A stretch of 64,000 nt of DNA from Psychromonas ingrahamii 37. GTDB lineage: Bacteria; Pseudomonadota; Gammaproteobacteria; Enterobacterales; Psychromonadaceae. Position 1 is the first letter of the stretch. Every line of letters starts with the position of its first letter. This document shows positions 1 to 64,000 of this stretch, in pieces. Location: assembly GCF_000015285.1 (NCBI RefSeq), contig NC_008709.1:1240001-1304000 (forward strand), given 5' to 3'. Both the position numbers and the translations under genes were made by a program. Below the pieces are notes generated by a model. That model was not told where the DNA came from. It made no database searches and was given only the letters and a program-made list of their open reading frames with translations.

Positions 1-1266
<1,266 letters not shown>

Positions 1267-1354
1267 TTTTAGAATTAGGTTCTGCGAGGGACTTTCTTTA
1301 ATTAAATGATCAGGGAAATCTGGTTTTGAGGTAAGTTGATATTTTTACCCTTTT

Positions 1355-1390
1355 AAAACGCTCGATGCACTGCATCGGGCGTTTTTTTTT
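1355..1390 (+). terminator. Intrinsic terminator of icd
   Basis: A stem of 12 or more base pairs (AACGCTCGATGC paired with GCATCGGGCGTT, one G-T pair, 3-nt loop) is followed by a run of nine T. It lies about 90 bases past the icd stop. Confidence 0.9.
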
Positions 1391-1521
1391 AATGATCGAT
1401 AAGGGTATTCAGAGTTTGAGTATGTTCTTTTACAGGGTATTTTAGTGTGGATTGTTCCACGCAGGAACATGCACTCCTTGCTAGATAACAGCGGAATATT
1501 CTTGCTACCTTGGAATAGTTT

Positions 1522-2061
1522 TTAACTTAATGAAGTATCTCTATGCAGTTCTTTTATGATTTCAGTGATGGCCAGAATCAATGACGACTTAATGACCTGT
1601 CTATTATGATCCAGTTTCATCTGCACTATAAAATGCGAACTTTCTTCTGGTTGATTATCATCTGCATTAATAGGAATCATTTCAGCCACTGCACTAATCG
1701 CATTTATGCGCTCAAATAGCAGAGGTGAAAGAAAATCTATTGATTCACCTTCGGACTGAACAAACGTTTTTAAGGCAATAAACTTCTCAATATCTTGATA
1801 GGCGTCCTGAGATAATAACCCTAACCCGTATAACAGTTTGATACGAATAGCTAACTGTGCCAATGGACCATCATTGTTTAATAAGGGCTCCACAGCATAT
1901 TTCACCGCATAATCATCTTTTCTAAAAACATTTTGAATTAGAATATCAATGGCATCTTCAAACAGATCAAAACTGGCGGTAAAAAAAACATAAGCTGTTT
2001 CCGCTTCAGAAAGCGTTTCGACAATATCAATATCAAACTTTAGGCGAGAAAATGTTGGCAT
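1522..2061 (-). CDS. mtlR: MtlR/MltR family mannitol operon repressor
   Basis: A 179-residue soluble, all-helical-looking protein matching the mannitol operon repressor family by its length, the segment AETAYVFFTASFDLFEDAIDIL and the Asn-Asp-Gly-Pro-Leu segment around residue 63. MtlR in enterics represses the mtl operon without a recognisable helix-turn-helix, and none is visible here. The gene lies downstream of mtlA on the same strand, as in the classic mtlA-mtlD-mtlR order, but mtlD is missing between them. A terminator-like hairpin after mtlA suggests mtlR is partly uncoupled. Its role is inferred from family and neighbour. Confidence 0.85.
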   Translation of the reverse strand: MPTFSRLKFDIDIVETLSEAETAYVFFTASFDLFEDAIDILIQNVFRKDDYAVKYAVEPLLNNDGPLAQLAIRIKLLYGLGLLSQDAYQDIEKFIALKTFVQSEGESIDFLSPLLFERINAISAVAEMIPINADDNQPEESSHFIVQMKLDHNRQVIKSSLILAITEIIKELHRDTSLS

Positions 2062-2274
2062 TATTTTTCTATCTAATGGTTAAATAAATGTCGTAAAGCA
2101 GGACTTCATCGCATGATTATTTAAGCTTTTCCAAGCCTGCTTGGCTTGTTTAACGGTCAGCAGTCGGTTGTAAATAATGCATCAGGGTTACTGCAATACA
2201 TGCATCCGATAAAACTTACCAATAAAAAATGGCAAAAATGTATCGTTTTTATCATAAATATTTCCCTAAATATA

Positions 2275-2302
2275 AAAAAGGCTAGAAAATCTAGCCTTTA
2301 AT
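2275..2302 (-). terminator. Intrinsic terminator downstream of mtlA
   Basis: On the minus strand AAAGGCTAGA pairs with TCTAGCCTTT around a 3-nt loop and is followed by further T residues. It sits between mtlA and mtlR and may attenuate read-through into mtlR. A second shorter hairpin (CCTGAA/TTCAGG) lies just upstream in the transcript near 2321-2342. Confidence 0.75.
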
Positions 2303-2356
2303 ATTTAGTCGCCTTGAGTCCCTGAAAGATAGGACCTTCAGGCTTTTTTGCTCAAT

Positions 2357-3766
2357 CTAGCTTTTAGCCGATTTAAGATCTTTAACCAAATTGTCATACA
2401 TCGCATTATCTAAGAAATTAGTTAATGAAATATGCTGTGCATTGGGCGCATGCTTACGTGCTCTGTCGGTTAAATCTTTATGAGTAACAACAATATCAAC
2501 ATCACCAGGCAAATCATTGATCGCAGTATTAATCACTTCAATATTTAAATTTGCAGCTTGCACTTTTTTGCGTAATAGACTTGCGCCCATTGCACTTGAA
2601 CCCATACCTGCATCACAAGCAACAATGATTTTTTTAACGGCAGACATATCAACGCGGTCATTTCCTGTTGCTTGACCTTTAGCGCTTTGCTTCATGTCGC
2701 GCATTTGGTTTGCAGCTTCTTCTAGTGCAACTTCATCACCGGCAACCGTTTTTTGTGTTTTCATCAGAATAGATGCCACAACAAAAGAAACAGCGGCAGC
2801 AGCAGCAACAGATAGAAGAATACCCATATATGCGCCTTTAGGCGTCATGGCTAAAACAGCAAAGATAGAACCAGGAGATGCAGGAGAGATAAGACCGGCA
2901 TCGAATAGAGTAAGAACGAATACGCCTGTCATACCACCTGCAATAACAGATAGGATAAGACGCGGATTCATCAATACATAAGGGAAGTAAATTTCATGGA
3001 TACCACCAAAGAAGTGGATAATGACGGCACCAGGAGCTGTTTCTTTTGCAGAACCTTTACCGAACACCATGTAGGCTAAAAGAAGACCTAAACCTGGACC
3101 CGGGTTTGCTTCAATTAAGAAGAAAACAGATTGACCAAGAGACTCTGACTGCGCAATACCCAGCGGCGTGAAAATACCATGGTTAATCGCATTATTAAGG
3201 AACAAAATCTTTGCCGGTTCAACAAAAATAGAAGTCAAAGGAAGCAGGTTATTGACTACTAAAACATCAACACCAGCAGCAAGGGCTGTCGATAACATTT
3301 TAACAGCAGGACCAATCACTACGTAAGCAATAATCGCCAGCACCATACCAATAATACCGGATGAAAAGTTGTTAACCAACATTTCAAAACCACTTTTCAC
3401 TTTACCGTGAATGGCAGCATCAAATTTCTTAATTGCCAGGCCGCCTAACGGACCAACAATCATCGCACCCATAAACATTGGAATATCTGTACCAACAATC
3501 ACACCCATTGTCGCTATTGCACCTACAACGGCACCACGCTCTCCGGCTATAATTTTACCACCGGTATAACCAATTAAGAGCGGCAGCATATATTTGATCA
3601 TCGGCCCAACCATGGTGGCTAATGTTTCGTTAGGTATCCACCCCGTTGGAATGAATAATGCGGTAATTAAACCCCATGCGATAAAGGCGCCAATATTTGG
3701 CATAACCATATTTGACAATAAGCGACCAAAGTTTTGTACTTTAATCTTGGATTGTGATGACAGCAT
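2357..3766 (-). CDS. mtlA: PTS mannitol transporter subunit IICB
   Basis: Takes up mannitol across the inner membrane and phosphorylates it to mannitol 1-phosphate. The N-terminal approximately 340 residues form the multi-span IIC domain, with the GGIHEIYFPYVLMNPRLI region holding the GxHE motif of the substrate site. A linker rich in Glu/Lys follows, then the IIB domain with phosphocysteine Cys384 in IIVACDAGMGSSAMG, the same position as in E. coli. At 469 residues it ends after IIB and lacks the C-terminal IIA domain of the 637-residue E. coli protein, so IIA must be supplied from elsewhere. ATG is preceded by a GGAGCA ribosome site. Two CRP-like sites and a palindrome lie upstream. Confidence 0.95.
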   Translation of the reverse strand: MLSSQSKIKVQNFGRLLSNMVMPNIGAFIAWGLITALFIPTGWIPNETLATMVGPMIKYMLPLLIGYTGGKIIAGERGAVVGAIATMGVIVGTDIPMFMGAMIVGPLGGLAIKKFDAAIHGKVKSGFEMLVNNFSSGIIGMVLAIIAYVVIGPAVKMLSTALAAGVDVLVVNNLLPLTSIFVEPAKILFLNNAINHGIFTPLGIAQSESLGQSVFFLIEANPGPGLGLLLAYMVFGKGSAKETAPGAVIIHFFGGIHEIYFPYVLMNPRLILSVIAGGMTGVFVLTLFDAGLISPASPGSIFAVLAMTPKGAYMGILLSVAAAAAVSFVVASILMKTQKTVAGDEVALEEAANQMRDMKQSAKGQATGNDRVDMSAVKKIIVACDAGMGSSAMGASLLRKKVQAANLNIEVINTAINDLPGDVDIVVTHKDLTDRARKHAPNAQHISLTNFLDNAMYDNLVKDLKSAKS

Positions 3767-3787
3767 AATTTGCTCCGAGTGTCTTCA

Positions 3788-3806
3788 TTCACCCAAAATG
3801 GGTGAA
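3788..3806 (-). promoter_or_regulatory. Palindrome in mtlA leader (candidate operator or mRNA hairpin)
   Basis: TTCACCCA-AAA-TGGGTGAA is a perfect inverted repeat with 8-base arms and a 3-base loop, ending about 22 bases before the mtlA start codon. It could be a repressor site or a leader hairpin; the sequence alone does not decide. Confidence 0.4.
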
Positions 3807-3880
3807 ATAATTAATGAGGTTGAAATTTCACGAGCAAAAGTACCACATTATTTTAAAAGCGAACGTCGTAAATAGCTATA

Positions 3881-3896
3881 TGTGATATTGCTTACA
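3881..3896 (-). promoter_or_regulatory. CRP-like site upstream of mtlA
   Basis: TGTGA-TATTGC-TTACA matches the CRP consensus TGTGA-N6-TCACA with one mismatch. It lies about 115 bases upstream of mtlA. Catabolite control of mtl genes is known in enterics. Confidence 0.6.
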
Positions 3897-4040
3897 AAAA
3901 TACGTCAAAAAGAAAAATAGATGTAGATTCAGATCACAAATGGCATAGTAACTTTAAGACAAAACACATAATAATGGCTGGAGCAAATTAGTTTTTGATA
4001 AGTAGGTCACGATATAAGAAAACTATAAGGGCAGGCTGGG

Positions 4041-4056
4041 TGAGATGTAGATCACT
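4041..4056 (-). promoter_or_regulatory. Second CRP-like site upstream of mtlA
   Basis: TGAGA-TGTAGA-TCACT matches 8 of 10 conserved CRP positions with correct N6 spacing. It lies about 275 bases upstream of mtlA. E. coli mtlA also has several CRP sites. Confidence 0.4.
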
Positions 4057-4194
4057 AAAATAAAACAAAACCTTGAAATTACAAACTTTCCACATGGAAA
4101 AATGTAATTAAAATGGTTTTAAAACAGGCAGATCTCCCTCGCTTTAAATAAATGTAATTTTATTACACAATTAAAGCGTCGAGTGATTGCTTGA

Positions 4195-4375
4195 TGATTT
4201 TGCCGAAGGCTGATTGATAATCAGTTATTACACACTTTCTACTACGTTATCGCCTGCTTAGGTAGAATAACGACACAGGGCAGACTCCACCTTGTATAAT
4301 GCCCGCACAAATTGCTGCAAAAATGCACAGGAAAGGTCAATAGACGCTAATACGTTTGGTATTAATAAATGTAGC
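4195..4375. repeat. Dispersed repeat, copy resembling the 45.26-45.39 kb region
   Basis: The block with TTTCTACTACGTTATCGCCT, then TTAGGTAGAATAA, then CCTTGTA and TTGCTGCAA, lines up in order with 45287-45370 (TTTCTACGGCGTTATCGCTT, ATGTAGGATAATAA, CCTTGTA, TTGCTGCAA). It ends in CGTTTGGTATTA, the terminal motif of the local MITE-like family. No protein is encoded. The alignment was done by eye and the borders are approximate. Confidence 0.6.
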
Positions 4376-4450
4376 CGCCCGAGGAATATTTTTATCAGTG
4401 ATCAAGAGAGAATGTAAACACTCTGTTCAATAGATTGAATCAACATGACA

Positions 4451-4532
4451 AATTAATTAATGGAATGGGTCTTATTTTATCGGTAGTGCGCACCGCAAGC
4501 AGTGTAAATACGTGTGCTGAGCGCACCCTACT
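4451..4532. repeat. Palindromic GCGCACCCTAC repeat, copy 1
   Basis: Starts with AATTAATTAATGGAATGGGT, then CGGTAGTGCGCACCGCAAGC, and ends TGAGCGCACCCTAC. The same ordered blocks occur at 45172-45260 and, inverted, at 34205-34269. The GTAGGGTGC / GCACCCTAC ends can pair as a hairpin. Confidence 0.75.
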
Positions 4533-4689
4533 GGCTTGTTCCATCGCCAATATATTGCACAAGTCAGGCAATTAAATTCGATAATTTAGCCAATTTTGCA
4601 TTTAAAAATGATGTACATATCGTTGTTAAGGTTAGTCGAGGAGGGAATAACGTTAGGCATCAGATAGAAGAGGTTAAAACACTTTGCCA

Positions 4690-4735
4690 AAGGGATTGAG
4701 CAAATCTGGTCACTTAATTAATGCGTTTGGTATAA
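4690..4735. repeat. Terminal fragment of the MITE-like family
   Basis: The reverse complement reads TTATACCAAACGCATTAATT then AAGTGACCA. This matches the left end of the 8194-8423 element (TACCAAAAGAATTAATGAAG then TGATCA) almost base for base. Confidence 0.65.
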
Positions 4736-4782
4736 GAAAGAAAATGCTTGATTGATACATAGCCTAAGGTCTGTTTTTACAG

Positions 4783-4817
4783 AGTGGTGAAAACCTATTT
4801 TCACCACTTGTTTTTTA
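4783..4817 (+). terminator. Strong orphan hairpin with T-tract
   Basis: AGTGGTGAAAA pairs with TTTTCACCACT around a short loop and is followed by TGTTTTTT on the plus strand. No plus-strand gene ends here. It could terminate an unrecognised small RNA from the repeat region, or act as a weak stop for the minus-strand peptide gene at 4871-4996. Confidence 0.6.
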
Positions 4818-4870
4818 AGCAAAGAATACTTTTTTGTTTTTGTCTTTCTATTTTTTGGTTTTTATTCCTT

Positions 4871-4996
4871 TTATTTTTTGTCACTGCGTTTTATGAAATG
4901 GTACTTCATATAACCAGCAAAAACAGCGTTTAGCACTATCATGATCGTAAAAGTGACAACGACTGAGTTATCCATTAACACAGAAAAATAATCCAT
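4871..4996 (-). CDS. 41-residue single-span membrane peptide (possibly DUF3149-like)
   Basis: A short open frame, MDYFSVLMDNSVVVTFTIMI followed by VLNAVFAGYMKYHFIKRSDKK. It has one hydrophobic span at about residues 11-29 and a positively charged C-terminal tail, so it is likely N-out/C-in. A textbook AGGAGG (5002-5007) sits 5 bases before the ATG, much better than chance in this A/T-rich stretch. Shape and length recall the small DUF3149-type membrane proteins, but I cannot confirm the family. It is flanked by non-coding DNA on both sides. Confidence 0.65.
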   Translation of the reverse strand: MDYFSVLMDNSVVVTFTIMIVLNAVFAGYMKYHFIKRSDKK

Positions 4997-5347
4997 TTTA
5001 ACCTCCTGCTTTTTACCTATAAAGTAGATGACGGCAGTCACCCGATTAAGTCCTTGTTGTATTAACTTAAGTCCTTATGAGCTTAAAGTAGTTGAAAAAA
5101 TAATTAAAAATTTGATCTGACACAAGGTTGCTCTAGAAAGGAAAAAAACTTTCCTGCTAAGAGGAAGAGATCACGATTTATAAAGGCTGGGAATCAGAAA
5201 AACTCAGAATACAGGCTGGTGGTCAATAAAAAAATCAATAAATGTAATCGTTTTTGATCTTAAAAATGAATAATTTTGGTCTTATAGAAGCAATTAATGG
5301 ACCCATTTTTCACTATTTTGTCAGGGTCCATCAGTAAAATATCAAGC

Positions 5348-5827
5348 TTAATGAAATAAGCGGTAGCTGAACTTCAGAGGCACAGAATACTGCATTAGTT
5401 TCTTAAATTCTTCCGGAGAAAGTTGTATTAAAGAAATATGATCACCGGCTTCCAAATATAAATTATCCTGGCGCATTAAAAACTCATCATAGACTCTGTT
5501 GATTTCATATGCCTGTGCGAGAGGCGGGACAGCACCATGTTTACAATCTTCAAAAATTTCGTAAATATGCGATTCTTTCATAAGGTGAAACTGGCGATTA
5601 AAATGTGTATTTAATGCATTTAAACTGATTTTATGACTAGCCGGTAAAATTGCCATCAACTTACCACCCTGAAGATCTTCAAGCATGATAGCTTTGACAA
5701 GTTGTGATGTTTTAATATGGGCTTGAATGGCAGAACTAAGGGAATTTTTGCTTGGTTTGTGTTGCAATAGCTGATACTTGATATGATTTTTATCCAAGTA
5801 TTCTCTCACTTTGTTTGCAATGCTCAT
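5348..5827 (-). CDS. YbaK/EbsC-type aminoacyl-tRNA deacylase domain protein
   Basis: 159 residues, one YbaK/ProX-type editing domain (roughly residues 20-145). Proteins of this family hydrolyse mischarged aminoacyl-tRNAs in trans in the cytoplasm. Visible family traits are the N-terminal VREYLDKNHIKYQLLQHKPS segment, LVKAIMLED followed by KLMAILPASHKI, and the Gly-Ala-Val-Pro-Pro-Leu loop near residue 98. The specific substrate (Pro-, Ala- or Cys-tRNA) cannot be told. ATG is preceded by GGAGGGGATATTCCG. The gene stands alone between two non-coding stretches. Confidence 0.8.
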   Translation of the reverse strand: MSIANKVREYLDKNHIKYQLLQHKPSKNSLSSAIQAHIKTSQLVKAIMLEDLQGGKLMAILPASHKISLNALNTHFNRQFHLMKESHIYEIFEDCKHGAVPPLAQAYEINRVYDEFLMRQDNLYLEAGDHISLIQLSPEEFKKLMQYSVPLKFSYRLFH

Positions 5828-6047
5828 CGGAATATCCCCTCCATGAAAATGATATTAAAAGTATAGCTCAATGCAGACTACTGACGTAATGACATCAACT
5901 AAGTTAGCTTTTCAAGATGCTCTATTAACCAACACAGTAGCTAATAATAAAGAATTTACTTACCATAGGTTAAATCTTTTCAATGCCTCAATAAATATTG
6001 AGCGGTATAACACGAAGACTATAAATTAATTACTCAGGATAACCTCA

Positions 6048-7463
6048 ATGCGTTTAACCCTTTTCCGTAAGTTATTTATCTCGTTGTTGCTGATTAGCTC
6101 TATCATGATGGTCGGCATGGCGCTGCTTATTAATAATAGTTTTCAAACCGGATTACAGAACTACCTTAACCACCGGGAAACAGAAGAAATGCAGGTTATT
6201 GCTGAAAAAATCAGCCAATATTACTCGCCTGAAAATGGCTGGAGAATGATTGAAGAACAGCCCTATTTATGGACCAATCTTTTAAGAAAAGTAGGAAATC
6301 ATCCTGCCAGAGAAAGAGCTAATTCGCATAGAGATCGTCCTCCTCAAGAACAATTTTTAATAAACCCGCGCATTTTTCTATTAAATGTACAGGGGGAAGC
6401 GGTGCTGGATCGCGCCAGAAAAATGAAAGAGCGCAATGAAAGAGATCAGTTTATTAAAGTGCCCATTATATTGGATGAACAAAATATTGGCTGGATTGCG
6501 ATTATACAAAAAGAGATTATCACGGGAAAATTAACCAAAATTTTCTTTAAACAGCAATTAAATAATTTTTACTGGATTGCCGCCTGGGCGGCGCTGTTTT
6601 CTTTTGTGGTTGCAGCTTTATTAGTGCGACATTTTCTTCAGCCTTTAAAGAATCTTGGCCTTAGTGTAAAGGCCTTACAAAGGGGGGATTTTAATTATCA
6701 AATCCCGGTGAAGGGACAGGATGAGTTAGCTGAATTATCAAAAACTTTTAATCATTTAACCAATACGCTTAAGCTGCAAAAAGTCTCTAGAGAGCAATGG
6801 ATTGCGGATATCTCCCATGAATTACGCACACCTATTGCCGTTTTAGTCAGTGAAATAGAAGCTATTGAGGATGGTATTCGCAAACCTGAGCCTAAATATA
6901 TTAAATCATTACATGAGCAGGTAATGAATCTCAGTCGCCTTGTTGATGATCTTTATCAATTATCACTTTCTGATGCAGGTGTGCTGACTAAAAATACAGA
7001 GCGGGTAAATTTAACCCGGTTGTTAGATAATATTGCAAATCAGAATGAATTACGATTAGCTGAAAAAAATATCCACCTGCAGCGTTGTTACGATTCCAGT
7101 AAAGCCACTCTGTTGCAGGCTGATCCTAACGCACTATCGCAGCTCATTTTAAATCTTTTTGAAAATAGTTATCGTTATACTGACCCGGATGGACAGCTTA
7201 AGCTTACTTTGTCGCAGCGCCTCAATAGGGTTGAATTGATTATCGAAGACAGTGCACCCGCCGTGCCCGATGATGCTCTGCCAAAACTCTTCGAGCGTTT
7301 ATTTCGCGTTGATAAATCACGCAGCAGAGCCAATGGAGGCTCTGGTTTAGGTTTATCTATTTGCCAAAATATTGTTAAAGCACAGGGTGGGGAGATTGGT
7401 GCAGATCACTCACCTTTAGGCGGCCTTAAAATCAAAATAACCCTCCCTGCCAAGGATATTTAG
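6048..7463 (+). CDS. baeS: BaeS-like envelope-stress sensor histidine kinase
   Basis: 471 residues. TM1 at about 7-28, a periplasmic sensor domain, TM2 near 176-195, HAMP at about 196-250, then HisKA with the phospho-acceptor His in ISHELRTPIAVL (around residue 261), and an HATPase domain ending with GGSGLGLSICQNIVKAQGGEI. The order and N-terminal sequence resemble E. coli BaeS. It should autophosphorylate and pass phosphate to the response regulator that begins 3 bases after its stop. A decayed fragment matching its residues about 131-181 lies just downstream of that regulator. The BaeS assignment rests on overall resemblance and on the clearer BaeR match next door. Confidence 0.85.
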   Translation: MRLTLFRKLFISLLLISSIMMVGMALLINNSFQTGLQNYLNHRETEEMQVIAEKISQYYSPENGWRMIEEQPYLWTNLLRKVGNHPARERANSHRDRPPQEQFLINPRIFLLNVQGEAVLDRARKMKERNERDQFIKVPIILDEQNIGWIAIIQKEIITGKLTKIFFKQQLNNFYWIAAWAALFSFVVAALLVRHFLQPLKNLGLSVKALQRGDFNYQIPVKGQDELAELSKTFNHLTNTLKLQKVSREQWIADISHELRTPIAVLVSEIEAIEDGIRKPEPKYIKSLHEQVMNLSRLVDDLYQLSLSDAGVLTKNTERVNLTRLLDNIANQNELRLAEKNIHLQRCYDSSKATLLQADPNALSQLILNLFENSYRYTDPDGQLKLTLSQRLNRVELIIEDSAPAVPDDALPKLFERLFRVDKSRSRANGGSGLGLSICQNIVKAQGGEIGADHSPLGGLKIKITLPAKDI

Positions 7464-7466
7464 AAG

Positions 7467-8150
7467 ATGAATTATCAAGATAAAACGATTCTGATTGTTG
7501 AAGATGAACCGGCGCTCGCCAGCGTATTATGTGAGTACTTTATACAATCTGGATTTCAAACGCATATTATTGATAATGGATTGGAAGTCATCGACTGGGT
7601 TAAAAATTATCAGCCCGATTTGTTGATTCTGGATTTAATGTTACCTGGGCGTAACGGCCTTGATATTTATCGGGAGTTGCGCACTTTCAGTCAGGTACCC
7701 GTGGTGATGGCCACCGCAAGGATTGACGAAATTGATCGCCTTTTAGGATTGGAATTGGGGGCAGACGATTACATCTGCAAACCCTACAGTCCCAGAGAGG
7801 TGGTGATTAGAGTTAAAAATATTTTACGTCGTTCCAAGGAAGGAAACGGCACACTGCAGGGATATGCTGGATTGCAGATTGATGAACAAAAAATGATGGC
7901 TTCGCTTAATCAGCAGACGATTATTTTGACCCCGGCAGAGTTTCGTTTATTGTCAGTTTTTAATAAACATCCGGAACAGGTTTTTAGTCGCGAGCAATTA
8001 ATGACCCAAATATACTCCGATGGCCGTATTGTAACTGACCGGACGATTGACAGTCATATCAAAAATTTACGTAAAAAAATGCAGGATGTTGCTCCGGAAA
8101 GTGAATGTATTAAATCTATTTACGGTATTGGTTACAAATTAACGCTATAG
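7467..8150 (+). CDS. baeR: BaeR-like response regulator (OmpR family)
   Basis: 227 residues. Receiver domain at about 8-120 with acidic residues in VEDE, phospho-acceptor Asp in LLILDLMLPG (about residue 54), and a conserved Lys in ADDYICKPYSPREV; winged-helix DNA-binding domain at about 130-227 (LTPAEFRLL, TDRTIDSHIKNLRKK, YGIGYKL). The strings DDYICKPYSPREVV and VTDRTIDSHIKNLR are shared with E. coli BaeR. Co-transcribed with the sensor kinase. A rearranged pseudogene copy lies at 9401-9741. Likely target by position is the secreted EF-hand protein at 9878, which is inference. Confidence 0.9.
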   Translation: MNYQDKTILIVEDEPALASVLCEYFIQSGFQTHIIDNGLEVIDWVKNYQPDLLILDLMLPGRNGLDIYRELRTFSQVPVVMATARIDEIDRLLGLELGADDYICKPYSPREVVIRVKNILRRSKEGNGTLQGYAGLQIDEQKMMASLNQQTIILTPAEFRLLSVFNKHPEQVFSREQLMTQIYSDGRIVTDRTIDSHIKNLRKKMQDVAPESECIKSIYGIGYKLTL

Positions 8151-8530
8151 AAAAGGAGCGTTTATTAAAGTGCCTATTATATCCGATGAGTAATACCAAA
8201 AGAATTAATGAAGTGATCAATGATTGCGAAGGAAAAATGAGTACTAACAAGGCGTGAGTTGCATTCGATCGTTATTCTCCTTCACAAAATGGTATGGAAC
8301 GATTTTGAACAGCTTTAGCTGGCCACAAAGTGGAGAAGAACAGGATGTTCTGAATAAGACTCACAACGCAGTTAGGGATAATTTTAACCAGCAAGGGTGA
8401 TCATCTTTTTAGTGCTTTTGGTATAACATACTGGCTAATTTGCGATTATATAAAAATAGATGATCACGGGGAAATTAAAAAAAGTTTCTTTAAACCACAA
8501 TTAAATGATTTTTACTGGGTGATAGCGCCC
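8151..8530 (+). pseudogene. Decayed baeS fragment, split by a MITE
   Basis: 8160-8190 (TTTATTAAAGTGCCTATTAT) matches baeS near 6450-6475, and 8433-8530 (TTTGCGATTATATAAAAATA, TTAAATGATTTTTACTGG) matches baeS 6494-6590 with scattered changes and indels. The two halves are consecutive in intact baeS, so the 230-bp element at 8194-8423 inserted into an already duplicated copy. Start, HisKA and ATPase regions are missing. It is not functional. Confidence 0.85.
8194..8423. mobile_element. 230-bp MITE-like element with terminal inverted repeats
   Basis: The left end TACCAAAAG and right end CTTTTGGTA are perfect inverted repeats. Both are flanked by TAA (8191-8193 and 8424-8426), consistent with a 3-bp target duplication. 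Similarity between arms continues inward (AATTAATGAAGTGATCA against a reversed TGATCATCTTTTTAGT). It encodes nothing, so it would depend on a transposase elsewhere. Insertion into the baeS fragment is directly visible. Related ends occur near 4361-4375, 4690-4735, 34245-34270 and 45172-45195. Confidence 0.8.
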
Positions 8531-8601
8531 AATAGTTTGTATTAATGAAGAAAATTAATATACTAAGCGCATTAATTTTTTTACAGCCAAGGGAGTGTTA
8601 T

Positions 8602-9282
8602 ATGACAAAACAGAAAATAGTGTTAATCACAGGTGCATCCAGCGGTATCGGTAAAGCCACAGCCAAAACGTTAGTCAAAAGTGGACATAAGGTAATACTG
8701 ACCGCCCGCAGACAAGAAAAATTGGATAAACTGGTAGCAATGCTAGGGGAAGATAACGCTCTGGCTGTTGCCGCCGATGCCACCCAATTTGATGCATTAG
8801 AAAAGGTAGTAAAAGCTGGCATCAACAAGTTTGGCAGACTGGATGTGGCCTTCGCTAACGCGGGCACCGGAATATCCATTTCAGGTACAGAACAGGGAGA
8901 TCCAGATGAGTGGTCAAAACTGATCGATATCAACATCAAAGCCTTGTTATGGACGGCCAAGTTAACTCTACCCAACTTGCGTGAGACCAAGGGGCATTTT
9001 ATTTTAACCAGCTCAGTGGCCGGGCGTACGGCACATAAAGGTTCCATTTACGGTGCCAGTAAATGGTTTGCTTATGGCTTTGGTCAGAACTTGGCTGAAG
9101 AAATGGCTCAATGGGGCGGACGCTGCACCACCATTGCCCCTGGCATGGTCAACACTGCGTTTTTTGATGAGCCTAAACCCGATAAATTAGACCCGGTTGA
9201 TGTCGCTGAAGCGGTACTATTTGCTATTGAAGCTGAGCAGCGTTGTAATGTGCGTGAAATCTTTCTGATGCCAACCCACTAA
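8602..9282 (+). CDS. Short-chain dehydrogenase/reductase (YdfG-like classical SDR)
   Basis: 226 residues from the ATG at 8602, chosen over an upstream in-frame ATG at 8545 because AGGGAG lies 7-11 bases before it and the Rossmann start (KIVLITGASSGIGKAT) follows directly. NAD(P)-binding TGxxxGIG at about residues 10-17, NAGTG near 83, catalytic Ser in TSSVAG and YxxxK in YGASK near 146-150. Cytoplasmic; substrate unknown. It lies between two decayed pieces of a duplicated baeSR operon, and by eye is somewhat richer in G/C than its surroundings, so it may have been acquired. It appears to be a single-gene unit. Confidence 0.88.
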   Translation: MTKQKIVLITGASSGIGKATAKTLVKSGHKVILTARRQEKLDKLVAMLGEDNALAVAADATQFDALEKVVKAGINKFGRLDVAFANAGTGISISGTEQGDPDEWSKLIDINIKALLWTAKLTLPNLRETKGHFILTSSVAGRTAHKGSIYGASKWFAYGFGQNLAEEMAQWGGRCTTIAPGMVNTAFFDEPKPDKLDPVDVAEAVLFAIEAEQRCNVREIFLMPTH

Positions 9283-9400
9283 TAAACGGGCGACGTCCAT
9301 ATATCTGTTACCACAGCCCCGAATGGTCGTTAGAGGCGTAAATAAGCAAAAAACTGTCCAGTAATCTCACCCACTAAAGCGTTAGGTTACTGGCATAATG

Positions 9401-9741
9401 CCATCAGCCCGATTTACTGATTCTTGATTTAATGTTGCCCCGGCGTAACGGCCTCAATATCGACTGGGAGTTGCGCACTTTCAGTCAGGTACCTGTGGTG
9501 ATGGCCACTGCAGGGTTGACGAGATTGATCGAATTGAGTGCAGACGATTACATCTGTAAACCCTACAGTCCCAGAGAGCGAGTGATTAGAGTTGAAAATA
9601 TTTTACATCGTTTTAGGAAGGGATTAGTACACTCCATGGATATCCTAAATAATCGATTGATGATCAAAAATGCAGGATGTTGCTCCGGAAAGTGAATGCA
9701 TTAAATCCATTTACGGTATTAGTTACAAATTAACGCTTTAA
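9401..9741 (+). pseudogene. Decayed, internally deleted baeR copy
   Basis: 9401-9620 repeats baeR 7611-7840 (CAGCCCGATTTACTGATTCT, TTTCAGTCAGGTACC, GACGATTACATCTG) with frameshifting losses around the DEIDRL segment. 9668-9741 then repeats the last 70 bases of baeR (AAATGCAGGATGTTGCTCCG to the stop). The N-terminal receiver half and most of the winged helix are missing. With the baeS fragment at 8151-8530 it marks a former tandem duplication of the operon. Confidence 0.85.
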
Positions 9742-9877
9742 AAATCCTTTTTTTCTCCATATTTCCTGCACAGTTGCCCTCTATAGTTTATTCATAAAGA
9801 AAATCATTACCTACCAAGGGGGATGATTTTCTAAATAGAATACTTAATTCTCCAACAACAATAAAAGAGGCAACATT

Positions 9878-10462
9878 ATGAAAAAATTACTGTTGATTAC
9901 CGGCGCTTTATTAATGGCAACAACCCATTCAACCTTTGCCGCGGAGCAAAATCAGAATGCTGCAACCTCGAGAGTCAATAAACATCACATGACATTTGCC
10001 CAATTGGATGCAAATGCCGATGGTGTTTTATCTAAAGATGAGGTGCGTGGACGCTTATTAGCAAACTTCGATAGCGTTGACAGTGATGCCAGCGGCACAC
10101 TGTCAACCGATGAGTTTAATGCCCGTGTAGAGATGGGTAAACAAGGGCATCACAAAGATCATCACCAAAAAAATGGTTATAATCATCCGACCTTTGCGCA
10201 GCTGGATATTAATAATGACAGTTTTTTAGCTAAAGATGAAGTGCGCGGCCGTTTATTGGCTCATTTTGATAATTTAGACAGCGATGCCAGCGGCACACTG
10301 TCGGCCGATGAGTTTAATGCCCGTTTCGATATGGGTAAACAGGGCAGACAAGGACATCACAAAGGAAATCGTGATTATCGCCCTAATTTTGAGCAGTTAG
10401 ATCTTGATGGTGATGGGGTGCTTTCGGCTGAAGAGTTTAATGCCGTTGTTAATCACAGTTAA
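9878..10462 (+). CDS. Secreted EF-hand calcium-binding protein with internal duplication
   Basis: 194 residues. Signal peptide MKKLLLITGALLMATTHSTF with cleavage likely after AFA-like ...TFAA, so periplasmic or exported. Five EF-hand loops: 44-55 (DANADGVLSKDE), 68-79 (DSDASGTLSTDE), 110-121 (DINNDSFLAKDE), 134-145 (DSDASGTLSADE), 175-186 (DLDGDGVLSAEE). Loops 1-2 and 3-4 with their His-rich linkers are a near-exact internal repeat of about 66 residues. Loop 3 has Ser replacing the usual Gly at position 6, perhaps weakening Ca binding. AAAGAGG precedes the ATG. Position behind the two-component system suggests it as a target. Function unproven. Confidence 0.85.
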   Translation: MKKLLLITGALLMATTHSTFAAEQNQNAATSRVNKHHMTFAQLDANADGVLSKDEVRGRLLANFDSVDSDASGTLSTDEFNARVEMGKQGHHKDHHQKNGYNHPTFAQLDINNDSFLAKDEVRGRLLAHFDNLDSDASGTLSADEFNARFDMGKQGRQGHHKGNRDYRPNFEQLDLDGDGVLSAEEFNAVVNHS

Positions 10463-10519
10463 AAATAATCACAGTTAAAAAATGGCTAATTAATATTGCA
10501 CTGGCTTATTCTTAATCTG

Positions 10520-10565
10520 AAAACCATACGCTGATAAAGTCAAATTGAGCGTATGGTTTTTTTTT
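10520..10565 (+). terminator. Intrinsic terminator of the EF-hand gene
   Basis: AAAACCATACGCT pairs with AGCGTATGGTTTT around a loop of about 17 bases and is followed by a run of T. It lies between convergent genes; the minus-strand reading has only four T after the stem, so it serves that side poorly. Confidence 0.85.
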
Positions 10566-10581
10566 ATACGAACAGGATTTT

Positions 10582-11025
10582 TTATTTTTCGCTATTAATA
10601 ATATTTTTGAAATGTTTTTTCTTGGTCAGCAAGTAATCAATATCAGGCGGAAAATCTTTGTTTGTTTTGGCATGTTTCATCATATCGAAGATTTTAAACT
10701 CAGTTAATACAGCAAACTGATAGGGGATAAATTCACTATTCGCCTGTTGTGTCGGATCAAAGTAGCGATCCCCAATTTTAATGATGGCATGTTCAAGCAA
10801 AGGGTCTTCACAACGGTAACCAAGTACATACCTTTCACCGCGGCGATAAATGACATTCATATAACTGTTGTAAAAACTCTCATTTTCTTTACTGGTACAG
10901 TTGTTTAAAGCGGCCTCATCCATTGCACTGACGGTTATAATTTTGATTTTATCCGCATTGAAATTTAATGCAGTCAATTGCTTGCTAATAGCTGTAAGGG
11001 TTAATTCTGTCACTTGGAATACCAT
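10582..11025 (-). CDS. Hypothetical protein, 147 residues
   Basis: I do not recognise this protein. It has no signal peptide or membrane span and looks cytoplasmic. There are two Cys (Cys43 and Cys72) and a charged Lys-rich C-terminus (LLTKKKHFKNIINSEK). The segment HAIIKIGDRYFDPTQQ resembles the His...Asp-Pro stretch of some transglutaminase-like folds, but without a matching catalytic Cys in the right place I do not call it one. It is a single-gene unit convergent with the EF-hand gene. That it is expressed is likely from intact length and normal codon use. Confidence 0.6.
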   Translation of the reverse strand: MVFQVTELTLTAISKQLTALNFNADKIKIITVSAMDEAALNNCTSKENESFYNSYMNVIYRRGERYVLGYRCEDPLLEHAIIKIGDRYFDPTQQANSEFIPYQFAVLTEFKIFDMMKHAKTNKDFPPDIDYLLTKKKHFKNIINSEK

Positions 11026-11165
11026 CTGGTTAATAAAAATCGCCGATATTATACTTTAATATTTCTCTGAACGCACTTAAACGCGCGAGTCCTTTACCAA
11101 GACAAATCAAGCCCTTTACTAAGAAAAACACCCCCTTTTGAACCTAAAGAGGATTCGAATAGGTT

Positions 11166-11711
11166 TTATAAAAGGCTCATTTTGATTAACAATGTTTGGT
11201 TTTTAACCAAAATTGATTGTAATGACGAGTTGGCCATTTTTTCTTGTGTCTTTTGATCATTAAATAGGTAGAACGGAGAAAACTGCACTGCCTTTTCTAA
11301 GCTTAATTGCGCAATTTTTTTTATTTCTGGCATTAAATCCGGTGGTATATTTTCTATTTCTAAAGAGATAATATTTGGATTAATAAGGTAAAAAGCCTTT
11401 TTTTCTGCATTGTAAGTGATGACCCCTTTTGCATACGCCCAGCCAGATCCTTTTATATTTCCAAGTACAGTGATATCGATACGGGTAAATACTCCAATTT
11501 GATCGCTTCCTTCAATTAAATCGACGCGAGAATCGTATATTTTAGCTGAAATATAAGCGGCTTCTTTTTTTATTGGCAGCTCTTTAGTGAGTTTCTCCTG
11601 CAGCTCCTGCTCGGTGATTTTCAAGGTATAGGGAAGGGCGGTTGCAAACGAAGGTAATGTAGACAATGAGGACAATGTTAATAAGCAGATAAAAAATATT
11701 CTATGAAGCAT
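11166..11711 (-). CDS. DUF1439 (YceB-like) envelope protein
   Basis: 181 residues with a Sec signal peptide (MLHRIFFICLLTLSSLSTLP, cleavage near SFA-TAL). The mature part follows the YceB/DUF1439 pattern: LKITEQELQEKLTKELP at the start, a central run of alternating beta strands (RIDITVLGNIKGSG, KKAFYLINPNII), and a C-terminal segment equivalent to the QPAYVL region of YceB (SPFYLFNDQ). E. coli YceB is a lipoprotein; here no lipobox Cys is present, so the protein is probably free in the periplasm. Function of the family is unknown. ATG preceded by AAGGAAAA. Confidence 0.75.
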   Translation of the reverse strand: MLHRIFFICLLTLSSLSTLPSFATALPYTLKITEQELQEKLTKELPIKKEAAYISAKIYDSRVDLIEGSDQIGVFTRIDITVLGNIKGSGWAYAKGVITYNAEKKAFYLINPNIISLEIENIPPDLMPEIKKIAQLSLEKAVQFSPFYLFNDQKTQEKMANSSLQSILVKNQTLLIKMSLL

Positions 11712-11961
11712 TGTTTTTCCTTATAGCGCGGTGAAAATAACTTTATAGCAGTTAATAACGATTAAAGATAATAGCAATTAAAAAATTATTTATTCAATCG
11801 CTTAAATATTTCTAACCCTTTGGATTTTCCCATACCCCTATTTTTCTTCACCCTATTTTCTTCACAATAAAAAAATTAATGCTTATTCCTATCAATAGAG
11901 GGACATAAAGGGTTATTTTGTTTTAGTTACGTGTTTTTATAACCTATTTCGCCATTGAAAG

Positions 11962-11988
11962 AGATCAAATTGAACGGCTCTCTCGTAT
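11962..11988 (+). promoter_or_regulatory. Candidate RpoE (ECF11-type) promoter of the LON-domain gene
   Basis: AGATC, 17 bases, CGTAT, ending 26 bases before the start codon. Identical spacing and core recur before rpoE and msrA. It resembles the TGATC / CGTAAGA-type promoter of the R. sphaeroides RpoE-ChrR system, but not exactly. Confidence 0.6.
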
Positions 11989-12013
11989 CCTTAGGAATAT
12001 CAAGGAGAATTAT

Positions 12014-12562
12014 ATGAGATTAGCTTTATTTCCACTGCCTGTTTTTTTACTGCCCGAAGGGTTAACAAGGTTACGTATTTTTGAACCACGTTATAAGAGG
12101 CTAGTAGCAGAGGCTATGTCAACGGGGCAAGGTTTTGGATTATGCCTGCCGAAGGAAGGGCATAATCTCTATGATATAGGCATTCGCGTTGAAATATATA
12201 ATTTTGATCAGGACGAAAATGGTTTTTTAATTATTGATATCAAAGGCACTGATAGATTTACATTTGACGATGTAAGCTCAGATTCTGACGGTTTAAGGCA
12301 TGCTGATGTAACTCTGATAGATGGATGGGAAAGCATTCAAATGACGCCTCAATATGAGTTTATGCTGGCCCCCTTAAAAGCCGTTTTAACGTCTATACCT
12401 TTACATGTGGAACAAGTTAATCAACAAGGCTTTAATAATTTGAGCTGGATTTGTCAGCGTTGGTTAGAAATATTACCTGTGCCTGCCGATAAAAAATACT
12501 GGCTTGCTCGGCAAAGCGGCCCAGAGCCTACTGTTGAGTTTATCCGTGAAGTAATTCAGTAG
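12014..12562 (+). CDS. LON substrate-binding-domain protein (no protease domain)
   Basis: 182 residues that correspond to the N-terminal substrate-recognition domain of Lon: LALFPLPVFLLPEG at the start, then LRIFEPRYKRLVAEA, the hallmark strand-helix of the domain, and a helical C-terminal half. No AAA+ or Ser-Lys protease part is present. Stand-alone LON-domain proteins are common and mostly uncharacterised. AAGGAG 7 bases before the ATG gives a clear start. It is the first gene of the light-stress cluster, 110 bases before rpoE, with its own candidate ECF promoter. A role as a client-binding adaptor is only a suggestion. Confidence 0.85.
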   Translation: MRLALFPLPVFLLPEGLTRLRIFEPRYKRLVAEAMSTGQGFGLCLPKEGHNLYDIGIRVEIYNFDQDENGFLIIDIKGTDRFTFDDVSSDSDGLRHADVTLIDGWESIQMTPQYEFMLAPLKAVLTSIPLHVEQVNQQGFNNLSWICQRWLEILPVPADKKYWLARQSGPEPTVEFIREVIQ

Positions 12563-12590
12563 CTGTTTGTGAATAAAAATTATTATTTAA

Positions 12591-12617
12591 TGATCTAATC
12601 TCAAATTTTGACCGTAT
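12591..12617 (+). promoter_or_regulatory. Candidate RpoE autoregulatory promoter
   Basis: TGATC, 17 bases, CGTAT, about 55 bases before rpoE. It has the same core and spacing as the sites at 11962 and 57049. Autoregulation is usual for RpoE-ChrR operons. Confidence 0.65.
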
Positions 12618-12672
12618 AGAGTGTCTCATACAGATAAGTTGTTCTTATAATGTTGGAAGGGTAATATAAACT

Positions 12673-13293
12673 ATGATAGCCAGAATAGCTCATAACTCGA
12701 CGGACATTACATTGAATAATACAAAACTTAATTCACTAGATAGTGAACAATTAAAAATAAATTTGTGGTTAAAATTGGTTGCAACCAAGCAGGATAAAGA
12801 AGCCTTTTCTGAGCTGTTCAAATGGTTTGCACCGAGAATTCGTGCGCACGGTATGCAGCGTTTTAAACAAGAAGCACTGGCAATGGATTTGGTACAAGAG
12901 ACGATGTTATTAGTGTGGCGAAAAGCCGTTTTGTTTAATGTGGATAAAGGTAAAGCCAGCACTTGGATTTACACCATAATGCGTAATTACTGTTTCGATA
13001 TGCTGCGTAAAAAACAAACTCAGAAAGAAGATACGATCAGTGATGATCTTTGGCCGGTTATTGAGCAGCAAGTACCGGATGATAAAGATGATCATTTACA
13101 GAATCGCTTATTATTAAGCCATCTGGGAAGTTTACCCTTAGAGCAAAAACAAGTCGTTGAAGCTATTTATTTGCAAGAAATGACTCAACAGGAATTAGCC
13201 ACTCATCTTGATCTCCCCTTAGGTACGGTTAAATCCCGGCTTAGATTGGCGATATCAAAATTAAAATCAAAATTGGAGGCAGATCTTGATTAA
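12673..13293 (+). CDS. rpoE: ECF RNA polymerase sigma factor of the RpoE-ChrR type
   Basis: 206 residues. Region 2 at about 40-110 (FAPRIRAHGMQRF, ALAMDLVQETMLLVWRK, KASTWIYTIMRNYCFDMLR) and region 4 at about 140-200 (LPLEQKQVVEAIYLQEMTQQ, LDLPLGTVKSRLRLAISKLK). Paired with a zinc ChrR anti-sigma, it belongs with the ECF group that in Rhodobacter sphaeroides responds to singlet oxygen. The stop overlaps the start of chrR by 8 bases, which couples translation of the pair. The ribosome site (GGAAGG) is unusually distant from the ATG, suggesting low translation. The symbol follows this ECF family, not E. coli sigma-E. Confidence 0.92.
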   Translation: MIARIAHNSTDITLNNTKLNSLDSEQLKINLWLKLVATKQDKEAFSELFKWFAPRIRAHGMQRFKQEALAMDLVQETMLLVWRKAVLFNVDKGKASTWIYTIMRNYCFDMLRKKQTQKEDTISDDLWPVIEQQVPDDKDDHLQNRLLLSHLGSLPLEQKQVVEAIYLQEMTQQELATHLDLPLGTVKSRLRLAISKLKSKLEADLD

Positions 13294-13936
13294 ACATCAT
13301 CCAACATCCGCATTATTAGCCAGCCATAGCGCTGCACAACTCCCTCTGTCTTTATCAATTGCGGTGAGTGCCCATCTTGAAATGTGCCCTAAATGCGTCA
13401 CTGTTACCAGACAAATAACGGAACAACAATCAGATCTTTTTGAAGCACAGGATGTCACAAAGAATATCAATTTTTCTAATATATTAGATAAAATTTTTGA
13501 GCATCAACCCGAGCGGCAGGTAGAGCCTAAAAAAGTAGTGATGAATAGCATTTCTGTTGCCGGGACTGAGTACCAATTACCGCGTGCATTTACCCATTTT
13601 ACGGATCTTAAATGGTCTTCTTTTGGTGCAATAAGCCGTGCGCGCGTGGTTAAGGATACAGATAATATTCGTGCTAGTTTATTACATATCGACAAAAATA
13701 GCATTATTCCCAGCCATACCCATAAAGGTTATGAGCTTACGCTATTATTAGAGGGGGCTTTTAGCGACGAAAGTGGTGTTTATAACAAAGGTGATTTCAT
13801 CTGGCTGAATAACGACCTTGAACATACCCCCTTTACTAAAGAGGGGTGTCTTTGTTATGCGGTTCAAGATGCGCCACTGCGTTTTGTCTCGGGTATCAGC
13901 CAGGCACTTAATCCGCTTGGTCAATTAATTTATTAA
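13286..13936 (+). CDS. chrR: ChrR family zinc anti-sigma factor with cupin domain
   Basis: 216 residues from a TTG start, supported by GGAGG at 13275-13279, 6 bases before it. The N-terminal anti-sigma domain has His4/His5 and HLEMCPKC (His30, Cys34, Cys37), the HxxxCxxC zinc site that binds the sigma factor. The C-terminal cupin (about 130-205) has SHTHKGYE (two His and a Glu) and a later LEHTPF His, the second metal site that senses singlet oxygen in the R. sphaeroides protein. It should hold RpoE inactive until photo-oxidative stress. All key ligands are present. Confidence 0.92.
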   Translation: MIKHHPTSALLASHSAAQLPLSLSIAVSAHLEMCPKCVTVTRQITEQQSDLFEAQDVTKNINFSNILDKIFEHQPERQVEPKKVVMNSISVAGTEYQLPRAFTHFTDLKWSSFGAISRARVVKDTDNIRASLLHIDKNSIIPSHTHKGYELTLLLEGAFSDESGVYNKGDFIWLNNDLEHTPFTKEGCLCYAVQDAPLRFVSGISQALNPLGQLIY

Positions 13937-13985
13937 AGATAAATAGGCCTCAATAACCTATATTTTAAATAAAAAAGGTAAAAAT

Positions 13986-14942
13986 ATGGTTGAGTTTTCA
14001 GATGAAAAAATTCAAGTTGGCATAAGCAGTTGCTTAATTGGCAACAAAGTCCGTTTTGATGGCGGGCATAAGCAGAGTTCATATTGCACTAAAGTCTTAT
14101 CCGATTATTTTGATTTTCAGCCTATCTGTCCGGAAATGGCCATTGGATTAGGGACACCTCGAAAAGCGATTCGCTTGGTTAAAGATGAAGACAGGATCCG
14201 TGTTATGGCTAGTGATGGTAGTTTTGAAGTCACTGAACAATTAACTGAATTCGGCGAAAAAACCAGCCCTTTATTAACCTCATTGAGCGGTTATATATTC
14301 TGTGCTAAATCGCCCACTTGCGGTATGGAACGGGTAACTCTTTATAATGAGGGCACTAATCAGGGTAATCGTGACGGAGTCGGCGTGTTTGCTGCAAAGG
14401 TGATGGCGGATCATCCTCTGCTGCCAGTAGAAGAACAGGGTCGTTTAAATGATCTGTTATTAAGGGAAAATTTTATCACTCGCGTTTTTGCTTACCATAG
14501 GTGGCAATCATTAGTCGCAGGCGGTTTAAGTATTCGCAAACTTATTCAGTTTCATGCCGAGCATAAATACTTATTAATGTCCCATAATGTCAAACTTTAT
14601 TATAAATTAGGCCCACTATTAAGTGGTAGCAAAGAAGCCATTGAGGTGGTTGCTAAGCAGTACATTGAGGGGTTTATGGCGACCCTTAAAACCTTACCTA
14701 ATCGTAAAAGTCACACTAATACGCTATCGCATCTGCAAGGCTATTTTAAGCGTTCACTCAGCAGTGCCGAGCGTGTGGATTTGGCAAATGACATTGATAA
14801 ATACCGCAAAGGTTTGTTACCGCTAATGGTCCCGATAACGTTAATTACGCATTATCTTACTTTATATCCCGATCCTTATTTAAAGCAGCAGGTCTATCTG
14901 CACCCTCATCCGGAAGAACTAAAACTACGCTATTCGCATTAA
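13986..14942 (+). CDS. rudS: TudS (DUF523)-DUF1722 fusion, RudS-like tRNA 4-thiouridine desulfidase
   Basis: 318 residues. The N-terminal DUF523/TudS domain (about 8-150) carries three Cys, Cys16 (GISSCLIG), Cys48 (QPICPEM) and Cys112 (KSPTCGMERV), the likely ligands of the 4Fe-4S cluster that takes up sulfur. The C-terminal DUF1722 domain spans about 190-310 (YHRWQSLVAGGLSIRKLIQF, LSHLQGYFKRSLSSAERVDL). To my knowledge such long fusions (RudS) remove the thiol from 4-thiouridine in tRNA, the near-UV chromophore, so a place in a light-stress operon makes sense. It is followed 36 bases later by photolyase. Family secure; the substrate is by analogy. Confidence 0.85.
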   Translation: MVEFSDEKIQVGISSCLIGNKVRFDGGHKQSSYCTKVLSDYFDFQPICPEMAIGLGTPRKAIRLVKDEDRIRVMASDGSFEVTEQLTEFGEKTSPLLTSLSGYIFCAKSPTCGMERVTLYNEGTNQGNRDGVGVFAAKVMADHPLLPVEEQGRLNDLLLRENFITRVFAYHRWQSLVAGGLSIRKLIQFHAEHKYLLMSHNVKLYYKLGPLLSGSKEAIEVVAKQYIEGFMATLKTLPNRKSHTNTLSHLQGYFKRSLSSAERVDLANDIDKYRKGLLPLMVPITLITHYLTLYPDPYLKQQVYLHPHPEELKLRYSH

Positions 14943-14978
14943 CAAAATACTCACTTTTTATGGTAAAGGATCACAAAG

Positions 14979-16340
14979 ATGCACTTGGTTTGGTTTCGTA
15001 ACGATTTACGTACGTCAGATAATTCAGCTTTATATTATGCTTGTTTAAAAGGCCCGGTAACAGGCATTTATTTTGTTACCCCCGGGCAGTGGAAAAATCA
15101 CCAATTAGCGCCTATTCAAGCTGATTTTATTGAGCAAAATTTAAAAGTTTTAGCTGAAGAGTTAGCGGCATTAGGTATTCCCTTGTTAATCGAAGAAGTC
15201 GCTGACTTTTCTCATATCCCGGCACGCCTTAAGCAGATCCAAAAAGATCACCATATTAATACTATTCATGCCAATGATGAGCCCGAAATTAATGAAAAAG
15301 AGCGCGATCAAGCGGTCAAAAAAGCCGGGCTGCCTTTAGTACTTTATCAGTGTGACTGTATTTTACAGGCGGGCAGCGTACTTACGAAGCAAGGTGGAAT
15401 GTATAAAGTATTCACCGCTTTTAGAAATGCCTGGATGAAAGAAGTAAAACAGACAGATCTCACGCCATTACCCAAACCTGCTGATCAGATGCCCTCCTTA
15501 AATGTGAGTTGGTCGAAAAATATAAGTGTTAATTATGACAAAAAATCCAGCCAAGCCTGGCCTGCGGGAGAGACTGCCGCGTTGCGGCGTTTACGGCATT
15601 TTTTATTACAGGATATAGAAGATTATCATCACAACAGAGATATTCCCTCTCTCGATGGCACATCCGGGTTATCTGCTTATTTAAAATTCGGCGTTATCAG
15701 TGCCAAACGTTGTGTTTATGAGGTACTGGCGGCTTTTCCCGATGCCTTAGATGCTCAGGACTCAAGTGTCTTTAGTTGGATAAATGAAATTGTTTGGCGT
15801 GAATTTTATCGCCATCTAATGATCTTTAATCCGCAATTATGTAAAGGGAAAAATTTCAATAAACTGGCAGATAATATCACTTGGAGCAATAACCCCGATG
15901 ACTTTAAAGCCTGGTGTGAAGGGCGGACAGGGTATGGATTGGTAGATGCTGCGATGCGTCAGTTAAATCAAACTGGCTGGATGCATAACCGCTTAAGAAT
16001 GGTAACTGCCAGTTTTTTAACTAAGCATTTACTGATCGATTGGCGTTGGGGTGAGGCTTATTTCAGGGAGCATTTAATAGACGGTGATTTGGCATCCAAT
16101 AACGGTGGCTGGCAGTGGGCTGCCAGTACAGGTTGTGATGCACAACCCTATTTTAGAATTTTTAACCCTATTATTCAGAGTCAAAAGTTTGATCCAAAGG
16201 GACTTTTCATCCGTAAATACGTCAAAGAACTAAATGGATTCGATAATAAAAAAATTCATTTTCCGGTAAACGCAATAGTTGAACATAAACAAGCAAGATT
16301 AAATGCGTTAGATAGATATTCAGTATTAAAAAAGGGTTAA
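14979..16340 (+). CDS. phrB: Deoxyribodipyrimidine (CPD) photolyase
   Basis: 453 residues. N-terminal alpha/beta antenna domain (HLVWFRNDLRTSDNSAL, as in E. coli Phr) and C-terminal FAD-binding helical domain: FSWINEIVWREFYRHLMIFNP near 265-285, WCEGRTGYGLVDAAMRQL near 307-324, WMHNRLRMVTASFLTK near 328-343, and DGDLASNNGGWQW near 363-375. Splits UV-induced pyrimidine dimers with visible light. The Trp electron-transfer chain residues appear present (WR...W...W). Preceded by AAAGGATC and embedded in the RpoE-ChrR operon, matching the light-induced phr of other ChrR regulons. Confidence 0.95.
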   Translation: MHLVWFRNDLRTSDNSALYYACLKGPVTGIYFVTPGQWKNHQLAPIQADFIEQNLKVLAEELAALGIPLLIEEVADFSHIPARLKQIQKDHHINTIHANDEPEINEKERDQAVKKAGLPLVLYQCDCILQAGSVLTKQGGMYKVFTAFRNAWMKEVKQTDLTPLPKPADQMPSLNVSWSKNISVNYDKKSSQAWPAGETAALRRLRHFLLQDIEDYHHNRDIPSLDGTSGLSAYLKFGVISAKRCVYEVLAAFPDALDAQDSSVFSWINEIVWREFYRHLMIFNPQLCKGKNFNKLADNITWSNNPDDFKAWCEGRTGYGLVDAAMRQLNQTGWMHNRLRMVTASFLTKHLLIDWRWGEAYFREHLIDGDLASNNGGWQWAASTGCDAQPYFRIFNPIIQSQKFDPKGLFIRKYVKELNGFDNKKIHFPVNAIVEHKQARLNALDRYSVLKKG

Positions 16341-16342
16341 TA

Positions 16343-16768
16343 ATGACAAGTGCACTGATTGATGATTTTTGTCGTGTATATCAGGGATTAGATAAGAATA
16401 ATCTAAGCCAGCTGGGGCTCGTTTACAGTGATAATATAAATTTCATTGATGCGCTGCATAACCTTAAAGGGTTAGATCAATTAAGCGAGTATTTTAGCCA
16501 TCTTTACGGGCATCTTCTTTACTGCAATTTTAATATTGAAGAGGTGATTGAGGAGGAAGGCAAAGCCTCTATTATATGGACGATGCAATATGCGCATCCA
16601 AAAATCAATAAGGGTAATACTATCTCTGTAAATGGCAGTTCTCACCTTAAATTTAATGAAAAAATTTATTACCACCGAGATTTTCTTGATATGGGGCAAA
16701 TGTTGTATGAGCATCTGCCCTTGCTCGGTGGCGTTATTCGAATGGTTAAAAACCGGGTTGCTTCATGA
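16343..16768 (+). CDS. SnoaL/NTF2-like protein
   Basis: 141 residues with the cone-shaped NTF2-like pattern: helices at the start (LIDDFCRVYQGLDKNNLSQL), a DALHNLKGLDQLSEYF segment, then alternating strands (ASIIWTMQYAHP, SGSSHLKF-like SVNGSSHLKFN, KIYYHRDFLDM). Proteins of this shape may be small enzymes or binding partners; the real role here is unknown. It starts 2 bases after the photolyase stop and its stop overlaps the next start (ATGA), so it is translated as part of this operon. Similar NTF2-like proteins sit in ChrR-linked clusters of other gammaproteobacteria. Confidence 0.8.
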   Translation: MTSALIDDFCRVYQGLDKNNLSQLGLVYSDNINFIDALHNLKGLDQLSEYFSHLYGHLLYCNFNIEEVIEEEGKASIIWTMQYAHPKINKGNTISVNGSSHLKFNEKIYYHRDFLDMGQMLYEHLPLLGGVIRMVKNRVAS

Positions 16769-17487
16769 AACGTATCTTAATTACAGGCGCCACCTCCGGC
16801 ATTGGTAAAGCCTTGTGTTTGCTTTATCAGAAGCAAGGTTATGCCGTTATTGCCTGTGGTCGTAATCAACAAGCCTTAGATGAACTGCGTAGTTTAAAAA
16901 ATGTGTCAACATTAAGCTTTGATATCAGTGACAAAGAGCAAGTCGAAGAGGCTCTGAGAACACTGCCTGAGTTAGACATGGTTATTTTAAATGCGGGTAG
17001 TTGCGAATATATCGATAATGCCAAAAATTTTGACGGGGATCTCTTTGCACGCGTTATTACCACCAATTTAATCGCTTTGGGCTATTGCTTACAGAGTGTG
17101 TTACCGAAAATAAAAAAAGGCGGACAACTCGCTTTAATGGGCTCAAGCGCAATTTATTTACCTTTTTCTCGGGCAGAAGCCTACGGGGCGAGTAAAGCGG
17201 GGGTTGCTTATTTAGCTAAAACCTTGGCGATCGACCTTATTGATGATCAGATCAGTGTTTGTTTGATTAATCCCGGTTTTGTGAAAACGCCTTTAACGGA
17301 TAAAAATGCTTTTTCTATGCCTATGCTGATAACAGCTGATAAGGCTGCTGACTATATTTTTAAAGGGTTGCTTAAAGGTAAAAAAGAAATACATTTTCCT
17401 GCTTTTTTTACCTTTACGCTGAAAATATTAGCCTTCTTTCCGGACGCCGTTTGGTTTTTTATTGCGACAAGGATGATTAATAAATGA
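16765..17487 (+). CDS. Short-chain dehydrogenase/reductase in light-stress operon
   Basis: 240 residues. Cofactor motif TGATSGIG near residues 7-14, NAG near 76-78 (VILNAGSCEY), catalytic Ser in MGSSAIYLPF and YGASK near 142-146, and NPGFVKTPLTD following. A hydrophobic C-terminal tail (FFTFTLKILAFFPDAVWFFI) suggests membrane association, fitting a lipid substrate. It overlaps both neighbours by 4 bases. Substrate unknown; the adjoining FAD enzyme and CFA-like methyltransferase point to fatty-acyl or phospholipid chemistry, which is inference. Confidence 0.88.
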   Translation: MKRILITGATSGIGKALCLLYQKQGYAVIACGRNQQALDELRSLKNVSTLSFDISDKEQVEEALRTLPELDMVILNAGSCEYIDNAKNFDGDLFARVITTNLIALGYCLQSVLPKIKKGGQLALMGSSAIYLPFSRAEAYGASKAGVAYLAKTLAIDLIDDQISVCLINPGFVKTPLTDKNAFSMPMLITADKAADYIFKGLLKGKKEIHFPAFFTFTLKILAFFPDAVWFFIATRMINK

Positions 17488-18740
17488 AAAAAATAGCCAT
17501 TGTAGGAAGTGGTATTTCGGGACTTACTTGTGCGCATCTGTTAAATGAAAAACACGATATCTCTGTTTTTGAAGCAGGGAATTATATCGGTGGGCATACG
17601 GCAACTCAGGATATCCTCTATCAGGGAAAAAAGTGGCGACTTGATACTGGTTTTATTGTTTTTAATGATCGAACCTATCCAAATTTCGAAAAATTAATGG
17701 CCAAGATTGGTATCGATAGACTGGCCACTGAAATGAGTTTTAGTGTCAGAAATGAGGATACCGGGCTTGAATATAGCGGCAGTAATTTAAACGGTTTATT
17801 CGCTCAACGTACTAACCTTTTCAATCTGAAATTTCTTAAACTGATTAAAGAGATCCTGCGTTTTAATAAATTATGTCAGTCAGCCTGGGAATCTAAAAAA
17901 CTAGACGATAAGATAAGCTTAGGGTCTTTTTTGGATCAGCAAGGGTTTAGTGAATATTTTCGTTCACATTATATATTACCCATGGGCGCGGCTATTTGGT
18001 CTGCCAGTCTGCATGATATGGAAGCTTTTCCTCTGTATTTTTTTGTGCGTTTTTTTTATAACCACGGATTATTAACTATTAATAATCGTCCGCAATGGTA
18101 TGTGGTTCCTAACGGTTCTGATTCTTATGTGGAACCGTTAATTAAAGGTTTTGAAGATAAGGTCCATCTTAATGCGCCAGTCTCTGAAATTTTCCGTGAG
18201 AATGGCCATATTAAATTAAAAACAGCAGAGGGTGATTGGCAGATATTCGATGAAGTGATTCTGGCATGTCACAGCGATCAAGCGATGTCGATACTCAAAG
18301 ACTTAAGTCAGGATGAACAGGATATCCTAGGTAAAATGGCTTATCAAAAAAATGAGGTCGTTCTGCATACCGATATAAGTATGTTGCCTAAAAAGAAACT
18401 TGCTTGGGCGGCATGGAATTATCACTTAAACAGTGATAATGAGCGGCCTGTTGCGGTGACTTATAATATGAATATATTGCAAAATCTACCTGCCGATGCA
18501 CCCATTTTTTGCGTTACTTTAAATCACACTCAGTCGATAGATGCGAATAAAATTTTAGGGCGGTTTAACTATTCACATCCGGTTTTTAATCAAGCTTCTA
18601 TCGATGCACAAAAAAACAGGTTGGCTATTTGCGGGAAAAATAATACCCATTTTGCGGGGGCATATTGGTATAACGGTTTCCATGAAGATGGTGTGGAGAG
18701 TGCACTTGATGTGTGCCGCCGTTTTGGTGTTTCTCTTTAA
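17484..18740 (+). CDS. NAD(P)/FAD-dependent amine-oxidase-type oxidoreductase
   Basis: 418 residues. N-terminal dinucleotide-binding motif IAIVGSGISGLTCAHLL followed by the acidic strand end (SVFEAGNYIGGHTAT), and a C-terminal FAD-closing segment (FAGAYWYNGFHEDGVESAL). This is the flavin amine-oxidase/desaturase superfamily that includes protoporphyrinogen oxidase and phytoene desaturase relatives. It is consistently found with DUF1365 and CFA-like genes in ChrR regulons; in R. sphaeroides genes of this set are linked to furan fatty acid formation, so an acyl-chain desaturase is plausible. The reaction is not shown by sequence alone. Confidence 0.85.
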   Translation: MKKIAIVGSGISGLTCAHLLNEKHDISVFEAGNYIGGHTATQDILYQGKKWRLDTGFIVFNDRTYPNFEKLMAKIGIDRLATEMSFSVRNEDTGLEYSGSNLNGLFAQRTNLFNLKFLKLIKEILRFNKLCQSAWESKKLDDKISLGSFLDQQGFSEYFRSHYILPMGAAIWSASLHDMEAFPLYFFVRFFYNHGLLTINNRPQWYVVPNGSDSYVEPLIKGFEDKVHLNAPVSEIFRENGHIKLKTAEGDWQIFDEVILACHSDQAMSILKDLSQDEQDILGKMAYQKNEVVLHTDISMLPKKKLAWAAWNYHLNSDNERPVAVTYNMNILQNLPADAPIFCVTLNHTQSIDANKILGRFNYSHPVFNQASIDAQKNRLAICGKNNTHFAGAYWYNGFHEDGVESALDVCRRFGVSL

Positions 18741-18764
18741 GCTGCCGAATAAGAGGAGTGTTTA

Positions 18765-19514
18765 ATGGAAAAGCTTAACTCTTGTATTTATGTTGGTGAA
18801 GTCGGTCATAAACGTTTTACGCCGCGTGAACATCATTTTTCCTACAAGATATTTTTTTTGGCGATTGATCTTGATGAGATAGAAAAACTCAGTGAACTTG
18901 GTCGGTGGTTTAAGTGGGATAAATTTGCGCCTTTAAGTTTTCGTTCGAGAGATTATTTAGAGCACAAAAAAACCATTAATAAACAACTTGTTTGGCAAAA
19001 AGTAGCGCAGTTAGGCGGAGAGAATTTAGCGGGTCGGGTTATGTTTATTGGACAGATGCGCTGTTTTGGGCTGTATTTTAGTCCGATAAATTTATATTAT
19101 TGCTACCAGAAAGATAACCAATTAAGTTATTTACTCGCGGAAGTCAGTAATACTCCCTGGAATGAACGACACTACTACCTTATTGATATAAATAAGGATT
19201 TAATCTGTGATAAAGCATTCCCTGTGTCACCTTTTATGGATTTAGAGATGCAGTATCATTGGCACATTAAAGCGCCCGGAGAACAGTTGAGTTTGCATAT
19301 TGAGAACCACACGGATAAAAAAATATTTACAGCCAGCTTGAATATGAAAAGTATCGAATTTTGTAACAAAAATTTACGACAATGTTTGCTTAACATCCCC
19401 GTGATGACCCTAAAAACCTTGGCCGGTATTTATTGGCAAGCTTTAAAACTGTTTATTAAAGGTGTGCCTTTTATTGGTCACGCTGTAAAAAAGGAAATTG
19501 ATAATGGCCGTTAA
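18765..19514 (+). CDS. DUF1365 family protein
   Basis: 249 residues, whole-length DUF1365: opening IYVGEVGHKRFTPREHHFSY, the central GQMRCFGLYFSPINLYYCYQ and the HYYLIDIN / FPVSPFMDLEMQYHW blocks, rich in conserved His, Tyr and Trp. Function of the family is unproven; it always travels with an FAD oxidoreductase and a CFA-synthase-like gene, as here, so it is probably one step of acyl-lipid modification. AGAGGAG precedes the ATG. Its 3' end overlaps the methyltransferase gene by 11 bases. Confidence 0.88.
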   Translation: MEKLNSCIYVGEVGHKRFTPREHHFSYKIFFLAIDLDEIEKLSELGRWFKWDKFAPLSFRSRDYLEHKKTINKQLVWQKVAQLGGENLAGRVMFIGQMRCFGLYFSPINLYYCYQKDNQLSYLLAEVSNTPWNERHYYLIDINKDLICDKAFPVSPFMDLEMQYHWHIKAPGEQLSLHIENHTDKKIFTASLNMKSIEFCNKNLRQCLLNIPVMTLKTLAGIYWQALKLFIKGVPFIGHAVKKEIDNGR

Positions 19515-20745
19515 TACAACAAAACTAAATACAGATATTGAAGCAATGGCTTATATAGATCAGTTTGCTAAAAAGGTATTGGTATCGATATTAGGAAAAA
19601 TGCAGCAGGCCTGTTTGATTTTAGTCGATCAGCAACAGGAAATTATTTTAGGGGATCCTAACGCAAGCTTAAAAGGCAAAATTGTTATAAAAAACAGTAA
19701 AACCTATCGGAAAATTTTGTTGGGCGGAAGCGTTGCTGCAGGGGAGTCTTATATTCAAGGCTGGTGGAGCAGCCCGGACTTGACTAAGGTTATTCAAGTA
19801 TTAGGACGTGAACAGGGGGTACAGGACGAAATTGAAAAACGTCTTGCAAAAGTGATGGCGATTCCCACTTGGATTTATCATAAGGCCCGCAAAAATACCC
19901 GTAGCGGCTCAAAAAAGAATATTCTTGCACATTATGACCTTGGCAATGATCTTTATGAGCAATTTTTAGATAAAGAGATGCTTTACTCAAGCGCAATTTA
20001 TCCAACCTCAGATGCCAGTTTAGAAGAAGCCCAGCTGCATAAATTAAAAACTATTTGTGACAGACTTGCGTTAAAAAAAGGCGAAACATTACTGGAAATA
20101 GGAACCGGCTGGGGTGCCCTGGCCATTTATGCAGCACAGCATTATGGCGTAAAAGTCACTACTACTACTATTTCAGAAGAACAGTTTTTATACACACAAG
20201 CACGTGTCAAAAGCTTGGGATTAGAAGGCAGTATTACATTATTAAAATCCGATTATCGAGATCTGACCGGACAGTACGATAAGTTAGTGTCAATCGAAAT
20301 GATTGAAGCTGTTGGCCATGAATACCTGGCGAGTTTTTTCGAAATCTGTAATAACCACCTGAAACCGCATGGAAAAATGTTGATTCAAGCTATTACTATT
20401 GCGGATCAGCGTTATGACCAATACCGCTCTAGTGTGGACTTTATTCAGCGTTATATTTTTCCTGGTGGCTGCTTGCCCTCGATCAGTGTAATGGCCAATA
20501 ATATCAACAATAAAACCGATATGGTAATCACTTCATTGCATGACATTGGCATGGATTATGCCCAAACATTAAACCACTGGCGTGAGCAGTTTGAGATTTC
20601 TCTCCTTGAAATAAAAAAATTGGGATATAACGATGATTTTATTCGTTTATGGCGTTTTTATTTCTGTTATTGCGAAGGTGCCTTCCTGGAAAGAAATATC
20701 AGTGCGGTGCATCTGATTGCCGCTAAACCCGCTTTTAGAGCCTGA
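19504..20745 (+). CDS. Cyclopropane-fatty-acyl-phospholipid-synthase-like SAM methyltransferase
   Basis: 413 residues from the ATG at 19504, preferred over a TTG at 19498 because AAGGA lies 8 bases before it. N-terminal lipid-binding part, then AHYDLGNDLYEQFLDKEMLY (CFA family mark) near 145-165, SAM motif LLEIGTGWGALAIYAA near 195-210, and EMIEAVGHEYL and YIFPGGCLPS downstream. It transfers a methyl or methylene group from SAM to unsaturated acyl chains in membrane phospholipids. ChrR-regulated homologues in R. sphaeroides take part in furan fatty acid synthesis rather than plain cyclopropanation, and this gene context is the same kind. Confidence 0.9.
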   Translation: MAVNTTKLNTDIEAMAYIDQFAKKVLVSILGKMQQACLILVDQQQEIILGDPNASLKGKIVIKNSKTYRKILLGGSVAAGESYIQGWWSSPDLTKVIQVLGREQGVQDEIEKRLAKVMAIPTWIYHKARKNTRSGSKKNILAHYDLGNDLYEQFLDKEMLYSSAIYPTSDASLEEAQLHKLKTICDRLALKKGETLLEIGTGWGALAIYAAQHYGVKVTTTTISEEQFLYTQARVKSLGLEGSITLLKSDYRDLTGQYDKLVSIEMIEAVGHEYLASFFEICNNHLKPHGKMLIQAITIADQRYDQYRSSVDFIQRYIFPGGCLPSISVMANNINNKTDMVITSLHDIGMDYAQTLNHWREQFEISLLEIKKLGYNDDFIRLWRFYFCYCEGAFLERNISAVHLIAAKPAFRA

Positions 20746-20755
20746 GGTTTTTAAT

Positions 20756-21292
20756 ATGCGGTGCTTTATTAGAAAACACTTTTACTGGTTTAATTTTATT
20801 TGGTTCCAGTTAATGTGGTTTATTGCTGTTTTTTTTACGGTCAGCGGGGAGATTTTTTTAATATTTTCCTTACTGCTGCATTTTTATTTGTCGCCTGATC
20901 GTAAATTTGATTTAGCCAGTTTAATCACTATCTCGGCAATTGGGGGAACGGTCGATCTGTTATTATCCTGGCTTGGAATAATGATTTTTCCCGAAGCGGC
21001 TCTTTTACCGCTCTGGTTAGTTTTATTATGGGCTCACTTTGCTGTGGCACTCAATCATGGCATGTCTTGGTTGAATAAAATTCCGCTCTATTTTCAAGTT
21101 GTTTTTGGCGGATTATTCGGACCGCTCAGCTATTACGCCGGGTACAAATTCGGGGCGGTTGATTTTCCACTTCCCCCTTTACAGACAGTATTTATATTTA
21201 TAGTGATCTGGGCAATACTTCTACCGGTATACCTGTCCATATCGCGAAGTTACGGTGATCGTTATGACAAATCTAAACCAAAATATAGCTAA
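20756..21292 (+). CDS. DUF2878 inner-membrane protein
   Basis: 178 residues from the ATG at 20756 (GAGG lies about 8 bases upstream; an in-frame upstream start at 20717 would extend into the preceding gene). It is highly hydrophobic with about five membrane spans (for example FNFIWFQLMWFIAVFFTVSG and LLPLWLVLLWAHFAVALN). The pattern fits DUF2878, a family found mainly in RpoE-ChrR linked operons and without known function. It starts 10 bases after the methyltransferase and overlaps the next gene by 29 bases. Confidence 0.8.
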   Translation: MRCFIRKHFYWFNFIWFQLMWFIAVFFTVSGEIFLIFSLLLHFYLSPDRKFDLASLITISAIGGTVDLLLSWLGIMIFPEAALLPLWLVLLWAHFAVALNHGMSWLNKIPLYFQVVFGGLFGPLSYYAGYKFGAVDFPLPPLQTVFIFIVIWAILLPVYLSISRSYGDRYDKSKPKYS

Positions 21293-21800
21293 GAAACGAC
21301 TTTTATTAGTATTCAGTTTTGCGGCTGTCCTGCTTTTTTCTAACCTGGCATATTCAAATGTGACGGCGCAGCTTAAAACCGTCGGTAAGGGAGAAATGTC
21401 ATGGTTATTTATGGACGTTTATCAGGTTTCATTACACAGTGCCGATGGCCGTTACGTCCACCAAGAATACCCTCAAGCCTTAAAAATTCGCTACCAGCGC
21501 TCTTTTAAGAAAGAGGGGTTGATCAAAGCAACGGCTGACGAATGGCAAAAAATGAATATTGCCACTCCATTATATAAACCCTGGCTAGCACAACTTTTTT
21601 CTTTATGGCCGAATGTAGACAGTGGCGATACGCTCACCTTTTTGGTGGCGAGAAATGGTCAGGGCACTTTTTATCATAATGATCGTTTATTAGGTGATAT
21701 TGAAAACCCTAATTTTAGCAGTGCTTTTCTGGATATATGGTTATCAAAAAAAACCAGTGAACCTGATTTACGCAGACAATTAATAGGTGAAATAAAATGA
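21264..21800 (+). CDS. Chalcone-isomerase-like periplasmic protein
   Basis: 178 residues from ATG 21264; a GTG at 21255 is also possible. Signal peptide at about 12-30 (RLLLVFSFAAVLLFSNLAYS). The mature part has VGKGEMSWLFMDVYQVSLHS and ALKIRYQRSFKKEGLIKAT, the pattern of bacterial chalcone-isomerase-fold proteins, which usually lack the plant active site and are thought to bind fatty acids. It overlaps the DUF2878 gene by 29 bases and the DUF3833 gene by 4. Position suggests handling of modified acyl chains in the envelope; this is inference. Confidence 0.78.
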   Translation: MTNLNQNIAKKRLLLVFSFAAVLLFSNLAYSNVTAQLKTVGKGEMSWLFMDVYQVSLHSADGRYVHQEYPQALKIRYQRSFKKEGLIKATADEWQKMNIATPLYKPWLAQLFSLWPNVDSGDTLTFLVARNGQGTFYHNDRLLGDIENPNFSSAFLDIWLSKKTSEPDLRRQLIGEIK

Positions 21801-22318
21801 AAATATTGATAAGTTTAATTTTCAGTTTGATGATTTTAGGATGCAGCTCGCAAAACCTGGATGACTATGCGAATAGCTCCCCAAAGTTTGATGTTGAGAA
21901 TTATTTCAAGGGGCCATTACAAGCACAGGGTATTGTTCTGGATCGCGGTGGCAAGGTAACACGGCGCTTTACGGTTGAGATGCTTGGCACCTGGAAAGAT
22001 GGTCAAGGAAAATTAGAGGAGTGGTTTGTATTTGATGACGGCGAAAAAACCACACGTACCTGGCAAATCACTAAATTAAAAGAGGGCCATTATATTGGTA
22101 CTGCGGGTGATGTGGTTGGCGAAGCCATTGGAGAAAGTAACGGTTTTGCATTGCATTGGGATTATCAATTGGATTTGCCTGTTGACGGTAAAGAGATACA
22201 AGTAACCTTTGATGATTGGTTATACCAGGTGGATAACAAGGTCGTCATAAATCGCAGTTTTATCACTAAATGGGGATTTAGAGTGGGTGAAGTGATTTTG
22301 GTGATCACTAAAAAATAA
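21797..22318 (+). CDS. DUF3833 lipoprotein
   Basis: 173 residues. Lipoprotein signal with lipobox MILGC (Cys16), so the mature protein is a lipidated envelope protein; the residue after Cys is Ser, compatible with outer-membrane sorting. The rest follows DUF3833: YFKGPLQAQGIVLDRGGKVT, GTWKDGQGKLEEWFVFDDG and a C-terminal WGFRVGEVILVI. The family has a calycin-like beta pattern, consistent with lipid binding, but no proven role. It is the last gene of the operon and starts in ATGA overlap with its neighbour. Confidence 0.85.
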   Translation: MKILISLIFSLMILGCSSQNLDDYANSSPKFDVENYFKGPLQAQGIVLDRGGKVTRRFTVEMLGTWKDGQGKLEEWFVFDDGEKTTRTWQITKLKEGHYIGTAGDVVGEAIGESNGFALHWDYQLDLPVDGKEIQVTFDDWLYQVDNKVVINRSFITKWGFRVGEVILVITKK

Positions 22319-22364
22319 CGTTGTTATTTGTTTATTTAATCACTCAGATCCATCAAGCGGACCG

Positions 22365-22405
22365 ATAGGGTTAAAAACCATCAAAACAGTTTTCAACCCT
22401 ATTTA
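22365..22405 (+). terminator. Possible terminator of the light-stress operon
   Basis: ATAGGGTT pairs with AACCCTAT around an A/T-rich inner part about 45 bases past the DUF3833 stop. The trailing ATTTAT is a poor U-tract, so this is a weak call. Confidence 0.4.
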
Positions 22406-23084
22406 TAATGTGAATCTAAGACTAATACACAAAGGTTAAAATAGACTTACTCCAAACTACCCCAAGACACTTTCTTAAGGTAAGCTGCAAATGCATAATA
22501 CCGACTCGAAGAGATTCAACTGTACGGATTGAGAATTAATGAGACTAAACTTTTTTATCATTAATGTTAAATTATGCTGGTAAATGAATTTTTAATCGTT
22601 TATTTTACATAACTACCGTTTTTTTTGAGATTTTAACTGTCTTTTGTCTTACTTTCCCCCAAATAAAGTCAAATCAATGCCAAAATAAAATGGTTTTTGT
22701 AAGTGAAAATGTAGATTTTTTATGTTAAAACCTTATTTAACAAGATGTTAACATCAAAGAGTTGTTAGATTAACAAAGTTGGATTTTATATTATTGAGAC
22801 GGTAGAATAAGGAAATTATTTTCCATGTCATTAGATTGATTAAAGAGCAATATTTACATGAGCTTTCGCTTGTGTGGGGACGCTATTAGCGTTATTTTTT
22901 GAATCAGGAAGTTTTTTTAAAAGTGCAAATTTGCCCCTACTAACCAGTAGTTTCCTTTCTATAAAATAATATTGATTGCTTATTTTTGTGTTTACCTACA
23001 AATTAAGCCTTAACTAGCACTTTGAAAACAAGAGATGTAAAACAGTATCGTTTTCGTTACCGTTTTATCTTCAAGGACGTATTT
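22406..23084. other. Long A/T-rich leader region upstream of gltB
   Basis: About 680 bases with no convincing gene on either strand. It must contain the gltB promoter and any Lrp/ArgP-type regulatory sites, but I could not place a -35/-10 pair with confidence. A small inverted repeat (CTACT-AACC-AGTAG) lies near 22937-22950. Confidence 0.5.
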
Positions 23085-26000
23085 ATGACTGATATAGAGC
23101 AAAACGCTCAAGGCCTTTATGTGCCAGAGATGGAACATGATGCCTGTGGTATAGGCTTTGTTGCACACTTGAAAAACAGCAAGTCACATGCAATTGTTAC
23201 CCAAGCTTTAGACATGCTTGCACGTATGGAGCACCGGGGTGGACAAGGGTGTGATCCCTGCAGTGGTGATGGTGCCGGTATTCTTTTACAAAAACCGCAT
23301 GAGTTTTTAGTAACTGAAGCGTTAAAAATGGGTATTACTTTACCAAAATTCGACCAATATGGCGTGGGTACAATCCTCTTTCCAAAAGAGATTAACCAAC
23401 GTAAAGAATGTCGTGAAATATTAGAACGAAATGTGCAGCGTTTAGGTCTTGAACTTATCGGCTACCGTGTCCTTCCGACCGATAATTCAATGATTGGTGA
23501 AGATCCATTAAGCACGGAACCACAGTTCGAACATATGTTTGTAACGGGGGGACCTGATATGGACCCCGCTGTATTGGAACGTAAATTATTTATCCTGCGT
23601 AATTATTCAACACGCATCTGTTTGCAGTCAGTTGATGAGATCGGTGATAATTTTTACATTAATACATTCTCTTACAAAACAATTGTTTACAAAGGTCAGT
23701 TAACCACCGAGCAAGTACCTCAGTATTTCCTTGATTTGCAAAACCCAAGCATGGTGACCGCGCTTGCACTTGTACATTCTCGTTTCTCAACTAATACCTT
23801 CCCGCGCTGGCGTTTAGCGCAGCCTTTCCGTTATATTGCGCATAATGGTGAAATTAATACCGTACGCGGTAATATTAACTGGATGAAAGCCCGTGAAGCT
23901 TTGCTGCAAGCAGAGTTTTTTACACGTTCAGAACTAGATATGTTAATGCCAATCTGTACCGATGGCATGTCTGACTCTGCAAGTTTTGATATGGCCTTAG
24001 AATTATTAGTGCTTTCCGGTCGTAGCCTGCCACACGCATTAATGATGATGATCCCTGAAGCTTGGCAAGAAAATAAGACGATGGATCCTTCTCGTCGTGC
24101 ATTCTACCAATATCATGCAAACTTAATGGAACCTTGGGATGGCCCAGCTTCTGTTTGTTTTACCGATGGTGTGCAAGTGGGTGCGACGCTGGATCGAAAC
24201 GGTCTACGCCCTTCACGTTATTGTGTGACTAAAGATGATTTCTTAATCATGGCATCGGAAACCGGTGTGGTTGATATTCCACCTGAAAATATTAAACTTC
24301 GTGGTCGTCTGCAACCAGGCCGTATTTTTGTAGCGGATCTTAAACAGGGCCGAATCATCTCCGATGATGAAATAAAAGACAGTATCGCAGCAAGACAGCC
24401 CTATGAAACCTGGTTAGCGGATAACCTGGTTAAGTTGGAAAACCAGCCGGCAGCATTAGAGCGTAATCTTCAGCCTGAAGATGGTCACTTATTGCGCCGT
24501 CTACAAGGTTTTGGTGTGACCTCGGAAGAGATGAATGAGATTGTATTGCCGATGATGCGTGATGGTAAAGAGCCATTGGGCGCTATGGGTGTCGATTGGC
24601 CACTGGCTGTCCTTTCCCATCAAGCTCAGCATTTATCTCATTACTTTAAGCAGTTGTTCGCACAGGTAACCAACCCGCCAATCGATCCGATTCGTGAGCG
24701 TATGGTTATGTCGCTAAAAACTTACTTAGGTAAAGATCAAAATTTATTATCGGAAACACCTGAGCATTGTCATAAAGTCGAGCTTGAGTCTCCGGTATTA
24801 AGTAATGCCGAACTGCAAAAAATCAATGCGTTAGATGATAAAAACCTGCAGGCTAAAACATTAGATACATTATTTAGAGCAACGGGTGAGCCGGGCAAGT
24901 TAGCCAGATCATTAGATCGTATTTGCCGCTATGCGGAAGATGCGATTCATGATGGTTATTCGATCATTATTCTGTCAGATCGCAGTGCGACCTCTGACCA
25001 CGCTCCTATTCCTGCGATGTTAGTAACGGCTGCGGTACATCATTATCTGATTAAACGCGGCCTGCGTGCGCTTTGTGATATCGTCGTTGAAACCGGCGAT
25101 GTACGTGAAACTCATCATTTTGCAACTGTGATAGGTTACGGAGCATCAGCGGTTAACGCTTACTTAATTGAAGAAATGATTGTTGACCTGCAGGTGAAAA
25201 AACGATTACCTGCAGATAAAAAGGTCTCAGAACTTTTTGCTTCATATAAAGAGGCAATTGACTCCGGCCTGCTGAAAATATTTTCTAAAATGGGTATTTC
25301 AACCATTCAATCCTACCAAGGTGCGCAAATATTTGAAGCACTGGGTATCAGTAAATCGGTTGTTGAAAGTTACTTCAAAGGCACTGTGACACGTATTCAA
25401 GGTTTATCAATTGATGATATTGCAACTGAAATTCTAGTGCGTCATCGTTTTGCTTACCCGCTACGTGAAGTACCCGTCAACCGTTTAGATGTAGGTGGTA
25501 TTTACCAATGGAAACAGCGTGGTGAAAAACATTTATTTAACCCGACGACTATCCCTTTATTACAAAATTCAACGCGTAACAAAAATTATGCGGAGTTTAA
25601 AGAATATTGTGCCGCTGTTGACGCGCAGGGTGATAATGCAGCAACATTACGCAGTCAGTTTGAATTTGTACCTAATGCAACGGGGCCTATCGCGCTCGAT
25701 CAGGTTCAATCATCTGAAAGTATTCTAAAACGTTTTGCAACCGGCGCGATGAGCTTTGGTTCTATTTCTCATGAAGCCCACTCAACGCTGGCGATTGCAA
25801 TGAACCGAATTGGGGCAAAATCCAACACCGGTGAAGGTGGTGAAGATCCAATGCGTTTTCTACCAAAAGAAAATGGGGATTGGGAACGTTCTGCGATTAA
25901 ACAGGTGGCATCGGGTCGTTTTGGTGTGACCTCATACTATCTGACTAATGCCGATGAAATTCAGATTAAGATGGCACAGGGAGCTAAACCAGGTGAAGGT

Positions 26001-27686
26001 GGTCAATTGCCGGGCCATAAAGTGGATGACTGGATTGGTCGTACCCGTCACTCGACACCGGGTGTTGGTTTGATTTCTCCTCCACCGCATCACGATATCT
26101 ATTCAATCGAAGATTTAGCACAGCTTATTTTCGATTTGAAAAATGCTAACCGTAAAGCGCGTGTGAATGTCAAACTGGTATCAGAAGCGGGTGTGGGCAC
26201 CATTGCCTCAGGTGTTTGTAAAGCGAAAGCAGACGTTGTTTTAATCGCTGGTTTTGACGGTGGTACAGGCGCATCGCCACTATCATCTATCCGCCATACG
26301 GGTTTACCATGGGAGCTTGGTCTAGCTGAAACGCACCAAACCCTGCTTAAAAATGGTTTGCGTAACCGTATTGTAGTGCAGGCCGATGGGCAGATGAAAA
26401 CGCCTCGTGACTTAACTATTGCTACATTACTCGGCGCGGAAGAATGGGGCGTTGCAACCGCAGCACTGGTTGTTGAAGGTTGTATTATGATGCGTAAGTG
26501 TCATTTAAATACTTGTCCTGTAGGTATCGCGACACAAAATAAAACACTGCGAGAGCGTTTTGACGGTCGTGTTGAAGATGTTGTTACTTTCTTCCAATAT
26601 CTGGTCGAGGGAATGCGTGAAAATATGGCGATGTTGGGTTATGCGACTATCAATGAGATGGTTGGACAAACACAAAACCTGAAAGTGCGTGACAATATTA
26701 AACATTGGAAATACAAAAATTTAGATTTAAGCACTATTTTATTTAAAGAACCTGCTCAGGAAGCTGATGGTCTGTTTAATCAGACGGGTCAAATGCATAA
26801 TCTTGAAAATGTGTTAGATAGAGAGTTAATTAAGCTTGCCAAACCTGCGCTTGAAAAAGGTGAAGCCGTTAGTGCTGAGTTTATTCTCAAAAACACGGAT
26901 CGCAGTTGCGGTACGATGCTTTCTAACGAAATATCAAAAGTGTACGGCGAACAGGGTTTACCAAAACCTATGCAGGTTAAATTTACCGGTTCTGCCGGAC
27001 AATCTTTTGGTTGTTTTCTGGCAAAAGGTGTTGAGTTTACCGTTGAGGGTGATGCAAATGATTACTGGGGCAAAGGTTTGTCCGGTGGTCAAATTGTCGT
27101 TTATCCATTCCGTAACTCAACGATTGTTGCTAAAGATAATATTATCATCGGTAACGTTTGTTTCTATGGTGCGACCTCTGGCGAGTCATACATTAATGGC
27201 ATGGCAGGTGAACGTTTCTGTGTGCGTAACTCCGGTGCACAAGTAGTTGTTGAAGGTATTGGTGATCACGGTTGTGAATATATGACTGGCGGTATCGCTA
27301 TTGTTCTGGGTGTCACTGGACGTAACTTCGCCGCAGGTATGAGTGGTGGTGTGGCTTATGTTTGGGATCGTGAGCAGTGCTTTGAAAGCAATTGTAATAT
27401 GGAACTGGTGGATATTGATCCGCTCGAGGAAGAAGATAAAGCGCTGATACTTGCTAAAGTGACTAAACATTTAGAATTAACTGAATCAAACGTTGCTCAA
27501 GAATTTTTAGCTGATCCTGAAGCAAGCCTGAGTCAAATCAAAAAAGTGATGCCGCGTGATTACAAAGCGGTTTTGCTGGCGAAAAAAAATAAAGGCCTTC
27601 AGCTTGCAAAAGAGAGCATCTCGAACAGCGAGAAACAAGCGGCTAAAGCAACAACTCTTGATGCATGCAAGATAGGAGACGTATAA
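23085..27686 (+). CDS. gltB: Glutamate synthase (NADPH) large subunit
   Basis: 1533 residues from the ATG at 23085 (AAGGA lies 8 bases before; an upstream in-frame ATG at 23022 has no ribosome site). After a 20-residue propeptide, Cys21 in MEHDACGIGFVAH is the N-terminal nucleophile of the glutaminase domain (to about 430). The central domain, the FMN-binding synthase barrel (about 830-1220) and the C-terminal beta-helix follow. The 3Fe-4S ligands are in MMRKCHLNTCPVGIATQ. Converts glutamine plus 2-oxoglutarate to two glutamates in the cytoplasm. It is followed after one base by gltD in the same operon. Confidence 0.97.
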   Translation: MTDIEQNAQGLYVPEMEHDACGIGFVAHLKNSKSHAIVTQALDMLARMEHRGGQGCDPCSGDGAGILLQKPHEFLVTEALKMGITLPKFDQYGVGTILFPKEINQRKECREILERNVQRLGLELIGYRVLPTDNSMIGEDPLSTEPQFEHMFVTGGPDMDPAVLERKLFILRNYSTRICLQSVDEIGDNFYINTFSYKTIVYKGQLTTEQVPQYFLDLQNPSMVTALALVHSRFSTNTFPRWRLAQPFRYIAHNGEINTVRGNINWMKAREALLQAEFFTRSELDMLMPICTDGMSDSASFDMALELLVLSGRSLPHALMMMIPEAWQENKTMDPSRRAFYQYHANLMEPWDGPASVCFTDGVQVGATLDRNGLRPSRYCVTKDDFLIMASETGVVDIPPENIKLRGRLQPGRIFVADLKQGRIISDDEIKDSIAARQPYETWLADNLVKLENQPAALERNLQPEDGHLLRRLQGFGVTSEEMNEIVLPMMRDGKEPLGAMGVDWPLAVLSHQAQHLSHYFKQLFAQVTNPPIDPIRERMVMSLKTYLGKDQNLLSETPEHCHKVELESPVLSNAELQKINALDDKNLQAKTLDTLFRATGEPGKLARSLDRICRYAEDAIHDGYSIIILSDRSATSDHAPIPAMLVTAAVHHYLIKRGLRALCDIVVETGDVRETHHFATVIGYGASAVNAYLIEEMIVDLQVKKRLPADKKVSELFASYKEAIDSGLLKIFSKMGISTIQSYQGAQIFEALGISKSVVESYFKGTVTRIQGLSIDDIATEILVRHRFAYPLREVPVNRLDVGGIYQWKQRGEKHLFNPTTIPLLQNSTRNKNYAEFKEYCAAVDAQGDNAATLRSQFEFVPNATGPIALDQVQSSESILKRFATGAMSFGSISHEAHSTLAIAMNRIGAKSNTGEGGEDPMRFLPKENGDWERSAIKQVASGRFGVTSYYLTNADEIQIKMAQGAKPGEGGQLPGHKVDDWIGRTRHSTPGVGLISPPPHHDIYSIEDLAQLIFDLKNANRKARVNVKLVSEAGVGTIASGVCKAKADVVLIAGFDGGTGASPLSSIRHTGLPWELGLAETHQTLLKNGLRNRIVVQADGQMKTPRDLTIATLLGAEEWGVATAALVVEGCIMMRKCHLNTCPVGIATQNKTLRERFDGRVEDVVTFFQYLVEGMRENMAMLGYATINEMVGQTQNLKVRDNIKHWKYKNLDLSTILFKEPAQEADGLFNQTGQMHNLENVLDRELIKLAKPALEKGEAVSAEFILKNTDRSCGTMLSNEISKVYGEQGLPKPMQVKFTGSAGQSFGCFLAKGVEFTVEGDANDYWGKGLSGGQIVVYPFRNSTIVAKDNIIIGNVCFYGATSGESYINGMAGERFCVRNSGAQVVVEGIGDHGCEYMTGGIAIVLGVTGRNFAAGMSGGVAYVWDREQCFESNCNMELVDIDPLEEEDKALILAKVTKHLELTESNVAQEFLADPEASLSQIKKVMPRDYKAVLLAKKNKGLQLAKESISNSEKQAAKATTLDACKIGDV

Positions 27687-27687
27687 A

Positions 27688-29157
27688 ATGGGTAAGCCAA
27701 CTGGATTTTTAGAATTAGGTCGTGAACTACCTGGTAGAGTACCAGTAATAGAACGGATCAAAAATAATAAAGAGTTTGTAAAAAACGATGAGTTTGGCGA
27801 CAAAGTCAGTGACCAAGCTTCTCGTTGTATGGATTGTGGTGTACCTTTCTGTCACGATGGTTGTCCGATTGGTAACATTATTCCTGAGTTCAATGATGCG
27901 GTTTACCGTGAAAGTTGGGTAGAAGCTTGGGATATATTAAGTGCAACGAATAACTTTCCTGAAGTCACCGGGCGTGTCTGCCCGGCGCCTTGTGAGACCT
28001 CCTGTGTTCTTGGTATTAACCAGGATCCTGTTACGATTTGCAGCATAGAAAAAACCATTGCCGACAAAGCTTATGAAAATGGTTATGCTAAGCCTAAAAT
28101 TCCAACATCACGCACTGGCAAAACGGTTGCAATCGTGGGCAGTGGACCTGCTGGTTTAACTGCCGCTGAGCAGCTAAACGGTGCCGGTCATACGGTGACT
28201 GTTTATGAACGTGACGAAAAAGTTGGCGGTTTAATGCGTTTTGGTATCCCAGACTTTAAGTTGGGTATGGATGTTATTGATCGTAAAATTGATGTGTTGG
28301 AAGCTGCTGGTATTAAGATGGTGGTGAATGCACACATTGGCGTTGATTTTGATGCTAAAGAGTTGCGTAAGCAGTTTGATGTGGTGTTATTGACAGGTGG
28401 TTCAACGGTGCCTCGTGATTTACCTATTCCAGGCCGAGATCTGAAAGGTGTCCATTTTGCGATGGAATTCCTTTCTCAAAATAACCGTCGTGCTAACGGT
28501 ATGGAGATTAAAGGCGAAGAGATTCACGCCAAAGACGATCATGTTGTTGTTATTGGCGGCGGCGATACAGGTTCTGACTGTGTTGGTACTTCTAATCGTC
28601 ATCAAGCGGCAAGCATTACGCAAGTGGAAATTATGCCGGTTCCGCCTGAAAAACGTACGGTTAATATGCCTTGGCCTTCCTACCCAATGATCTTAAAAAC
28701 AACGAGTTCACATCAGGAAGGTGCCGATCGTCATTGGTCTATTCTTACCAAAAAATTTATTGGTGATGAAAACGGCAACGTTAAAGAGTTAGTTGTTGCT
28801 GATATCGAGTGGGAAAAAGCGGAACCCGGTAAACGTCCTAATTTCACCGAGATTGAAGGGACTGTTCGCAGCATTCCTTGTACTAAAGCCTTTTTAGCAA
28901 TGGGGTTCTTACACCCGGAGCCGACGGGTATTTTAGCGCAGCTTAATATCGCCTTGGATGAGCGTGGCAATGTTCAAACAACTGATTATGCCACTAGCCA
29001 ACAAGGTGTTTTTGCTTCTGGGGATATGCGTACAGGGCAATCATTAGTTGTTCGCTGTATTAACGAAGGTCGTGAAGCTTCCCGTGCAATTGATGCTTAT
29101 TTGATGGGCACATCGAACCTTGAAGCAATGGCCGACTCCTTAATGTTATCTCATTAA
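27688..29157 (+). CDS. gltD: Glutamate synthase (NADPH) small subunit
   Basis: 489 residues. N-terminal Cys-rich part (CMDCGVPFCHDGCPIGN, VCPAPCETSCVLG) holds the two 4Fe-4S clusters that pass electrons to GltB. FAD motif AIVGSGPAGLTAAEQL near residue 149, NADPH motif VVIGGGDTGSDCVGTS near 287, and the closing GVFASGDMRTGQSLVV near 438. It oxidises NADPH and feeds the large subunit. Start ATG follows AGGAG and lies one base after the gltB stop. Confidence 0.97.
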   Translation: MGKPTGFLELGRELPGRVPVIERIKNNKEFVKNDEFGDKVSDQASRCMDCGVPFCHDGCPIGNIIPEFNDAVYRESWVEAWDILSATNNFPEVTGRVCPAPCETSCVLGINQDPVTICSIEKTIADKAYENGYAKPKIPTSRTGKTVAIVGSGPAGLTAAEQLNGAGHTVTVYERDEKVGGLMRFGIPDFKLGMDVIDRKIDVLEAAGIKMVVNAHIGVDFDAKELRKQFDVVLLTGGSTVPRDLPIPGRDLKGVHFAMEFLSQNNRRANGMEIKGEEIHAKDDHVVVIGGGDTGSDCVGTSNRHQAASITQVEIMPVPPEKRTVNMPWPSYPMILKTTSSHQEGADRHWSILTKKFIGDENGNVKELVVADIEWEKAEPGKRPNFTEIEGTVRSIPCTKAFLAMGFLHPEPTGILAQLNIALDERGNVQTTDYATSQQGVFASGDMRTGQSLVVRCINEGREASRAIDAYLMGTSNLEAMADSLMLSH

Positions 29158-29227
29158 GATCATGTGAATGTTATCTAAGTAAGAACATTTGAAAAATGGA
29201 CCTGTGATTTATCGGTTCATTAAAAAA

Positions 29228-29268
29228 GCAGCCTCCTCTCTTTTTAAGAGCAGGGGGCTTTTCCATTT
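29228..29268 (+). terminator. Terminator of gltBD
   Basis: AGCCTCCT pairs imperfectly with AGGGGGCT through a stem interrupted by one mismatch, followed by TTTTCC. It lies about 75 bases after the gltD stop. Confidence 0.6.
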
Positions 29269-29299
29269 TTAAATACAAATAAAATTTAAAGGTAAATTA

Positions 29300-30865
29300 A
29301 TGATTTTAACGGATTTTGCAACCTCACCCCTGTCGGTTATGCCGGCAGTGGTCGCATTAGGTTTGGCAATTATTACCCGTCGTGTTTTGCTCTCTTTAGG
29401 ATTAGGTATCGTTTTTGGTGCGTTATTATTGGTGGATTTCTCATTTTCGAAGGGTACGATTTATATTCTGACCACGGTTAAAAGTGTCTTGATCGATGAG
29501 GGCGGAATCAATACTTGGAATATGAGTATAGTGGGCTTTTTGTTACTGCTGGGAATGATGACAGCACTGTTAACGCTTTCGGGTGGCACGCGTGCCTTTT
29601 CTTTATGGGCACTCAATCATATTAAAGATAAACGCGGCGCATCACTGTTAGCTGCATTTTTAGGTGTGTTCATTTTTATTGATGATTACTTTAATAGCTT
29701 GGCAGTCGGTTCAATTGCTCGGCCAGTGACGGACAGGTTCAATGTTTCTCGTTCAAAATTAGCTTATATACTGGATTCGACCGCAGCGCCCATGTGCATT
29801 CTCATGCCACTTTCGAGCTGGGGGGCTTATATTATGACTATTATTGGCGGTATTTTATTAAGTCACGGTATTACTGAATACTCAGCATTAGGTGCTTACG
29901 TCAGACTGATACCAATGAACTTTTATGCCGTCTTTACCCTGTTAATGGTGTTTGCGGTTATTTGGTTTAAGCTTGATATTGGTTTAATGAAAAACCATGA
30001 AATTGAAGCAGAAAAAAATGGCGCACAAACAAAAGGTGATCATCAAGCCGTCGATCTGCATGATGAATTTGGCATAAACGAAAGTGAACAAGGGAAAGTC
30101 TCAGATCTTGTTTTACCTATTTTTGCGCTAATTGCAGGCACCCTGTTTTTTATGCAGTACACAGGAAATCTCGCCCTGGCGGCCAGTGGAAAACCGTTTT
30201 CAGTGTTAGGTGCCTTTGAGAATACCGATGTGGGTATGTCTCTTTGTTACGGTGCGCTGGTCGGATTAGCATTTACCTTATTCACTGTACTAAAACAAAA
30301 AATAGCCTTTAAGTTAATTTTTCACGCCGCCTGGATTGGTGGCCGATCTATGTTTGGTGCTATTATTATCCTGTTTTTTGCCTGGGCAATCGGCACTGTG
30401 ATAGGCGATATGAAAACTGGGGCTTACTTATCTTCATTGGTACAAGGTAATATCGGGGTGCAGTGGTTACCAGTTATTATGTTTGTATTATCCGGGGCAA
30501 TGGCTTTTTCTACCGGTACCTCATGGGGTACCTTTGGCATTATGCTGCCGATTGCCGGTGATATGTCAGGTGCGACAGAGCTCAGCTTAATGTTGCCTAT
30601 GTTAAGCGCGGTACTGGCGGGCTCTGTCTTTGGCGATCACTGTTCACCTATCTCCGATACAACTATACTCTCTTCAACGGGCGCACGTTGCAGGCATATC
30701 GATCATGTAGCAACCCAATTACCCTATGCATTATCCGTTGCCGGCGTTTCTGCCGTTGGTTTTGTGGTGATTGGCTTTACCAATTCCCTGAGCCTCTCTT
30801 TGGTCGCTTCGTTTATCGCTTTTAGCGCGCTTATTTTTGTGATGAAATTCTTGTCTAAGAGGTAA
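29300..30865 (+). CDS. NhaC-family Na+/H+ antiporter
   Basis: 521 residues, polytopic inner-membrane protein with roughly 11-13 spans. Family marks are FIFIDDYFNSLAVGSIARPVTD (paired acidic residues in a span), ILDSTAAPMCILMPLSSWGAY, and GTSWGTFGIMLPIAGDM followed by VFGDHCSPISDTTILSSTGA near residue 445. NhaC-type carriers exchange Na+ for H+, or in some relatives amino or organic acids. The central hydrophilic loop (about 230-270) is acidic. It is a single gene between two terminators, and the actual substrate cannot be told. Confidence 0.85.
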   Translation: MILTDFATSPLSVMPAVVALGLAIITRRVLLSLGLGIVFGALLLVDFSFSKGTIYILTTVKSVLIDEGGINTWNMSIVGFLLLLGMMTALLTLSGGTRAFSLWALNHIKDKRGASLLAAFLGVFIFIDDYFNSLAVGSIARPVTDRFNVSRSKLAYILDSTAAPMCILMPLSSWGAYIMTIIGGILLSHGITEYSALGAYVRLIPMNFYAVFTLLMVFAVIWFKLDIGLMKNHEIEAEKNGAQTKGDHQAVDLHDEFGINESEQGKVSDLVLPIFALIAGTLFFMQYTGNLALAASGKPFSVLGAFENTDVGMSLCYGALVGLAFTLFTVLKQKIAFKLIFHAAWIGGRSMFGAIIILFFAWAIGTVIGDMKTGAYLSSLVQGNIGVQWLPVIMFVLSGAMAFSTGTSWGTFGIMLPIAGDMSGATELSLMLPMLSAVLAGSVFGDHCSPISDTTILSSTGARCRHIDHVATQLPYALSVAGVSAVGFVVIGFTNSLSLSLVASFIAFSALIFVMKFLSKR

Positions 30866-30908
30866 TGGTACAAGCGGTAATAGTCTCTTAGCTTTTATTC
30901 AATATGTG

Positions 30909-30936
30909 AACGCCCTGTATTTAAAGGGCGTTTTAT
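30909..30936 (+). terminator. Terminator of the NhaC-type gene
   Basis: AACGCCCT pairs with AGGGCGTT around a loop of about 8 bases and is followed by TTATAAAG; the T-run is short. Confidence 0.7.
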
Positions 30937-31108
30937 AAAGTAATCATTGCTCAAAAAATGCGATTTTTTTTAAGATATAACCCTTTTTTAAGGCCTAAAA
31001 GCGCAGAGTGAAGTCCTTTTTCTCAAAAATCAATAAATTTATTATTAAGCGCAGATAACTGTTAGTATGACCACTCTGCTCATTCTTTTTACTTTCCCGG
31101 AAAACTTT

Positions 31109-32329
31109 ATGCCTCATTCTGCACTCAATTCTTTTGATGATTTTTACCGACTATTGGCCGAAAGCCTTGAAAATAACAGTCTCACAAAACTGTTATTAAG
31201 CAAATATAGAGGTAATGATAAGAGCTTACAACGTATTACTGTTCGCCCTGTTATATTACAAAACGCGCCTGTCCTGTCTTTTGTGTACCGTCATCAAACC
31301 AATGATATTACTAAAAATTATTCCTATGAGGAAGGCATCGCTGCTATTAAATTGTTATTAAACGATGATTTTAAAAGTGCCTACTTATCGGCAGAATCCG
31401 TTGAAACGCAATTGGAAATCAGCAAAAAAGGTAAAATCAATATAACTACTCATAAAGTCAAGGAAGCGAGTGGTAAAGTTAAAGAAACGGCTAGCAGTCC
31501 GTTACAGCATGATCGTGAAAAAAAACGTTTTGTGGATATTAATCGCCCATTTTTAGAGAGGCTCGGGGTAACAGACAAGCAGCATCATCTTATTCCTGCC
31601 ATGTCGCGGAAATGGAAACAGATCAATAAATTTATCGAGGTATTTAGCCAGGCTTTAGACGTTTCACCACAAACAGATCAAAAGCCCATTAAGGTGGTTG
31701 ATTTTGGCTCAGGTAAGGGATATTTAACCTTTGCCATTCATGACTATTTACGCCATAGCCTGCATAATAATGCCCAGGTAATCGGGGTTGAATTACGTCA
31801 GGGCTTAGCCGATTTATGTAATGAAACCGCATCTACACTGGATCATCAAGGGTTATCCTTTGTTTGCGGAGATGTCAAAACCCATGCGCCCAAACAAACC
31901 GATGTGATGATTGCGCTGCATGCCTGTGATATTGCTACAGATTATGCCATTCATTATGGTATCCGCGCCAATGCCAGCATTATTATGTGTTCCCCATGTT
32001 GTCATAAACAGATCCGCCCGCAAATGCACAGCCCTGAATTATTCAAACCTATGCTGCAGTATGGCGTGCACATGGGGCTACAAGCTGAAATGGTGACCGA
32101 CTCATTACGCGCGCTATTTTTAGAAGCACATGGTTATACAACTAAAGTGTTTGAATTTATCAGCCTTGAGCATACCAATAAAAATAAAATGATTTTGGCC
32201 GTTAAAAAGAGTCAACACAATGCCCGGGACAAAACCAAATTACTTAAACAGATTGCGGAAATCAAAGCATTTTACGGTATTAAAGAGCATTGCCTTGAAA
32301 CCTTATTAGATGAAAGCAGCTGCAATTAA
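31109..32329 (+). CDS. Class I SAM-dependent methyltransferase (Methyltransf_32-like)
   Basis: 406 residues from the ATG at 31109; a start at 31067 (14 residues longer) is possible and neither has a strong ribosome site. The N-terminal approximately 150 residues are a distinct domain (SFDDFYRLLAESLENNSLTK). The SAM motif KVVDFGSGKGYLTFAIHDYL lies near residue 210, followed by VIGVELRQGLADLCNETA, MIALHACDIATDYAIHYG and SIIMCSPCCHKQIRPQ. The LHACD...CCH signature resembles the Trm13/METTL25-like group acting on tRNA or other RNA. Substrate unknown. It stands alone on its strand. Confidence 0.8.
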   Translation: MPHSALNSFDDFYRLLAESLENNSLTKLLLSKYRGNDKSLQRITVRPVILQNAPVLSFVYRHQTNDITKNYSYEEGIAAIKLLLNDDFKSAYLSAESVETQLEISKKGKINITTHKVKEASGKVKETASSPLQHDREKKRFVDINRPFLERLGVTDKQHHLIPAMSRKWKQINKFIEVFSQALDVSPQTDQKPIKVVDFGSGKGYLTFAIHDYLRHSLHNNAQVIGVELRQGLADLCNETASTLDHQGLSFVCGDVKTHAPKQTDVMIALHACDIATDYAIHYGIRANASIIMCSPCCHKQIRPQMHSPELFKPMLQYGVHMGLQAEMVTDSLRALFLEAHGYTTKVFEFISLEHTNKNKMILAVKKSQHNARDKTKLLKQIAEIKAFYGIKEHCLETLLDESSCN

Positions 32330-32358
32330 TACCCCACAGCTAATCACCCGCAGCGTTG

Positions 32359-32979
32359 TTATTTTGCTAACCAAGTGGTCAATAATGACCAGGCAATTGA
32401 AAACATAATAACCGCAACAGTGATATCAATGGCACCTTTGATACGGGGTTTGCTCAGTTGTTTCGACAACCTGGCAGCCCCGATTGCTAAGGTGAAAAAC
32501 CAAAAAACCGATGCAGACATAAGCCCAAGCATAAAGTATATTTTATTGCTGCCTTGATATTGCCCGCCAACACTGCCGATAATCATAAGCATATCAATGT
32601 ACACATGCGGGTTTAAAAAGGTGACTAAGAAACTGCTGATTAAAACTATTTTTAACGACTTTTTTGCCGAACTGCTTGTGCTACTATCCACTGTTCGGCT
32701 AAAAGCAGCTTTGACTGACATCGCAGCGTAACTGCATAAAAAAATAATGCCACCCCAGGTTAACAAATCAAAGATTATTTCATTACTGGCTAACAGAAAG
32801 CTGCCACCCATTACACCAAAGGTAATTAATAAAATATCAGACAACGCAAAAAATAATGCGGTTAATAAATGATAATTGCGGTTAATTCCCTGATTTAGCA
32901 TCATTGCATTTTGACTTCCGAGTGGAAGAATCATGCTGATCCCAAGGGCAAATCCTTTTGCTAACAATATTAAACTCAT
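32359..32979 (-). CDS. argO: LysE/ArgO family amino-acid exporter
   Basis: 206 residues from the ATG at 32979 (MSLILLAKGFALGISMILP), chosen over a longer frame from 33075 because this is where the LysE family begins. About six membrane spans; marks are ISMILPLGSQNAMMLNQGI and VTFLNPHVYIDMLMIIG (NPHxYxD). Exports arginine, and perhaps lysine, from the cytoplasm. It is divergent from argP, its known activator in E. coli, with about 300 bases between them that should hold the ArgP-binding site. Confidence 0.9.
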   Translation of the reverse strand: MSLILLAKGFALGISMILPLGSQNAMMLNQGINRNYHLLTALFFALSDILLITFGVMGGSFLLASNEIIFDLLTWGGIIFLCSYAAMSVKAAFSRTVDSSTSSSAKKSLKIVLISSFLVTFLNPHVYIDMLMIIGSVGGQYQGSNKIYFMLGLMSASVFWFFTLAIGAARLSKQLSKPRIKGAIDITVAVIMFSIAWSLLTTWLAK

Positions 32980-33275
32980 TTTATTTAAAACCTTTATGGT
33001 TAACCTCAGCCCGGGATAAGCAAAACGATACAATACCGTTATTTTCGCGTATTTCTGTGTTAAATCATCTAACAATAGCCCGCTATTGCGTTGATAATTT
33101 GCCTTGAACTACACAACACTAAGGGCACTGTATAATATAAAAGTGTAACAATATGAGATTAAGTAATATTACGCTTTCATTATTCCGAGTTGAGGTTATT
33201 TAAGTGAGGCAGGATTTTGCACGTTTTAGCCACATAAGTATAATGAATAATATTTATGGTATATAAATTTGGCTT

Positions 33276-34172
33276 ATGATTAATTTAGATTACAAACTAT
33301 TATCTGCATTAAATGAAATTGTTGAACAGCAAGGTTTTGAACTTGCTGCTAAAAAATTATTTATCAGCCAACCTGCGATTTCATTGCGCCTGAAAAATTT
33401 GGAAGAGAAGGTCGGTCAACCGCTCGTCATTCGTGGACATCCCATTAGGGTTACCCCCGCCGGTGAAAAACTCTTAAGTCATTTTAAAATGGTGCAGCAG
33501 TTAGAGAATGATTTAATGACAAATTTATTTCCCACTATATCGAGTCACCCGGTAAAAATATCTTTAGCGGTGAATGCAGACAGTATTGCAACTTGGTTTC
33601 TTGATGCGATGGCACCGATTTTAAAAAAATATCTTATTGAAATGAATTTAATCATTGCTAATGGGGTAGAAACCCTGAATAAGTTACGCTCTGGGCAAGC
33701 GGTTGGTGCCGTGATGAATATTGAATCGCCTCTGCCCGGTTATCGCTCTTTTAAACTCGGGGGAATGAATTATATATTAGTTGCCTCAAAGGATTTCCAA
33801 AAAAAATATTTTAGTCAGGGGGTGAATAAGGAAAGCTTAAAAATGGCCCCGAGTATTAACTATGATTCTAAAGATAATATGCACCAGAATTTTATTAGCA
33901 AACACTTTGACTTGAATGCCAGCGAATACTCCAGTCATACAATAAGCTCCTCAGAAGCCTTTGTCGATTTGGCAAAACGCAGTTTAGTTTGCTGTTTAAT
34001 TCCGCAATTGCAGATAGAAAGGGAGCTGGCCGAGGGGGAACTGATTAATCTCTGTCCGAATTATCGGTTAAGCGAAACACTTTACTGGCACAGTTGGGTA
34101 TTAGTGAAAGGGTTAAATAAACAAATCTCGCAGGAAATCGTGGCTTACGGGCGACAAGTTTTAGAAAACTAA
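33276..34172 (+). CDS. argP: LysR-type regulator ArgP
   Basis: 298 residues. Winged HTH at residues 1-60 (LDYKLLSALNEIVEQQGFEL, AAKKLFISQPAISLRLKNLE) and an effector domain at about 90-295. The start and the string SQPAISLRLKNLEEKVGQPL match ArgP/IciA. It activates argO in response to arginine or lysine in E. coli. Divergent gene order with argO supports the assignment. A repeat copy and a bidirectional terminator follow. Confidence 0.92.
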   Translation: MINLDYKLLSALNEIVEQQGFELAAKKLFISQPAISLRLKNLEEKVGQPLVIRGHPIRVTPAGEKLLSHFKMVQQLENDLMTNLFPTISSHPVKISLAVNADSIATWFLDAMAPILKKYLIEMNLIIANGVETLNKLRSGQAVGAVMNIESPLPGYRSFKLGGMNYILVASKDFQKKYFSQGVNKESLKMAPSINYDSKDNMHQNFISKHFDLNASEYSSHTISSSEAFVDLAKRSLVCCLIPQLQIERELAEGELINLCPNYRLSETLYWHSWVLVKGLNKQISQEIVAYGRQVLEN

Positions 34173-34204
34173 TACTAGGCTGCAGAGGGTTATTTGAAGT
34201 AGAT

Positions 34205-34275
34205 CGTAGGGTGCGCAGCGATTGCGGTGCACAGCTACCGGTAACATAATACCGATTCCATTAATTAACTCCTTT
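34205..34275. repeat. Palindromic GCGCACCCTAC repeat, copy 2 (inverted)
   Basis: Read on the minus strand it is AATTAATGGAATCGGTATTA, then CGGTAGCTGTGCACCGCAAT and GCTGCGCACCCTAC, the same order of blocks as at 4451-4532 and 45172-45260. It lies between argP and ybiT. Confidence 0.75.
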
Positions 34276-34284
34276 GCTATAAAC

Positions 34285-34322
34285 AAAAAAGCACAGTCAG
34301 AAAAACTGACTGTGCTTTTTAA
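34285..34322. terminator. Bidirectional terminator between argP and ybiT
   Basis: AAAAAAGCACAGTCAG pairs with CTGACTGTGCTTTTT around a 5-base A loop, with A and T runs on the two sides, so both convergent genes can use it. Confidence 0.9.
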
Positions 34323-34343
34323 TTTTATTTAAAGGATGCTTTA

Positions 34344-35939
34344 TTAAGCAAAACGTTGATTAGCAACATACTCATTATAAGTACCCTGGAAGTTAACCAA
34401 TTTTTTATCTTTAATATCAATAATGCGCGTCGCTAACGATGAAACAAATTTGCGGTCATGACTGACAAAAATCAAGGTACCCTGATAAACTTTCAGGGCA
34501 TCATTTAAGGCATCAATCGCTTCGATATCCATGTGGTTAGTCGGCTCATCCATGACTAATACATTAATATCCTGCATCATTAACTTACCAAATAGCAGGC
34601 GATTTTTTTCACCACCGGAGCAATTTCTGGCTTTTTTATTAGCATCATCGGCGGTAAATAATAAACGGCCCAACATACCCCGTACGATAAGGTCATCGTG
34701 TTTAATGGTGCGCCACTGTGAGATCCAATCAAACAGATTTAAGTCATTATCAAAGTCAGCAGTACTATCCTGCGGGCAATAACCAACAGATGCATTTTCA
34801 GACCACTTAACCACACCTTCTTTGTTTTGCAGTTCATTCACTAAACAACGCAGAAAAGTGGATTTACCCACACCGTTTTCACCGATCACGGCTAATTTTG
34901 CGCCGGCTTCTAAAATCAGTTCACCACCTTCAAATAACATCTGATCATCAAAACCGTGGCCAATATCTTCCAGTATTAATGCCTGGCGGTGCATTTTTTT
35001 ACCCTCTGGAAAACTCAATGAAGGTGACATACGACTTGATGGTTTAACTTCATCAAGTTTAATTTTATCCATCTTTTTAGCGCGCGAACTCGCCTGTTTT
35101 GCTTTAGAGGCATTGGCGCCAAAGCGGTTAACAAAGTCTTGTAATTCGTTAATTTCAGCACTTTTCTTGGAATTTTCGGCCAATAATTGTTCACGAATCA
35201 AACCTGCTGCGGCCATAAAGTATTCATAATTACCGGGGTAAATACGTAATTCACCGTAATCAATATCAGCCATATGTGTACAGACTGAGTTTAAAAAATG
35301 TCGGTCATGAGAAATAATGATCATGGTACATTTACGCTGGTTAAGCTCGCCCGATAACCAGTCAATAGTATTAATGTCCAGGTTATTGGTAGGCTCATCA
35401 AGCAGCAGAAGGTCGGGATTAGCAAACAATGCTTGTGCAAGCAGTACACGTAATTTCCAACCCGGTGCAACCTGCTGCATCAAGCCAAAATGAAATTCTT
35501 CTTCAATACCCGCGGATAACAAAATTTCACCGGCACGACTTTCTGCGGTGTAACCATCCATTTCAGCAAATTCACTTTCCAATTCGCCAACAGCCATCCC
35601 ATCGGCTTCAGTCATTTCAGCTTTTGCGTAGATACGATCACGTTCTTGTTTAACTTTCCATAATGCAAGATCGCCCATTATGACAACATCAATAACATTA
35701 TATTGCTCAAACGCAAATTGATCCTGGCTTAGAATACCTACTTTAAGCCCCACTGACTGAGACACATTACCTGAGCTTGGTGCCTGCTCACCACTGAGGA
35801 TTTTCATAAAAGTAGATTTGCCGCAACCATTCGCGCCAATTAGACCATAGCGGTTGCCCTTACTAAATTTAGCTGAAATATTTTCAAACAAAGGCTCAGC
35901 GCCAAACTGCATAGTGATGTTAGCTGTACTAATGATAAT
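34344..35939 (-). CDS. ybiT: YbiT-type ABC-F translation factor, probable AUU start
   Basis: Two ABC ATPase domains in one chain without membrane spans; ABC-F proteins act at the ribosome. Walker [16 protein letters not shown] and [12 protein letters not shown], Walker [14 protein letters not shown] and [13 protein letters not shown], with the linker between ([20 protein letters not shown]) as in E. coli YbiT. The first ATG (35912) starts at [13 protein letters not shown], but homologues begin about 9-10 residues earlier ([11 protein letters not shown]). Those residues are encoded here upstream of the ATG, in frame, without any AUG/GUG/UUG. GGAG (35947-35950) lies 7 bases before ATT at 35937-35939, so AUU is the likely start, giving 531 residues. 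Confidence 0.9.
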
Positions 35940-35950
35940 TTGTTCACTCC

Positions 35951-36274
35951 ACGTTAAAATTCTTAAAATTCTTTAAATTCAAAGGTAAGGTTATATAAAA
36001 AAAATTACCTTATAATATTTGGTGGCAGAGTATACCAGTGAAAAGTGTTAACCGCATTACACTTCGTCTTTAAAAACGAATAATAAATAAACAAAATAAT
36101 AAAACGAGTTAAATTTCAATAATTAAATTATTCTTGCCGAATAATAAGTCATCGAGTTTTTTTGTTGTATCTTTCAACGAAAACACTTATTTTGGGATTT
36201 ATTATCATTGAACTGTTATTTGTTATGGGTATTGCCGGTTTTTACCGGCTAGCAAAAGGAGCGTTTAAGGTTAT
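35951..36274. other. A/T-rich spacer between ybiT and fadD
   Basis: No credible gene. It must hold the ybiT promoter. A GCCGGT-TTT-ACCGGC hairpin at 36235-36250 lies about 25 bases beyond the fadD stop but has no T-tract on the minus strand. Confidence 0.5.
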
Positions 36275-37936
36275 TTACCTAAGATCCTTACGCAGTATCT
36301 TGCCGACATTACTTTTAGGCAGTGCATCTCTTTGTTCAAATAAGCGCGGAATCTTATAACCGGTCAGATATTTTTTACAGTGAGATCGGATTTCTTTATT
36401 GCTTAAAGGAATATCGCTAACATAGAATAATTTTATTTTTTCGCCGATTATTTCATCAGGGATACCAATAGCCGCTGCTTCAATAATGTTTGGATGCAGT
36501 ACTGCCACCTCTTCAATTTCAGAAGGATAAACATTAAACCCGGAGACTAACATCATATCTTTTTGGCGATCCACAAGGGTGAAAAAGCCGCGATCATCCA
36601 TTTGCCCAATATCACCTGTTTTAAAAAAACCATCCTGGGTAAAAGCATTCTCGCTTTCTTGCGGCTGCTGCCAGTAACCGGGCATCACCTGCGGGCCTTT
36701 AATTTGTATTTCACCAATTTCACCGACCGTAAGCGGGTTATCGTTAACATCGGCAATACGCATATCCGTACTCGGAAGTGGTACACCAATATTTGCCTGA
36801 AAACGTTGCTGCGTATGGAGACCGCCCGCTACAACGGGTGAGCATTCGGTTAGCCCGTAACCTTCAATAATAGTCATGCCGGTCAATGCTTCCCATTCGG
36901 CCGCTATCTTTTTTTGGGTTGCCATCCCGCCGGCAATAACAATGCGCGCCTGGCTAAAGTCGAGTGCTCTAAAGGAAGGGGTTTTTAATAGCGCATTTAA
37001 CAGTGTATTTAAGCCAAATAACATAGTAAAAGGGTACTTTTGTAAATCTTTTACAAAACTTTTGATATCTCTTGGATTCGTTATTAATAGATTTTGTCCG
37101 CCCATAAACATCAGCATCATCATACTGACGGTATTGGCGAAAATATGGTAAAGGGGTAAAGGGGTGACCGCTTTTTCTTTATCCAATAATGTTCTTGGAC
37201 CAAAATGGGCGAAAACCTGAAGTACATTGCTTATAATATTTTGATGGGTCAATACGGCCCCTTTAGCAATACCGGTTGTGCCGCCTGTGTATTGTAAAAA
37301 GGCAATATCAGACGGTAAAACAGTCGGTCTACTATAAGATTGCAATGCTCCCTGGGTTAATACTCTGCGCATTGAAATAGCCGATGGCAGATAATATTTA
37401 GGCACCATTCTTTTAATATATTTAATGACAAAATTAACCAGAGTGCGTTTGTGAGCGGCTAATTGATCACCAATGCGGGTTAAAATAATATGTTTAATAG
37501 CGGTATCTGCCAGCACCTGCTGCAGACTGTTACCAAAATTGGTAACCGCCACAATAGCCGTTGCACCCGAATCTTTTAAGGGGTGAAGCAGCTCTCTTGG
37601 GGTATACAGCGGATTAATATTAACCACCACCAGTCCTGCCCGTAATGCACCAAATAATGCAATTGGATACTGCAGCAGATTGGGCATCATCAATGCAATC
37701 CTTTCCCCCGGTTGCATCAAAAGTGTGTTTTGGCAATAGGACGCAAAGGCTTTGCTCTTTAAATCTAACTCCTGATAAGTGAGTGAATGGCCCATATTGA
37801 TAAAGGCAATATTATCCGCGTATTTTTTGCAGCAATGTTCAAACAAAGATAATAAATTATCGAACTCAGTCATATTAATATCGTGAGGCACATCACTGGG
37901 ATAGCTTTTATACCAAGCTTTATCGGTTAGCGTCAT
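36275..37936 (-). CDS. fadD: Long-chain-fatty-acid-CoA ligase
   Basis: 553 residues, close to the 561 of E. coli FadD and sharing its opening (WYKSYPSDVP) and LMMPNLLQYPIALFGALRAG. AMP-binding P-loop YTGGTTGIAKGA near residue 214, YGLTECSPVV near 360, and GDIGQMDDRGFFTLVDRQKD and the C-terminal Lys in KSNVGKILRKDLR. Activates imported fatty acids to acyl-CoA at the inner membrane for beta-oxidation. It is a lone gene; no FadR site was identified with confidence. Confidence 0.93.
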   Translation of the reverse strand: MTLTDKAWYKSYPSDVPHDINMTEFDNLLSLFEHCCKKYADNIAFINMGHSLTYQELDLKSKAFASYCQNTLLMQPGERIALMMPNLLQYPIALFGALRAGLVVVNINPLYTPRELLHPLKDSGATAIVAVTNFGNSLQQVLADTAIKHIILTRIGDQLAAHKRTLVNFVIKYIKRMVPKYYLPSAISMRRVLTQGALQSYSRPTVLPSDIAFLQYTGGTTGIAKGAVLTHQNIISNVLQVFAHFGPRTLLDKEKAVTPLPLYHIFANTVSMMMLMFMGGQNLLITNPRDIKSFVKDLQKYPFTMLFGLNTLLNALLKTPSFRALDFSQARIVIAGGMATQKKIAAEWEALTGMTIIEGYGLTECSPVVAGGLHTQQRFQANIGVPLPSTDMRIADVNDNPLTVGEIGEIQIKGPQVMPGYWQQPQESENAFTQDGFFKTGDIGQMDDRGFFTLVDRQKDMMLVSGFNVYPSEIEEVAVLHPNIIEAAAIGIPDEIIGEKIKLFYVSDIPLSNKEIRSHCKKYLTGYKIPRLFEQRDALPKSNVGKILRKDLR

Positions 37937-38100
37937 AGGGTAGCCTTATTCGAGTGGTAGATTTTTATTATTATTATAACTGACGACAGACAAGATGCAG
38001 GTTTAAAATAATTATTTACTCTGGGAATAACATAACTTCCATTAGATCATTCACTGTTATCAAGTCAGTTATTCGAGTTGGCAAGCTGCTTGCTATTCAA

Positions 38101-38141
38101 CTATAGTTTTATCTAGTTTTGTATAGTTTTGTCTAGTTTTG
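38101..38141. repeat. Four tandem 10-bp units upstream of dodecin
   Basis: Consecutive units CTATAGTTTTA, TCTAGTTTTG, TATAGTTTTG and TCTAGTTTTG, one helical turn each, end about 30 bases before the dodecin start. The 10-bp phase would put the same face of each unit on one side of the helix. Confidence 0.8.
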
Positions 38142-38172
38142 GCAATGAGTTATTAAGATACCGGAGGTTAAT

Positions 38173-38388
38173 ATGTCTAAACACCGTATTTACAAAAAAA
38201 TTGAAATGGTGGGTTCATCTAAAATTAGTATTGAAGATGCGATCAGCAATGCTATTACAGAATGCGATAAGACGATTAAAAACATGGATTGGTTTGAAGT
38301 TGTAGACACGCGCGGTCATATCGTTGATGGCAAAGTGGGTCACTTTCAGGTAACCATTAAAATAGGTTTTAGAATAGAACATAGCTAA
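38173..38388 (+). CDS. Dodecin family flavin-binding protein
   Basis: 71 residues, full length for dodecin. The pattern HRIYKKIEMVGSSKISIEDA, then NAITECDKTIKNMDWFEVVD, shows the beta-alpha-beta-beta fold with the conserved Trp (Trp40 or thereabouts) that stacks on flavin. Forms a dodecamer that stores or buffers riboflavin/FMN in the cytoplasm. GGAGG lies 6 bases upstream of the ATG. It is a single-gene unit. A role in limiting light-driven flavin damage would fit the photobiology of this chromosome but is only a suggestion. Confidence 0.92.
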   Translation: MSKHRIYKKIEMVGSSKISIEDAISNAITECDKTIKNMDWFEVVDTRGHIVDGKVGHFQVTIKIGFRIEHS

Positions 38389-38455
38389 TTAATGTGAAAG
38401 GGCGTTAAGGTTATAAACACGTTATATTCTAATACTATCTCCCCTGACTATCTCA

Positions 38456-38545
38456 CTTAGCCATGTAACCTGATTATCTAACCTCAAGATGTAACTTAAC
38501 CATATAACTTGGACATGTAATTTGGTCATGTCATTTAGCTAGCTA
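38456..38545. repeat. Imperfect short repeats after dodecin
   Basis: Variants of CATGTAAYYTG recur in a row (CCATGTAACCTG, AGATGTAACTTAA, CCATATAACTTGGA, CATGTAATTTGGT, CATGTCATTTAG) with spacing of about 13-20 bases. No open frame covers them. Confidence 0.55.
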
Positions 38546-38612
38546 ATCTGGCGATGCCGGGTTAGTTTTAATCGAGACTGAACTGTTATTTACGATACAG
38601 TGGCAATTTTTT

Positions 38613-39149
38613 TTAATACTCGCGTTTTTGCCAGTCCTCAAGTTCGATTAAGACGAGTAAAGCCCCGTGTCCGCCAAACTCAAGCGGTGCCTGATGGAAA
38701 GCTAAAATACCCGGGTGTTGGGCTAACCATAATGGCACCTTTTTTTTCAAAATATTTTTACCAACACCGTGCATCACACTGCAGCAATATAATCCCTCTT
38801 TTTTACAGCAAGTAATCAGGGCACCTAATTCACGTTTAGCTTCGTCTTGGGTTAAGCCGTGTAAATCTAAAATAATTTCAGGTGCAAAATCACCGCGTCG
38901 TAATTGCTTAAACAAATACTTTTCAGCATTCTCGCGTTTATAACGCACTGGCCCCTCTTCTGCCAGAAGAGGTTCAAAACCATCGGAAAAATGGCTTGTT
39001 TCAAATGATTCTTCACGGATTTTTTTAAGGATCTGCCTTTTCTTCATATTTTTAGTCGGCAGTATTATGGTATCCTGTGGTAATTTTTTAATACCTGAAA
39101 ACTCTGCACTAAACAGTGAAAAATCATCATTTTTATTATTATTAGTCAT
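38613..39149 (-). CDS. smrB: SmrB ribosome-rescue endonuclease (Smr domain)
   Basis: 178 residues from the ATG at 39149 (AGGAA upstream; the frame opens 11 residues earlier without support). N-terminal charged helical part, then the Smr domain at about 85-175: ILDLHGLTQDEAKRELGALI with the DLHG motif, CSVMHGVGKNILKKKVPLWL with HGxG, and GGHGALLVLIE at the end. SmrB cuts mRNA between collided ribosomes in E. coli. The gene is divergent from prmB, as in E. coli (yfcN/yfcB). Confidence 0.92.
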   Translation of the reverse strand: MTNNNKNDDFSLFSAEFSGIKKLPQDTIILPTKNMKKRQILKKIREESFETSHFSDGFEPLLAEEGPVRYKRENAEKYLFKQLRRGDFAPEIILDLHGLTQDEAKRELGALITCCKKEGLYCCSVMHGVGKNILKKKVPLWLAQHPGILAFHQAPLEFGGHGALLVLIELEDWQKREY

Positions 39150-39205
39150 GGTCTTTCCTGCGCTGTTTTGTATGCCGAACAAGTTTACCTTAATTGGAGC
39201 ATAAA

Positions 39206-40117
39206 TTGGACACGATTTTTAAAGAAGAAGCAATAAATGAACTGCTAACAGTCCAGGATCTATTGCGCTGGGCAGCGACAGAATTTAATCGCGCAGAGCT
39301 TTTTTACGGGCATGGTACCGATAATGCCTGGGATGAAGCCATACAGCTTATTTTACCTTCGTTGTATTTACCCTTAGACAGTAAACCTACGATTCTTGAT
39401 GCGCGTTTAACACGTCGAGAGCGTGAAATGCTGGTGGACAGGATTATTGTACGTATTGAAAAGCGTATTCCGGTTGCCTACTTAACCAATAAAGCCTGGT
39501 TTGCCGGATTGGAGTTTTATGTTGATGAACGTACGCTGGTTCCCCGTTCACCGATTGCTGAATTAATTGAAGCGCATTTTGCACCTTGGGTGGATAAAGC
39601 GCCTAAACGTATCTTAGATTTATGTACCGGCAGCGGCTGTATTGCCATCGCTTGTGCCTATGCATTTCCGGAAGCCGAAGTGGATGCCGTTGATATTTCA
39701 GAAGACGCATTGGACGTCGCTGAAATTAATATTCAAGGTCACGGGCTGGAGCAACAGGTTTTCCCTATTCAATCAGATCTTTTTTCAGGTATTGAAAATG
39801 AAAAATATGATCTTATTGTGTCTAATCCTCCCTATGTTGATGCACAGGATATGGACAATTTACCGGGAGAATATAAACACGAACCCGAATTAGGCTTAGC
39901 TTGCGGCGCTGATGGTTTAGATTTGGTACGTAAGATGTTGTCTCAGGCAAGTTCAAAATTAAATGAAGAGGGTGTGTTATTTGTAGAAGTCGGTAATTCT
40001 CAAGTCCATCTTCAAGAAGCTTACCCTGACATTCCCTTTACCTGGATTGAGTTTGAAGCGGGTGGGCATGGTGTCTTTGTCTTAACCAAAGCACAACTTG
40101 ATACTATCAAGATTTAA
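39206..40117 (+). CDS. prmB: Ribosomal protein L3 glutamine N5-methyltransferase
   Basis: 303 residues from a TTG start at 39206 with GGAG 7 bases upstream; this gives [20 protein letters not shown], aligned with the E. coli PrmB start MDKIFVDEAVNEL. A second TTG at 39194 lacks a ribosome site. N-terminal helical recognition domain, then the SAM fold: [20 protein letters not shown] near 136-155 and catalytic VSNPPYVD near 200. Methylates Gln150 of L3 during 50S assembly. Followed by aroC, the conserved order. Confidence 0.93.
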
Positions 40118-40229
40118 AAAATTAAAATTAAAAATATTAAAATTTAATTTTTTTAAGCAATATTTCAGATTAACTGCTGCAAATTTTAATGGTCTGCAGT
40201 TTTGTACAATTTAAAAACGGGAAATAATT

Positions 40230-41318
40230 ATGGCGGGCAGCAGTATTGGTCAACTCTTTAAAGTCACCACCTTTGGCGAAAGTCACGGTGCAGCAATAGG
40301 TTGTATTGTGGATGGTATTCCACCAAATTTAGAAATTTGTGAAGCTGATCTGCAGCATGATTTAGACCGGCGTCGCCCCGGGCAGTCACGTTATACAACA
40401 ATGCGCCAGGAAAAGGATCAAGTTAAGATTCTTTCCGGCGTTTTTGAAGGTAAAACAACCGGCAGCAGTATCGGTTTAATGATTGAAAATACTGATCAGC
40501 GTTCCAAGGATTATTCTGAAATTAAGGATTTGTTCCGTCCGGGACATGCCGATTACACTTACCATCAAAAATTTGGACACCGCGATTATCGGGGTGGGGG
40601 TCGTTCTTCTGCGCGCGAAACAGCGATGCGTGTTGCCGCCGGTGCGATTGCTAAAAAATATTTAAATGAACAGTTTGGTATTGTTATTCGTGGTTATTTA
40701 AGTCAGTTAGGTGATATTAAAGCCGATTCAATTGACTTGGATGAAGTTGAAAACAATCCCTTTTTCTTCCCTGATCTGTCTAAAATCACGCAGCTTGAAG
40801 ATTATATGAAAGCCCTGATTAAAGAGGGTAACTCAGTAGGGGCGAAAGTCACCGTAGTTGCATCGAGTGTGCCCGTTGGTCTGGGCGAGCCGGTCTTTGA
40901 TCGTTTAGATGCAGAGCTTGCGCATTCATTAATGAGTATTAATGCGGTTAAAGGGGTTGAAATTGGTGACGGTTTTGCAGCTGTTAGTCAAAAGGGAACT
41001 GAGCATCGTGATGAAATGACCCCGGGCGGTTTTTTATCAAACCATGCGGGCGGCATATTAGGCGGAATTTCAACGGGTCAGGACATTATCGCCCATATCG
41101 CTCTAAAACCCACCTCAAGTTTAACTATTCCCGGTCGCACTATTACCACCAATGGCGAAGCGACTACCATGATAACCAAAGGGCGTCACGATCCCTGTGT
41201 CGGTATTCGCGCAGTGCCCATTGCAGAAGCACAAATGGCCATTACCTTGCTTGACCATCTATTGCGTCATCGCGCACAGAACTTACATGTAACGACCAAT
41301 ACACCCTTTATTAAATAA
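40230..41318 (+). CDS. aroC: Chorismate synthase
   Basis: 362 residues. All signature regions are present: [20 protein letters not shown] at the start (residues 15-34), [20 protein letters not shown] near 130, and [20 protein letters not shown] near 265-290 with [10 protein letters not shown] after. Uses reduced FMN to make chorismate from EPSP, the last common step of the aromatic pathway. It lies 110 bases after prmB and has a good terminator behind it. Confidence 0.97.
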
Positions 41319-41360
41319 GTTGGCTGACAAGCCACTAATTGAATGATGGGTATTATATAA

Positions 41361-41398
41361 ACAAACCACTTGTGGATGCCTCTTCAAGTGGTTTTTTT
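41361..41398 (+). terminator. Terminator of aroC
   Basis: AAACCACTTG pairs with CAAGTGGTTT around a loop of about 11 bases, followed by a run of T. Confidence 0.88.
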
Positions 41399-41474
41399 AT
41401 TAGTTGATATTTTCCCGGATTACGATCGAGTCCAGATTAGAAAATCATCCCGCTACTTTCTTTTTTATGTGGCC

Positions 41475-41513
41475 TAAAAAGAAAGCACCGAGCGTTTCCA
41501 CGTTCAGTGCTTT
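41475..41513 (-). terminator. Terminator of asmA
   Basis: On the minus strand AAAGCACTGA pairs with TCGGTGCTTT, then CTTTTTA. It lies about 45 bases past the asmA stop. Confidence 0.75.
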
Positions 41514-41555
41514 ATACACCATCAATATATCCGCTGAGATATAAGTCTAAAATGC

Positions 41556-43478
41556 TTAACCAAACAGATTTTTGAGTTTATCTCCTAATTTATCTTTTAC
41601 TTTATCTTCCAGCTTATTTTTTTGCTCTTCTATTCTTTGTTGAGATTCTTTTTTAAGTTTCTCCTCTAGACGTTTTTTCTCCAGAGTAAGCCGCTCTTTG
41701 ATAGCGCCTTCGGTGTCTAAAGTAAATTTAGGATCAGAAAAAGGCCCTTTAATAAGCAGTGGAATAACTAAACCACTGAGATCGCCCAGTTCGGTTTTTT
41801 CGGTGCTTTTTGATAAAGGAGTGACACTTAAACGATAGTCCAATGTCTCTTTTAAAATGTCAGCCAGTCCACTACCATCAAGACGCATCACAGGTGAAAG
41901 CATTAATAATTTTTGGTTATCGACAATGCCATTATCGATAGTGAAATTTCCAGTTAATGATGCAAAATCGGTTTTTTTAATATTAGCTTCAGTGGGTTGC
42001 GGGGCCGCGGTCAGTTTCGCTTTTAGGATACGCACTTCCTGAGAAAGGTTAATACCGTATAACTCACCATCTAATAATTTAAAATCTCCCTTTCCCGTTA
42101 ACCCTTTTTTTATTTTAGAGGCGGTTAAACCTTGTCCTTTACCTGCAAAGTTAAAGTCAGTTGTGCCGCTAATAAAATCAATTTCAGCTGCATCAATCAG
42201 CAGAGGACGTATTTGTACGTTGTTTAGATTGCTTGAAATCTGGTAACTGTTTAATCCTTTACGCTCTTCAATGGATGCCTCCATAGTTAATAGACCCTGA
42301 TAAAGCTCGGCGGTTAATGGCGTTAGTTGTGCTTTGCCTTTATTGACAATAATTTTTGAATTAATTTTGCCAATGGTTAAACCCGATGCTTTGACGCCCT
42401 CGATAGACAATGTGCCGTTGATATCCAGACTGTTTAATATGCTAAGATCCGGCTCCTGTTCACTTTTTTTAGCATTGGTTGTTTCGATGCTGGTTTTTTC
42501 AGTACTTGCTGCTTCAGTGGAAGCTGCTGCAGGCTCAGGTAAATAGGGCGCGAAATCCCATTGATTTCCTTTCAGTGCGAAACGTACTGTGGTTAACTGC
42601 TTGGTTTGTACCGAAAGCTGTCCAGATAACTGGATTTTATCAAGCTTAATAATTAAATCAGTTAATTCCGCTTTTGCATTGTTAAGATCATATTTGATAT
42701 CGGTATTAATCGAGCCGTCTACTTTCCCGTTGGGTAAGGTTTCTCCGGTCAATAATGTTGTAAGAGAAAATTGCTTAAGCTCAACCGCTGAAAAGTCCGA
42801 AGCGACCAGTAATTTCGATTGCAAATCTAATTGCGCCTGCAGATTATCGAGGATCAGATCGGCCTGCACGGATAAATCCGTTTCCTGTCCGGGTGAAAAT
42901 TTACCGAGTTGAATTTTTTTGATATTGGCTTTATGGGTGGTAGCGGCTTTAAGATCCTGAATCTCTATTTGCGCATCATTGATATTAATACCGGCTAACT
43001 GCAAATTTTCCAGCGCAAAAAAGCCTTTTTCAGTCTCGCTGCTTATGTCTTTCTCGGGTGCTTTTTCTTTCGGATCGGGCGCGCCACTGGCCTGCATATT
43101 ATCCAGATTTGAACGGCCATTTTTATTGGTAATAAGGTTAACAACCAAACCATTGACAGTTAATTCACCAATTTTAATTTGACCTTTTAACAGAGGTACA
43201 AGATCTATACCAAGGGAAGCCTGATCAATTTTAAGTAAATTTTGACGATTAAATCCATCAAGGTTACGCAGTTCAATTTCGCCACTGCTAAAACCTAACT
43301 GCGGATAAAACGCCCAGCTAATATCGCCATTAATAGCCAAGTCTCTGTTAATGGACTTTTTAACTTGAGTTTGAATTTGCTGTTTATAATCATTGGGATC
43401 GATTGTGGTTATTAACAGTACAACGGCGACTATCAATAGCACCACCAATCCCGCAAATAATTTAAGAAATAGTTTCAT
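41556..43478 (-). CDS. asmA: AsmA family envelope protein
   Basis: 640 residues. One N-terminal anchor (FLKLFAGLVVLLIVAVVLLI) followed by a long periplasmic part with the AsmA pattern: IDPNDYKQQIQTQVKKSINR, LAINGDISWAFYPQLGFSSG and the C-terminal AsmA_2 region with repeats of beta strands (MRLDGSGLADILKETLDYRL, PLLIKGPFSDPKFTLD). AsmA-like proteins are thought to bridge inner and outer membranes for lipid movement. A Lys/Glu-rich coiled coil closes the protein (about 605-640). Ala/Ser/Thr/Glu low-complexity at about 318-340. Single gene with its own terminator. Confidence 0.88.
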   Translation of the reverse strand: MKLFLKLFAGLVVLLIVAVVLLITTIDPNDYKQQIQTQVKKSINRDLAINGDISWAFYPQLGFSSGEIELRNLDGFNRQNLLKIDQASLGIDLVPLLKGQIKIGELTVNGLVVNLITNKNGRSNLDNMQASGAPDPKEKAPEKDISSETEKGFFALENLQLAGININDAQIEIQDLKAATTHKANIKKIQLGKFSPGQETDLSVQADLILDNLQAQLDLQSKLLVASDFSAVELKQFSLTTLLTGETLPNGKVDGSINTDIKYDLNNAKAELTDLIIKLDKIQLSGQLSVQTKQLTTVRFALKGNQWDFAPYLPEPAAASTEAASTEKTSIETTNAKKSEQEPDLSILNSLDINGTLSIEGVKASGLTIGKINSKIIVNKGKAQLTPLTAELYQGLLTMEASIEERKGLNSYQISSNLNNVQIRPLLIDAAEIDFISGTTDFNFAGKGQGLTASKIKKGLTGKGDFKLLDGELYGINLSQEVRILKAKLTAAPQPTEANIKKTDFASLTGNFTIDNGIVDNQKLLMLSPVMRLDGSGLADILKETLDYRLSVTPLSKSTEKTELGDLSGLVIPLLIKGPFSDPKFTLDTEGAIKERLTLEKKRLEEKLKKESQQRIEEQKNKLEDKVKDKLGDKLKNLFG

Positions 43479-44059
43479 TGAATTTTCCTTATCGGTGTTA
43501 TTTAAATTTAACCCCTTTATAACAATTTGATAAAGGAGTTAAATTGAGATTAAGCTCTTAGCGTCAGTTTTATAACATTTAATGATTGTTGATGAGATTA
43601 TTTTTTCATATATTTTTCAGTGCCTTCAAAAAAAAGCAATAAATCGTCTATTTATTGATACTAATACTATAGGCAATGCTTTGACAATATTAATGGGGAG
43701 ATTAAGTCTATTCGATATTCCGCTCTGCTTTTAATCATAAATTTGCAGCCTTTGAAAGCATTGAAATACTGTGGGTTATTGGCTTAGTTTCTTTATATAA
43801 TGATGGATTCAGATTATGGGCGAATAGAAGCGCGTGAAGTGACCTGTGATGCTTTCCTTTTTAAGCAAAGCTGAATTTTTTAAAAGTAATAATATAAATC
43901 CCGCCACCTATTATTATTGCTTTAATACAATTAATACTTGGGCAAAACCAACATGCAATCAAATACTGCCCATTGAGAAAGGTAAAAATAATCAAGCTTC
44001 TCCACAAGCCGAGCTGATTTCCGTTATACTGGCAGCCTAAACACTACAGAGAAAATAAT
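43479..44059. other. Divergent spacer between asmA and the EEP hydrolase
   Basis: 580 bases. Both genes are transcribed outward from here, so it holds their promoters. Short open frames exist but none has a ribosome site or a recognisable protein. I saw no strong repeats. Confidence 0.5.
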
Positions 44060-45136
44060 TTGTCATTTAATCATTCCCCTGAAATAACATCCGTTAACAA
44101 TGCTGCTGCATCTATTCCTCATTCCCGTCTTAAAATAGCGACTTTTAATCTGTTTAATTATCTTGAACCGCCTTTTGCCTATTATGATTTTGAACGGATT
44201 TACAGCGCCGAACAATGGGCTAAAAAACAAAAGTGGATAACGGATTATGTTAATGAGTTTCAACCTGATGTGATTGGATTTCAGGAGGTCTTCAGTCCTG
44301 AAGCACTGGCTGAATTATTAAGAGAGCAAGGTTATGAATTTTTTCAGGTGGTTGATCAGCCAGAAGTTATTGATGATTTTATCTGTCGTAGCCCGGTGGT
44401 CGCTATTGCCTCAAAATATCCGATTGTTGATATTGAGGCGGTGCAGGCAGATACAACCCTAGCGCTTGCAATGGGGCTGAAAGAGGATTTTTCCTTTAGC
44501 CGGCAGGTATTACGCGCAACCATTAATTTACCCCATATTGGCGATTGCGATTGTTATGTAGTGCATTTTAAATCGAAACGTCCGATGCTTGAGCATGAAG
44601 AGAGTAAAAGCTTGTCGGGTGAAAAAAACATTATCGAAAAACTAAAGGCACAAGTCGCCGGTGGTTGGGGCTCCACTATTCAGCGCGGCAGCGAAGCCGC
44701 ACTGTTATTGGTTAATATGATAGCGCGCCGCGAAGAAACCGGATTACCCATGATTTTGATGGGGGATTTTAATAATATTCTGGCAGACGGGGTATTAGAC
44801 CATCTGGTCACTGATACGCTGCGTTTTGTGTCAAAATTGGACAGTGATGCTTATCTTGAAAAATACTGCTTAAAAGATTCATGGGATTTATTTCAGGGGA
44901 CAGAAAATAATACTGAGCATATTTTGCGTAAACCGACACACTATTTTGGTGCATCGAGTTCAGTCTTAGATTATATTTTATTATCCTGTGAATTTGATGC
45001 TAACTATCATTCAAGCTTATTTGAGGTCAGTGAATATAATACCTACGACAGGCATTTGATTAATCCTATTTTTGATCGTGACGGCGAAAGTACCGACCAC
45101 GGTGTTGTTCTGGTGACTCTGCAGTTACGCTCTTAA
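44060..45136 (+). CDS. Endonuclease/exonuclease/phosphatase family hydrolase
   Basis: 358 residues from a TTG start at 44060 (a weak AGAG upstream; the true start may be slightly later). The EEP fold is clear: KIATFNLFNYLEPP near residue 25 (metal-site Asn), VIGFQEVFSPEAL near 70 (catalytic Glu), LPMILMGDFNNILADGV near 233-249 (Asp/Asn pair) and STDHGVVLVTL at the end (catalytic Asp-His). There is no signal peptide, so it is probably cytoplasmic. The substrate could be DNA, RNA or a phosphoester; sequence alone does not decide. It is followed by a repeat copy. Confidence 0.82.
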   Translation: MSFNHSPEITSVNNAAASIPHSRLKIATFNLFNYLEPPFAYYDFERIYSAEQWAKKQKWITDYVNEFQPDVIGFQEVFSPEALAELLREQGYEFFQVVDQPEVIDDFICRSPVVAIASKYPIVDIEAVQADTTLALAMGLKEDFSFSRQVLRATINLPHIGDCDCYVVHFKSKRPMLEHEESKSLSGEKNIIEKLKAQVAGGWGSTIQRGSEAALLLVNMIARREETGLPMILMGDFNNILADGVLDHLVTDTLRFVSKLDSDAYLEKYCLKDSWDLFQGTENNTEHILRKPTHYFGASSSVLDYILLSCEFDANYHSSLFEVSEYNTYDRHLINPIFDRDGESTDHGVVLVTLQLRS

Positions 45137-45171
45137 AACAGTCGTGATGATTGAATAATAAATCGGATTAT

Positions 45172-45260
45172 TTTATTGATGCGTTTGGTCTTATGTTAGC
45201 GGTAGGGTGCATTCTATGCACCGCAAACAGTGTTAATCGGTGCGCGGAGCGCACCCTACG
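45172..45260. repeat. Palindromic GCGCACCCTAC repeat, copy 3
   Basis: TTGATGCGTTTGGTCTTATG, GGTAGGGTGC, CACCGCAAACAGTGTTAATC and GAGCGCACCCTAC occur in the same order as at 4451-4532. The GTAGGGTGC and GCACCCTAC ends form a long hairpin. Confidence 0.78.
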
Positions 45261-45390
45261 AGTGATGTGATTGTCGCTCATTTCTACGGCGTTATCGCTT
45301 TTTTATGTAGGATAATAATACTGCATAAGCTCTGCCTTGTAGAAAGAATCTACAAGTTGCTGCAATAACAATCCCGAAATATAAACAGGC
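45261..45390. repeat. Adjacent dispersed repeat block
   Basis: Ordered similarity with 4195-4375 (TTTCTACGGCGTTATCGCTT, TGTAGGATAATAA, GCCTTGTAGA, TTGCTGCAATAA). Together with the palindromic copy before it, it forms a composite insertion between the EEP gene and the kinase gene. Confidence 0.6.
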
Positions 45391-45398
45391 GCTAAAGC

Positions 45399-47192
45399 TT
45401 AATCTCCCAGAAGTAAGGTTAATTCTATTAAGGCAGTAAAAAATAAAAGGGTGCTTAAAATCTGCCAGAACTTGACCGGGTTACGCTCTAATAAGGGGGC
45501 ATGCTCGCGGCTCCTGAGCATTTTAGTATTAGGCGTATAGAGATCTTGAGTAAATTCACTCATGGCATTATAACGCTGCGCCAACACAGGATGTGCGGCT
45601 GTTTGCAGGGTTAAATCAATCCAATCGGGGATATCAGCTCTAAACTGTTTAATCGGGCGATATTTCCATTGTGCCTTTCTTGCCCGGCTTAAGGATTGAG
45701 AATTAAGTGATTTATAGGGTAAGTGCCCGGTTAATAACTCATAGGCAATAACCGCAATAGAAAACAGATCCGATGCTGAACTGGCGAACCCTTCATTCAA
45801 ATACTCGGGCGCGATATAATCCGTGGCACCTAAAGGTTGTTCGCTGGTGGGAGCCATTGATATTTCATTCAAACTGTCTATTTTTATGGTGCCAAAATCG
45901 ATAATGGTTATTTTTTTATCGTTGGAGATCATAATATTCTCCGGCTTTAAATCCCGATGCACCATACCGGAACGTTGTAATACTCTTACCGCCGCAACGA
46001 TATTATTGATAATCTCTCGCGCTATTTCTAAGGGAGGATTGGGATTATCATAGATCCACTGCCTGAGGGTAATACCTTTAATATATTCACAGATATGGTA
46101 TAAGAAAGGCGATCCATCTACTTTTGGCATGATGGACATAATGCTTGGATGCGATAATTTCCGGCCTACCCACTGCTCTTTTGAAAAACCATCGAGATAA
46201 ACCAAATCATCACTGAAATTTAATGACGGCATCTTTAAAATAAAAAAAAGTTTAGACCATTTATCCATGGCCAGATAAACATGGCTGCGCGGGCCTTCAT
46301 GAATCACTTTTTTTATTTGGAAGTGATCAATTTCATTGCCTTCATGCAGTGCCGGTGGAATGGTTAATTGGGTTAATCTTTTTTGCAGTTCATCAACTGC
46401 GACGACCGGTAAGCTTTTAACCTTTAGCAGTAAACAAGTCAGGTTATCGGTACTGCCGTTATCAAGGGCGTTTTGAGCTATTGTTTTAGCCAATGTTTCA
46501 AAGTGCGCAGCATTTGATTTTTCCGGTGCTAGGCTGGCAAGATGTTTTGCCAGTTCAGTTTTGCTTAGCCAGTCATGAATACCATCGGATGATAAAAAAA
46601 ACAGATCATTCTGCTGCAGATCGGTTGTTTGAAAGTCGACCTCTAAATGGGAATCCATACCAAGCGCACGAGTTAACACGGTGTTGTTACCGTATTGAGT
46701 GCGGCTATGATCTTTACTGAGCTGGGTTAATTGTGAGTTGCGGTAGCGGTATATACGGGTATCGCCAACGTGAAAAAGATAAGCGCTGGTGGATTTGAAA
46801 ATGACCGAGCTGAAGGTGGTTATTAGCCCGTCGTGGCGTATCTGGTCATTATTACCGTGTTGATATAACCAGGTATTAAGTGAATTTAATACTTTGCCGG
46901 CGGATAATTTGGTTCCCCAATGATCTGGCGTGCAGTAATAATCATTGATAAATTGTGTGACGCTGGTGTGGCTTGCCTGCTGACTTTTAGTGCTGCAACT
47001 AACACCGTCTGCAATACTCGCCACAATCCCTTTATGCTTTTTTTCTGTATAGGAGGTGGGTATTTTGACCGCAAAAGCATCTTGATTAATTTCCCTTTTA
47101 CCGGTTTCAGAATATCCCCCGACAATCAGTTCAAGTGCATTATTAGGTTGCTTGGCTGGGATATTCAAATTAATGCTTTCCTTTTTAGACAA
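45399..47192 (-). CDS. PP2C phosphatase-Ser/Thr kinase fusion in the nitrate operon
   Basis: 597 residues. PP2C domain at about 22-258 with metal-site Asp residues in REINQDAF (Asp38), SIADGVS (Asp62), SSDGIHDW (Asp203) and GSTDNLT (Asp249). Kinase domain at about 290-550: a degenerate glycine loop (HEGPRSHVYLA), VAIK-type Lys320 (FFILKMPS), HRDLKPEN with Asp414, DFG at 432-434, and APEYL. A C-terminal membrane span (about 576-596) anchors it, with both domains in the cytoplasm. The start is TTG at 47192 without a ribosome site; a TTG at 47168 has AAGGA 10 bases upstream. A terminator separates it from narK. It may set phosphorylation of nitrate proteins; targets unknown. Confidence 0.88.
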   Translation of the reverse strand: MSKKESINLNIPAKQPNNALELIVGGYSETGKREINQDAFAVKIPTSYTEKKHKGIVASIADGVSCSTKSQQASHTSVTQFINDYYCTPDHWGTKLSAGKVLNSLNTWLYQHGNNDQIRHDGLITTFSSVIFKSTSAYLFHVGDTRIYRYRNSQLTQLSKDHSRTQYGNNTVLTRALGMDSHLEVDFQTTDLQQNDLFFLSSDGIHDWLSKTELAKHLASLAPEKSNAAHFETLAKTIAQNALDNGSTDNLTCLLLKVKSLPVVAVDELQKRLTQLTIPPALHEGNEIDHFQIKKVIHEGPRSHVYLAMDKWSKLFFILKMPSLNFSDDLVYLDGFSKEQWVGRKLSHPSIMSIMPKVDGSPFLYHICEYIKGITLRQWIYDNPNPPLEIAREIINNIVAAVRVLQRSGMVHRDLKPENIMISNDKKITIIDFGTIKIDSLNEISMAPTSEQPLGATDYIAPEYLNEGFASSASDLFSIAVIAYELLTGHLPYKSLNSQSLSRARKAQWKYRPIKQFRADIPDWIDLTLQTAAHPVLAQRYNAMSEFTQDLYTPNTKMLRSREHAPLLERNPVKFWQILSTLLFFTALIELTLLLGD

Positions 47193-47196
47193 TAGA

Positions 47197-47236
47197 GAAA
47201 AAAATGGCGGGTGTTAATATAATCAACACCCGCCGT
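47197..47236 (-). terminator. Strong terminator between narK and the kinase gene
   Basis: On the minus strand GGCGGGTGTT pairs perfectly with AACACCCGCC around a 9-base loop, followed by ATTTTTTT. The T-tract ends only a few bases before the kinase reading frame. Confidence 0.9.
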
Positions 47237-47266
47237 TTTAGTTCTTTTGGTTCTTTTAGTATTAGT

Positions 47267-48736
47267 TTAGTGGCTAACATCAATCATAGTGACACTGCCA
47301 TCGGGATTAAGCTCGGCCATTTGTCCCTTGGGCTCAGCCATCAGAGATAAAGTCACCAAACCACAAAACGCAGTCACGGCAATCACGTAGAAGAACGTTT
47401 GGTAATCAACAAAGGACAGTATCGTTAAGTAGACCACTGCTCCAACGTTACCGTAAGCCCCGGTCATACCGGCAATCTGTCCGGTCATTCTGCGTTTAAT
47501 CAGCGGTACGGTGGCAAATACGGCACCTTCACCGGCCTGCACAAAGAAAGAACATAACATCGCCGCTGCAACTGCAATCCACAGCGTCCAGCCGCTGGTA
47601 ATTTGTGCCATTAACAGATAACCCAAGGCCAGTCCCGCGGTAAGAATCACCAGAGTGATTTTACGCCCGCATTTATCGGAAATCCAGCCGCCACCAGGGC
47701 GGGACACTAAGTTCATAAAGGCATAAGCTGATGCCACCATACCCGCCATTACCGGGGTTAATTCAAAGGTTTCAGAAAAGAACAAGGGTAACATTGAAAT
47801 CACGGCAAGCTCAGATCCAAAGGTTGCAAAATAAAGGACATTTAGCACAGCAACTTGTTTGAATTTATACTGATGAATTTCAGGGACTGGTGTCGTGAAA
47901 ATTGATTTATTGACCTTCCAAACCTGTGATAATTCATAAATATAAAGCGCAATCAGTGTGGCGTAAATAAGATAAGTCACTTCAGCTGAAATCATCGCAA
48001 TATTGCTTGGAGAGACTTTCCATGCAAGTAACGCCAGAGCTGCGTACATCGGAATTTTCATTAATAATAATAGGAAAAAATCGCCCTTAGAGGTCACTTC
48101 CATGGCCGTTAAATTGGCCGGTTTAAAATAGGTCGAGCCTTTTGGGGTATCGCTAACCTTAGCATAAAATACAAAAGCAAAAACTAAACTCATAAGACCT
48201 GTGATGGCCGTTGCATAGCGCCATCCGTCTTCACCGCCAAACAGTAATGCCAGAGTTGGTAAACTAAAGGCTGCCGCGGCACTGCCGAAGTTACCCCAAC
48301 CGCCGTAGATCCCCTCAGCGGTGCCAAGTTCGTTATGTGGAAACCATTCAGACACCAGGCGGATACCAATGACAAAACCTGCACCGATAAAACCCAGCAG
48401 AAAACGGGCGATCGCCGCTTCTAAAAATGTATCTGAAAAAGCAAACATAAAACAAGGAATAGAACAAACCGCCAGCAGTGCAGAGTACACCACTCTTGGC
48501 CCGTATTTGTCGGTTAATGAACCGACAATCACTCGGGCCGGGATAGTTAAGGCGACGTTAAGAATTAAGAGGGTTTTTATCTCTTCGGTGCTTAAACCCA
48601 AGGATTCTTTTACCGCAAGCAGCAGGGGGGCGAAGTTAAACCAGACAACAAAAGTAATAAAAAAAGCCATCCAGCTTAAATGCAGAATTTTCATCTTTCC
48701 AGTAAAAGATAATATATTAAATGAAGTTCTATCCAT
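47267..48736 (-). CDS. narK: Nitrate/nitrite transporter, NNP family of MFS
   Basis: 489 residues with about 12 spans. The family signature is in GFIGAGFVIGIRLVSEWFPH then GGWGNFGSAAAAFSLP, and in the second half GGWISDKCGRKIT and AGMTGAYGNVGAVVYL (the nitrate-signature glycine-rich helices). The long central loop (about 200-280) includes two extra hydrophobic stretches. Brings nitrate into the cytoplasm for NasA. AAAGGAAAG lies 4-5 bases before the ATG. It follows nirD, with a GCCCTAT/ATAGGGC hairpin in the gap. Confidence 0.92.
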   Translation of the reverse strand: MDRTSFNILSFTGKMKILHLSWMAFFITFVVWFNFAPLLLAVKESLGLSTEEIKTLLILNVALTIPARVIVGSLTDKYGPRVVYSALLAVCSIPCFMFAFSDTFLEAAIARFLLGFIGAGFVIGIRLVSEWFPHNELGTAEGIYGGWGNFGSAAAAFSLPTLALLFGGEDGWRYATAITGLMSLVFAFVFYAKVSDTPKGSTYFKPANLTAMEVTSKGDFFLLLLMKIPMYAALALLAWKVSPSNIAMISAEVTYLIYATLIALYIYELSQVWKVNKSIFTTPVPEIHQYKFKQVAVLNVLYFATFGSELAVISMLPLFFSETFELTPVMAGMVASAYAFMNLVSRPGGGWISDKCGRKITLVILTAGLALGYLLMAQITSGWTLWIAVAAAMLCSFFVQAGEGAVFATVPLIKRRMTGQIAGMTGAYGNVGAVVYLTILSFVDYQTFFYVIAVTAFCGLVTLSLMAEPKGQMAELNPDGSVTMIDVSH

Positions 48737-48759
48737 GATTCTTTCCTTTAATTTTTTGT

Positions 48760-48784
48760 GCCCTATTTGCTTAGCAGATAGGGC
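48760..48784 (-). other. Hairpin between nirD and narK
   Basis: GCCCTAT and ATAGGGC arms (25 bases in total) without a T-tract on the minus strand. More likely an mRNA processing or stability element than a terminator. Confidence 0.5.
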
Positions 48785-48809
48785 TCCTTTAATAGCTTCA
48801 ACTTAATAA

Positions 48810-49142
48810 TTAAGCTGTCGCTTGCAGTTGTACGTGATCGGCTTCAATGCGCACTGCATAGGTTTTTAAGATATGCTCAGGTAAATCTAAGCAGACGCCG
48901 GTTTTTAAATTAAAACGCTGTTTATACAAAGGTGATGCAACATAGGTTTCTCCCTGCGTTGACCCTATTATTCCGCGCGAAATAACATTCGCCTGTGATA
49001 TTGGATCAAAGTTTGAAACTGCATATAAATCCTGGTTACGTTGACAGAAAAAAATCGCGACTTGCTGACTTTCAAACTGGGCACAAATGCCGCTGTTAGG
49101 AGCAAGATCTTCATACTTACAAATATTAAACCACTGGCTCAT
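48810..49142 (-). CDS. nirD: Assimilatory nitrite reductase small subunit
   Basis: 110 residues, a Rieske-like NirD domain. WFNICKYEDLAPNSGICAQF at the start, then QVAIFFCQRNQDLYAVSNFD and GETYVASPLYKQRFNLKTGV. The usual Cys-His Rieske ligands are missing, as is normal for NirD (for example SPLYKQRF in place of CPLH). It partners NirB in NADH-dependent reduction of nitrite to ammonium. Located 10 bases downstream of nirB. Confidence 0.94.
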   Translation of the reverse strand: MSQWFNICKYEDLAPNSGICAQFESQQVAIFFCQRNQDLYAVSNFDPISQANVISRGIIGSTQGETYVASPLYKQRFNLKTGVCLDLPEHILKTYAVRIEADHVQLQATA

Positions 49143-49152
49143 GAGTTTTTCC

Positions 49153-51678
49153 TTATGCCGTTAATTCTAGGACTTTGATTGTTTGCTGGGCGGGTATACG
49201 CTGCTCGCGCTCGAGTTCAAATGCCAACTGATTATCGGTGTCATCACTGTTGATAAAGTGTTTAAAGCGTTTTAGTTTTTCTGGATTTTGCAGCGTGGTT
49301 TTCCATTCACATTGATAGTTTTTAATGTTATTTTCCATCTCCTGCTCAAGTTCATCGGCCAGATTAAGCTTATCCTCAATCACCACTTCCCTTAGGTAAT
49401 CTAATCCGCCTTCCATATTTTCCATCCAAACTGACGTACGCTGCAGGCGATCTGCGGTGCGGACATAGAACATTAAAAAGCGGTCTATATATTTTATAAG
49501 GGTTTGCTCATCAAGGCCTGAGGCAAATAAATCGCCGTGACGGGGGCGCATACCCCCATTACCGCAGACATACATATTCCAGCCATTTTCGGTGGAAATA
49601 AGGCCAATATCTTTGCTCTGGGCTTCGGCACATTCGCGGGTACAACCGGATACGGCAAATTTTATTTTATGCGGGGAACGCAAACCTTTATAACGATTTT
49701 CAAGATTGAGGGCTAAGGTCATGCTGTCATCAACCCCAAAACGGCACCAGGTATTACCGACACAGGATTTCACTGTGCGTAAGGATTTACCGTAAGCGTG
49801 ACCGGTTTCAAAACCGGCATCGATCAGTTCCTGCCAAATAACCGGTAATTCATGTAACTGCGCGCCAAATAAATCTATCCGCTGACCACCGGTTATTTTG
49901 GTATAAAGATCAAATTTCTTGGCAACTTCACCGAGCACAATCAATTTATCCGGGGTGATTTCACCACCTGCTATCCGTGGTACGACGGAATAAGTACCGT
50001 TTTTTTGAATATTACCAAGATAGAGATCGTTACTGTCCTGTAATTCAAGATGGGTATCTTCTAATACATATTCATTCCAGTAGGAGGCTAAAATAGAGCC
50101 GGCGGTGGGTTTACAAATTTCACAGCCTAAACCGCTGCCGTAATTTTCCAGTAATTGATCAAAGGTGGTGATTTTTTTAACCCGAATAATGTCCGTAAGT
50201 TCTTGTCTTGAGTAGGCAAAATGTTCGCAAAGATCGTTATTGACTTCAAAACCTAAGCTCGCTAATTCACTGTCTAATACTTGTTTAGTCAGTGCACTGC
50301 AGCCACCACAGCCTGTTGATGCTTTGGTTTGCGTTTTGAGATCGCCCATAGTGCAGCAACCTGCGATCACCGCGCTTTTAAGATCGCCTTTAGAGACATC
50401 AAAACATGAGCAGATAGTCGCTGTTTCGGGCAGGGCTTCGACTCCGAATCCAGCGGCTTGTTCTTCACCGGTACTGGGTAGAATCAATACCGCTGGGTTT
50501 TCCGGCAGGGTCATATCATTGAGTAACAGTTGTAATAATGTGCCGTAAGCCTCTGCATCTCCGACTAACACTGCGCCGACAATTTTTTTGCCGTCTTCCG
50601 AGACAATTAAACGTTTATAAACCTGTTCAATTTCATCGTGGTAGGTATAAGACTGTGCGCCGGGTGTCTGACCGTGTACTTCGCCAATACTGGCAACATC
50701 AATGCCTAATAATTTAAGTTTGGTGCTCATATCAGCCCCCGTAAAGGCAAGTGATTCACCTTTAATATGGGCTGCGGCAACTTTTGCCATTTGGTAACCG
50801 GGGGCCACTAAACCAAAAATTCTGTTATCCCATAACGCGCATTCACCAATCGCATAAATATTTGCAACATTAGTCTGGCACTGGTTATTGATAGCAATGC
50901 CGCCACGCTCGCCAATCGTTAAATTAAACTGCCTGGCCAGTTCATCCTGAGGGCGAATACCCGCAGAGAAAACAATCGTATCGGTTTCTAAGAAACTGCC
51001 ATCGGCAAAGTTCATCCGGTAGCGGCAGTTATCACCATCGACAATTTCCGTGGTCGCTTTTTCGGTGTGTACTTGTACGCCTAATGCTTCAATTTTACGG
51101 CGCAGTAATTGACCACCCCCGTCATCTAACTGCACAGCCATTAATCGTGGTGCAAATTCCACCACATGGGTTTCCAAACCAAGATTAACCAGTGCATTGG
51201 CAGCTTCAAGACCTAACAGACCGCCACCAACAACAACCCCTACTTTACTGCTTTTTCCAGAGGCCGTTATGTCCTCTAAATCATCAATAGTACGGTAGAC
51301 ATGACAATGTTCTTTATCATTGCCTGAAATGGGGGGCACAAAAGGAAATGAACCCGTTGCCAGCACTAATTTATCGTAGGATTCAATCCGGCCACTGCTG
51401 GTGACCACCTGATTATTTTTGGTATCAAGTTTGACAACTTTATCGTTGAGCACAAAGTTAATACCGTTTTCTTGATAGTAAGTTGCATCGGTCAGGGCTA
51501 AATCATCGGCTGTTTTACCCGAGAAAAAGCCACTGAGTTGCACGCGATCATAGGCAAGGCGAGATTCTTCTGAAAAGGTAATGATATCGTAGTCAACACT
51601 TTCGTCTGTAATCAGAGTATCGATAAACTTGTGGCCGACCATGCCGTTACCGACCACCACAATGCGTTGTTTGTTCAT
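49153..51678 (-). CDS. nirB: Assimilatory nitrite reductase (NADH) large subunit
   Basis: 841 residues. N-terminal FAD/NAD(P)H module (VVVGNGMVGHKFIDTL; VGVVVGGGLLGLEAANALVN near residue 145), BFD-like 2Fe-2S domain near 420-470 (ICSCFDVSKGDL, GCGGCSAL), then the sulfite/nitrite reductase domain with siroheme/4Fe-4S ligands in CVGNTWCRFG and SGCTRECAEAQ through YVCGNGG (about 640-690). Reduces nitrite to ammonium in the cytoplasm. The product of cobA just upstream supplies siroheme precursor. Confidence 0.96.
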   Translation of the reverse strand: MNKQRIVVVGNGMVGHKFIDTLITDESVDYDIITFSEESRLAYDRVQLSGFFSGKTADDLALTDATYYQENGINFVLNDKVVKLDTKNNQVVTSSGRIESYDKLVLATGSFPFVPPISGNDKEHCHVYRTIDDLEDITASGKSSKVGVVVGGGLLGLEAANALVNLGLETHVVEFAPRLMAVQLDDGGGQLLRRKIEALGVQVHTEKATTEIVDGDNCRYRMNFADGSFLETDTIVFSAGIRPQDELARQFNLTIGERGGIAINNQCQTNVANIYAIGECALWDNRIFGLVAPGYQMAKVAAAHIKGESLAFTGADMSTKLKLLGIDVASIGEVHGQTPGAQSYTYHDEIEQVYKRLIVSEDGKKIVGAVLVGDAEAYGTLLQLLLNDMTLPENPAVLILPSTGEEQAAGFGVEALPETATICSCFDVSKGDLKSAVIAGCCTMGDLKTQTKASTGCGGCSALTKQVLDSELASLGFEVNNDLCEHFAYSRQELTDIIRVKKITTFDQLLENYGSGLGCEICKPTAGSILASYWNEYVLEDTHLELQDSNDLYLGNIQKNGTYSVVPRIAGGEITPDKLIVLGEVAKKFDLYTKITGGQRIDLFGAQLHELPVIWQELIDAGFETGHAYGKSLRTVKSCVGNTWCRFGVDDSMTLALNLENRYKGLRSPHKIKFAVSGCTRECAEAQSKDIGLISTENGWNMYVCGNGGMRPRHGDLFASGLDEQTLIKYIDRFLMFYVRTADRLQRTSVWMENMEGGLDYLREVVIEDKLNLADELEQEMENNIKNYQCEWKTTLQNPEKLKRFKHFINSDDTDNQLAFELEREQRIPAQQTIKVLELTA

Positions 51679-51701
51679 AATGTCAAAATCCTTTTAAATT
51701 T

Positions 51702-52583
51702 TTAAGCTGATAATTGTGTTAACTCATTAATCGCACTATCGATTGATGGTTTTTCGTTGAACCACTGTAATTGCTCAGCTAAGGCGATAACCTTGCCAAT
51801 CATGATCAGAGCGGGTGATTTTATTTGTCGCGTTTGTACTAATGAAGAAAGTTGATTGAGATGACCGGTAATCACTCTTTGCTGCGGACAGCAGCCGTTT
51901 TCAATCAAAGCCACGGGTGTGTTTTTATCCAAGCCTGCTTTTATTAGCTGCGTTTCAATTAATTCTGCTTTGCTTAACCCCATATAAAAGACCAGGGTAT
52001 GATCCAGTTTAGCCAGGGCCTGCCATTTTATATCCAGGGTTTTTTCTGCATGTGCGGTCACAAAAGTACAACCTTGAGAAAGACCACGATGTGTAAGGGG
52101 AATGCCTGCGTAACTGCCACAACCTGCCGCAGCGGTTATGCCCGGCACGATTTCGGCTTTAATATTATGTTCTTTCAGGGCCAGCATCTCTTCGCTGCCA
52201 CGGCCAAAAACAAAAGCGTCACCGCCTTTTAAACGGCAAACACTTAAACCTTGTTGGGCTTTATTGATTAATAGCTGATTGATTTCGGACTGGCTAATAC
52301 TGTGATTATTCTTGGCTTTACCCACATATAAGAGTTCAGCCTGCGCAGAAAACAGCTCTCTAATTTGTTTACTCACCAGGTTATCAAAAATAATAACATC
52401 ACATTTTTGGATCAAACGCAGTGCTTTCACCGTAAGCAAATCCGGATCACCCGGGCCGGCACCCACTAAAAAAACCCTACCGGAAGGTGTTGTTTTTTTG
52501 TCCTTTAGTGATATCCAATCAGCACCTTTTTTTTCATGTAAAACAAAAGTGGTAACCACATTGTTACTTTTTTGTATGTTCAT
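51702..52583 (-). CDS. cobA: Uroporphyrinogen-III C-methyltransferase
   Basis: 293 residues from the ATG at 52583, with AGGTGG just upstream; a TTG at 52601 is less likely. The SUMT domain starts at about residue 32 with VFLVGAGPGDPDLLTVKALR, followed by GDAFVFGRGSEEMLAL and EIVPGITAAAGCGSYAGIPL. It makes precorrin-2 with SAM, the first step to siroheme for NirB. It is the first gene of the operon cobA-nirB-nirD-narK and lies about 100 bases from a sigma-54 promoter. There is no CysG-type dehydrogenase/ferrochelatase part, so that activity must be encoded elsewhere. Confidence 0.94.
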   Translation of the reverse strand: MNIQKSNNVVTTFVLHEKKGADWISLKDKKTTPSGRVFLVGAGPGDPDLLTVKALRLIQKCDVIIFDNLVSKQIRELFSAQAELLYVGKAKNNHSISQSEINQLLINKAQQGLSVCRLKGGDAFVFGRGSEEMLALKEHNIKAEIVPGITAAAGCGSYAGIPLTHRGLSQGCTFVTAHAEKTLDIKWQALAKLDHTLVFYMGLSKAELIETQLIKAGLDKNTPVALIENGCCPQQRVITGHLNQLSSLVQTRQIKSPALIMIGKVIALAEQLQWFNEKPSIDSAINELTQLSA

Positions 52584-52680
52584 ATTGCCACCTGTTTGCA
52601 AGTTTGGTCATCAGCTATCGTTAGGTTTTGGTTAAGCTGGTGTTATAAATTTGTTAGTTATTTATGATTTATTTAATCTA

Positions 52681-52697
52681 AGCAAATACAGTGCCAA
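52681..52697 (-). promoter_or_regulatory. Sigma-54 promoter of cobA-nirBD-narK
   Basis: On the minus strand TTGGCACTGTATTTGCT matches TGGCAC-N5-TTGCW; the GG and GC doublets are separated by exactly 10 bases. It lies about 100 bases upstream of cobA. Confidence 0.8.
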
Positions 52698-52837
52698 TAA
52701 ATAAATGATCTGCTAAATTAAAAATTTAAAGCTTTTTAAATCAGTTTGTTAGTCGTTATTTTTTTGATTTTTAAAAACAATCGGATAAATGTGGGGAACA
52801 TTATTGATATATAAAAAAGGTCATTAATAGGGCGGTC

Positions 52838-52854
52838 AGCACCAAAATGATCCG
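52838..52854. promoter_or_regulatory. NtrC-like site between the two sigma-54 promoters
   Basis: AGCACCAAAATGATCCG matches the NtrC consensus TGCACCAAAATGGTGCA at 13 of 17 positions, with one half nearly perfect. It is about 150-190 bases from both promoters, a typical enhancer distance. Confidence 0.5.
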
Positions 52855-53014
52855 TATTGAAGCTTGAAACGCTATTTTTATGGCTGACTGTTTAAGGATA
52901 ATGCTGCTGAACTGATTGCTGTTTTTTGTTAACTGTTTGTTTGTAGGGTCTTAATTGCTTGTTTATGCGCTGTTAACTGTGGCGTTTTTTAAAACTTTTA
53001 TTATGCGCATGATT

Positions 53015-53030
53015 TGGCGCGTAAATTGCT
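53015..53030 (+). promoter_or_regulatory. Sigma-54 promoter of nasA
   Basis: TGGCGCGTAAATTGCT has the conserved GG (-24) and GC (-12) separated by 10 bases. It lies about 145 bases upstream of nasA, leaving a leader of about 130 bases. Confidence 0.8.
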
Positions 53031-53044
53031 TAATTAAATAGAAC

Positions 53045-53120
53045 AGATAAGTTAAATAGATAAACTTGATAAATAAGTTAAATAAGTTAAATAAGTTAAA
53101 TAGATAAATTTGATAGATAA
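53045..53120. repeat. A/T-rich short repeats in the nasA leader
   Basis: Three perfect tandem copies of TAAGTTAAA (53074-53100), flanked by degenerate versions (AGATAAGTTAAATAGATAAA; TAGATAAATTTGATAGATAA). It lies between the sigma-54 promoter and the nasA start. Confidence 0.8.
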
Positions 53121-53172
53121 AACCTAATCAGGCATAAAACAGCCGATAAAAGCTGAAACCAAGAGAGGTCAC

Positions 53173-55857
53173 ATGACAGCAGAAAAAAGCCTATGGACAA
53201 AAACCACTTGTGCATATTGTGGCGTTGGTTGCGGCGTGGAAGCAAAACCCAATAAACTTGGTTTATTAGATATTAGAGGCGATCAGGATCACCCTGCAAA
53301 TTATGGGCGCTTGTGCTCTAAAGGGTTGGCACTTGGTGAGACCGTTGTCCATGACGGGCGATTATTAACCCCGGAAATTAATGGGGCTCCGTCAAATTGG
53401 GAGGATGCTCTAACGCTTGTGGCCGATAAATTTTCCGACACCATAAAGCAATACGGACCTGATTCCGTTGCATTTTATGTATCAGGGCAGCTATTGACTG
53501 AAGATTATTATGCGGCTAATAAGCTGATGAAAGGCTTTATCGGCAGCGGCAATATTGATACCAACTCGCGTCTGTGTATGTCTTCATCGGTCGCCGGGCA
53601 CAAACGTGCCTTTGGCTCCGATACTGTCCCGATTTGTTATCAGGACCTTGAAAAAACCGATATGGTGGTCATTACCGGCTCCAATTTAGCCTGGTGTCAT
53701 CCGGTTTTATTTCAGCGCTTAAAAGCGGCTAAAGCCTTACGTCCGGAACTTTTTATCGTGGTGATTGATCCGCGAAAAACCGCGACCTGTGAAATTGCAG
53801 ATTGTCATTTGGCCATTCAGCCGGGCAGTGATGTTGCTCTGTTTAACGGTTTATTAGCTTATCTTGCCGAAAATAAAACTATAGACAGGGATTATATCGA
53901 CCAATATACCCAGGGGTTTGAAGCGAGTTTAGCCAGTGCTATTGACGAATGTCAGGATCGGCAAGCATTTTTAAAACGTCTGGGTATTGAGGAAAGTCAG
54001 CTGGAATTGTTTTATAAGCATTTTTCTCAGACCGAAAAAGTGCTTACCATTTATTCCCAGGGAGTAAACCAATCATCTCAAGGGACTGATAAAGTAAACA
54101 GTATTTTGAACTGTTTTCTGGCAACGGGACGTATTGGCAAAGAGGGCACGGGGCCCTTTTCGGTGACCGGTCAGCCCAATGCCATGGGCGGCAGAGAGGT
54201 GGGTGGTCTGGCGAACACTTTAGCTGCCCATATGGAATTTGGCAATGCGCAGGATCATCAAAGGATCAGTGAATTTTGGCAAACTGAGCAGTTAGCGAGC
54301 AAACCGGGCTTAAAAGCTGTTGAACTCTTTGATGCGATTGATGACGGTACTATTAAAGCCGTTTGGATAATGGCAACAAACCCGGTGGTAAGCTTGCCCG
54401 ACAGTGATAAAATTAAGGCGGCATTAAAAAAATGCCCGTTAGTGGTGGTCTCGGACTGTATCAAAGAGACGGCGACCAGCACTTTTGCGGATGTGTTATT
54501 ACCAGCCCAGGGCTGGAGTGAAAAGTCCGGAACGATCACTAATTCAGAACGTCGAATCTCCCGTCAACGGCGAATTTTACCTACCCCGGGTTTAGGTAAA
54601 CCGGACTGGTGGATAATCAGTGAAGTGGCAAAAAAAATGGGCTTTGCAAAGGCTTTTGATTATGACCATGAAGGGCAGGTTTTTGATGAATATGTAAAAA
54701 TGACTGCATTGGGCAACCGCGACGGAAAATTACGTGCGCTAAATTTGATTGGTCTGGCGAATCTTGGTACTGATGCCTACAATCACCTTACCCCGCAGCA
54801 ATGGCCGGTGCCTGAATATCAAAAAGAGGTGGTTAATCAGCGCATGTTTGCCGATAATATTTTTTTTACGGAAAACAAAAAAGCGCGCTTAATCCCTATT
54901 TCACAAAAGCAGCCTCTTAGCCGCTGCACTGCAGATTACCCTTTTGTGCTTAATAATGGCCGCATTCGCGATCAGTGGCATACGATGAGCCGAACGGGGC
55001 TTTCCAGCCGCTTAAGCGCATATCAACCCGAACCTTTTGTTTCAATCAACCCTATTGACGCAGTAAAGCAACAACTTGAGCAAGGTCAGTTAGTGACTAT
55101 CAGCAGTGCCAGCGGTTCGGTATTAGTGCGTTTAGCGGTTTCTGACGATATTGAACCCGGGCAGTTGTTTATGCCAATACACTGGAGTCAGACAACAGCA
55201 AGTAAAGCTGCTATCTGCGCCCTAATCAAAGCCAATGTGGACCCAAATTCAGGGCAACCGGAATTTAAATTTACCCCAGTAAAGCTTGTTAAATGGGCAT
55301 ACAAAAGTGAAGCCTGGTTACTCAGCCGGACGGAGATGGACTTGTCTGATTTTGATTATTGGGTAAAACAAAAAGTGGCCGCGGGTTATCTGTACCGTCT
55401 TGCCGCAGAGTTTAATCCTCTTGAGATGACCATTAAACTGTCCAATTTAATGGACCATAATGGCGGCAAAACGCTGACTAATTCTCCTGGTGCTAAAAGC
55501 ACAGCACCGATTTACCGTTACGCTAATATTACCGATCAAAAAATGCAGCAGGCCTATATTGTCGGCAAAAATCTGCAGGAGCAAGATCTAGACTGGTTGC
55601 AAAACCTGCTGGATGAAACAATTGACAGCAGTATTGAACGCACACTTATTTCAGGGGAGGTAGAAGGCAAACTTGCCTGTGGGAAACTGATTTGCGCCTG
55701 CAAACAAGTCGGTGAAAAAACCATTAAAAATGCGATAGTCGAGCAGCAGCTGGGTAATCTGGAAGCCATCAGTGAGCATACCGGCGCCGGTACGGGATGC
55801 GGTTCCTGCTTAGGGGAAGTGGAGGCGATTTTAGTAGACTGCACGATGATTGTTTAA
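53173..55857 (+). CDS. nasA: Assimilatory nitrate reductase catalytic subunit
   Basis: 894 residues, cytoplasmic molybdopterin enzyme. N-terminal 4Fe-4S ligands Cys13, Cys16, Cys20 and Cys48 (CAYCGVGC ... RLCSKG), then the bis-MGD core (SRLCMSSSVAGHKRAFGSDT; GKEGTGPFSVTGQPNAMGGR; RDQWHTMSRTGLSSRL). A C-terminal BFD-like 2Fe-2S domain (about 835-890: LICACKQVGEKTI, TGCGSCLGEVEAI) may receive electrons. Reduces nitrate to nitrite. No NasB-type flavoprotein gene adjoins it, so the electron donor is unknown. AGAGAGG precedes the ATG. It is divergent from the cobA-nirBD operon. Confidence 0.95.
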   Translation: MTAEKSLWTKTTCAYCGVGCGVEAKPNKLGLLDIRGDQDHPANYGRLCSKGLALGETVVHDGRLLTPEINGAPSNWEDALTLVADKFSDTIKQYGPDSVAFYVSGQLLTEDYYAANKLMKGFIGSGNIDTNSRLCMSSSVAGHKRAFGSDTVPICYQDLEKTDMVVITGSNLAWCHPVLFQRLKAAKALRPELFIVVIDPRKTATCEIADCHLAIQPGSDVALFNGLLAYLAENKTIDRDYIDQYTQGFEASLASAIDECQDRQAFLKRLGIEESQLELFYKHFSQTEKVLTIYSQGVNQSSQGTDKVNSILNCFLATGRIGKEGTGPFSVTGQPNAMGGREVGGLANTLAAHMEFGNAQDHQRISEFWQTEQLASKPGLKAVELFDAIDDGTIKAVWIMATNPVVSLPDSDKIKAALKKCPLVVVSDCIKETATSTFADVLLPAQGWSEKSGTITNSERRISRQRRILPTPGLGKPDWWIISEVAKKMGFAKAFDYDHEGQVFDEYVKMTALGNRDGKLRALNLIGLANLGTDAYNHLTPQQWPVPEYQKEVVNQRMFADNIFFTENKKARLIPISQKQPLSRCTADYPFVLNNGRIRDQWHTMSRTGLSSRLSAYQPEPFVSINPIDAVKQQLEQGQLVTISSASGSVLVRLAVSDDIEPGQLFMPIHWSQTTASKAAICALIKANVDPNSGQPEFKFTPVKLVKWAYKSEAWLLSRTEMDLSDFDYWVKQKVAAGYLYRLAAEFNPLEMTIKLSNLMDHNGGKTLTNSPGAKSTAPIYRYANITDQKMQQAYIVGKNLQEQDLDWLQNLLDETIDSSIERTLISGEVEGKLACGKLICACKQVGEKTIKNAIVEQQLGNLEAISEHTGAGTGCGSCLGEVEAILVDCTMIV

Positions 55858-56040
55858 AGTCCGTACAAGGCTTATTTAAAGACTACACCAGGCTTGTTTA
55901 AAGACTGCCTGATGCCGAGCCTAATTGTTAATTAAATGATCGAGCCAACTTTTTTAAGCTGTTAAATCTGTTATAAAGTGCTACTCAACTAAACTCTGAC
56001 TAAAAAATACTTTTAGTCTCTGCGAATACTTGGAGTCGCC

Positions 56041-56931
56041 ATGTCACTTTCAACATCTGTGCAGGAACAAGTTTCAGATACACAGATTATCACCGCAAGC
56101 TGTCCCGGCGGTCTGGGGACGGTCGATGCTGTCACTGCTTACCTGTATCAACAGGGCTGTTATATTAATGAAATCAACTCATTTGATGATATCGATACGC
56201 AACGTTTTTTTATCCGCATAGAATTCAGGCCGGATCGGCAAAGCGCATTTAACCGCGAAAATTTTATCAGTGGCTTTAAAACTAAGGCAGCAAGCTTTGA
56301 TATGGATTGGACGCTGACCAGAAAAGACGATAAGGCAAAAGTGGTGATCATGGTTTCCAAGCATGATCATTGTTTAAATGATTTACTCTACCGTTATCGC
56401 ACGGGCGATTTAAAAATAGAAATCCCCGCTATTATCTCCAACCATCCGGACCTTGAAGAACTGGCTAAATGGCATGGTATTCCCTATTTTCATCTACCGG
56501 TTAATAAAGACATAAAACCACAACAGGAAGCGATGATCTGGAAAATCATTCAGGACTGTGATGCCGATTTAGTGGTGCTTGCCCGTTATATGCAGGTCTT
56601 ATCCAGTGAGATGTGTCAACGACTGGCGGGTTGGGCGATTAATATTCATCACTCACTACTGCCGGGATTCAAAGGTGCTAAACCCTATTATCAGGCCTAT
56701 CATAAAGGGGTTAAATTAGTCGGAGCCACAGCCCATTATATCAGTGATGATCTGGATGAAGGGCCTATTATCACTCAAGGGGTTGAAACTGTTGACCACA
56801 GTCACTATCCAGCGGATTTAGCGGCTAAGGGGCAAGCTATTGAATGCCAGACATTATCACGGGCGGTGCGCTGGCATATTGAACAGCGTGTTTTTTTACA
56901 TGGTGAAAAGTCGGTAGTTTTCGCAAAATAA
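56041..56931 (+). CDS. purU: Formyltetrahydrofolate deformylase
   Basis: 296 residues. N-terminal ACT domain (TASCPGGLGTVDAVTAYLYQ, residues about 19-90) and a C-terminal formyltransferase-type domain with catalytic residues in INIHHSLLPGFKGAKPYYQA (about 200-219) and DLDEGPIITQG (about 239-249). It hydrolyses 10-formyl-THF to formate and THF, balancing one-carbon units. The PurU reading rests on the ACT domain plus the GAKPYYQAYHKGVK segment, distinguishing it from PurN. TTGGAG lies 6-9 bases before the ATG. It stands alone between nasA and msrA. Confidence 0.94.
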   Translation: MSLSTSVQEQVSDTQIITASCPGGLGTVDAVTAYLYQQGCYINEINSFDDIDTQRFFIRIEFRPDRQSAFNRENFISGFKTKAASFDMDWTLTRKDDKAKVVIMVSKHDHCLNDLLYRYRTGDLKIEIPAIISNHPDLEELAKWHGIPYFHLPVNKDIKPQQEAMIWKIIQDCDADLVVLARYMQVLSSEMCQRLAGWAINIHHSLLPGFKGAKPYYQAYHKGVKLVGATAHYISDDLDEGPIITQGVETVDHSHYPADLAAKGQAIECQTLSRAVRWHIEQRVFLHGEKSVVFAK

Positions 56932-57048
56932 ATGCTGAATAAATTTTCAGTCATCTTTCGAGTGCCTGCTTATTTGCTCTTTGGCTTTATACTAAGTGTG
57001 TTCAGATGTGATCTTGCATTGCGGAGGAAAAATTAACACGAGCAAGGC

Positions 57049-57075
57049 TGATCATCTATTTGATGCGTTTCGTAT
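57049..57075 (+). promoter_or_regulatory. Candidate RpoE-ChrR promoter of msrA
   Basis: TGATC, 17 bases, CGTAT, about 65 bases before the msrA start. This is the same pair and spacing as before rpoE (12591) and the LON-domain gene (11962). Confidence 0.6.
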
Positions 57076-57139
57076 TATCATTAAGCTAAGCAACTGCTTG
57101 GCTTTTTTAAACGCAATTTTTTACCAAGGAATAAGCTTA

Positions 57140-57730
57140 ATGAAATCTAAATTGATACTCTTTATTTTAAGCAGTTGTCTGTTGTACAGTGCCAATGCAC
57201 TGGCAGATAAAGCTGTCCTGGCCGGAGGATGTTTTTGGTGCATGGAAGCAGACTTTGAAAAACTTGAAGGGGTGAATGATGTCGTCTCAGGTTTTACCGG
57301 CGGGAAATTAAAAAACCCAACCTATAACGGTAATCACCAGGGGCACTATGAAGCAGTGGAAATCACCTATGATGCGGATAAAATAAGTTACCAGGCACTG
57401 CTGGATCATTATTGGGTCAATATCGACCCCTTTGACGAGCGAGGGCAGTTTTGCGATAAAGGGCCAAGTTACCTCAGTGCTATTTTTGTTGCCAATGAAC
57501 AGCAAAGGAAAACAGCAGAACAATCTAAAGCGTTGATAGCAGAGCAGTTTCTCGATCAAACCATTGTTACGCCCATTTTACCGGCAGCGGTTTTTTATCC
57601 GATTAAAGGTAACGAGAGTTATCATCAGAACTATGCTGAAAACAACCCGATTCGTTATAAGGCTTATCGTTGGAATTGCGGGCGGGATAAACGTCTCAAG
57701 GAAATTTGGGGCGAGAAGGTGACTCACTGA
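57140..57730 (+). CDS. msrA: Secreted peptide-methionine (S)-S-oxide reductase
   Basis: 196 residues from the ATG at 57140 (AAGGA 9 bases upstream); the frame is open upstream but without a sensible start. Signal peptide MKSKLILFILSSCLLYSANA, cleaved near ALA-DK, so a periplasmic form. Catalytic Cys31 in AGGCFWCMEADFE, FTGGKLKNPTYNGNHQGHYE next, and a resolving Cys likely in WNCGRD near the end. It repairs oxidised methionines in envelope proteins. No msrB is nearby. A candidate RpoE-ChrR promoter lies upstream. Confidence 0.93.
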   Translation: MKSKLILFILSSCLLYSANALADKAVLAGGCFWCMEADFEKLEGVNDVVSGFTGGKLKNPTYNGNHQGHYEAVEITYDADKISYQALLDHYWVNIDPFDERGQFCDKGPSYLSAIFVANEQQRKTAEQSKALIAEQFLDQTIVTPILPAAVFYPIKGNESYHQNYAENNPIRYKAYRWNCGRDKRLKEIWGEKVTH

Positions 57731-57763
57731 TTAGTGCGTGACTGACAGCTAGCTGACTAATAT

Positions 57764-57793
57764 AAAAAACGCTGATAATTCAGCGTTTTTTTA
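57764..57793. terminator. Bidirectional terminator between msrA and hutH
   Basis: AAAAAACGCTGA pairs with TCAGCGTTTTTTT around a 5-base loop, with A and T runs on both sides, serving both convergent genes. Confidence 0.9.
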
Positions 57794-57828
57794 TGCATTA
57801 TATTCGCAAGTTTTACTGATTTCTGTTT

Positions 57829-59361
57829 TTAAAGGCTCGGCAGTAAACCTTCCGGGATCAGTTTGTTATGCATGGCTTCAATTAACAACTGATTTGCCTG
57901 TTTAATATCGGGTGCGAAATATCTGTCTTTATCATAAAAATCAACCCGCTCCCGTAATTCAGCCTTGGCTGTTTCTATTAATTCAGAGGATTTTAACGGG
58001 GATCTAAAATCCAGCCCCTGGGCTGCGGCCAATAACTCCACCGCTAAAATACCGCGGGTGTTTTCCGCCATCTCTTTTAAGCGCCGACCGGCAAAGGTTG
58101 CCATTGAAACGTGATCTTCCTGATTGGCCGATGTTGGCAGGCTGTCCACACAGGCCGGGTGAGCGAGGGATTTATTTTCGCTGGCAAGCGCCGCTGCCGT
58201 TACCTGAGCAATCATAAAGCCGGAGTTAACGCCGCCGTTATTGACCAAAAAGGGCGGTAATTTACTTAAACTGTTGTCAATTAACAATGCCATACGGCGT
58301 TCAGATAAACTGCCAATTTCAGCAATGGCTAAGGCTAAATTATCACTGGCCATAGCAATAGGTTCAGCATGGAAATTACCGGCAGAAATAATATCACCAT
58401 CCTCGGCAAAGACCAGCGGATTATCCGAGACAGAATTTGCTTCAATTTCATAAATAGCGGCAGAATTACGAATTTGCTGTAAACAGGCCCCCATTACCTG
58501 GGGCTGACAGCGAAGAGAGTAGGGATCCTGCACTTTTTCACAGGCTGTATGTGAATGACTTACTTCACTGTGTGTATCGAGTATATGACGATAGATTAAA
58601 GCTGAATCTATTTGTGATTGATGACCGCGTACTTGATGTACCCGGTCATCAAAGGGACGACGGCTGCCTAATGCGGCATCGACCGTCATTGCGCCGCATA
58701 AAGTGGCAGAAGCGAACAGATCCTCAGCGGCAAATAGCCCTTCCAGGCCAAAAGCACAGGATGCCTGAGTACCGTTTAATAATGCGAGTCCTTCTTTAGG
58801 AGCCAAAGTAATAGGCTGCATGCCGGCAATTTCTAACGCTTTTGCACCTGAAATTATGTTTCCCTGATAACGCGCTTCACCTTCACCTAGTAACACCGTA
58901 CTCATGTGTGCTAATGGTGCTAAATCACCCGATGCACCCACTGACCCTTTTTTGGGCACACAAGGGTAAATCTGTGCATTTACCAGTGTCATTAATGCTT
59001 CAATAACAGATAAACGAATCCCTGAAAAACCCCGCGCCAGACTGTTGATTTTTAATACCATCATCATCCGCACGGTTTCATCATTCATCAATTCGCCGAT
59101 ACCCGCCGCATGGGAAAGGACAATACTGCGCTGCAGTGTTTCCAAGTCTTCCGGGGCGATTCGAGTATTAGCCAGCAAACCAAAACCGGTATTAATACCA
59201 TAAGCAACCCTATTTTCTGCAATCACTTGATTGACAACTTGTGTACTGGCATGAATGGCCTCAATACAACTTGATTCTAAGCTGACTTTAAGCGCATGAC
59301 GGCTGATTTTACGCAGTTGAGAAAGTGTTAATTGTCCCGGTTTAATATGTAATTCGTACAT
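57829..59361 (-). CDS. hutH: Histidine ammonia-lyase
   Basis: 510 residues from the ATG at 59361 (GGAG 6 bases upstream; an in-frame ATG 18 bases earlier has none). The MIO prosthetic group forms from Ala143-Ser144-Gly145 in [15 protein letters not shown]. Other marks are [15 protein letters not shown] near 54-68 and the [12 protein letters not shown] stretch. Removes ammonia from histidine to give urocanate. Last gene of the hut operon. Confidence 0.96.
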
Positions 59362-59430
59362 CTTTTTCTCCACAGTCATGACAGCTTGGATTACCTATCA
59401 TGACAATAATATTTAGTTGAATGCGGTTTG

Positions 59431-59502
59431 CTATGCGATATCTGTTATTCAATATTTTTACTATTCGATATCTATTATTTAATATTTTTACTGTTCGGTA
59501 TC
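59431..59502. repeat. 30-bp tandem repeat across the hutU stop codon
   Basis: 59443-59472 and 59473-59502 are two 30-base units differing at a few positions (TGTTATTCAATATTTTTACT vs TATTATTTAATATTTTTACT, then ATTCGATATC vs GTTCGGTATC). A third partial unit is at 59431-59442. The first unit in transcript order includes the last hutU codons and its stop. Confidence 0.9.
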
Positions 59503-61167
59503 GAGCATAGGCAAATCAAGGTGCTGCTCGCGAGCACATTTTTTAGCGATCTCGTAACCCGCATCGGCATGACGCATTACACCTGTGGCCGGATCGTTTC
59601 TTAATACCCGGCTAATACGCTGGTGGGCATCATCTGTCCCATCACAGACCACGACCATGCCCGAATGTTGTGAAAACCCCATACCGACACCACCACCATG
59701 ATGCAGTGATACCCATGTTGCACCACTGGCGGTGTTTAATAACGCGTTTAATAATGGCCAGTCTGACACCGCATCGGAACCATCCAGCATGTCTTCAGTC
59801 TCGCGGTTTGGGCTTGCGACCGAGCCTGAATCAAGGTGATCACGGCCAATAACAAGAGGGGCTTTCAGTTCGCCATTTTTAACCATTTCATTAAATGCCA
59901 GTCCCAGACGCTGACGATCTTTTAAACCAACCCAGCAAATACGTGCCGGCAGACCTTGGAATTGGATGTGTTCCCGCGCCATATCCAGCCAGTTGTGCAG
60001 ATCTGGATTATTGGGAATAAGCTCTTTTACTTTCTGATCTGTTTTGTAAATATCTTCTGGATCGCCAGACAGCGCAACCCAGCGAAAAGGACCAATACCT
60101 TCACAAAATAGCGGACGGATATAAGCCGGTACAAATCCCGGGAAATCAAAGGCATTTTTAACTCCTTCCTCAAGGGCCATTTGCCGAATATTATTCCCAT
60201 AATCAACGGTTGCAGCGCCCGCAGACTGGAGATCCAGCATCGCCTTAACTTGTACTGCCATGGATTTTTTAGCGGCTTTAATAACAGCAGCTTCATCGGT
60301 TTTACGCATTTCTGCCACGTATTCCATAGTCCAGTTCTGAGGCAGGTAACCGTTTAAGGGATCGTGTGCCGAGGTCTGGTCAGTGACCACATCGGGGGTT
60401 ATTTGACGTTTAACCAGCTCGGTAAAAATATCCGCGGTATTGGCAAGCAGCGCAATTGAAGTGGTTTTATTATCCGCTTTTGCCTGTTCAAGCAGTCTTA
60501 ATGCCTGATTCAAAGAAGTGGCTTTTTGATCCACATAACCTGTCCGTAAACGGTAATCAATACGCGATTCATCACATTCTACGGCCACCATTGAAAAGCC
60601 TGCCATCGTGGCAGCAAGGGGTTGTGCCCCCCCCATTCCGCCTAAGCCGCCAGTTAATATCCAGCGACCGCTAGCGCTGCCGGAAAAATGTTTTTTCGCC
60701 ATGGCCACAAAAGTCTCATAAGTACCTTGCACAATTCCCTGAGAGCCAATGTAAATCCAAGAGCCCGCGGTCATTTGTCCGTACATCATCAAACCCTGCT
60801 TATCGAGTTTATTGAAGTGTTCCCAGTTTGCCCAATGGGGCACGAGGTTCGAATTGGCAATCAGTACCCGTGGCGCATTTTTATGGGTTTGAAAAACACC
60901 GACGGGTTTACCTGACTGGACTAATAAGGTTTCGTCATCTTCTAAACGCTGCAGTACTTCGACAATCTTGTCATAGGACTGCCAATCACGTGCAGCACGG
61001 CCGATACCACCATAGACAACTAAGGCATGCGGGTGCTCAGCAACGTCAGGATGAAGATTATTCATTAACATTCTAAGGGGCGCTTCCGTTAGCCAAGATT
61101 TAGCATTCAATTTTGTACCTTGTGGTGCAATAATAGTGCGCGAAGTATCTAAACGCTTATCAGTCAT
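59488..61167 (-). CDS. hutU: Urocanate hydratase
   Basis: 559 residues, usual length for the family. Signature regions: [20 protein letters not shown] near 48-67, [20 protein letters not shown] near 127-146, [20 protein letters not shown] near 167-186 (NAD-binding glycines) and [20 protein letters not shown] with the catalytic-region Cys. Converts urocanate to imidazolone propionate with tightly bound NAD. Its last codons lie inside a 30-bp tandem repeat. Preceded by hutG. Confidence 0.96.
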
Positions 61168-61237
61168 TTTTATTTCCTCGTAATAGTAATTTATCCCTTC
61201 ATAAAACAGACGGGGTTATCATACTTGTTATAAATAG

Positions 61238-62284
61238 TTATAGCGTTTTGAACATGGCATGGGAGATATCCCAGGCCAGTCTAGCCGCTAATTTGGCGGT
61301 TTGTTTGTCGATATCAAATTCCGGGTTGTATTCCGCTAAATCCGCTAACAGCAGCTTTTTTTTACCCTTATTATTGGTGGCCTCAAAAATCGGCTGCAGC
61401 AAACGCTCGACCGTCTCATAAGAAAGTCCTCTTGCAGCAGGTGCGCTGACGCCGGGCGCTATGGCCGCAGAAAAAACATCAATATCTATGGTCAGATAAA
61501 GGTAATCAACTTGCGCTATAAAGTCGGTTAGTTCAGTGATTCTTTTTTGCATCAGATGGCTTGCAAGCTCGTTATCTTCGCGGTAAAAAACCTTCAGACT
61601 GTCGGCACAGGAAAATAATGCCTGAGTATTGCTTGCTCTGGAAACGCCTAAACAGGCGTAGTTAAATGCCCAGCCCTGAGCTGTGCAAAAATCGGCTATC
61701 TGGCGAAAAGGGGTGCCGGAACTGCTTGGAAATTGGGGGCTATCTTTTGTGTAGGTGCGCAGATCAAAATGTGCATCAAAGTTGATGATGCCTATTTTAG
61801 GGCCTATTTTAGGCGAGTTGATAGGTGCTTCCTGCAGATGCGCGGCGAGTCCCTGAAAAGAACCCCAGGCGATTTCATGACCGCCACCCAATACTATGAC
61901 TTTATGATCCTGGTTAAGCGCATTTGTTACCTTTTTTGCCAGTGCTTTCTGGCTTTCTTCAAGGTTTTTTTGATGGCAAAAAACATTACCGCCATCATAG
62001 AAGGATGCCCCTGAATCCGTTTGATGATGCCATGCGCTATTAGCTAATGCCTGACGAATCAAATCCGGGCCATGGAATGCGCCTATCCGCCCTTTGTTGC
62101 GTCTAACGCCTTCATCACAGCAAAAACCCAACAGAGTAATGCCGGAAGAATCTTGCTCGGAGGCCGTAAGACTGACCATATGGTGGAAACGTTTGCCGCT
62201 CGAGCCATCTTCTATGTCTGTCCGCCCCTGCCAGATAGCAGCCGCAGTCGGTTGGTAAAGATGATGATTAACTGCATCAGTCAT
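61238..62284 (-). CDS. hutG: Formimidoylglutamase
   Basis: 348 residues, arginase/ureohydrolase fold with two Mn. Metal ligands in VIVLGGGHEIAWGSF, GIINFDAHFDLRTY and LTIDIDVFSAAIAPGVSAPA. Splits formimidoyl-glutamate to glutamate and formamide. In-frame repeat SPKIGPKIG near residue 160 comes from a short tandem duplication in the DNA (about 61788-61813). GGAG upstream of the ATG. The start region has been duplicated in the gap to hutI. Confidence 0.93.
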   Translation of the reverse strand: MTDAVNHHLYQPTAAAIWQGRTDIEDGSSGKRFHHMVSLTASEQDSSGITLLGFCCDEGVRRNKGRIGAFHGPDLIRQALANSAWHHQTDSGASFYDGGNVFCHQKNLEESQKALAKKVTNALNQDHKVIVLGGGHEIAWGSFQGLAAHLQEAPINSPKIGPKIGIINFDAHFDLRTYTKDSPQFPSSSGTPFRQIADFCTAQGWAFNYACLGVSRASNTQALFSCADSLKVFYREDNELASHLMQKRITELTDFIAQVDYLYLTIDIDVFSAAIAPGVSAPAARGLSYETVERLLQPIFEATNNKGKKKLLLADLAEYNPEFDIDKQTAKLAARLAWDISHAMFKTL

Positions 62285-62378
62285 TGTTTAACACTCCATT
62301 AATAATGATTCGGGCAGCCGGTAATATCGTCGCTGCCATTTCTTGATGCCGGCGTTGATTATTAACCACATCAGTCAT
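62277..62378 (-). other. Duplicated hutI/hutG junction, forming a 33-codon frame
   Basis: The sequence at the hutI end and hutG start (CAATGACTGATG with flanking AACGGCGTGTTA) appears twice, 94 bases apart. As a result the gap contains an open frame that begins like HutG (MTDVVNN) and ends like HutI (RIIINGVLNND), and its stop overlaps the hutG start. It is most likely a relic of a tandem duplication and not a functional gene. Confidence 0.75.
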
Positions 62379-63582
62379 TGCATAACACGCCGTTAATGAT
62401 CCGGGATATTAGTAAATTGGTGCCTATTTCATAGGCGAGTTGTGCCGGGTGCTGGATATTCCAAAGACACAGATCGGCTTCAAAACCCACTTTGATTTGA
62501 CCGCGCTGCTGGGCTAAACCTAATGCTTTTGCCGCATGACAAGTAACACCGCGTAACGCCTCTTCCGGTGTTAAACCAAAGAGTGTACAGCCCATATTCA
62601 TGATCATTAAAAGCGATGCAATAGGGGAGGTGCCGGGATTAAAATCCGTGGCTAATGCGATCGGTACTTTGTATGTGCGCAGTAATTCAACAGGCGGTAA
62701 TTGTGTTTCTCTTAAAAAATAAAAAGCGCCGGGTAATAAGGTCGCAACCGTACCGTTGTCAGCAAGAGCTTTAACGCCTGTTTCATCCAGATATTCAAGA
62801 TGATCAACAGAACTTGCGCCCATTTTTGCGGCTAATGCGCTGCCGCCCGAATTACTTAACTGCTCGGTATGTCCCTTGATGCCCAGACCAAAAGATAACG
62901 CTGACTTAAAAACCCGTTCTGTTTGCTTAAGGTTAAAACCAATACCCTCACAGAATATATCAACATAATCGACTAGCTGTGCCTTAACAGCTGCCGGAAT
63001 AATTGTATTGCACACATAATCAATATAACGGTCCGGATTATCTTTAAATTCCAGCGGGACTGCATGCGCTGCGAGAAGTGTGGTGGAAACTTTAATATTT
63101 GCCTGTTGCTCAATCTGTTTGGCGACACGCAGTATTTTTAATTCACTTTCAAGGTCGAGGCCATAACCCGATTTTATTTCAACCGTGGTAACGCCATCTT
63201 TAATTAACCCCGAAAGGTGCTGCAGGGCTTTTTCTAACAATTGTGCTTCCGTGGCTTTTCTCGTAGCGTTGACCGTCGTCATGATTCCGCCGCCTTGACG
63301 GGCAATTTCTTGATAGGGCACACCGGTTAAGCGTTGCTCAAATTCATTGGCACGATTACCGGCAAAAACCAGGTGGGTATGGCAGTCGATAAACCCCGGC
63401 GTAAGCAGTTTATGTTCACAGTCGAGTTGTTTACCCGATGATGCAAGCGGGCAGGATGCCATTCCACCTATCTGTGCGATTTTACCGTTAATGATATTAA
63501 TAAAATGATTATGTTTAATCAGGTAACCCGTGTCGTTTGTTTCCACAGTAACAATACTGGCATTGGTTAAGAGTAAATTCAT
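62371..63582 (-). CDS. hutI: Imidazolonepropionase
   Basis: 403 residues, amidohydrolase family. Metal-site His in [20 protein letters not shown] near residue 66-85, [19 protein letters not shown] near 170-188, [17 protein letters not shown] near 237-253 and the Asp in [15 protein letters not shown] near 313. Opens imidazolone propionate to formimidoyl-glutamate. Lies between hutC and hutG on the minus strand; a HutC operator is just upstream. Confidence 0.95.
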
Positions 63583-63602
63583 TTTATTTGCACCTGTTTA
63601 AA

Positions 63603-63612
63603 TGTATATACA
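63603..63612 (-). promoter_or_regulatory. HutC operator-like palindrome upstream of hutI
   Basis: TGTATATACA is a perfect palindrome of the TGTA-N2-TACA form used by HutC. It lies 20 bases before the hutI start, between hutC and hutI. Confidence 0.7.
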
Positions 63613-63736
63613 ATTAGATTAGCAGTTAAAAAATAAAGCGCAAGCATTATGTTAACAATTTGTGGTTTTGAGCTGTCTGCTGACGGCTGTCTGTTGATCG
63701 CAGATCGCAGACAGCTGATCGCTCGTGACTTAGGGG

Positions 63737-64000
63737 TTAAAGGTTAGTTTTTAAACTCAATTTATATTTGTCGGCCGGGTGATAAAGCAGGGCGACACTG
63801 ATCAAATCCTGTTTGCTCCATGTTCTGCGGTTTAAAAGCAGGCAGGGTTGGTTAGTCGATAAGTGCAAATATTCCTGAATGCGTTCATTAACCATCACAG
63901 CTTCAACGGTATGCTCTATCGAGCTTAACGGGCAATTTTTTGTTAGATATTCATTGGGGGTCGAATGGCTGAAATCCTGTTTGATATAATCGGGTACAAA
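63737..64000 (-). CDS. hutC: Histidine utilisation repressor, C-terminal part (5' end outside window)
   Basis: 88 codons visible to the stop at 63737, reading FVPDYIKQDFSHSTPNEYLT, then SSIEHTVEAVMVNERIQEYL and CLLLNRRTWSKQDLISVALL. This is the UTRA effector domain of the GntR/HutC family, which binds urocanate and then releases the hut promoters. The DNA-binding N-terminus lies beyond the window. Same strand as hutI. The EHTVEAV and RRTWS strings are characteristic of HutC. Confidence 0.88.
   Translation of the reverse strand, partial: FVPDYIKQDFSHSTPNEYLTKNCPLSSIEHTVEAVMVNERIQEYLHLSTNQPCLLLNRRTWSKQDLISVALLYHPADKYKLSLKTNL

Follow-up and report, generated by a model that had tools for sequence, protein, structure and literature searches.

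A predicted furan fatty acid operon downstream of a sigma factor and ChrR in Psychromonas ingrahamii

Described Ufa systems and their relatives

Furan fatty acid chemistry is known from purple bacteria (PMC7380195). The Rhodopseudomonas palustris genes RPA2571-2570-2569 are enough to produce the C19 furan acid (PMC7380195), and loci from named strains of this species carry the same UfaD-UfaO-UfaM triad, ordered like RPA2571-2570-2569. The R. sphaeroides pathway comprises RSP2144, RSP1090 and RSP1091 (PMC7380195). Rhodobacteraceae loci contain sigE/ChrR, UfaD, UfaO, MFS, DUF3833 and SDR genes that match RSP1091-1087 in order and size, with UfaM located after a photolyase gene. When expressed in E. 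coli, a Halomonas UfaM taken from a consecutive ufa trio gave rise to the methylated intermediate (PMC12089945), and a 1997 paper, as cited in PMC7380195, reported that Shewanella putrefaciens produces furan fatty acids.

Related genes have been described elsewhere as cfa. The genes studied here recur, in the same order where an order is described, in the Shewanella oneidensis RpoE2 operon SO_3386-SO_3374 (PMC4336711) and in a cfa cluster of Aeromonas salmonicida (PMC10012899). The genes named in these accounts are ybgA, phrB and cfa, and NTF2, SDR, FAD, DUF1365, cfa and DUF2878; the passages concerned call the methyltransferase genes cfa and draw no link to furan acids. The matching Shewanella operon is an RpoE2 target by promoter prediction (PMC4336711), and the Vibrio gene V. 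cholerae VC1122, annotated 'cfa', is induced by blue light (PMC5241685). In plants, UFAMD/CPS fusions and AtUFAO1 (PMC10940516, PMC3132707) include an FAD part akin to UfaD and a methyltransferase part akin to UfaM, together with a DUF1365 partner. These plant FAD and methyltransferase parts are fused in one chain, unlike their counterparts here, and some of the fusions make cyclopropane acids.

Operon layout and regulatory genes

The window is a 64,000-nucleotide stretch of the Psychromonas ingrahamii 37 genome. Eight open reading frames lie on its + strand at 16343-22318, each overlapping its neighbor or separated from it by at most 25 bases, and a Pfam match backs the name of every one. In order, they encode an NTF2-like protein, a short-chain dehydrogenase/reductase (SDR), an FAD oxidoreductase, a DUF1365 protein, a CFA-like methyltransferase, a DUF2878 protein, a chalcone-isomerase-like (CHI-like) protein and a DUF3833 protein. 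The first-pass annotation was thus correct in placing an FAD oxidoreductase, DUF1365 and a CFA-like methyltransferase together with five further genes. It had drawn the module's limits around these eight genes; all eight stand, but the same-strand unit begins at 12673 and takes in four more.

These four genes (12673-16340) lie directly upstream. The first encodes an ECF sigma factor of the sigE/RpoE2 type (12673..13293; Sigma70_r2/r4; NF008890 at 331.9 bits, cut-off 284), and the second a ChrR-type anti-sigma factor (13286..13936), which scores 185.1 bits against TIGR02451 (cut-off 124.5), carries a cupin domain (Cupin_7) and has the zinc motif H30-x3-C34-x2-C37 (HxxxCxxC) in its sequence. They are followed by a YbgA-like protein that joins DUF523 (2-thiouracil desulfurase-like) to DUF1722 (13986..14942; Pfam) and by a DNA photolyase (14979..16340; FAD_binding_7, 1.4e-76; DNA_photolyase, 5.2e-36).

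A promoter-like site, TGATCT-N15-CCGTA, lies at 12591..12616 on the + strand and ends 56 bases before the start of the sigma factor gene. Sites of this type occur upstream of 27 of the 38 sigE homologues in related loci, compared with 2.6% of random stretches, and they resemble the Shewanella RpoE2 sites given in PMC4336711. A genome-wide scan returned 51 matches, close to the 35 obtained with a reversed-pattern control. A perfect match at 16190 falls inside the photolyase gene, among the codons that specify FDPKGLFIRKY. Other photolyase-NTF2 loci show this coding match as well, so the site is not counted as a promoter. The link to ChrR, first suggested by analogy, appears stronger than stated then, because the sigma factor and ChrR genes immediately precede the module in the same orientation and have a matching promoter-like site; control of the operon by sigmaE-ChrR is predicted from this arrangement.

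The operon very probably belongs to an already known pathway rather than a new one. Like R. palustris, it has UfaD, UfaO and UfaM homologues in the same triad order, and it shares the sigmaE-ChrR adjacency, the SDR and DUF3833 with R. sphaeroides-type loci. It differs from these systems in lacking an MFS gene, in its extra NTF2-like, DUF2878 and CHI-like genes, and in having photolyase, sigma factor and ChrR genes on the same strand. Its main substrate is probably also different (16:1w7c), and a FufM-like gene is missing. In S. oneidensis, by contrast with the window, the sigma-chrR pair (SO_1986-1985) sits at a separate locus.

The methyltransferase groups with UfaM

The putative SAM-dependent fatty acyl methyltransferase (19498..20745; CMAS, 2.4e-83) belongs to the same two-domain SAM enzyme family as E. 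coli Cfa (b1661), which, unlike the window enzyme, has no DUF1365 partner. Raw BLAST identity is useless for telling UfaM from Cfa: E. coli Cfa and R. palustris UfaM each share 37% with the window enzyme. In a phylogenetic tree, the window enzyme falls in one clade with enzymes of the Rhodopseudomonas ufaD-ufaO-ufaM triads and photolyase-linked Rhodobacteraceae enzymes; the UfaM references are these orthologues and named R. palustris strains, not the exact R. sphaeroides UfaM. Support is 99/94 for the UfaM clade and 95/91 for the separate Cfa clade, and an AU test rejects grouping of the window enzyme with Cfa (p = 7e-8).

Active-site residues point the same way. The window enzyme retains E239, I268 and Y317 of Cfa and has S139, A240 and Q266 in place of C139, H240 and H266, so that the Cfa bicarbonate-site residues C139 and H266 are both absent. 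UfaM-type sequences have Q266 in 98 of 98 cases and A240 in 97 of 98, whereas all 13 Cfa sequences have histidine at both positions. A firm grouping with ordinary Cfa, which the first-pass annotation had named as the outcome that would undo its proposal, is therefore rejected by the tree, the AU test and the active-site residues.

The window enzyme could alternatively be an ordinary cyclopropane synthase whose products protect the membrane, as the annotation of VC1122 assumes. Beyond its identity to Cfa, the NCBIfam model that it matches best is the Cfa equivalog, with a score of 290 bits that falls short of the cut-off of 400, and cyclic acids were also seen in the strain expressing the Halomonas UfaM, whose E. 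coli background includes a native Cfa (PMC12089945). Plant relatives with similar active-site residues are cyclopropane synthases: the cotton proteins, from a family that makes cyclopropane acids, mostly have Q at 266, like the window enzyme, and S at 139 in two of three (PMC3132707). The UfaM-type residues consequently identify a family rather than what its enzymes make. Against a cyclopropane synthase stand the clade placement, the AU test and the substituted bicarbonate site, as well as genomic context, since UfaM-type enzymes always have UfaD and UfaO adjoining or elsewhere in the genome. Some genomes carry both Cfa-type and UfaM-type genes, which suggests distinct roles for the two. Taken with this evidence, an ordinary cyclopropane synthase is very improbable, and UfaM is the preferred assignment.

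This gene is the only strong CMAS-family member in the genome. No second CMAS match above 37 bits and no FufM-like short gene were found there; FufM candidates in Rhodopseudomonas-type genomes score 131-139 bits as CMAS.

UfaD and UfaO homologues

The UfaD homologue, a candidate FAD-dependent acyl desaturase (17484..18740; Amino_oxidase/NAD_binding_8), aligns over its full length of ~415 aa with R. palustris and Rhodobacteraceae proteins at 37-39% identity. It adjoins the UfaO homologue, a candidate O2-dependent furan-forming enzyme (18765..19514; DUF1365, 2.3e-79) encoded by the sole DUF1365 gene in the genome. Over 241 aa, window UfaO shares 29% identity with the orthologues from R. palustris; across alphaproteobacterial orthologues in general the range is 26-29%, and the invariant residues are in common. 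This low identity counts against a furan fatty acid reading. The structure model of UfaO is good (pLDDT 83.5) and matched no solved fold at E <= 0.001; sequence searches likewise found no solved-structure relatives of UfaO, DUF3833 or the CHI-like protein.

Linkage of the core genes is strongly conserved. DUF1365 is present in 187 of 397 sampled genomes, and across 80 DUF1365 loci UfaD adjoins it in every case, with a UfaM-type enzyme nearby in 72. Gene content, orthology, clade membership and conserved linkage are established.

Accessory proteins

The NTF2/SnoaL-like protein (16343..16768; SnoaL_2, 8e-10) has limonene epoxide hydrolases as its nearest solved relatives. An epoxide hydrolase role was rejected: the catalytic Arg-x-Asp positions of limonene epoxide hydrolase are replaced throughout the family alignment. 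The SDR (16765..17487; adh_short, 2.8e-35) is 30-32% identical to the SDR that ends the Rhodobacteraceae operon and is its counterpart. The DUF2878 protein (20717..21292; DUF2878, 9.1e-42) is a strongly hydrophobic membrane protein whose real start is probably downstream of the listed TTG. The CHI-like protein (21255..21800; Chalcone_3, 8.4e-13) has a signal-like N-terminal segment, and Y80, R82 and W162 are invariant in its family alignment. The DUF3833 protein (21797..22318; DUF3833, 8.2e-69) begins with the lipobox MKILISLIFSLMILGC-SS, whose cysteine is invariant in 19 of 19 aligned members; its fold matches are lipocalin/nitrobindin-type barrels, which are only suggestive because model confidence is low (57.7). 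Membrane or periplasmic signals, earlier ascribed to all five added proteins, are therefore present in three (DUF3833, CHI-like and DUF2878), and none is found in the sequences of the NTF2-like protein and the SDR.

The accessory extension is conserved with the core but is not specific to the P. ingrahamii genome. NTF2-SDR-UfaD-UfaO-CMAS occurs in all 30 loci from the window's taxonomic order, a grouping far above chance, and in the 397 genomes DUF1365 accompanies 132 of 138 occurrences of DUF3833 and 81 of 83 of DUF2878. The DUF523/DUF1722 protein adjoins in 18 of the 80 DUF1365 loci.

Such co-occurrence, the shared operon, the lipoprotein nature and barrel-like (low-confidence) model of DUF3833 and the signal-like N terminus of the CHI-like protein would fit accessory proteins that add real steps or export to a furan-forming core and thereby alter the product or its location. 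This is doubtful, however. In R. sphaeroides, furan fatty acids stayed unchanged when the SDR counterpart, the DUF3833 counterpart or the MFS gene was deleted singly (PMC7380195); there, RSP1087 is taken as the SDR counterpart and RSP1088 as that of DUF3833 by order and size, and many loci that lack NTF2, DUF2878 and CHI still keep the UfaD-UfaO-UfaM triad. The earlier proposal of additional steps or outer-membrane transport by the added genes is not supported.

A serious possibility, though short of probable, is that the accessory genes are other members of the sigmaE regulon, serving photo-oxidative repair, haem or quinone handling, or envelope control unrelated to furan acids. The photolyase and DUF523/DUF1722 protein share the operon, a mutant deleted for VC1123 (a DUF2878 gene whose number follows that of VC1122 'cfa') was altered mainly in porin expression (PMC12971978), and some CHI-fold proteins bind haem (PMC9996372). 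Yet throughout the phylum the presence of DUF3833 and DUF2878 follows that of DUF1365, also where the photolyase gene lies elsewhere. In the preferred reading, the five accessory proteins would most likely handle the lipid or products of its oxidation at the envelope and be dispensable for ring formation. It is conceivable, if rather unlikely, that the gammaproteobacterial module forms and treats its furan lipid in another way than R. sphaeroides does, in that the CHI-like protein and the DUF3833 barrel lipoprotein bind a C17 furan acid derived from 16:1w7c and move it through the periplasm so that the outer membrane is protected too, or that NTF2 and SDR chemistry removes the oxidized furan.

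Predicted pathway and product

The furan fatty acid interpretation passes every sequence test tried, and the operon is very probably a sigmaE-ChrR-type singlet-oxygen or light-stress unit for producing methyl-branched furan fatty acids within membrane phospholipid. The reactions, product, induction and accessory roles are predictions from gene content and homology. UfaM would methylate the cis double bond of a w7 acyl chain and shift the double bond, UfaD would remove two hydrogens to give a methyl-diene, and UfaO would complete the furan ring with oxygen taken from O2; the furan could then scavenge singlet oxygen. Under stress, ChrR would free sigmaE, and the regulator, photolyase and Ufa genes would be induced together.

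The main substrate in P. ingrahamii is predicted to be 16:1w7c, which makes up 67% of its fatty acids (PMC2405808). Because of this abundance, the main predicted product is a C17 furan acid, 8,11-epoxy-9-methyl-hexadeca-8,10-dienoic acid, with the known C19 furan acid expected from any 18:1w7c. A dimethyl furan form is not expected, since the genome yielded no further strong CMAS-family gene of the FufM-like kind. In the published profile, from cells not under photo-oxidative stress, 16:0 and 16:1 are the main acids, and neither branched nor polyunsaturated acids are reported (PMC2405808). The absence of branched acids from that profile counts against a furan fatty acid reading.

Implications

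Many 'cfa' genes beside DUF1365 probably encode furan fatty acid methylases, which a few residues and the neighboring genes separate from Cfa. Furan fatty acid synthesis is accordingly predicted in a large share of Pseudomonadota, given the frequency of DUF1365 among the sampled genomes. The operon also suggests which genes could underlie the furan acids described in the 1997 Shewanella paper, and its five conserved accessory proteins become testable in one lipid-stress setting.

A probable furan fatty acid operon

The twelve-gene plus-strand unit at 12673-22318 very probably has a furan fatty acid operon as its core. The eight genes that the first-pass annotation described at 16343-22318 are all present, with every name backed by Pfam: NTF2-like, SDR, FAD oxidoreductase (the UfaD homologue), DUF1365 (the UfaO homologue), CFA-like methyltransferase (the UfaM homologue), DUF2878, CHI-like and DUF3833. 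The same-strand unit to which they belong extends further upstream: it starts at 12673, and its first four genes encode an ECF sigma factor, ChrR, a DUF523/DUF1722 protein and a photolyase. Genes of the unit lie at most about 50 bases apart (the widest gap runs from 13936 to 13986), and the next large gene follows after a stretch of about 700 bases in which no gene is named. Upstream, the opposite strand encodes a small protein whose N terminus is signal-like (11166-11711, -), and a LON substrate-binding-domain protein (12014-12562, +) lies directly 5' of the sigma gene. The latter may belong to the same regulon, by analogy with the Lon-domain gene SO_1987, which is listed among Shewanella RpoE2 targets (PMC4336711).

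Regulation

A promoter-like site, TGATCT-N15-CCGTA, ends 56 bases 5' of the sigma gene and resembles reported Shewanella RpoE2 sites (PMC4336711). Such sites lie upstream of 27 of 38 sigE homologues, compared with 2.6% of random stretches. The corresponding Shewanella operon is listed as an RpoE2 target (PMC4336711), the Vibrio cholerae 'cfa' gene VC1122 is induced by blue light in a species where ChrR mediates much of the blue-light response (PMC5241685), and the same gene order is co-regulated in Aeromonas (PMC10012899); the passages on these genes do not name a furan acid as the product. A perfect sigmaE-type match at 16190-16215 (+) was not counted as a promoter because it sits in conserved photolyase codons (FDPKGLFIRKY), a coincidence repeated in many photolyase-NTF2 loci.

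Methyltransferase and reference loci

The first-pass annotation had named grouping of the methyltransferase with ordinary Cfa as one outcome that would count against a furan product; forced placement with Cfa was rejected (p 7e-8). In a 39-row maximum-likelihood tree, the window, Rhodopseudomonas palustris and UfaM-type rows fall on one side of a branch (support 99/94), and Cfa rows form another (95/91). A larger tree of 73 rows gives the same UfaM grouping (98), its Cfa branch being weak (39) because of two long rows. The bicarbonate site of E. coli Cfa comprises C139, E239, H266, I268 and Y317 (PMC3132707; PMC11387697). The window enzyme keeps E239, I268 and Y317 and carries S139, A240 and Q266 instead of the Cfa letters. 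Among 98 UfaM-type sequences, which contain near-duplicates fetched twice and are not 98 independent events, Q266 occurs in 98 and A240 in 97, and all 13 Cfa-type sequences have C139, H240 and H266. These letters mark the family and do not prove the product, since cotton cyclopropane synthases mostly have Q for H266 and, in two of three, S for C139 (PMC3132707).

The R. palustris reference was reached by screening one family for genes of the photosynthetic reaction centre, which yielded a Rhodopseudomonas-type methyltransferase that served as query in a scan of named genomes. UfaD, UfaO and UfaM are consecutive in the strains recovered, the order of the experimentally proven genes RPA2571, RPA2570 and RPA2569 (PMC7380195). 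Sampled Rhodobacteraceae-type loci have UfaD, UfaO, MFS_2, DUF3833 and SDR in a row, with sigE and ChrR divergent, matching RSP1091-1087 in gene order and, for RSP1090 to RSP1087, in published lengths (250, 402, 186 and 245 residues); from this synteny we infer the family name. The UfaM-type gene of this family follows a photolyase, in line with RSP2144 being unlinked. Orthology of the window proteins to those of Rhodobacter sphaeroides is putative and rests on family-level placement.

Conservation and accessory genes

A sample of 397 Pseudomonadota genomes contains 187 with DUF1365, and 80 of these loci were surveyed: a UfaD-type gene lies close to DUF1365 in all 80 and a UfaM-type gene within the locus in 72. 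All 30 loci of the window's order contain NTF2-SDR-UfaD-UfaO-UfaM, and 15 of them additionally contain DUF2878, CHI-like and DUF3833; the full set of twelve genes is found in three loci (L008, L010 and L024). DUF1365 is present in 132 of 138 genomes with DUF3833 and in 81 of 83 with DUF2878; Fisher p values for this co-occurrence overstate the evidence because the genomes are related, though the direction is clear. DUF1365 also appears in 96 plasmid-collection records, some chromosome-sized (e.g. NZ_CP129856.1, NZ_CP102455.1 and NZ_CP071528.1). In several of them it has FAD or CFA-like genes as neighbours, and the module may therefore be horizontally mobile.

Conservation of the accessory genes argues for a shared function, but RSP1087, RSP1088 and RSP1089 are each dispensable for furan acid formation in R. 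sphaeroides (PMC7380195). The DUF3833 lipoprotein has a low-confidence model resembling nitrobindin and lipocalin barrels, fatty acids or haem are ligands of CHI-fold relatives elsewhere (PMC9996372), the NTF2-like protein has changed catalytic positions relative to limonene epoxide hydrolases, its nearest solved relatives, and a V. cholerae DUF2878 mutant shows altered porin expression (PMC12971978). Tentatively, the accessory proteins may therefore serve envelope or oxidised-lipid handling. Eight comparison loci (L037, L046, L047, L056, L058, L065, L070 and L081) have, close to their ufa genes, an additional CMAS-family gene of shorter length; its products carry H240, H266 and F268, form a separate clade and may be FufM, the methylase for dimethyl furan, or another lipid methylase.

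Predicted product

P. ingrahamii is gas-vacuolate, and profiles gave four gas-vesicle family matches in its 4,559,598-base single contig. Strain 37 has one 4.56 Mb chromosome, and its principal fatty acids are 16:1w7c (67.0%) and 16:0 (18.7%) (PMC2405808). The steps from UfaM through UfaD to UfaO are experimentally proven in alphaproteobacteria (PMC7380195). On phospholipid, UfaM would methylate a w7 monoene, UfaD would desaturate the methylated chain and UfaO would form the furan with oxygen taken from O2. If the reactions known for C18 chains are shifted by two carbons, host 16:1w7c is predicted to pass through 9-methyl-10-16:1 and 9-methyl-8,10-16:2 to 8,11-epoxy-9-methyl-hexadeca-8,10-dienoic acid. 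A CMAS-family profile search of the host genome found no FufM-like gene, so a dimethyl furan is not expected.

The UfaO structure model is confident, yet has no solved relative at E <= 0.001; invariant polar residues in the alignment include H15, R17, D63, E126, N129, Y138 and K150. Comparison of UfaO (18765-19514) with the DUF1365 genes of loci L115-L194 revealed a conserved loop, NTPW.ER in most gammaproteobacterial loci, one residue longer than the alphaproteobacterial NT-FG, possibly reflecting a substrate or cofactor difference.

The furan pathway is already known, and the window operon would add another member. Its points of interest are the probable misannotation of many 'cfa' genes, the predicted C17 furan product and the conserved accessory proteins.
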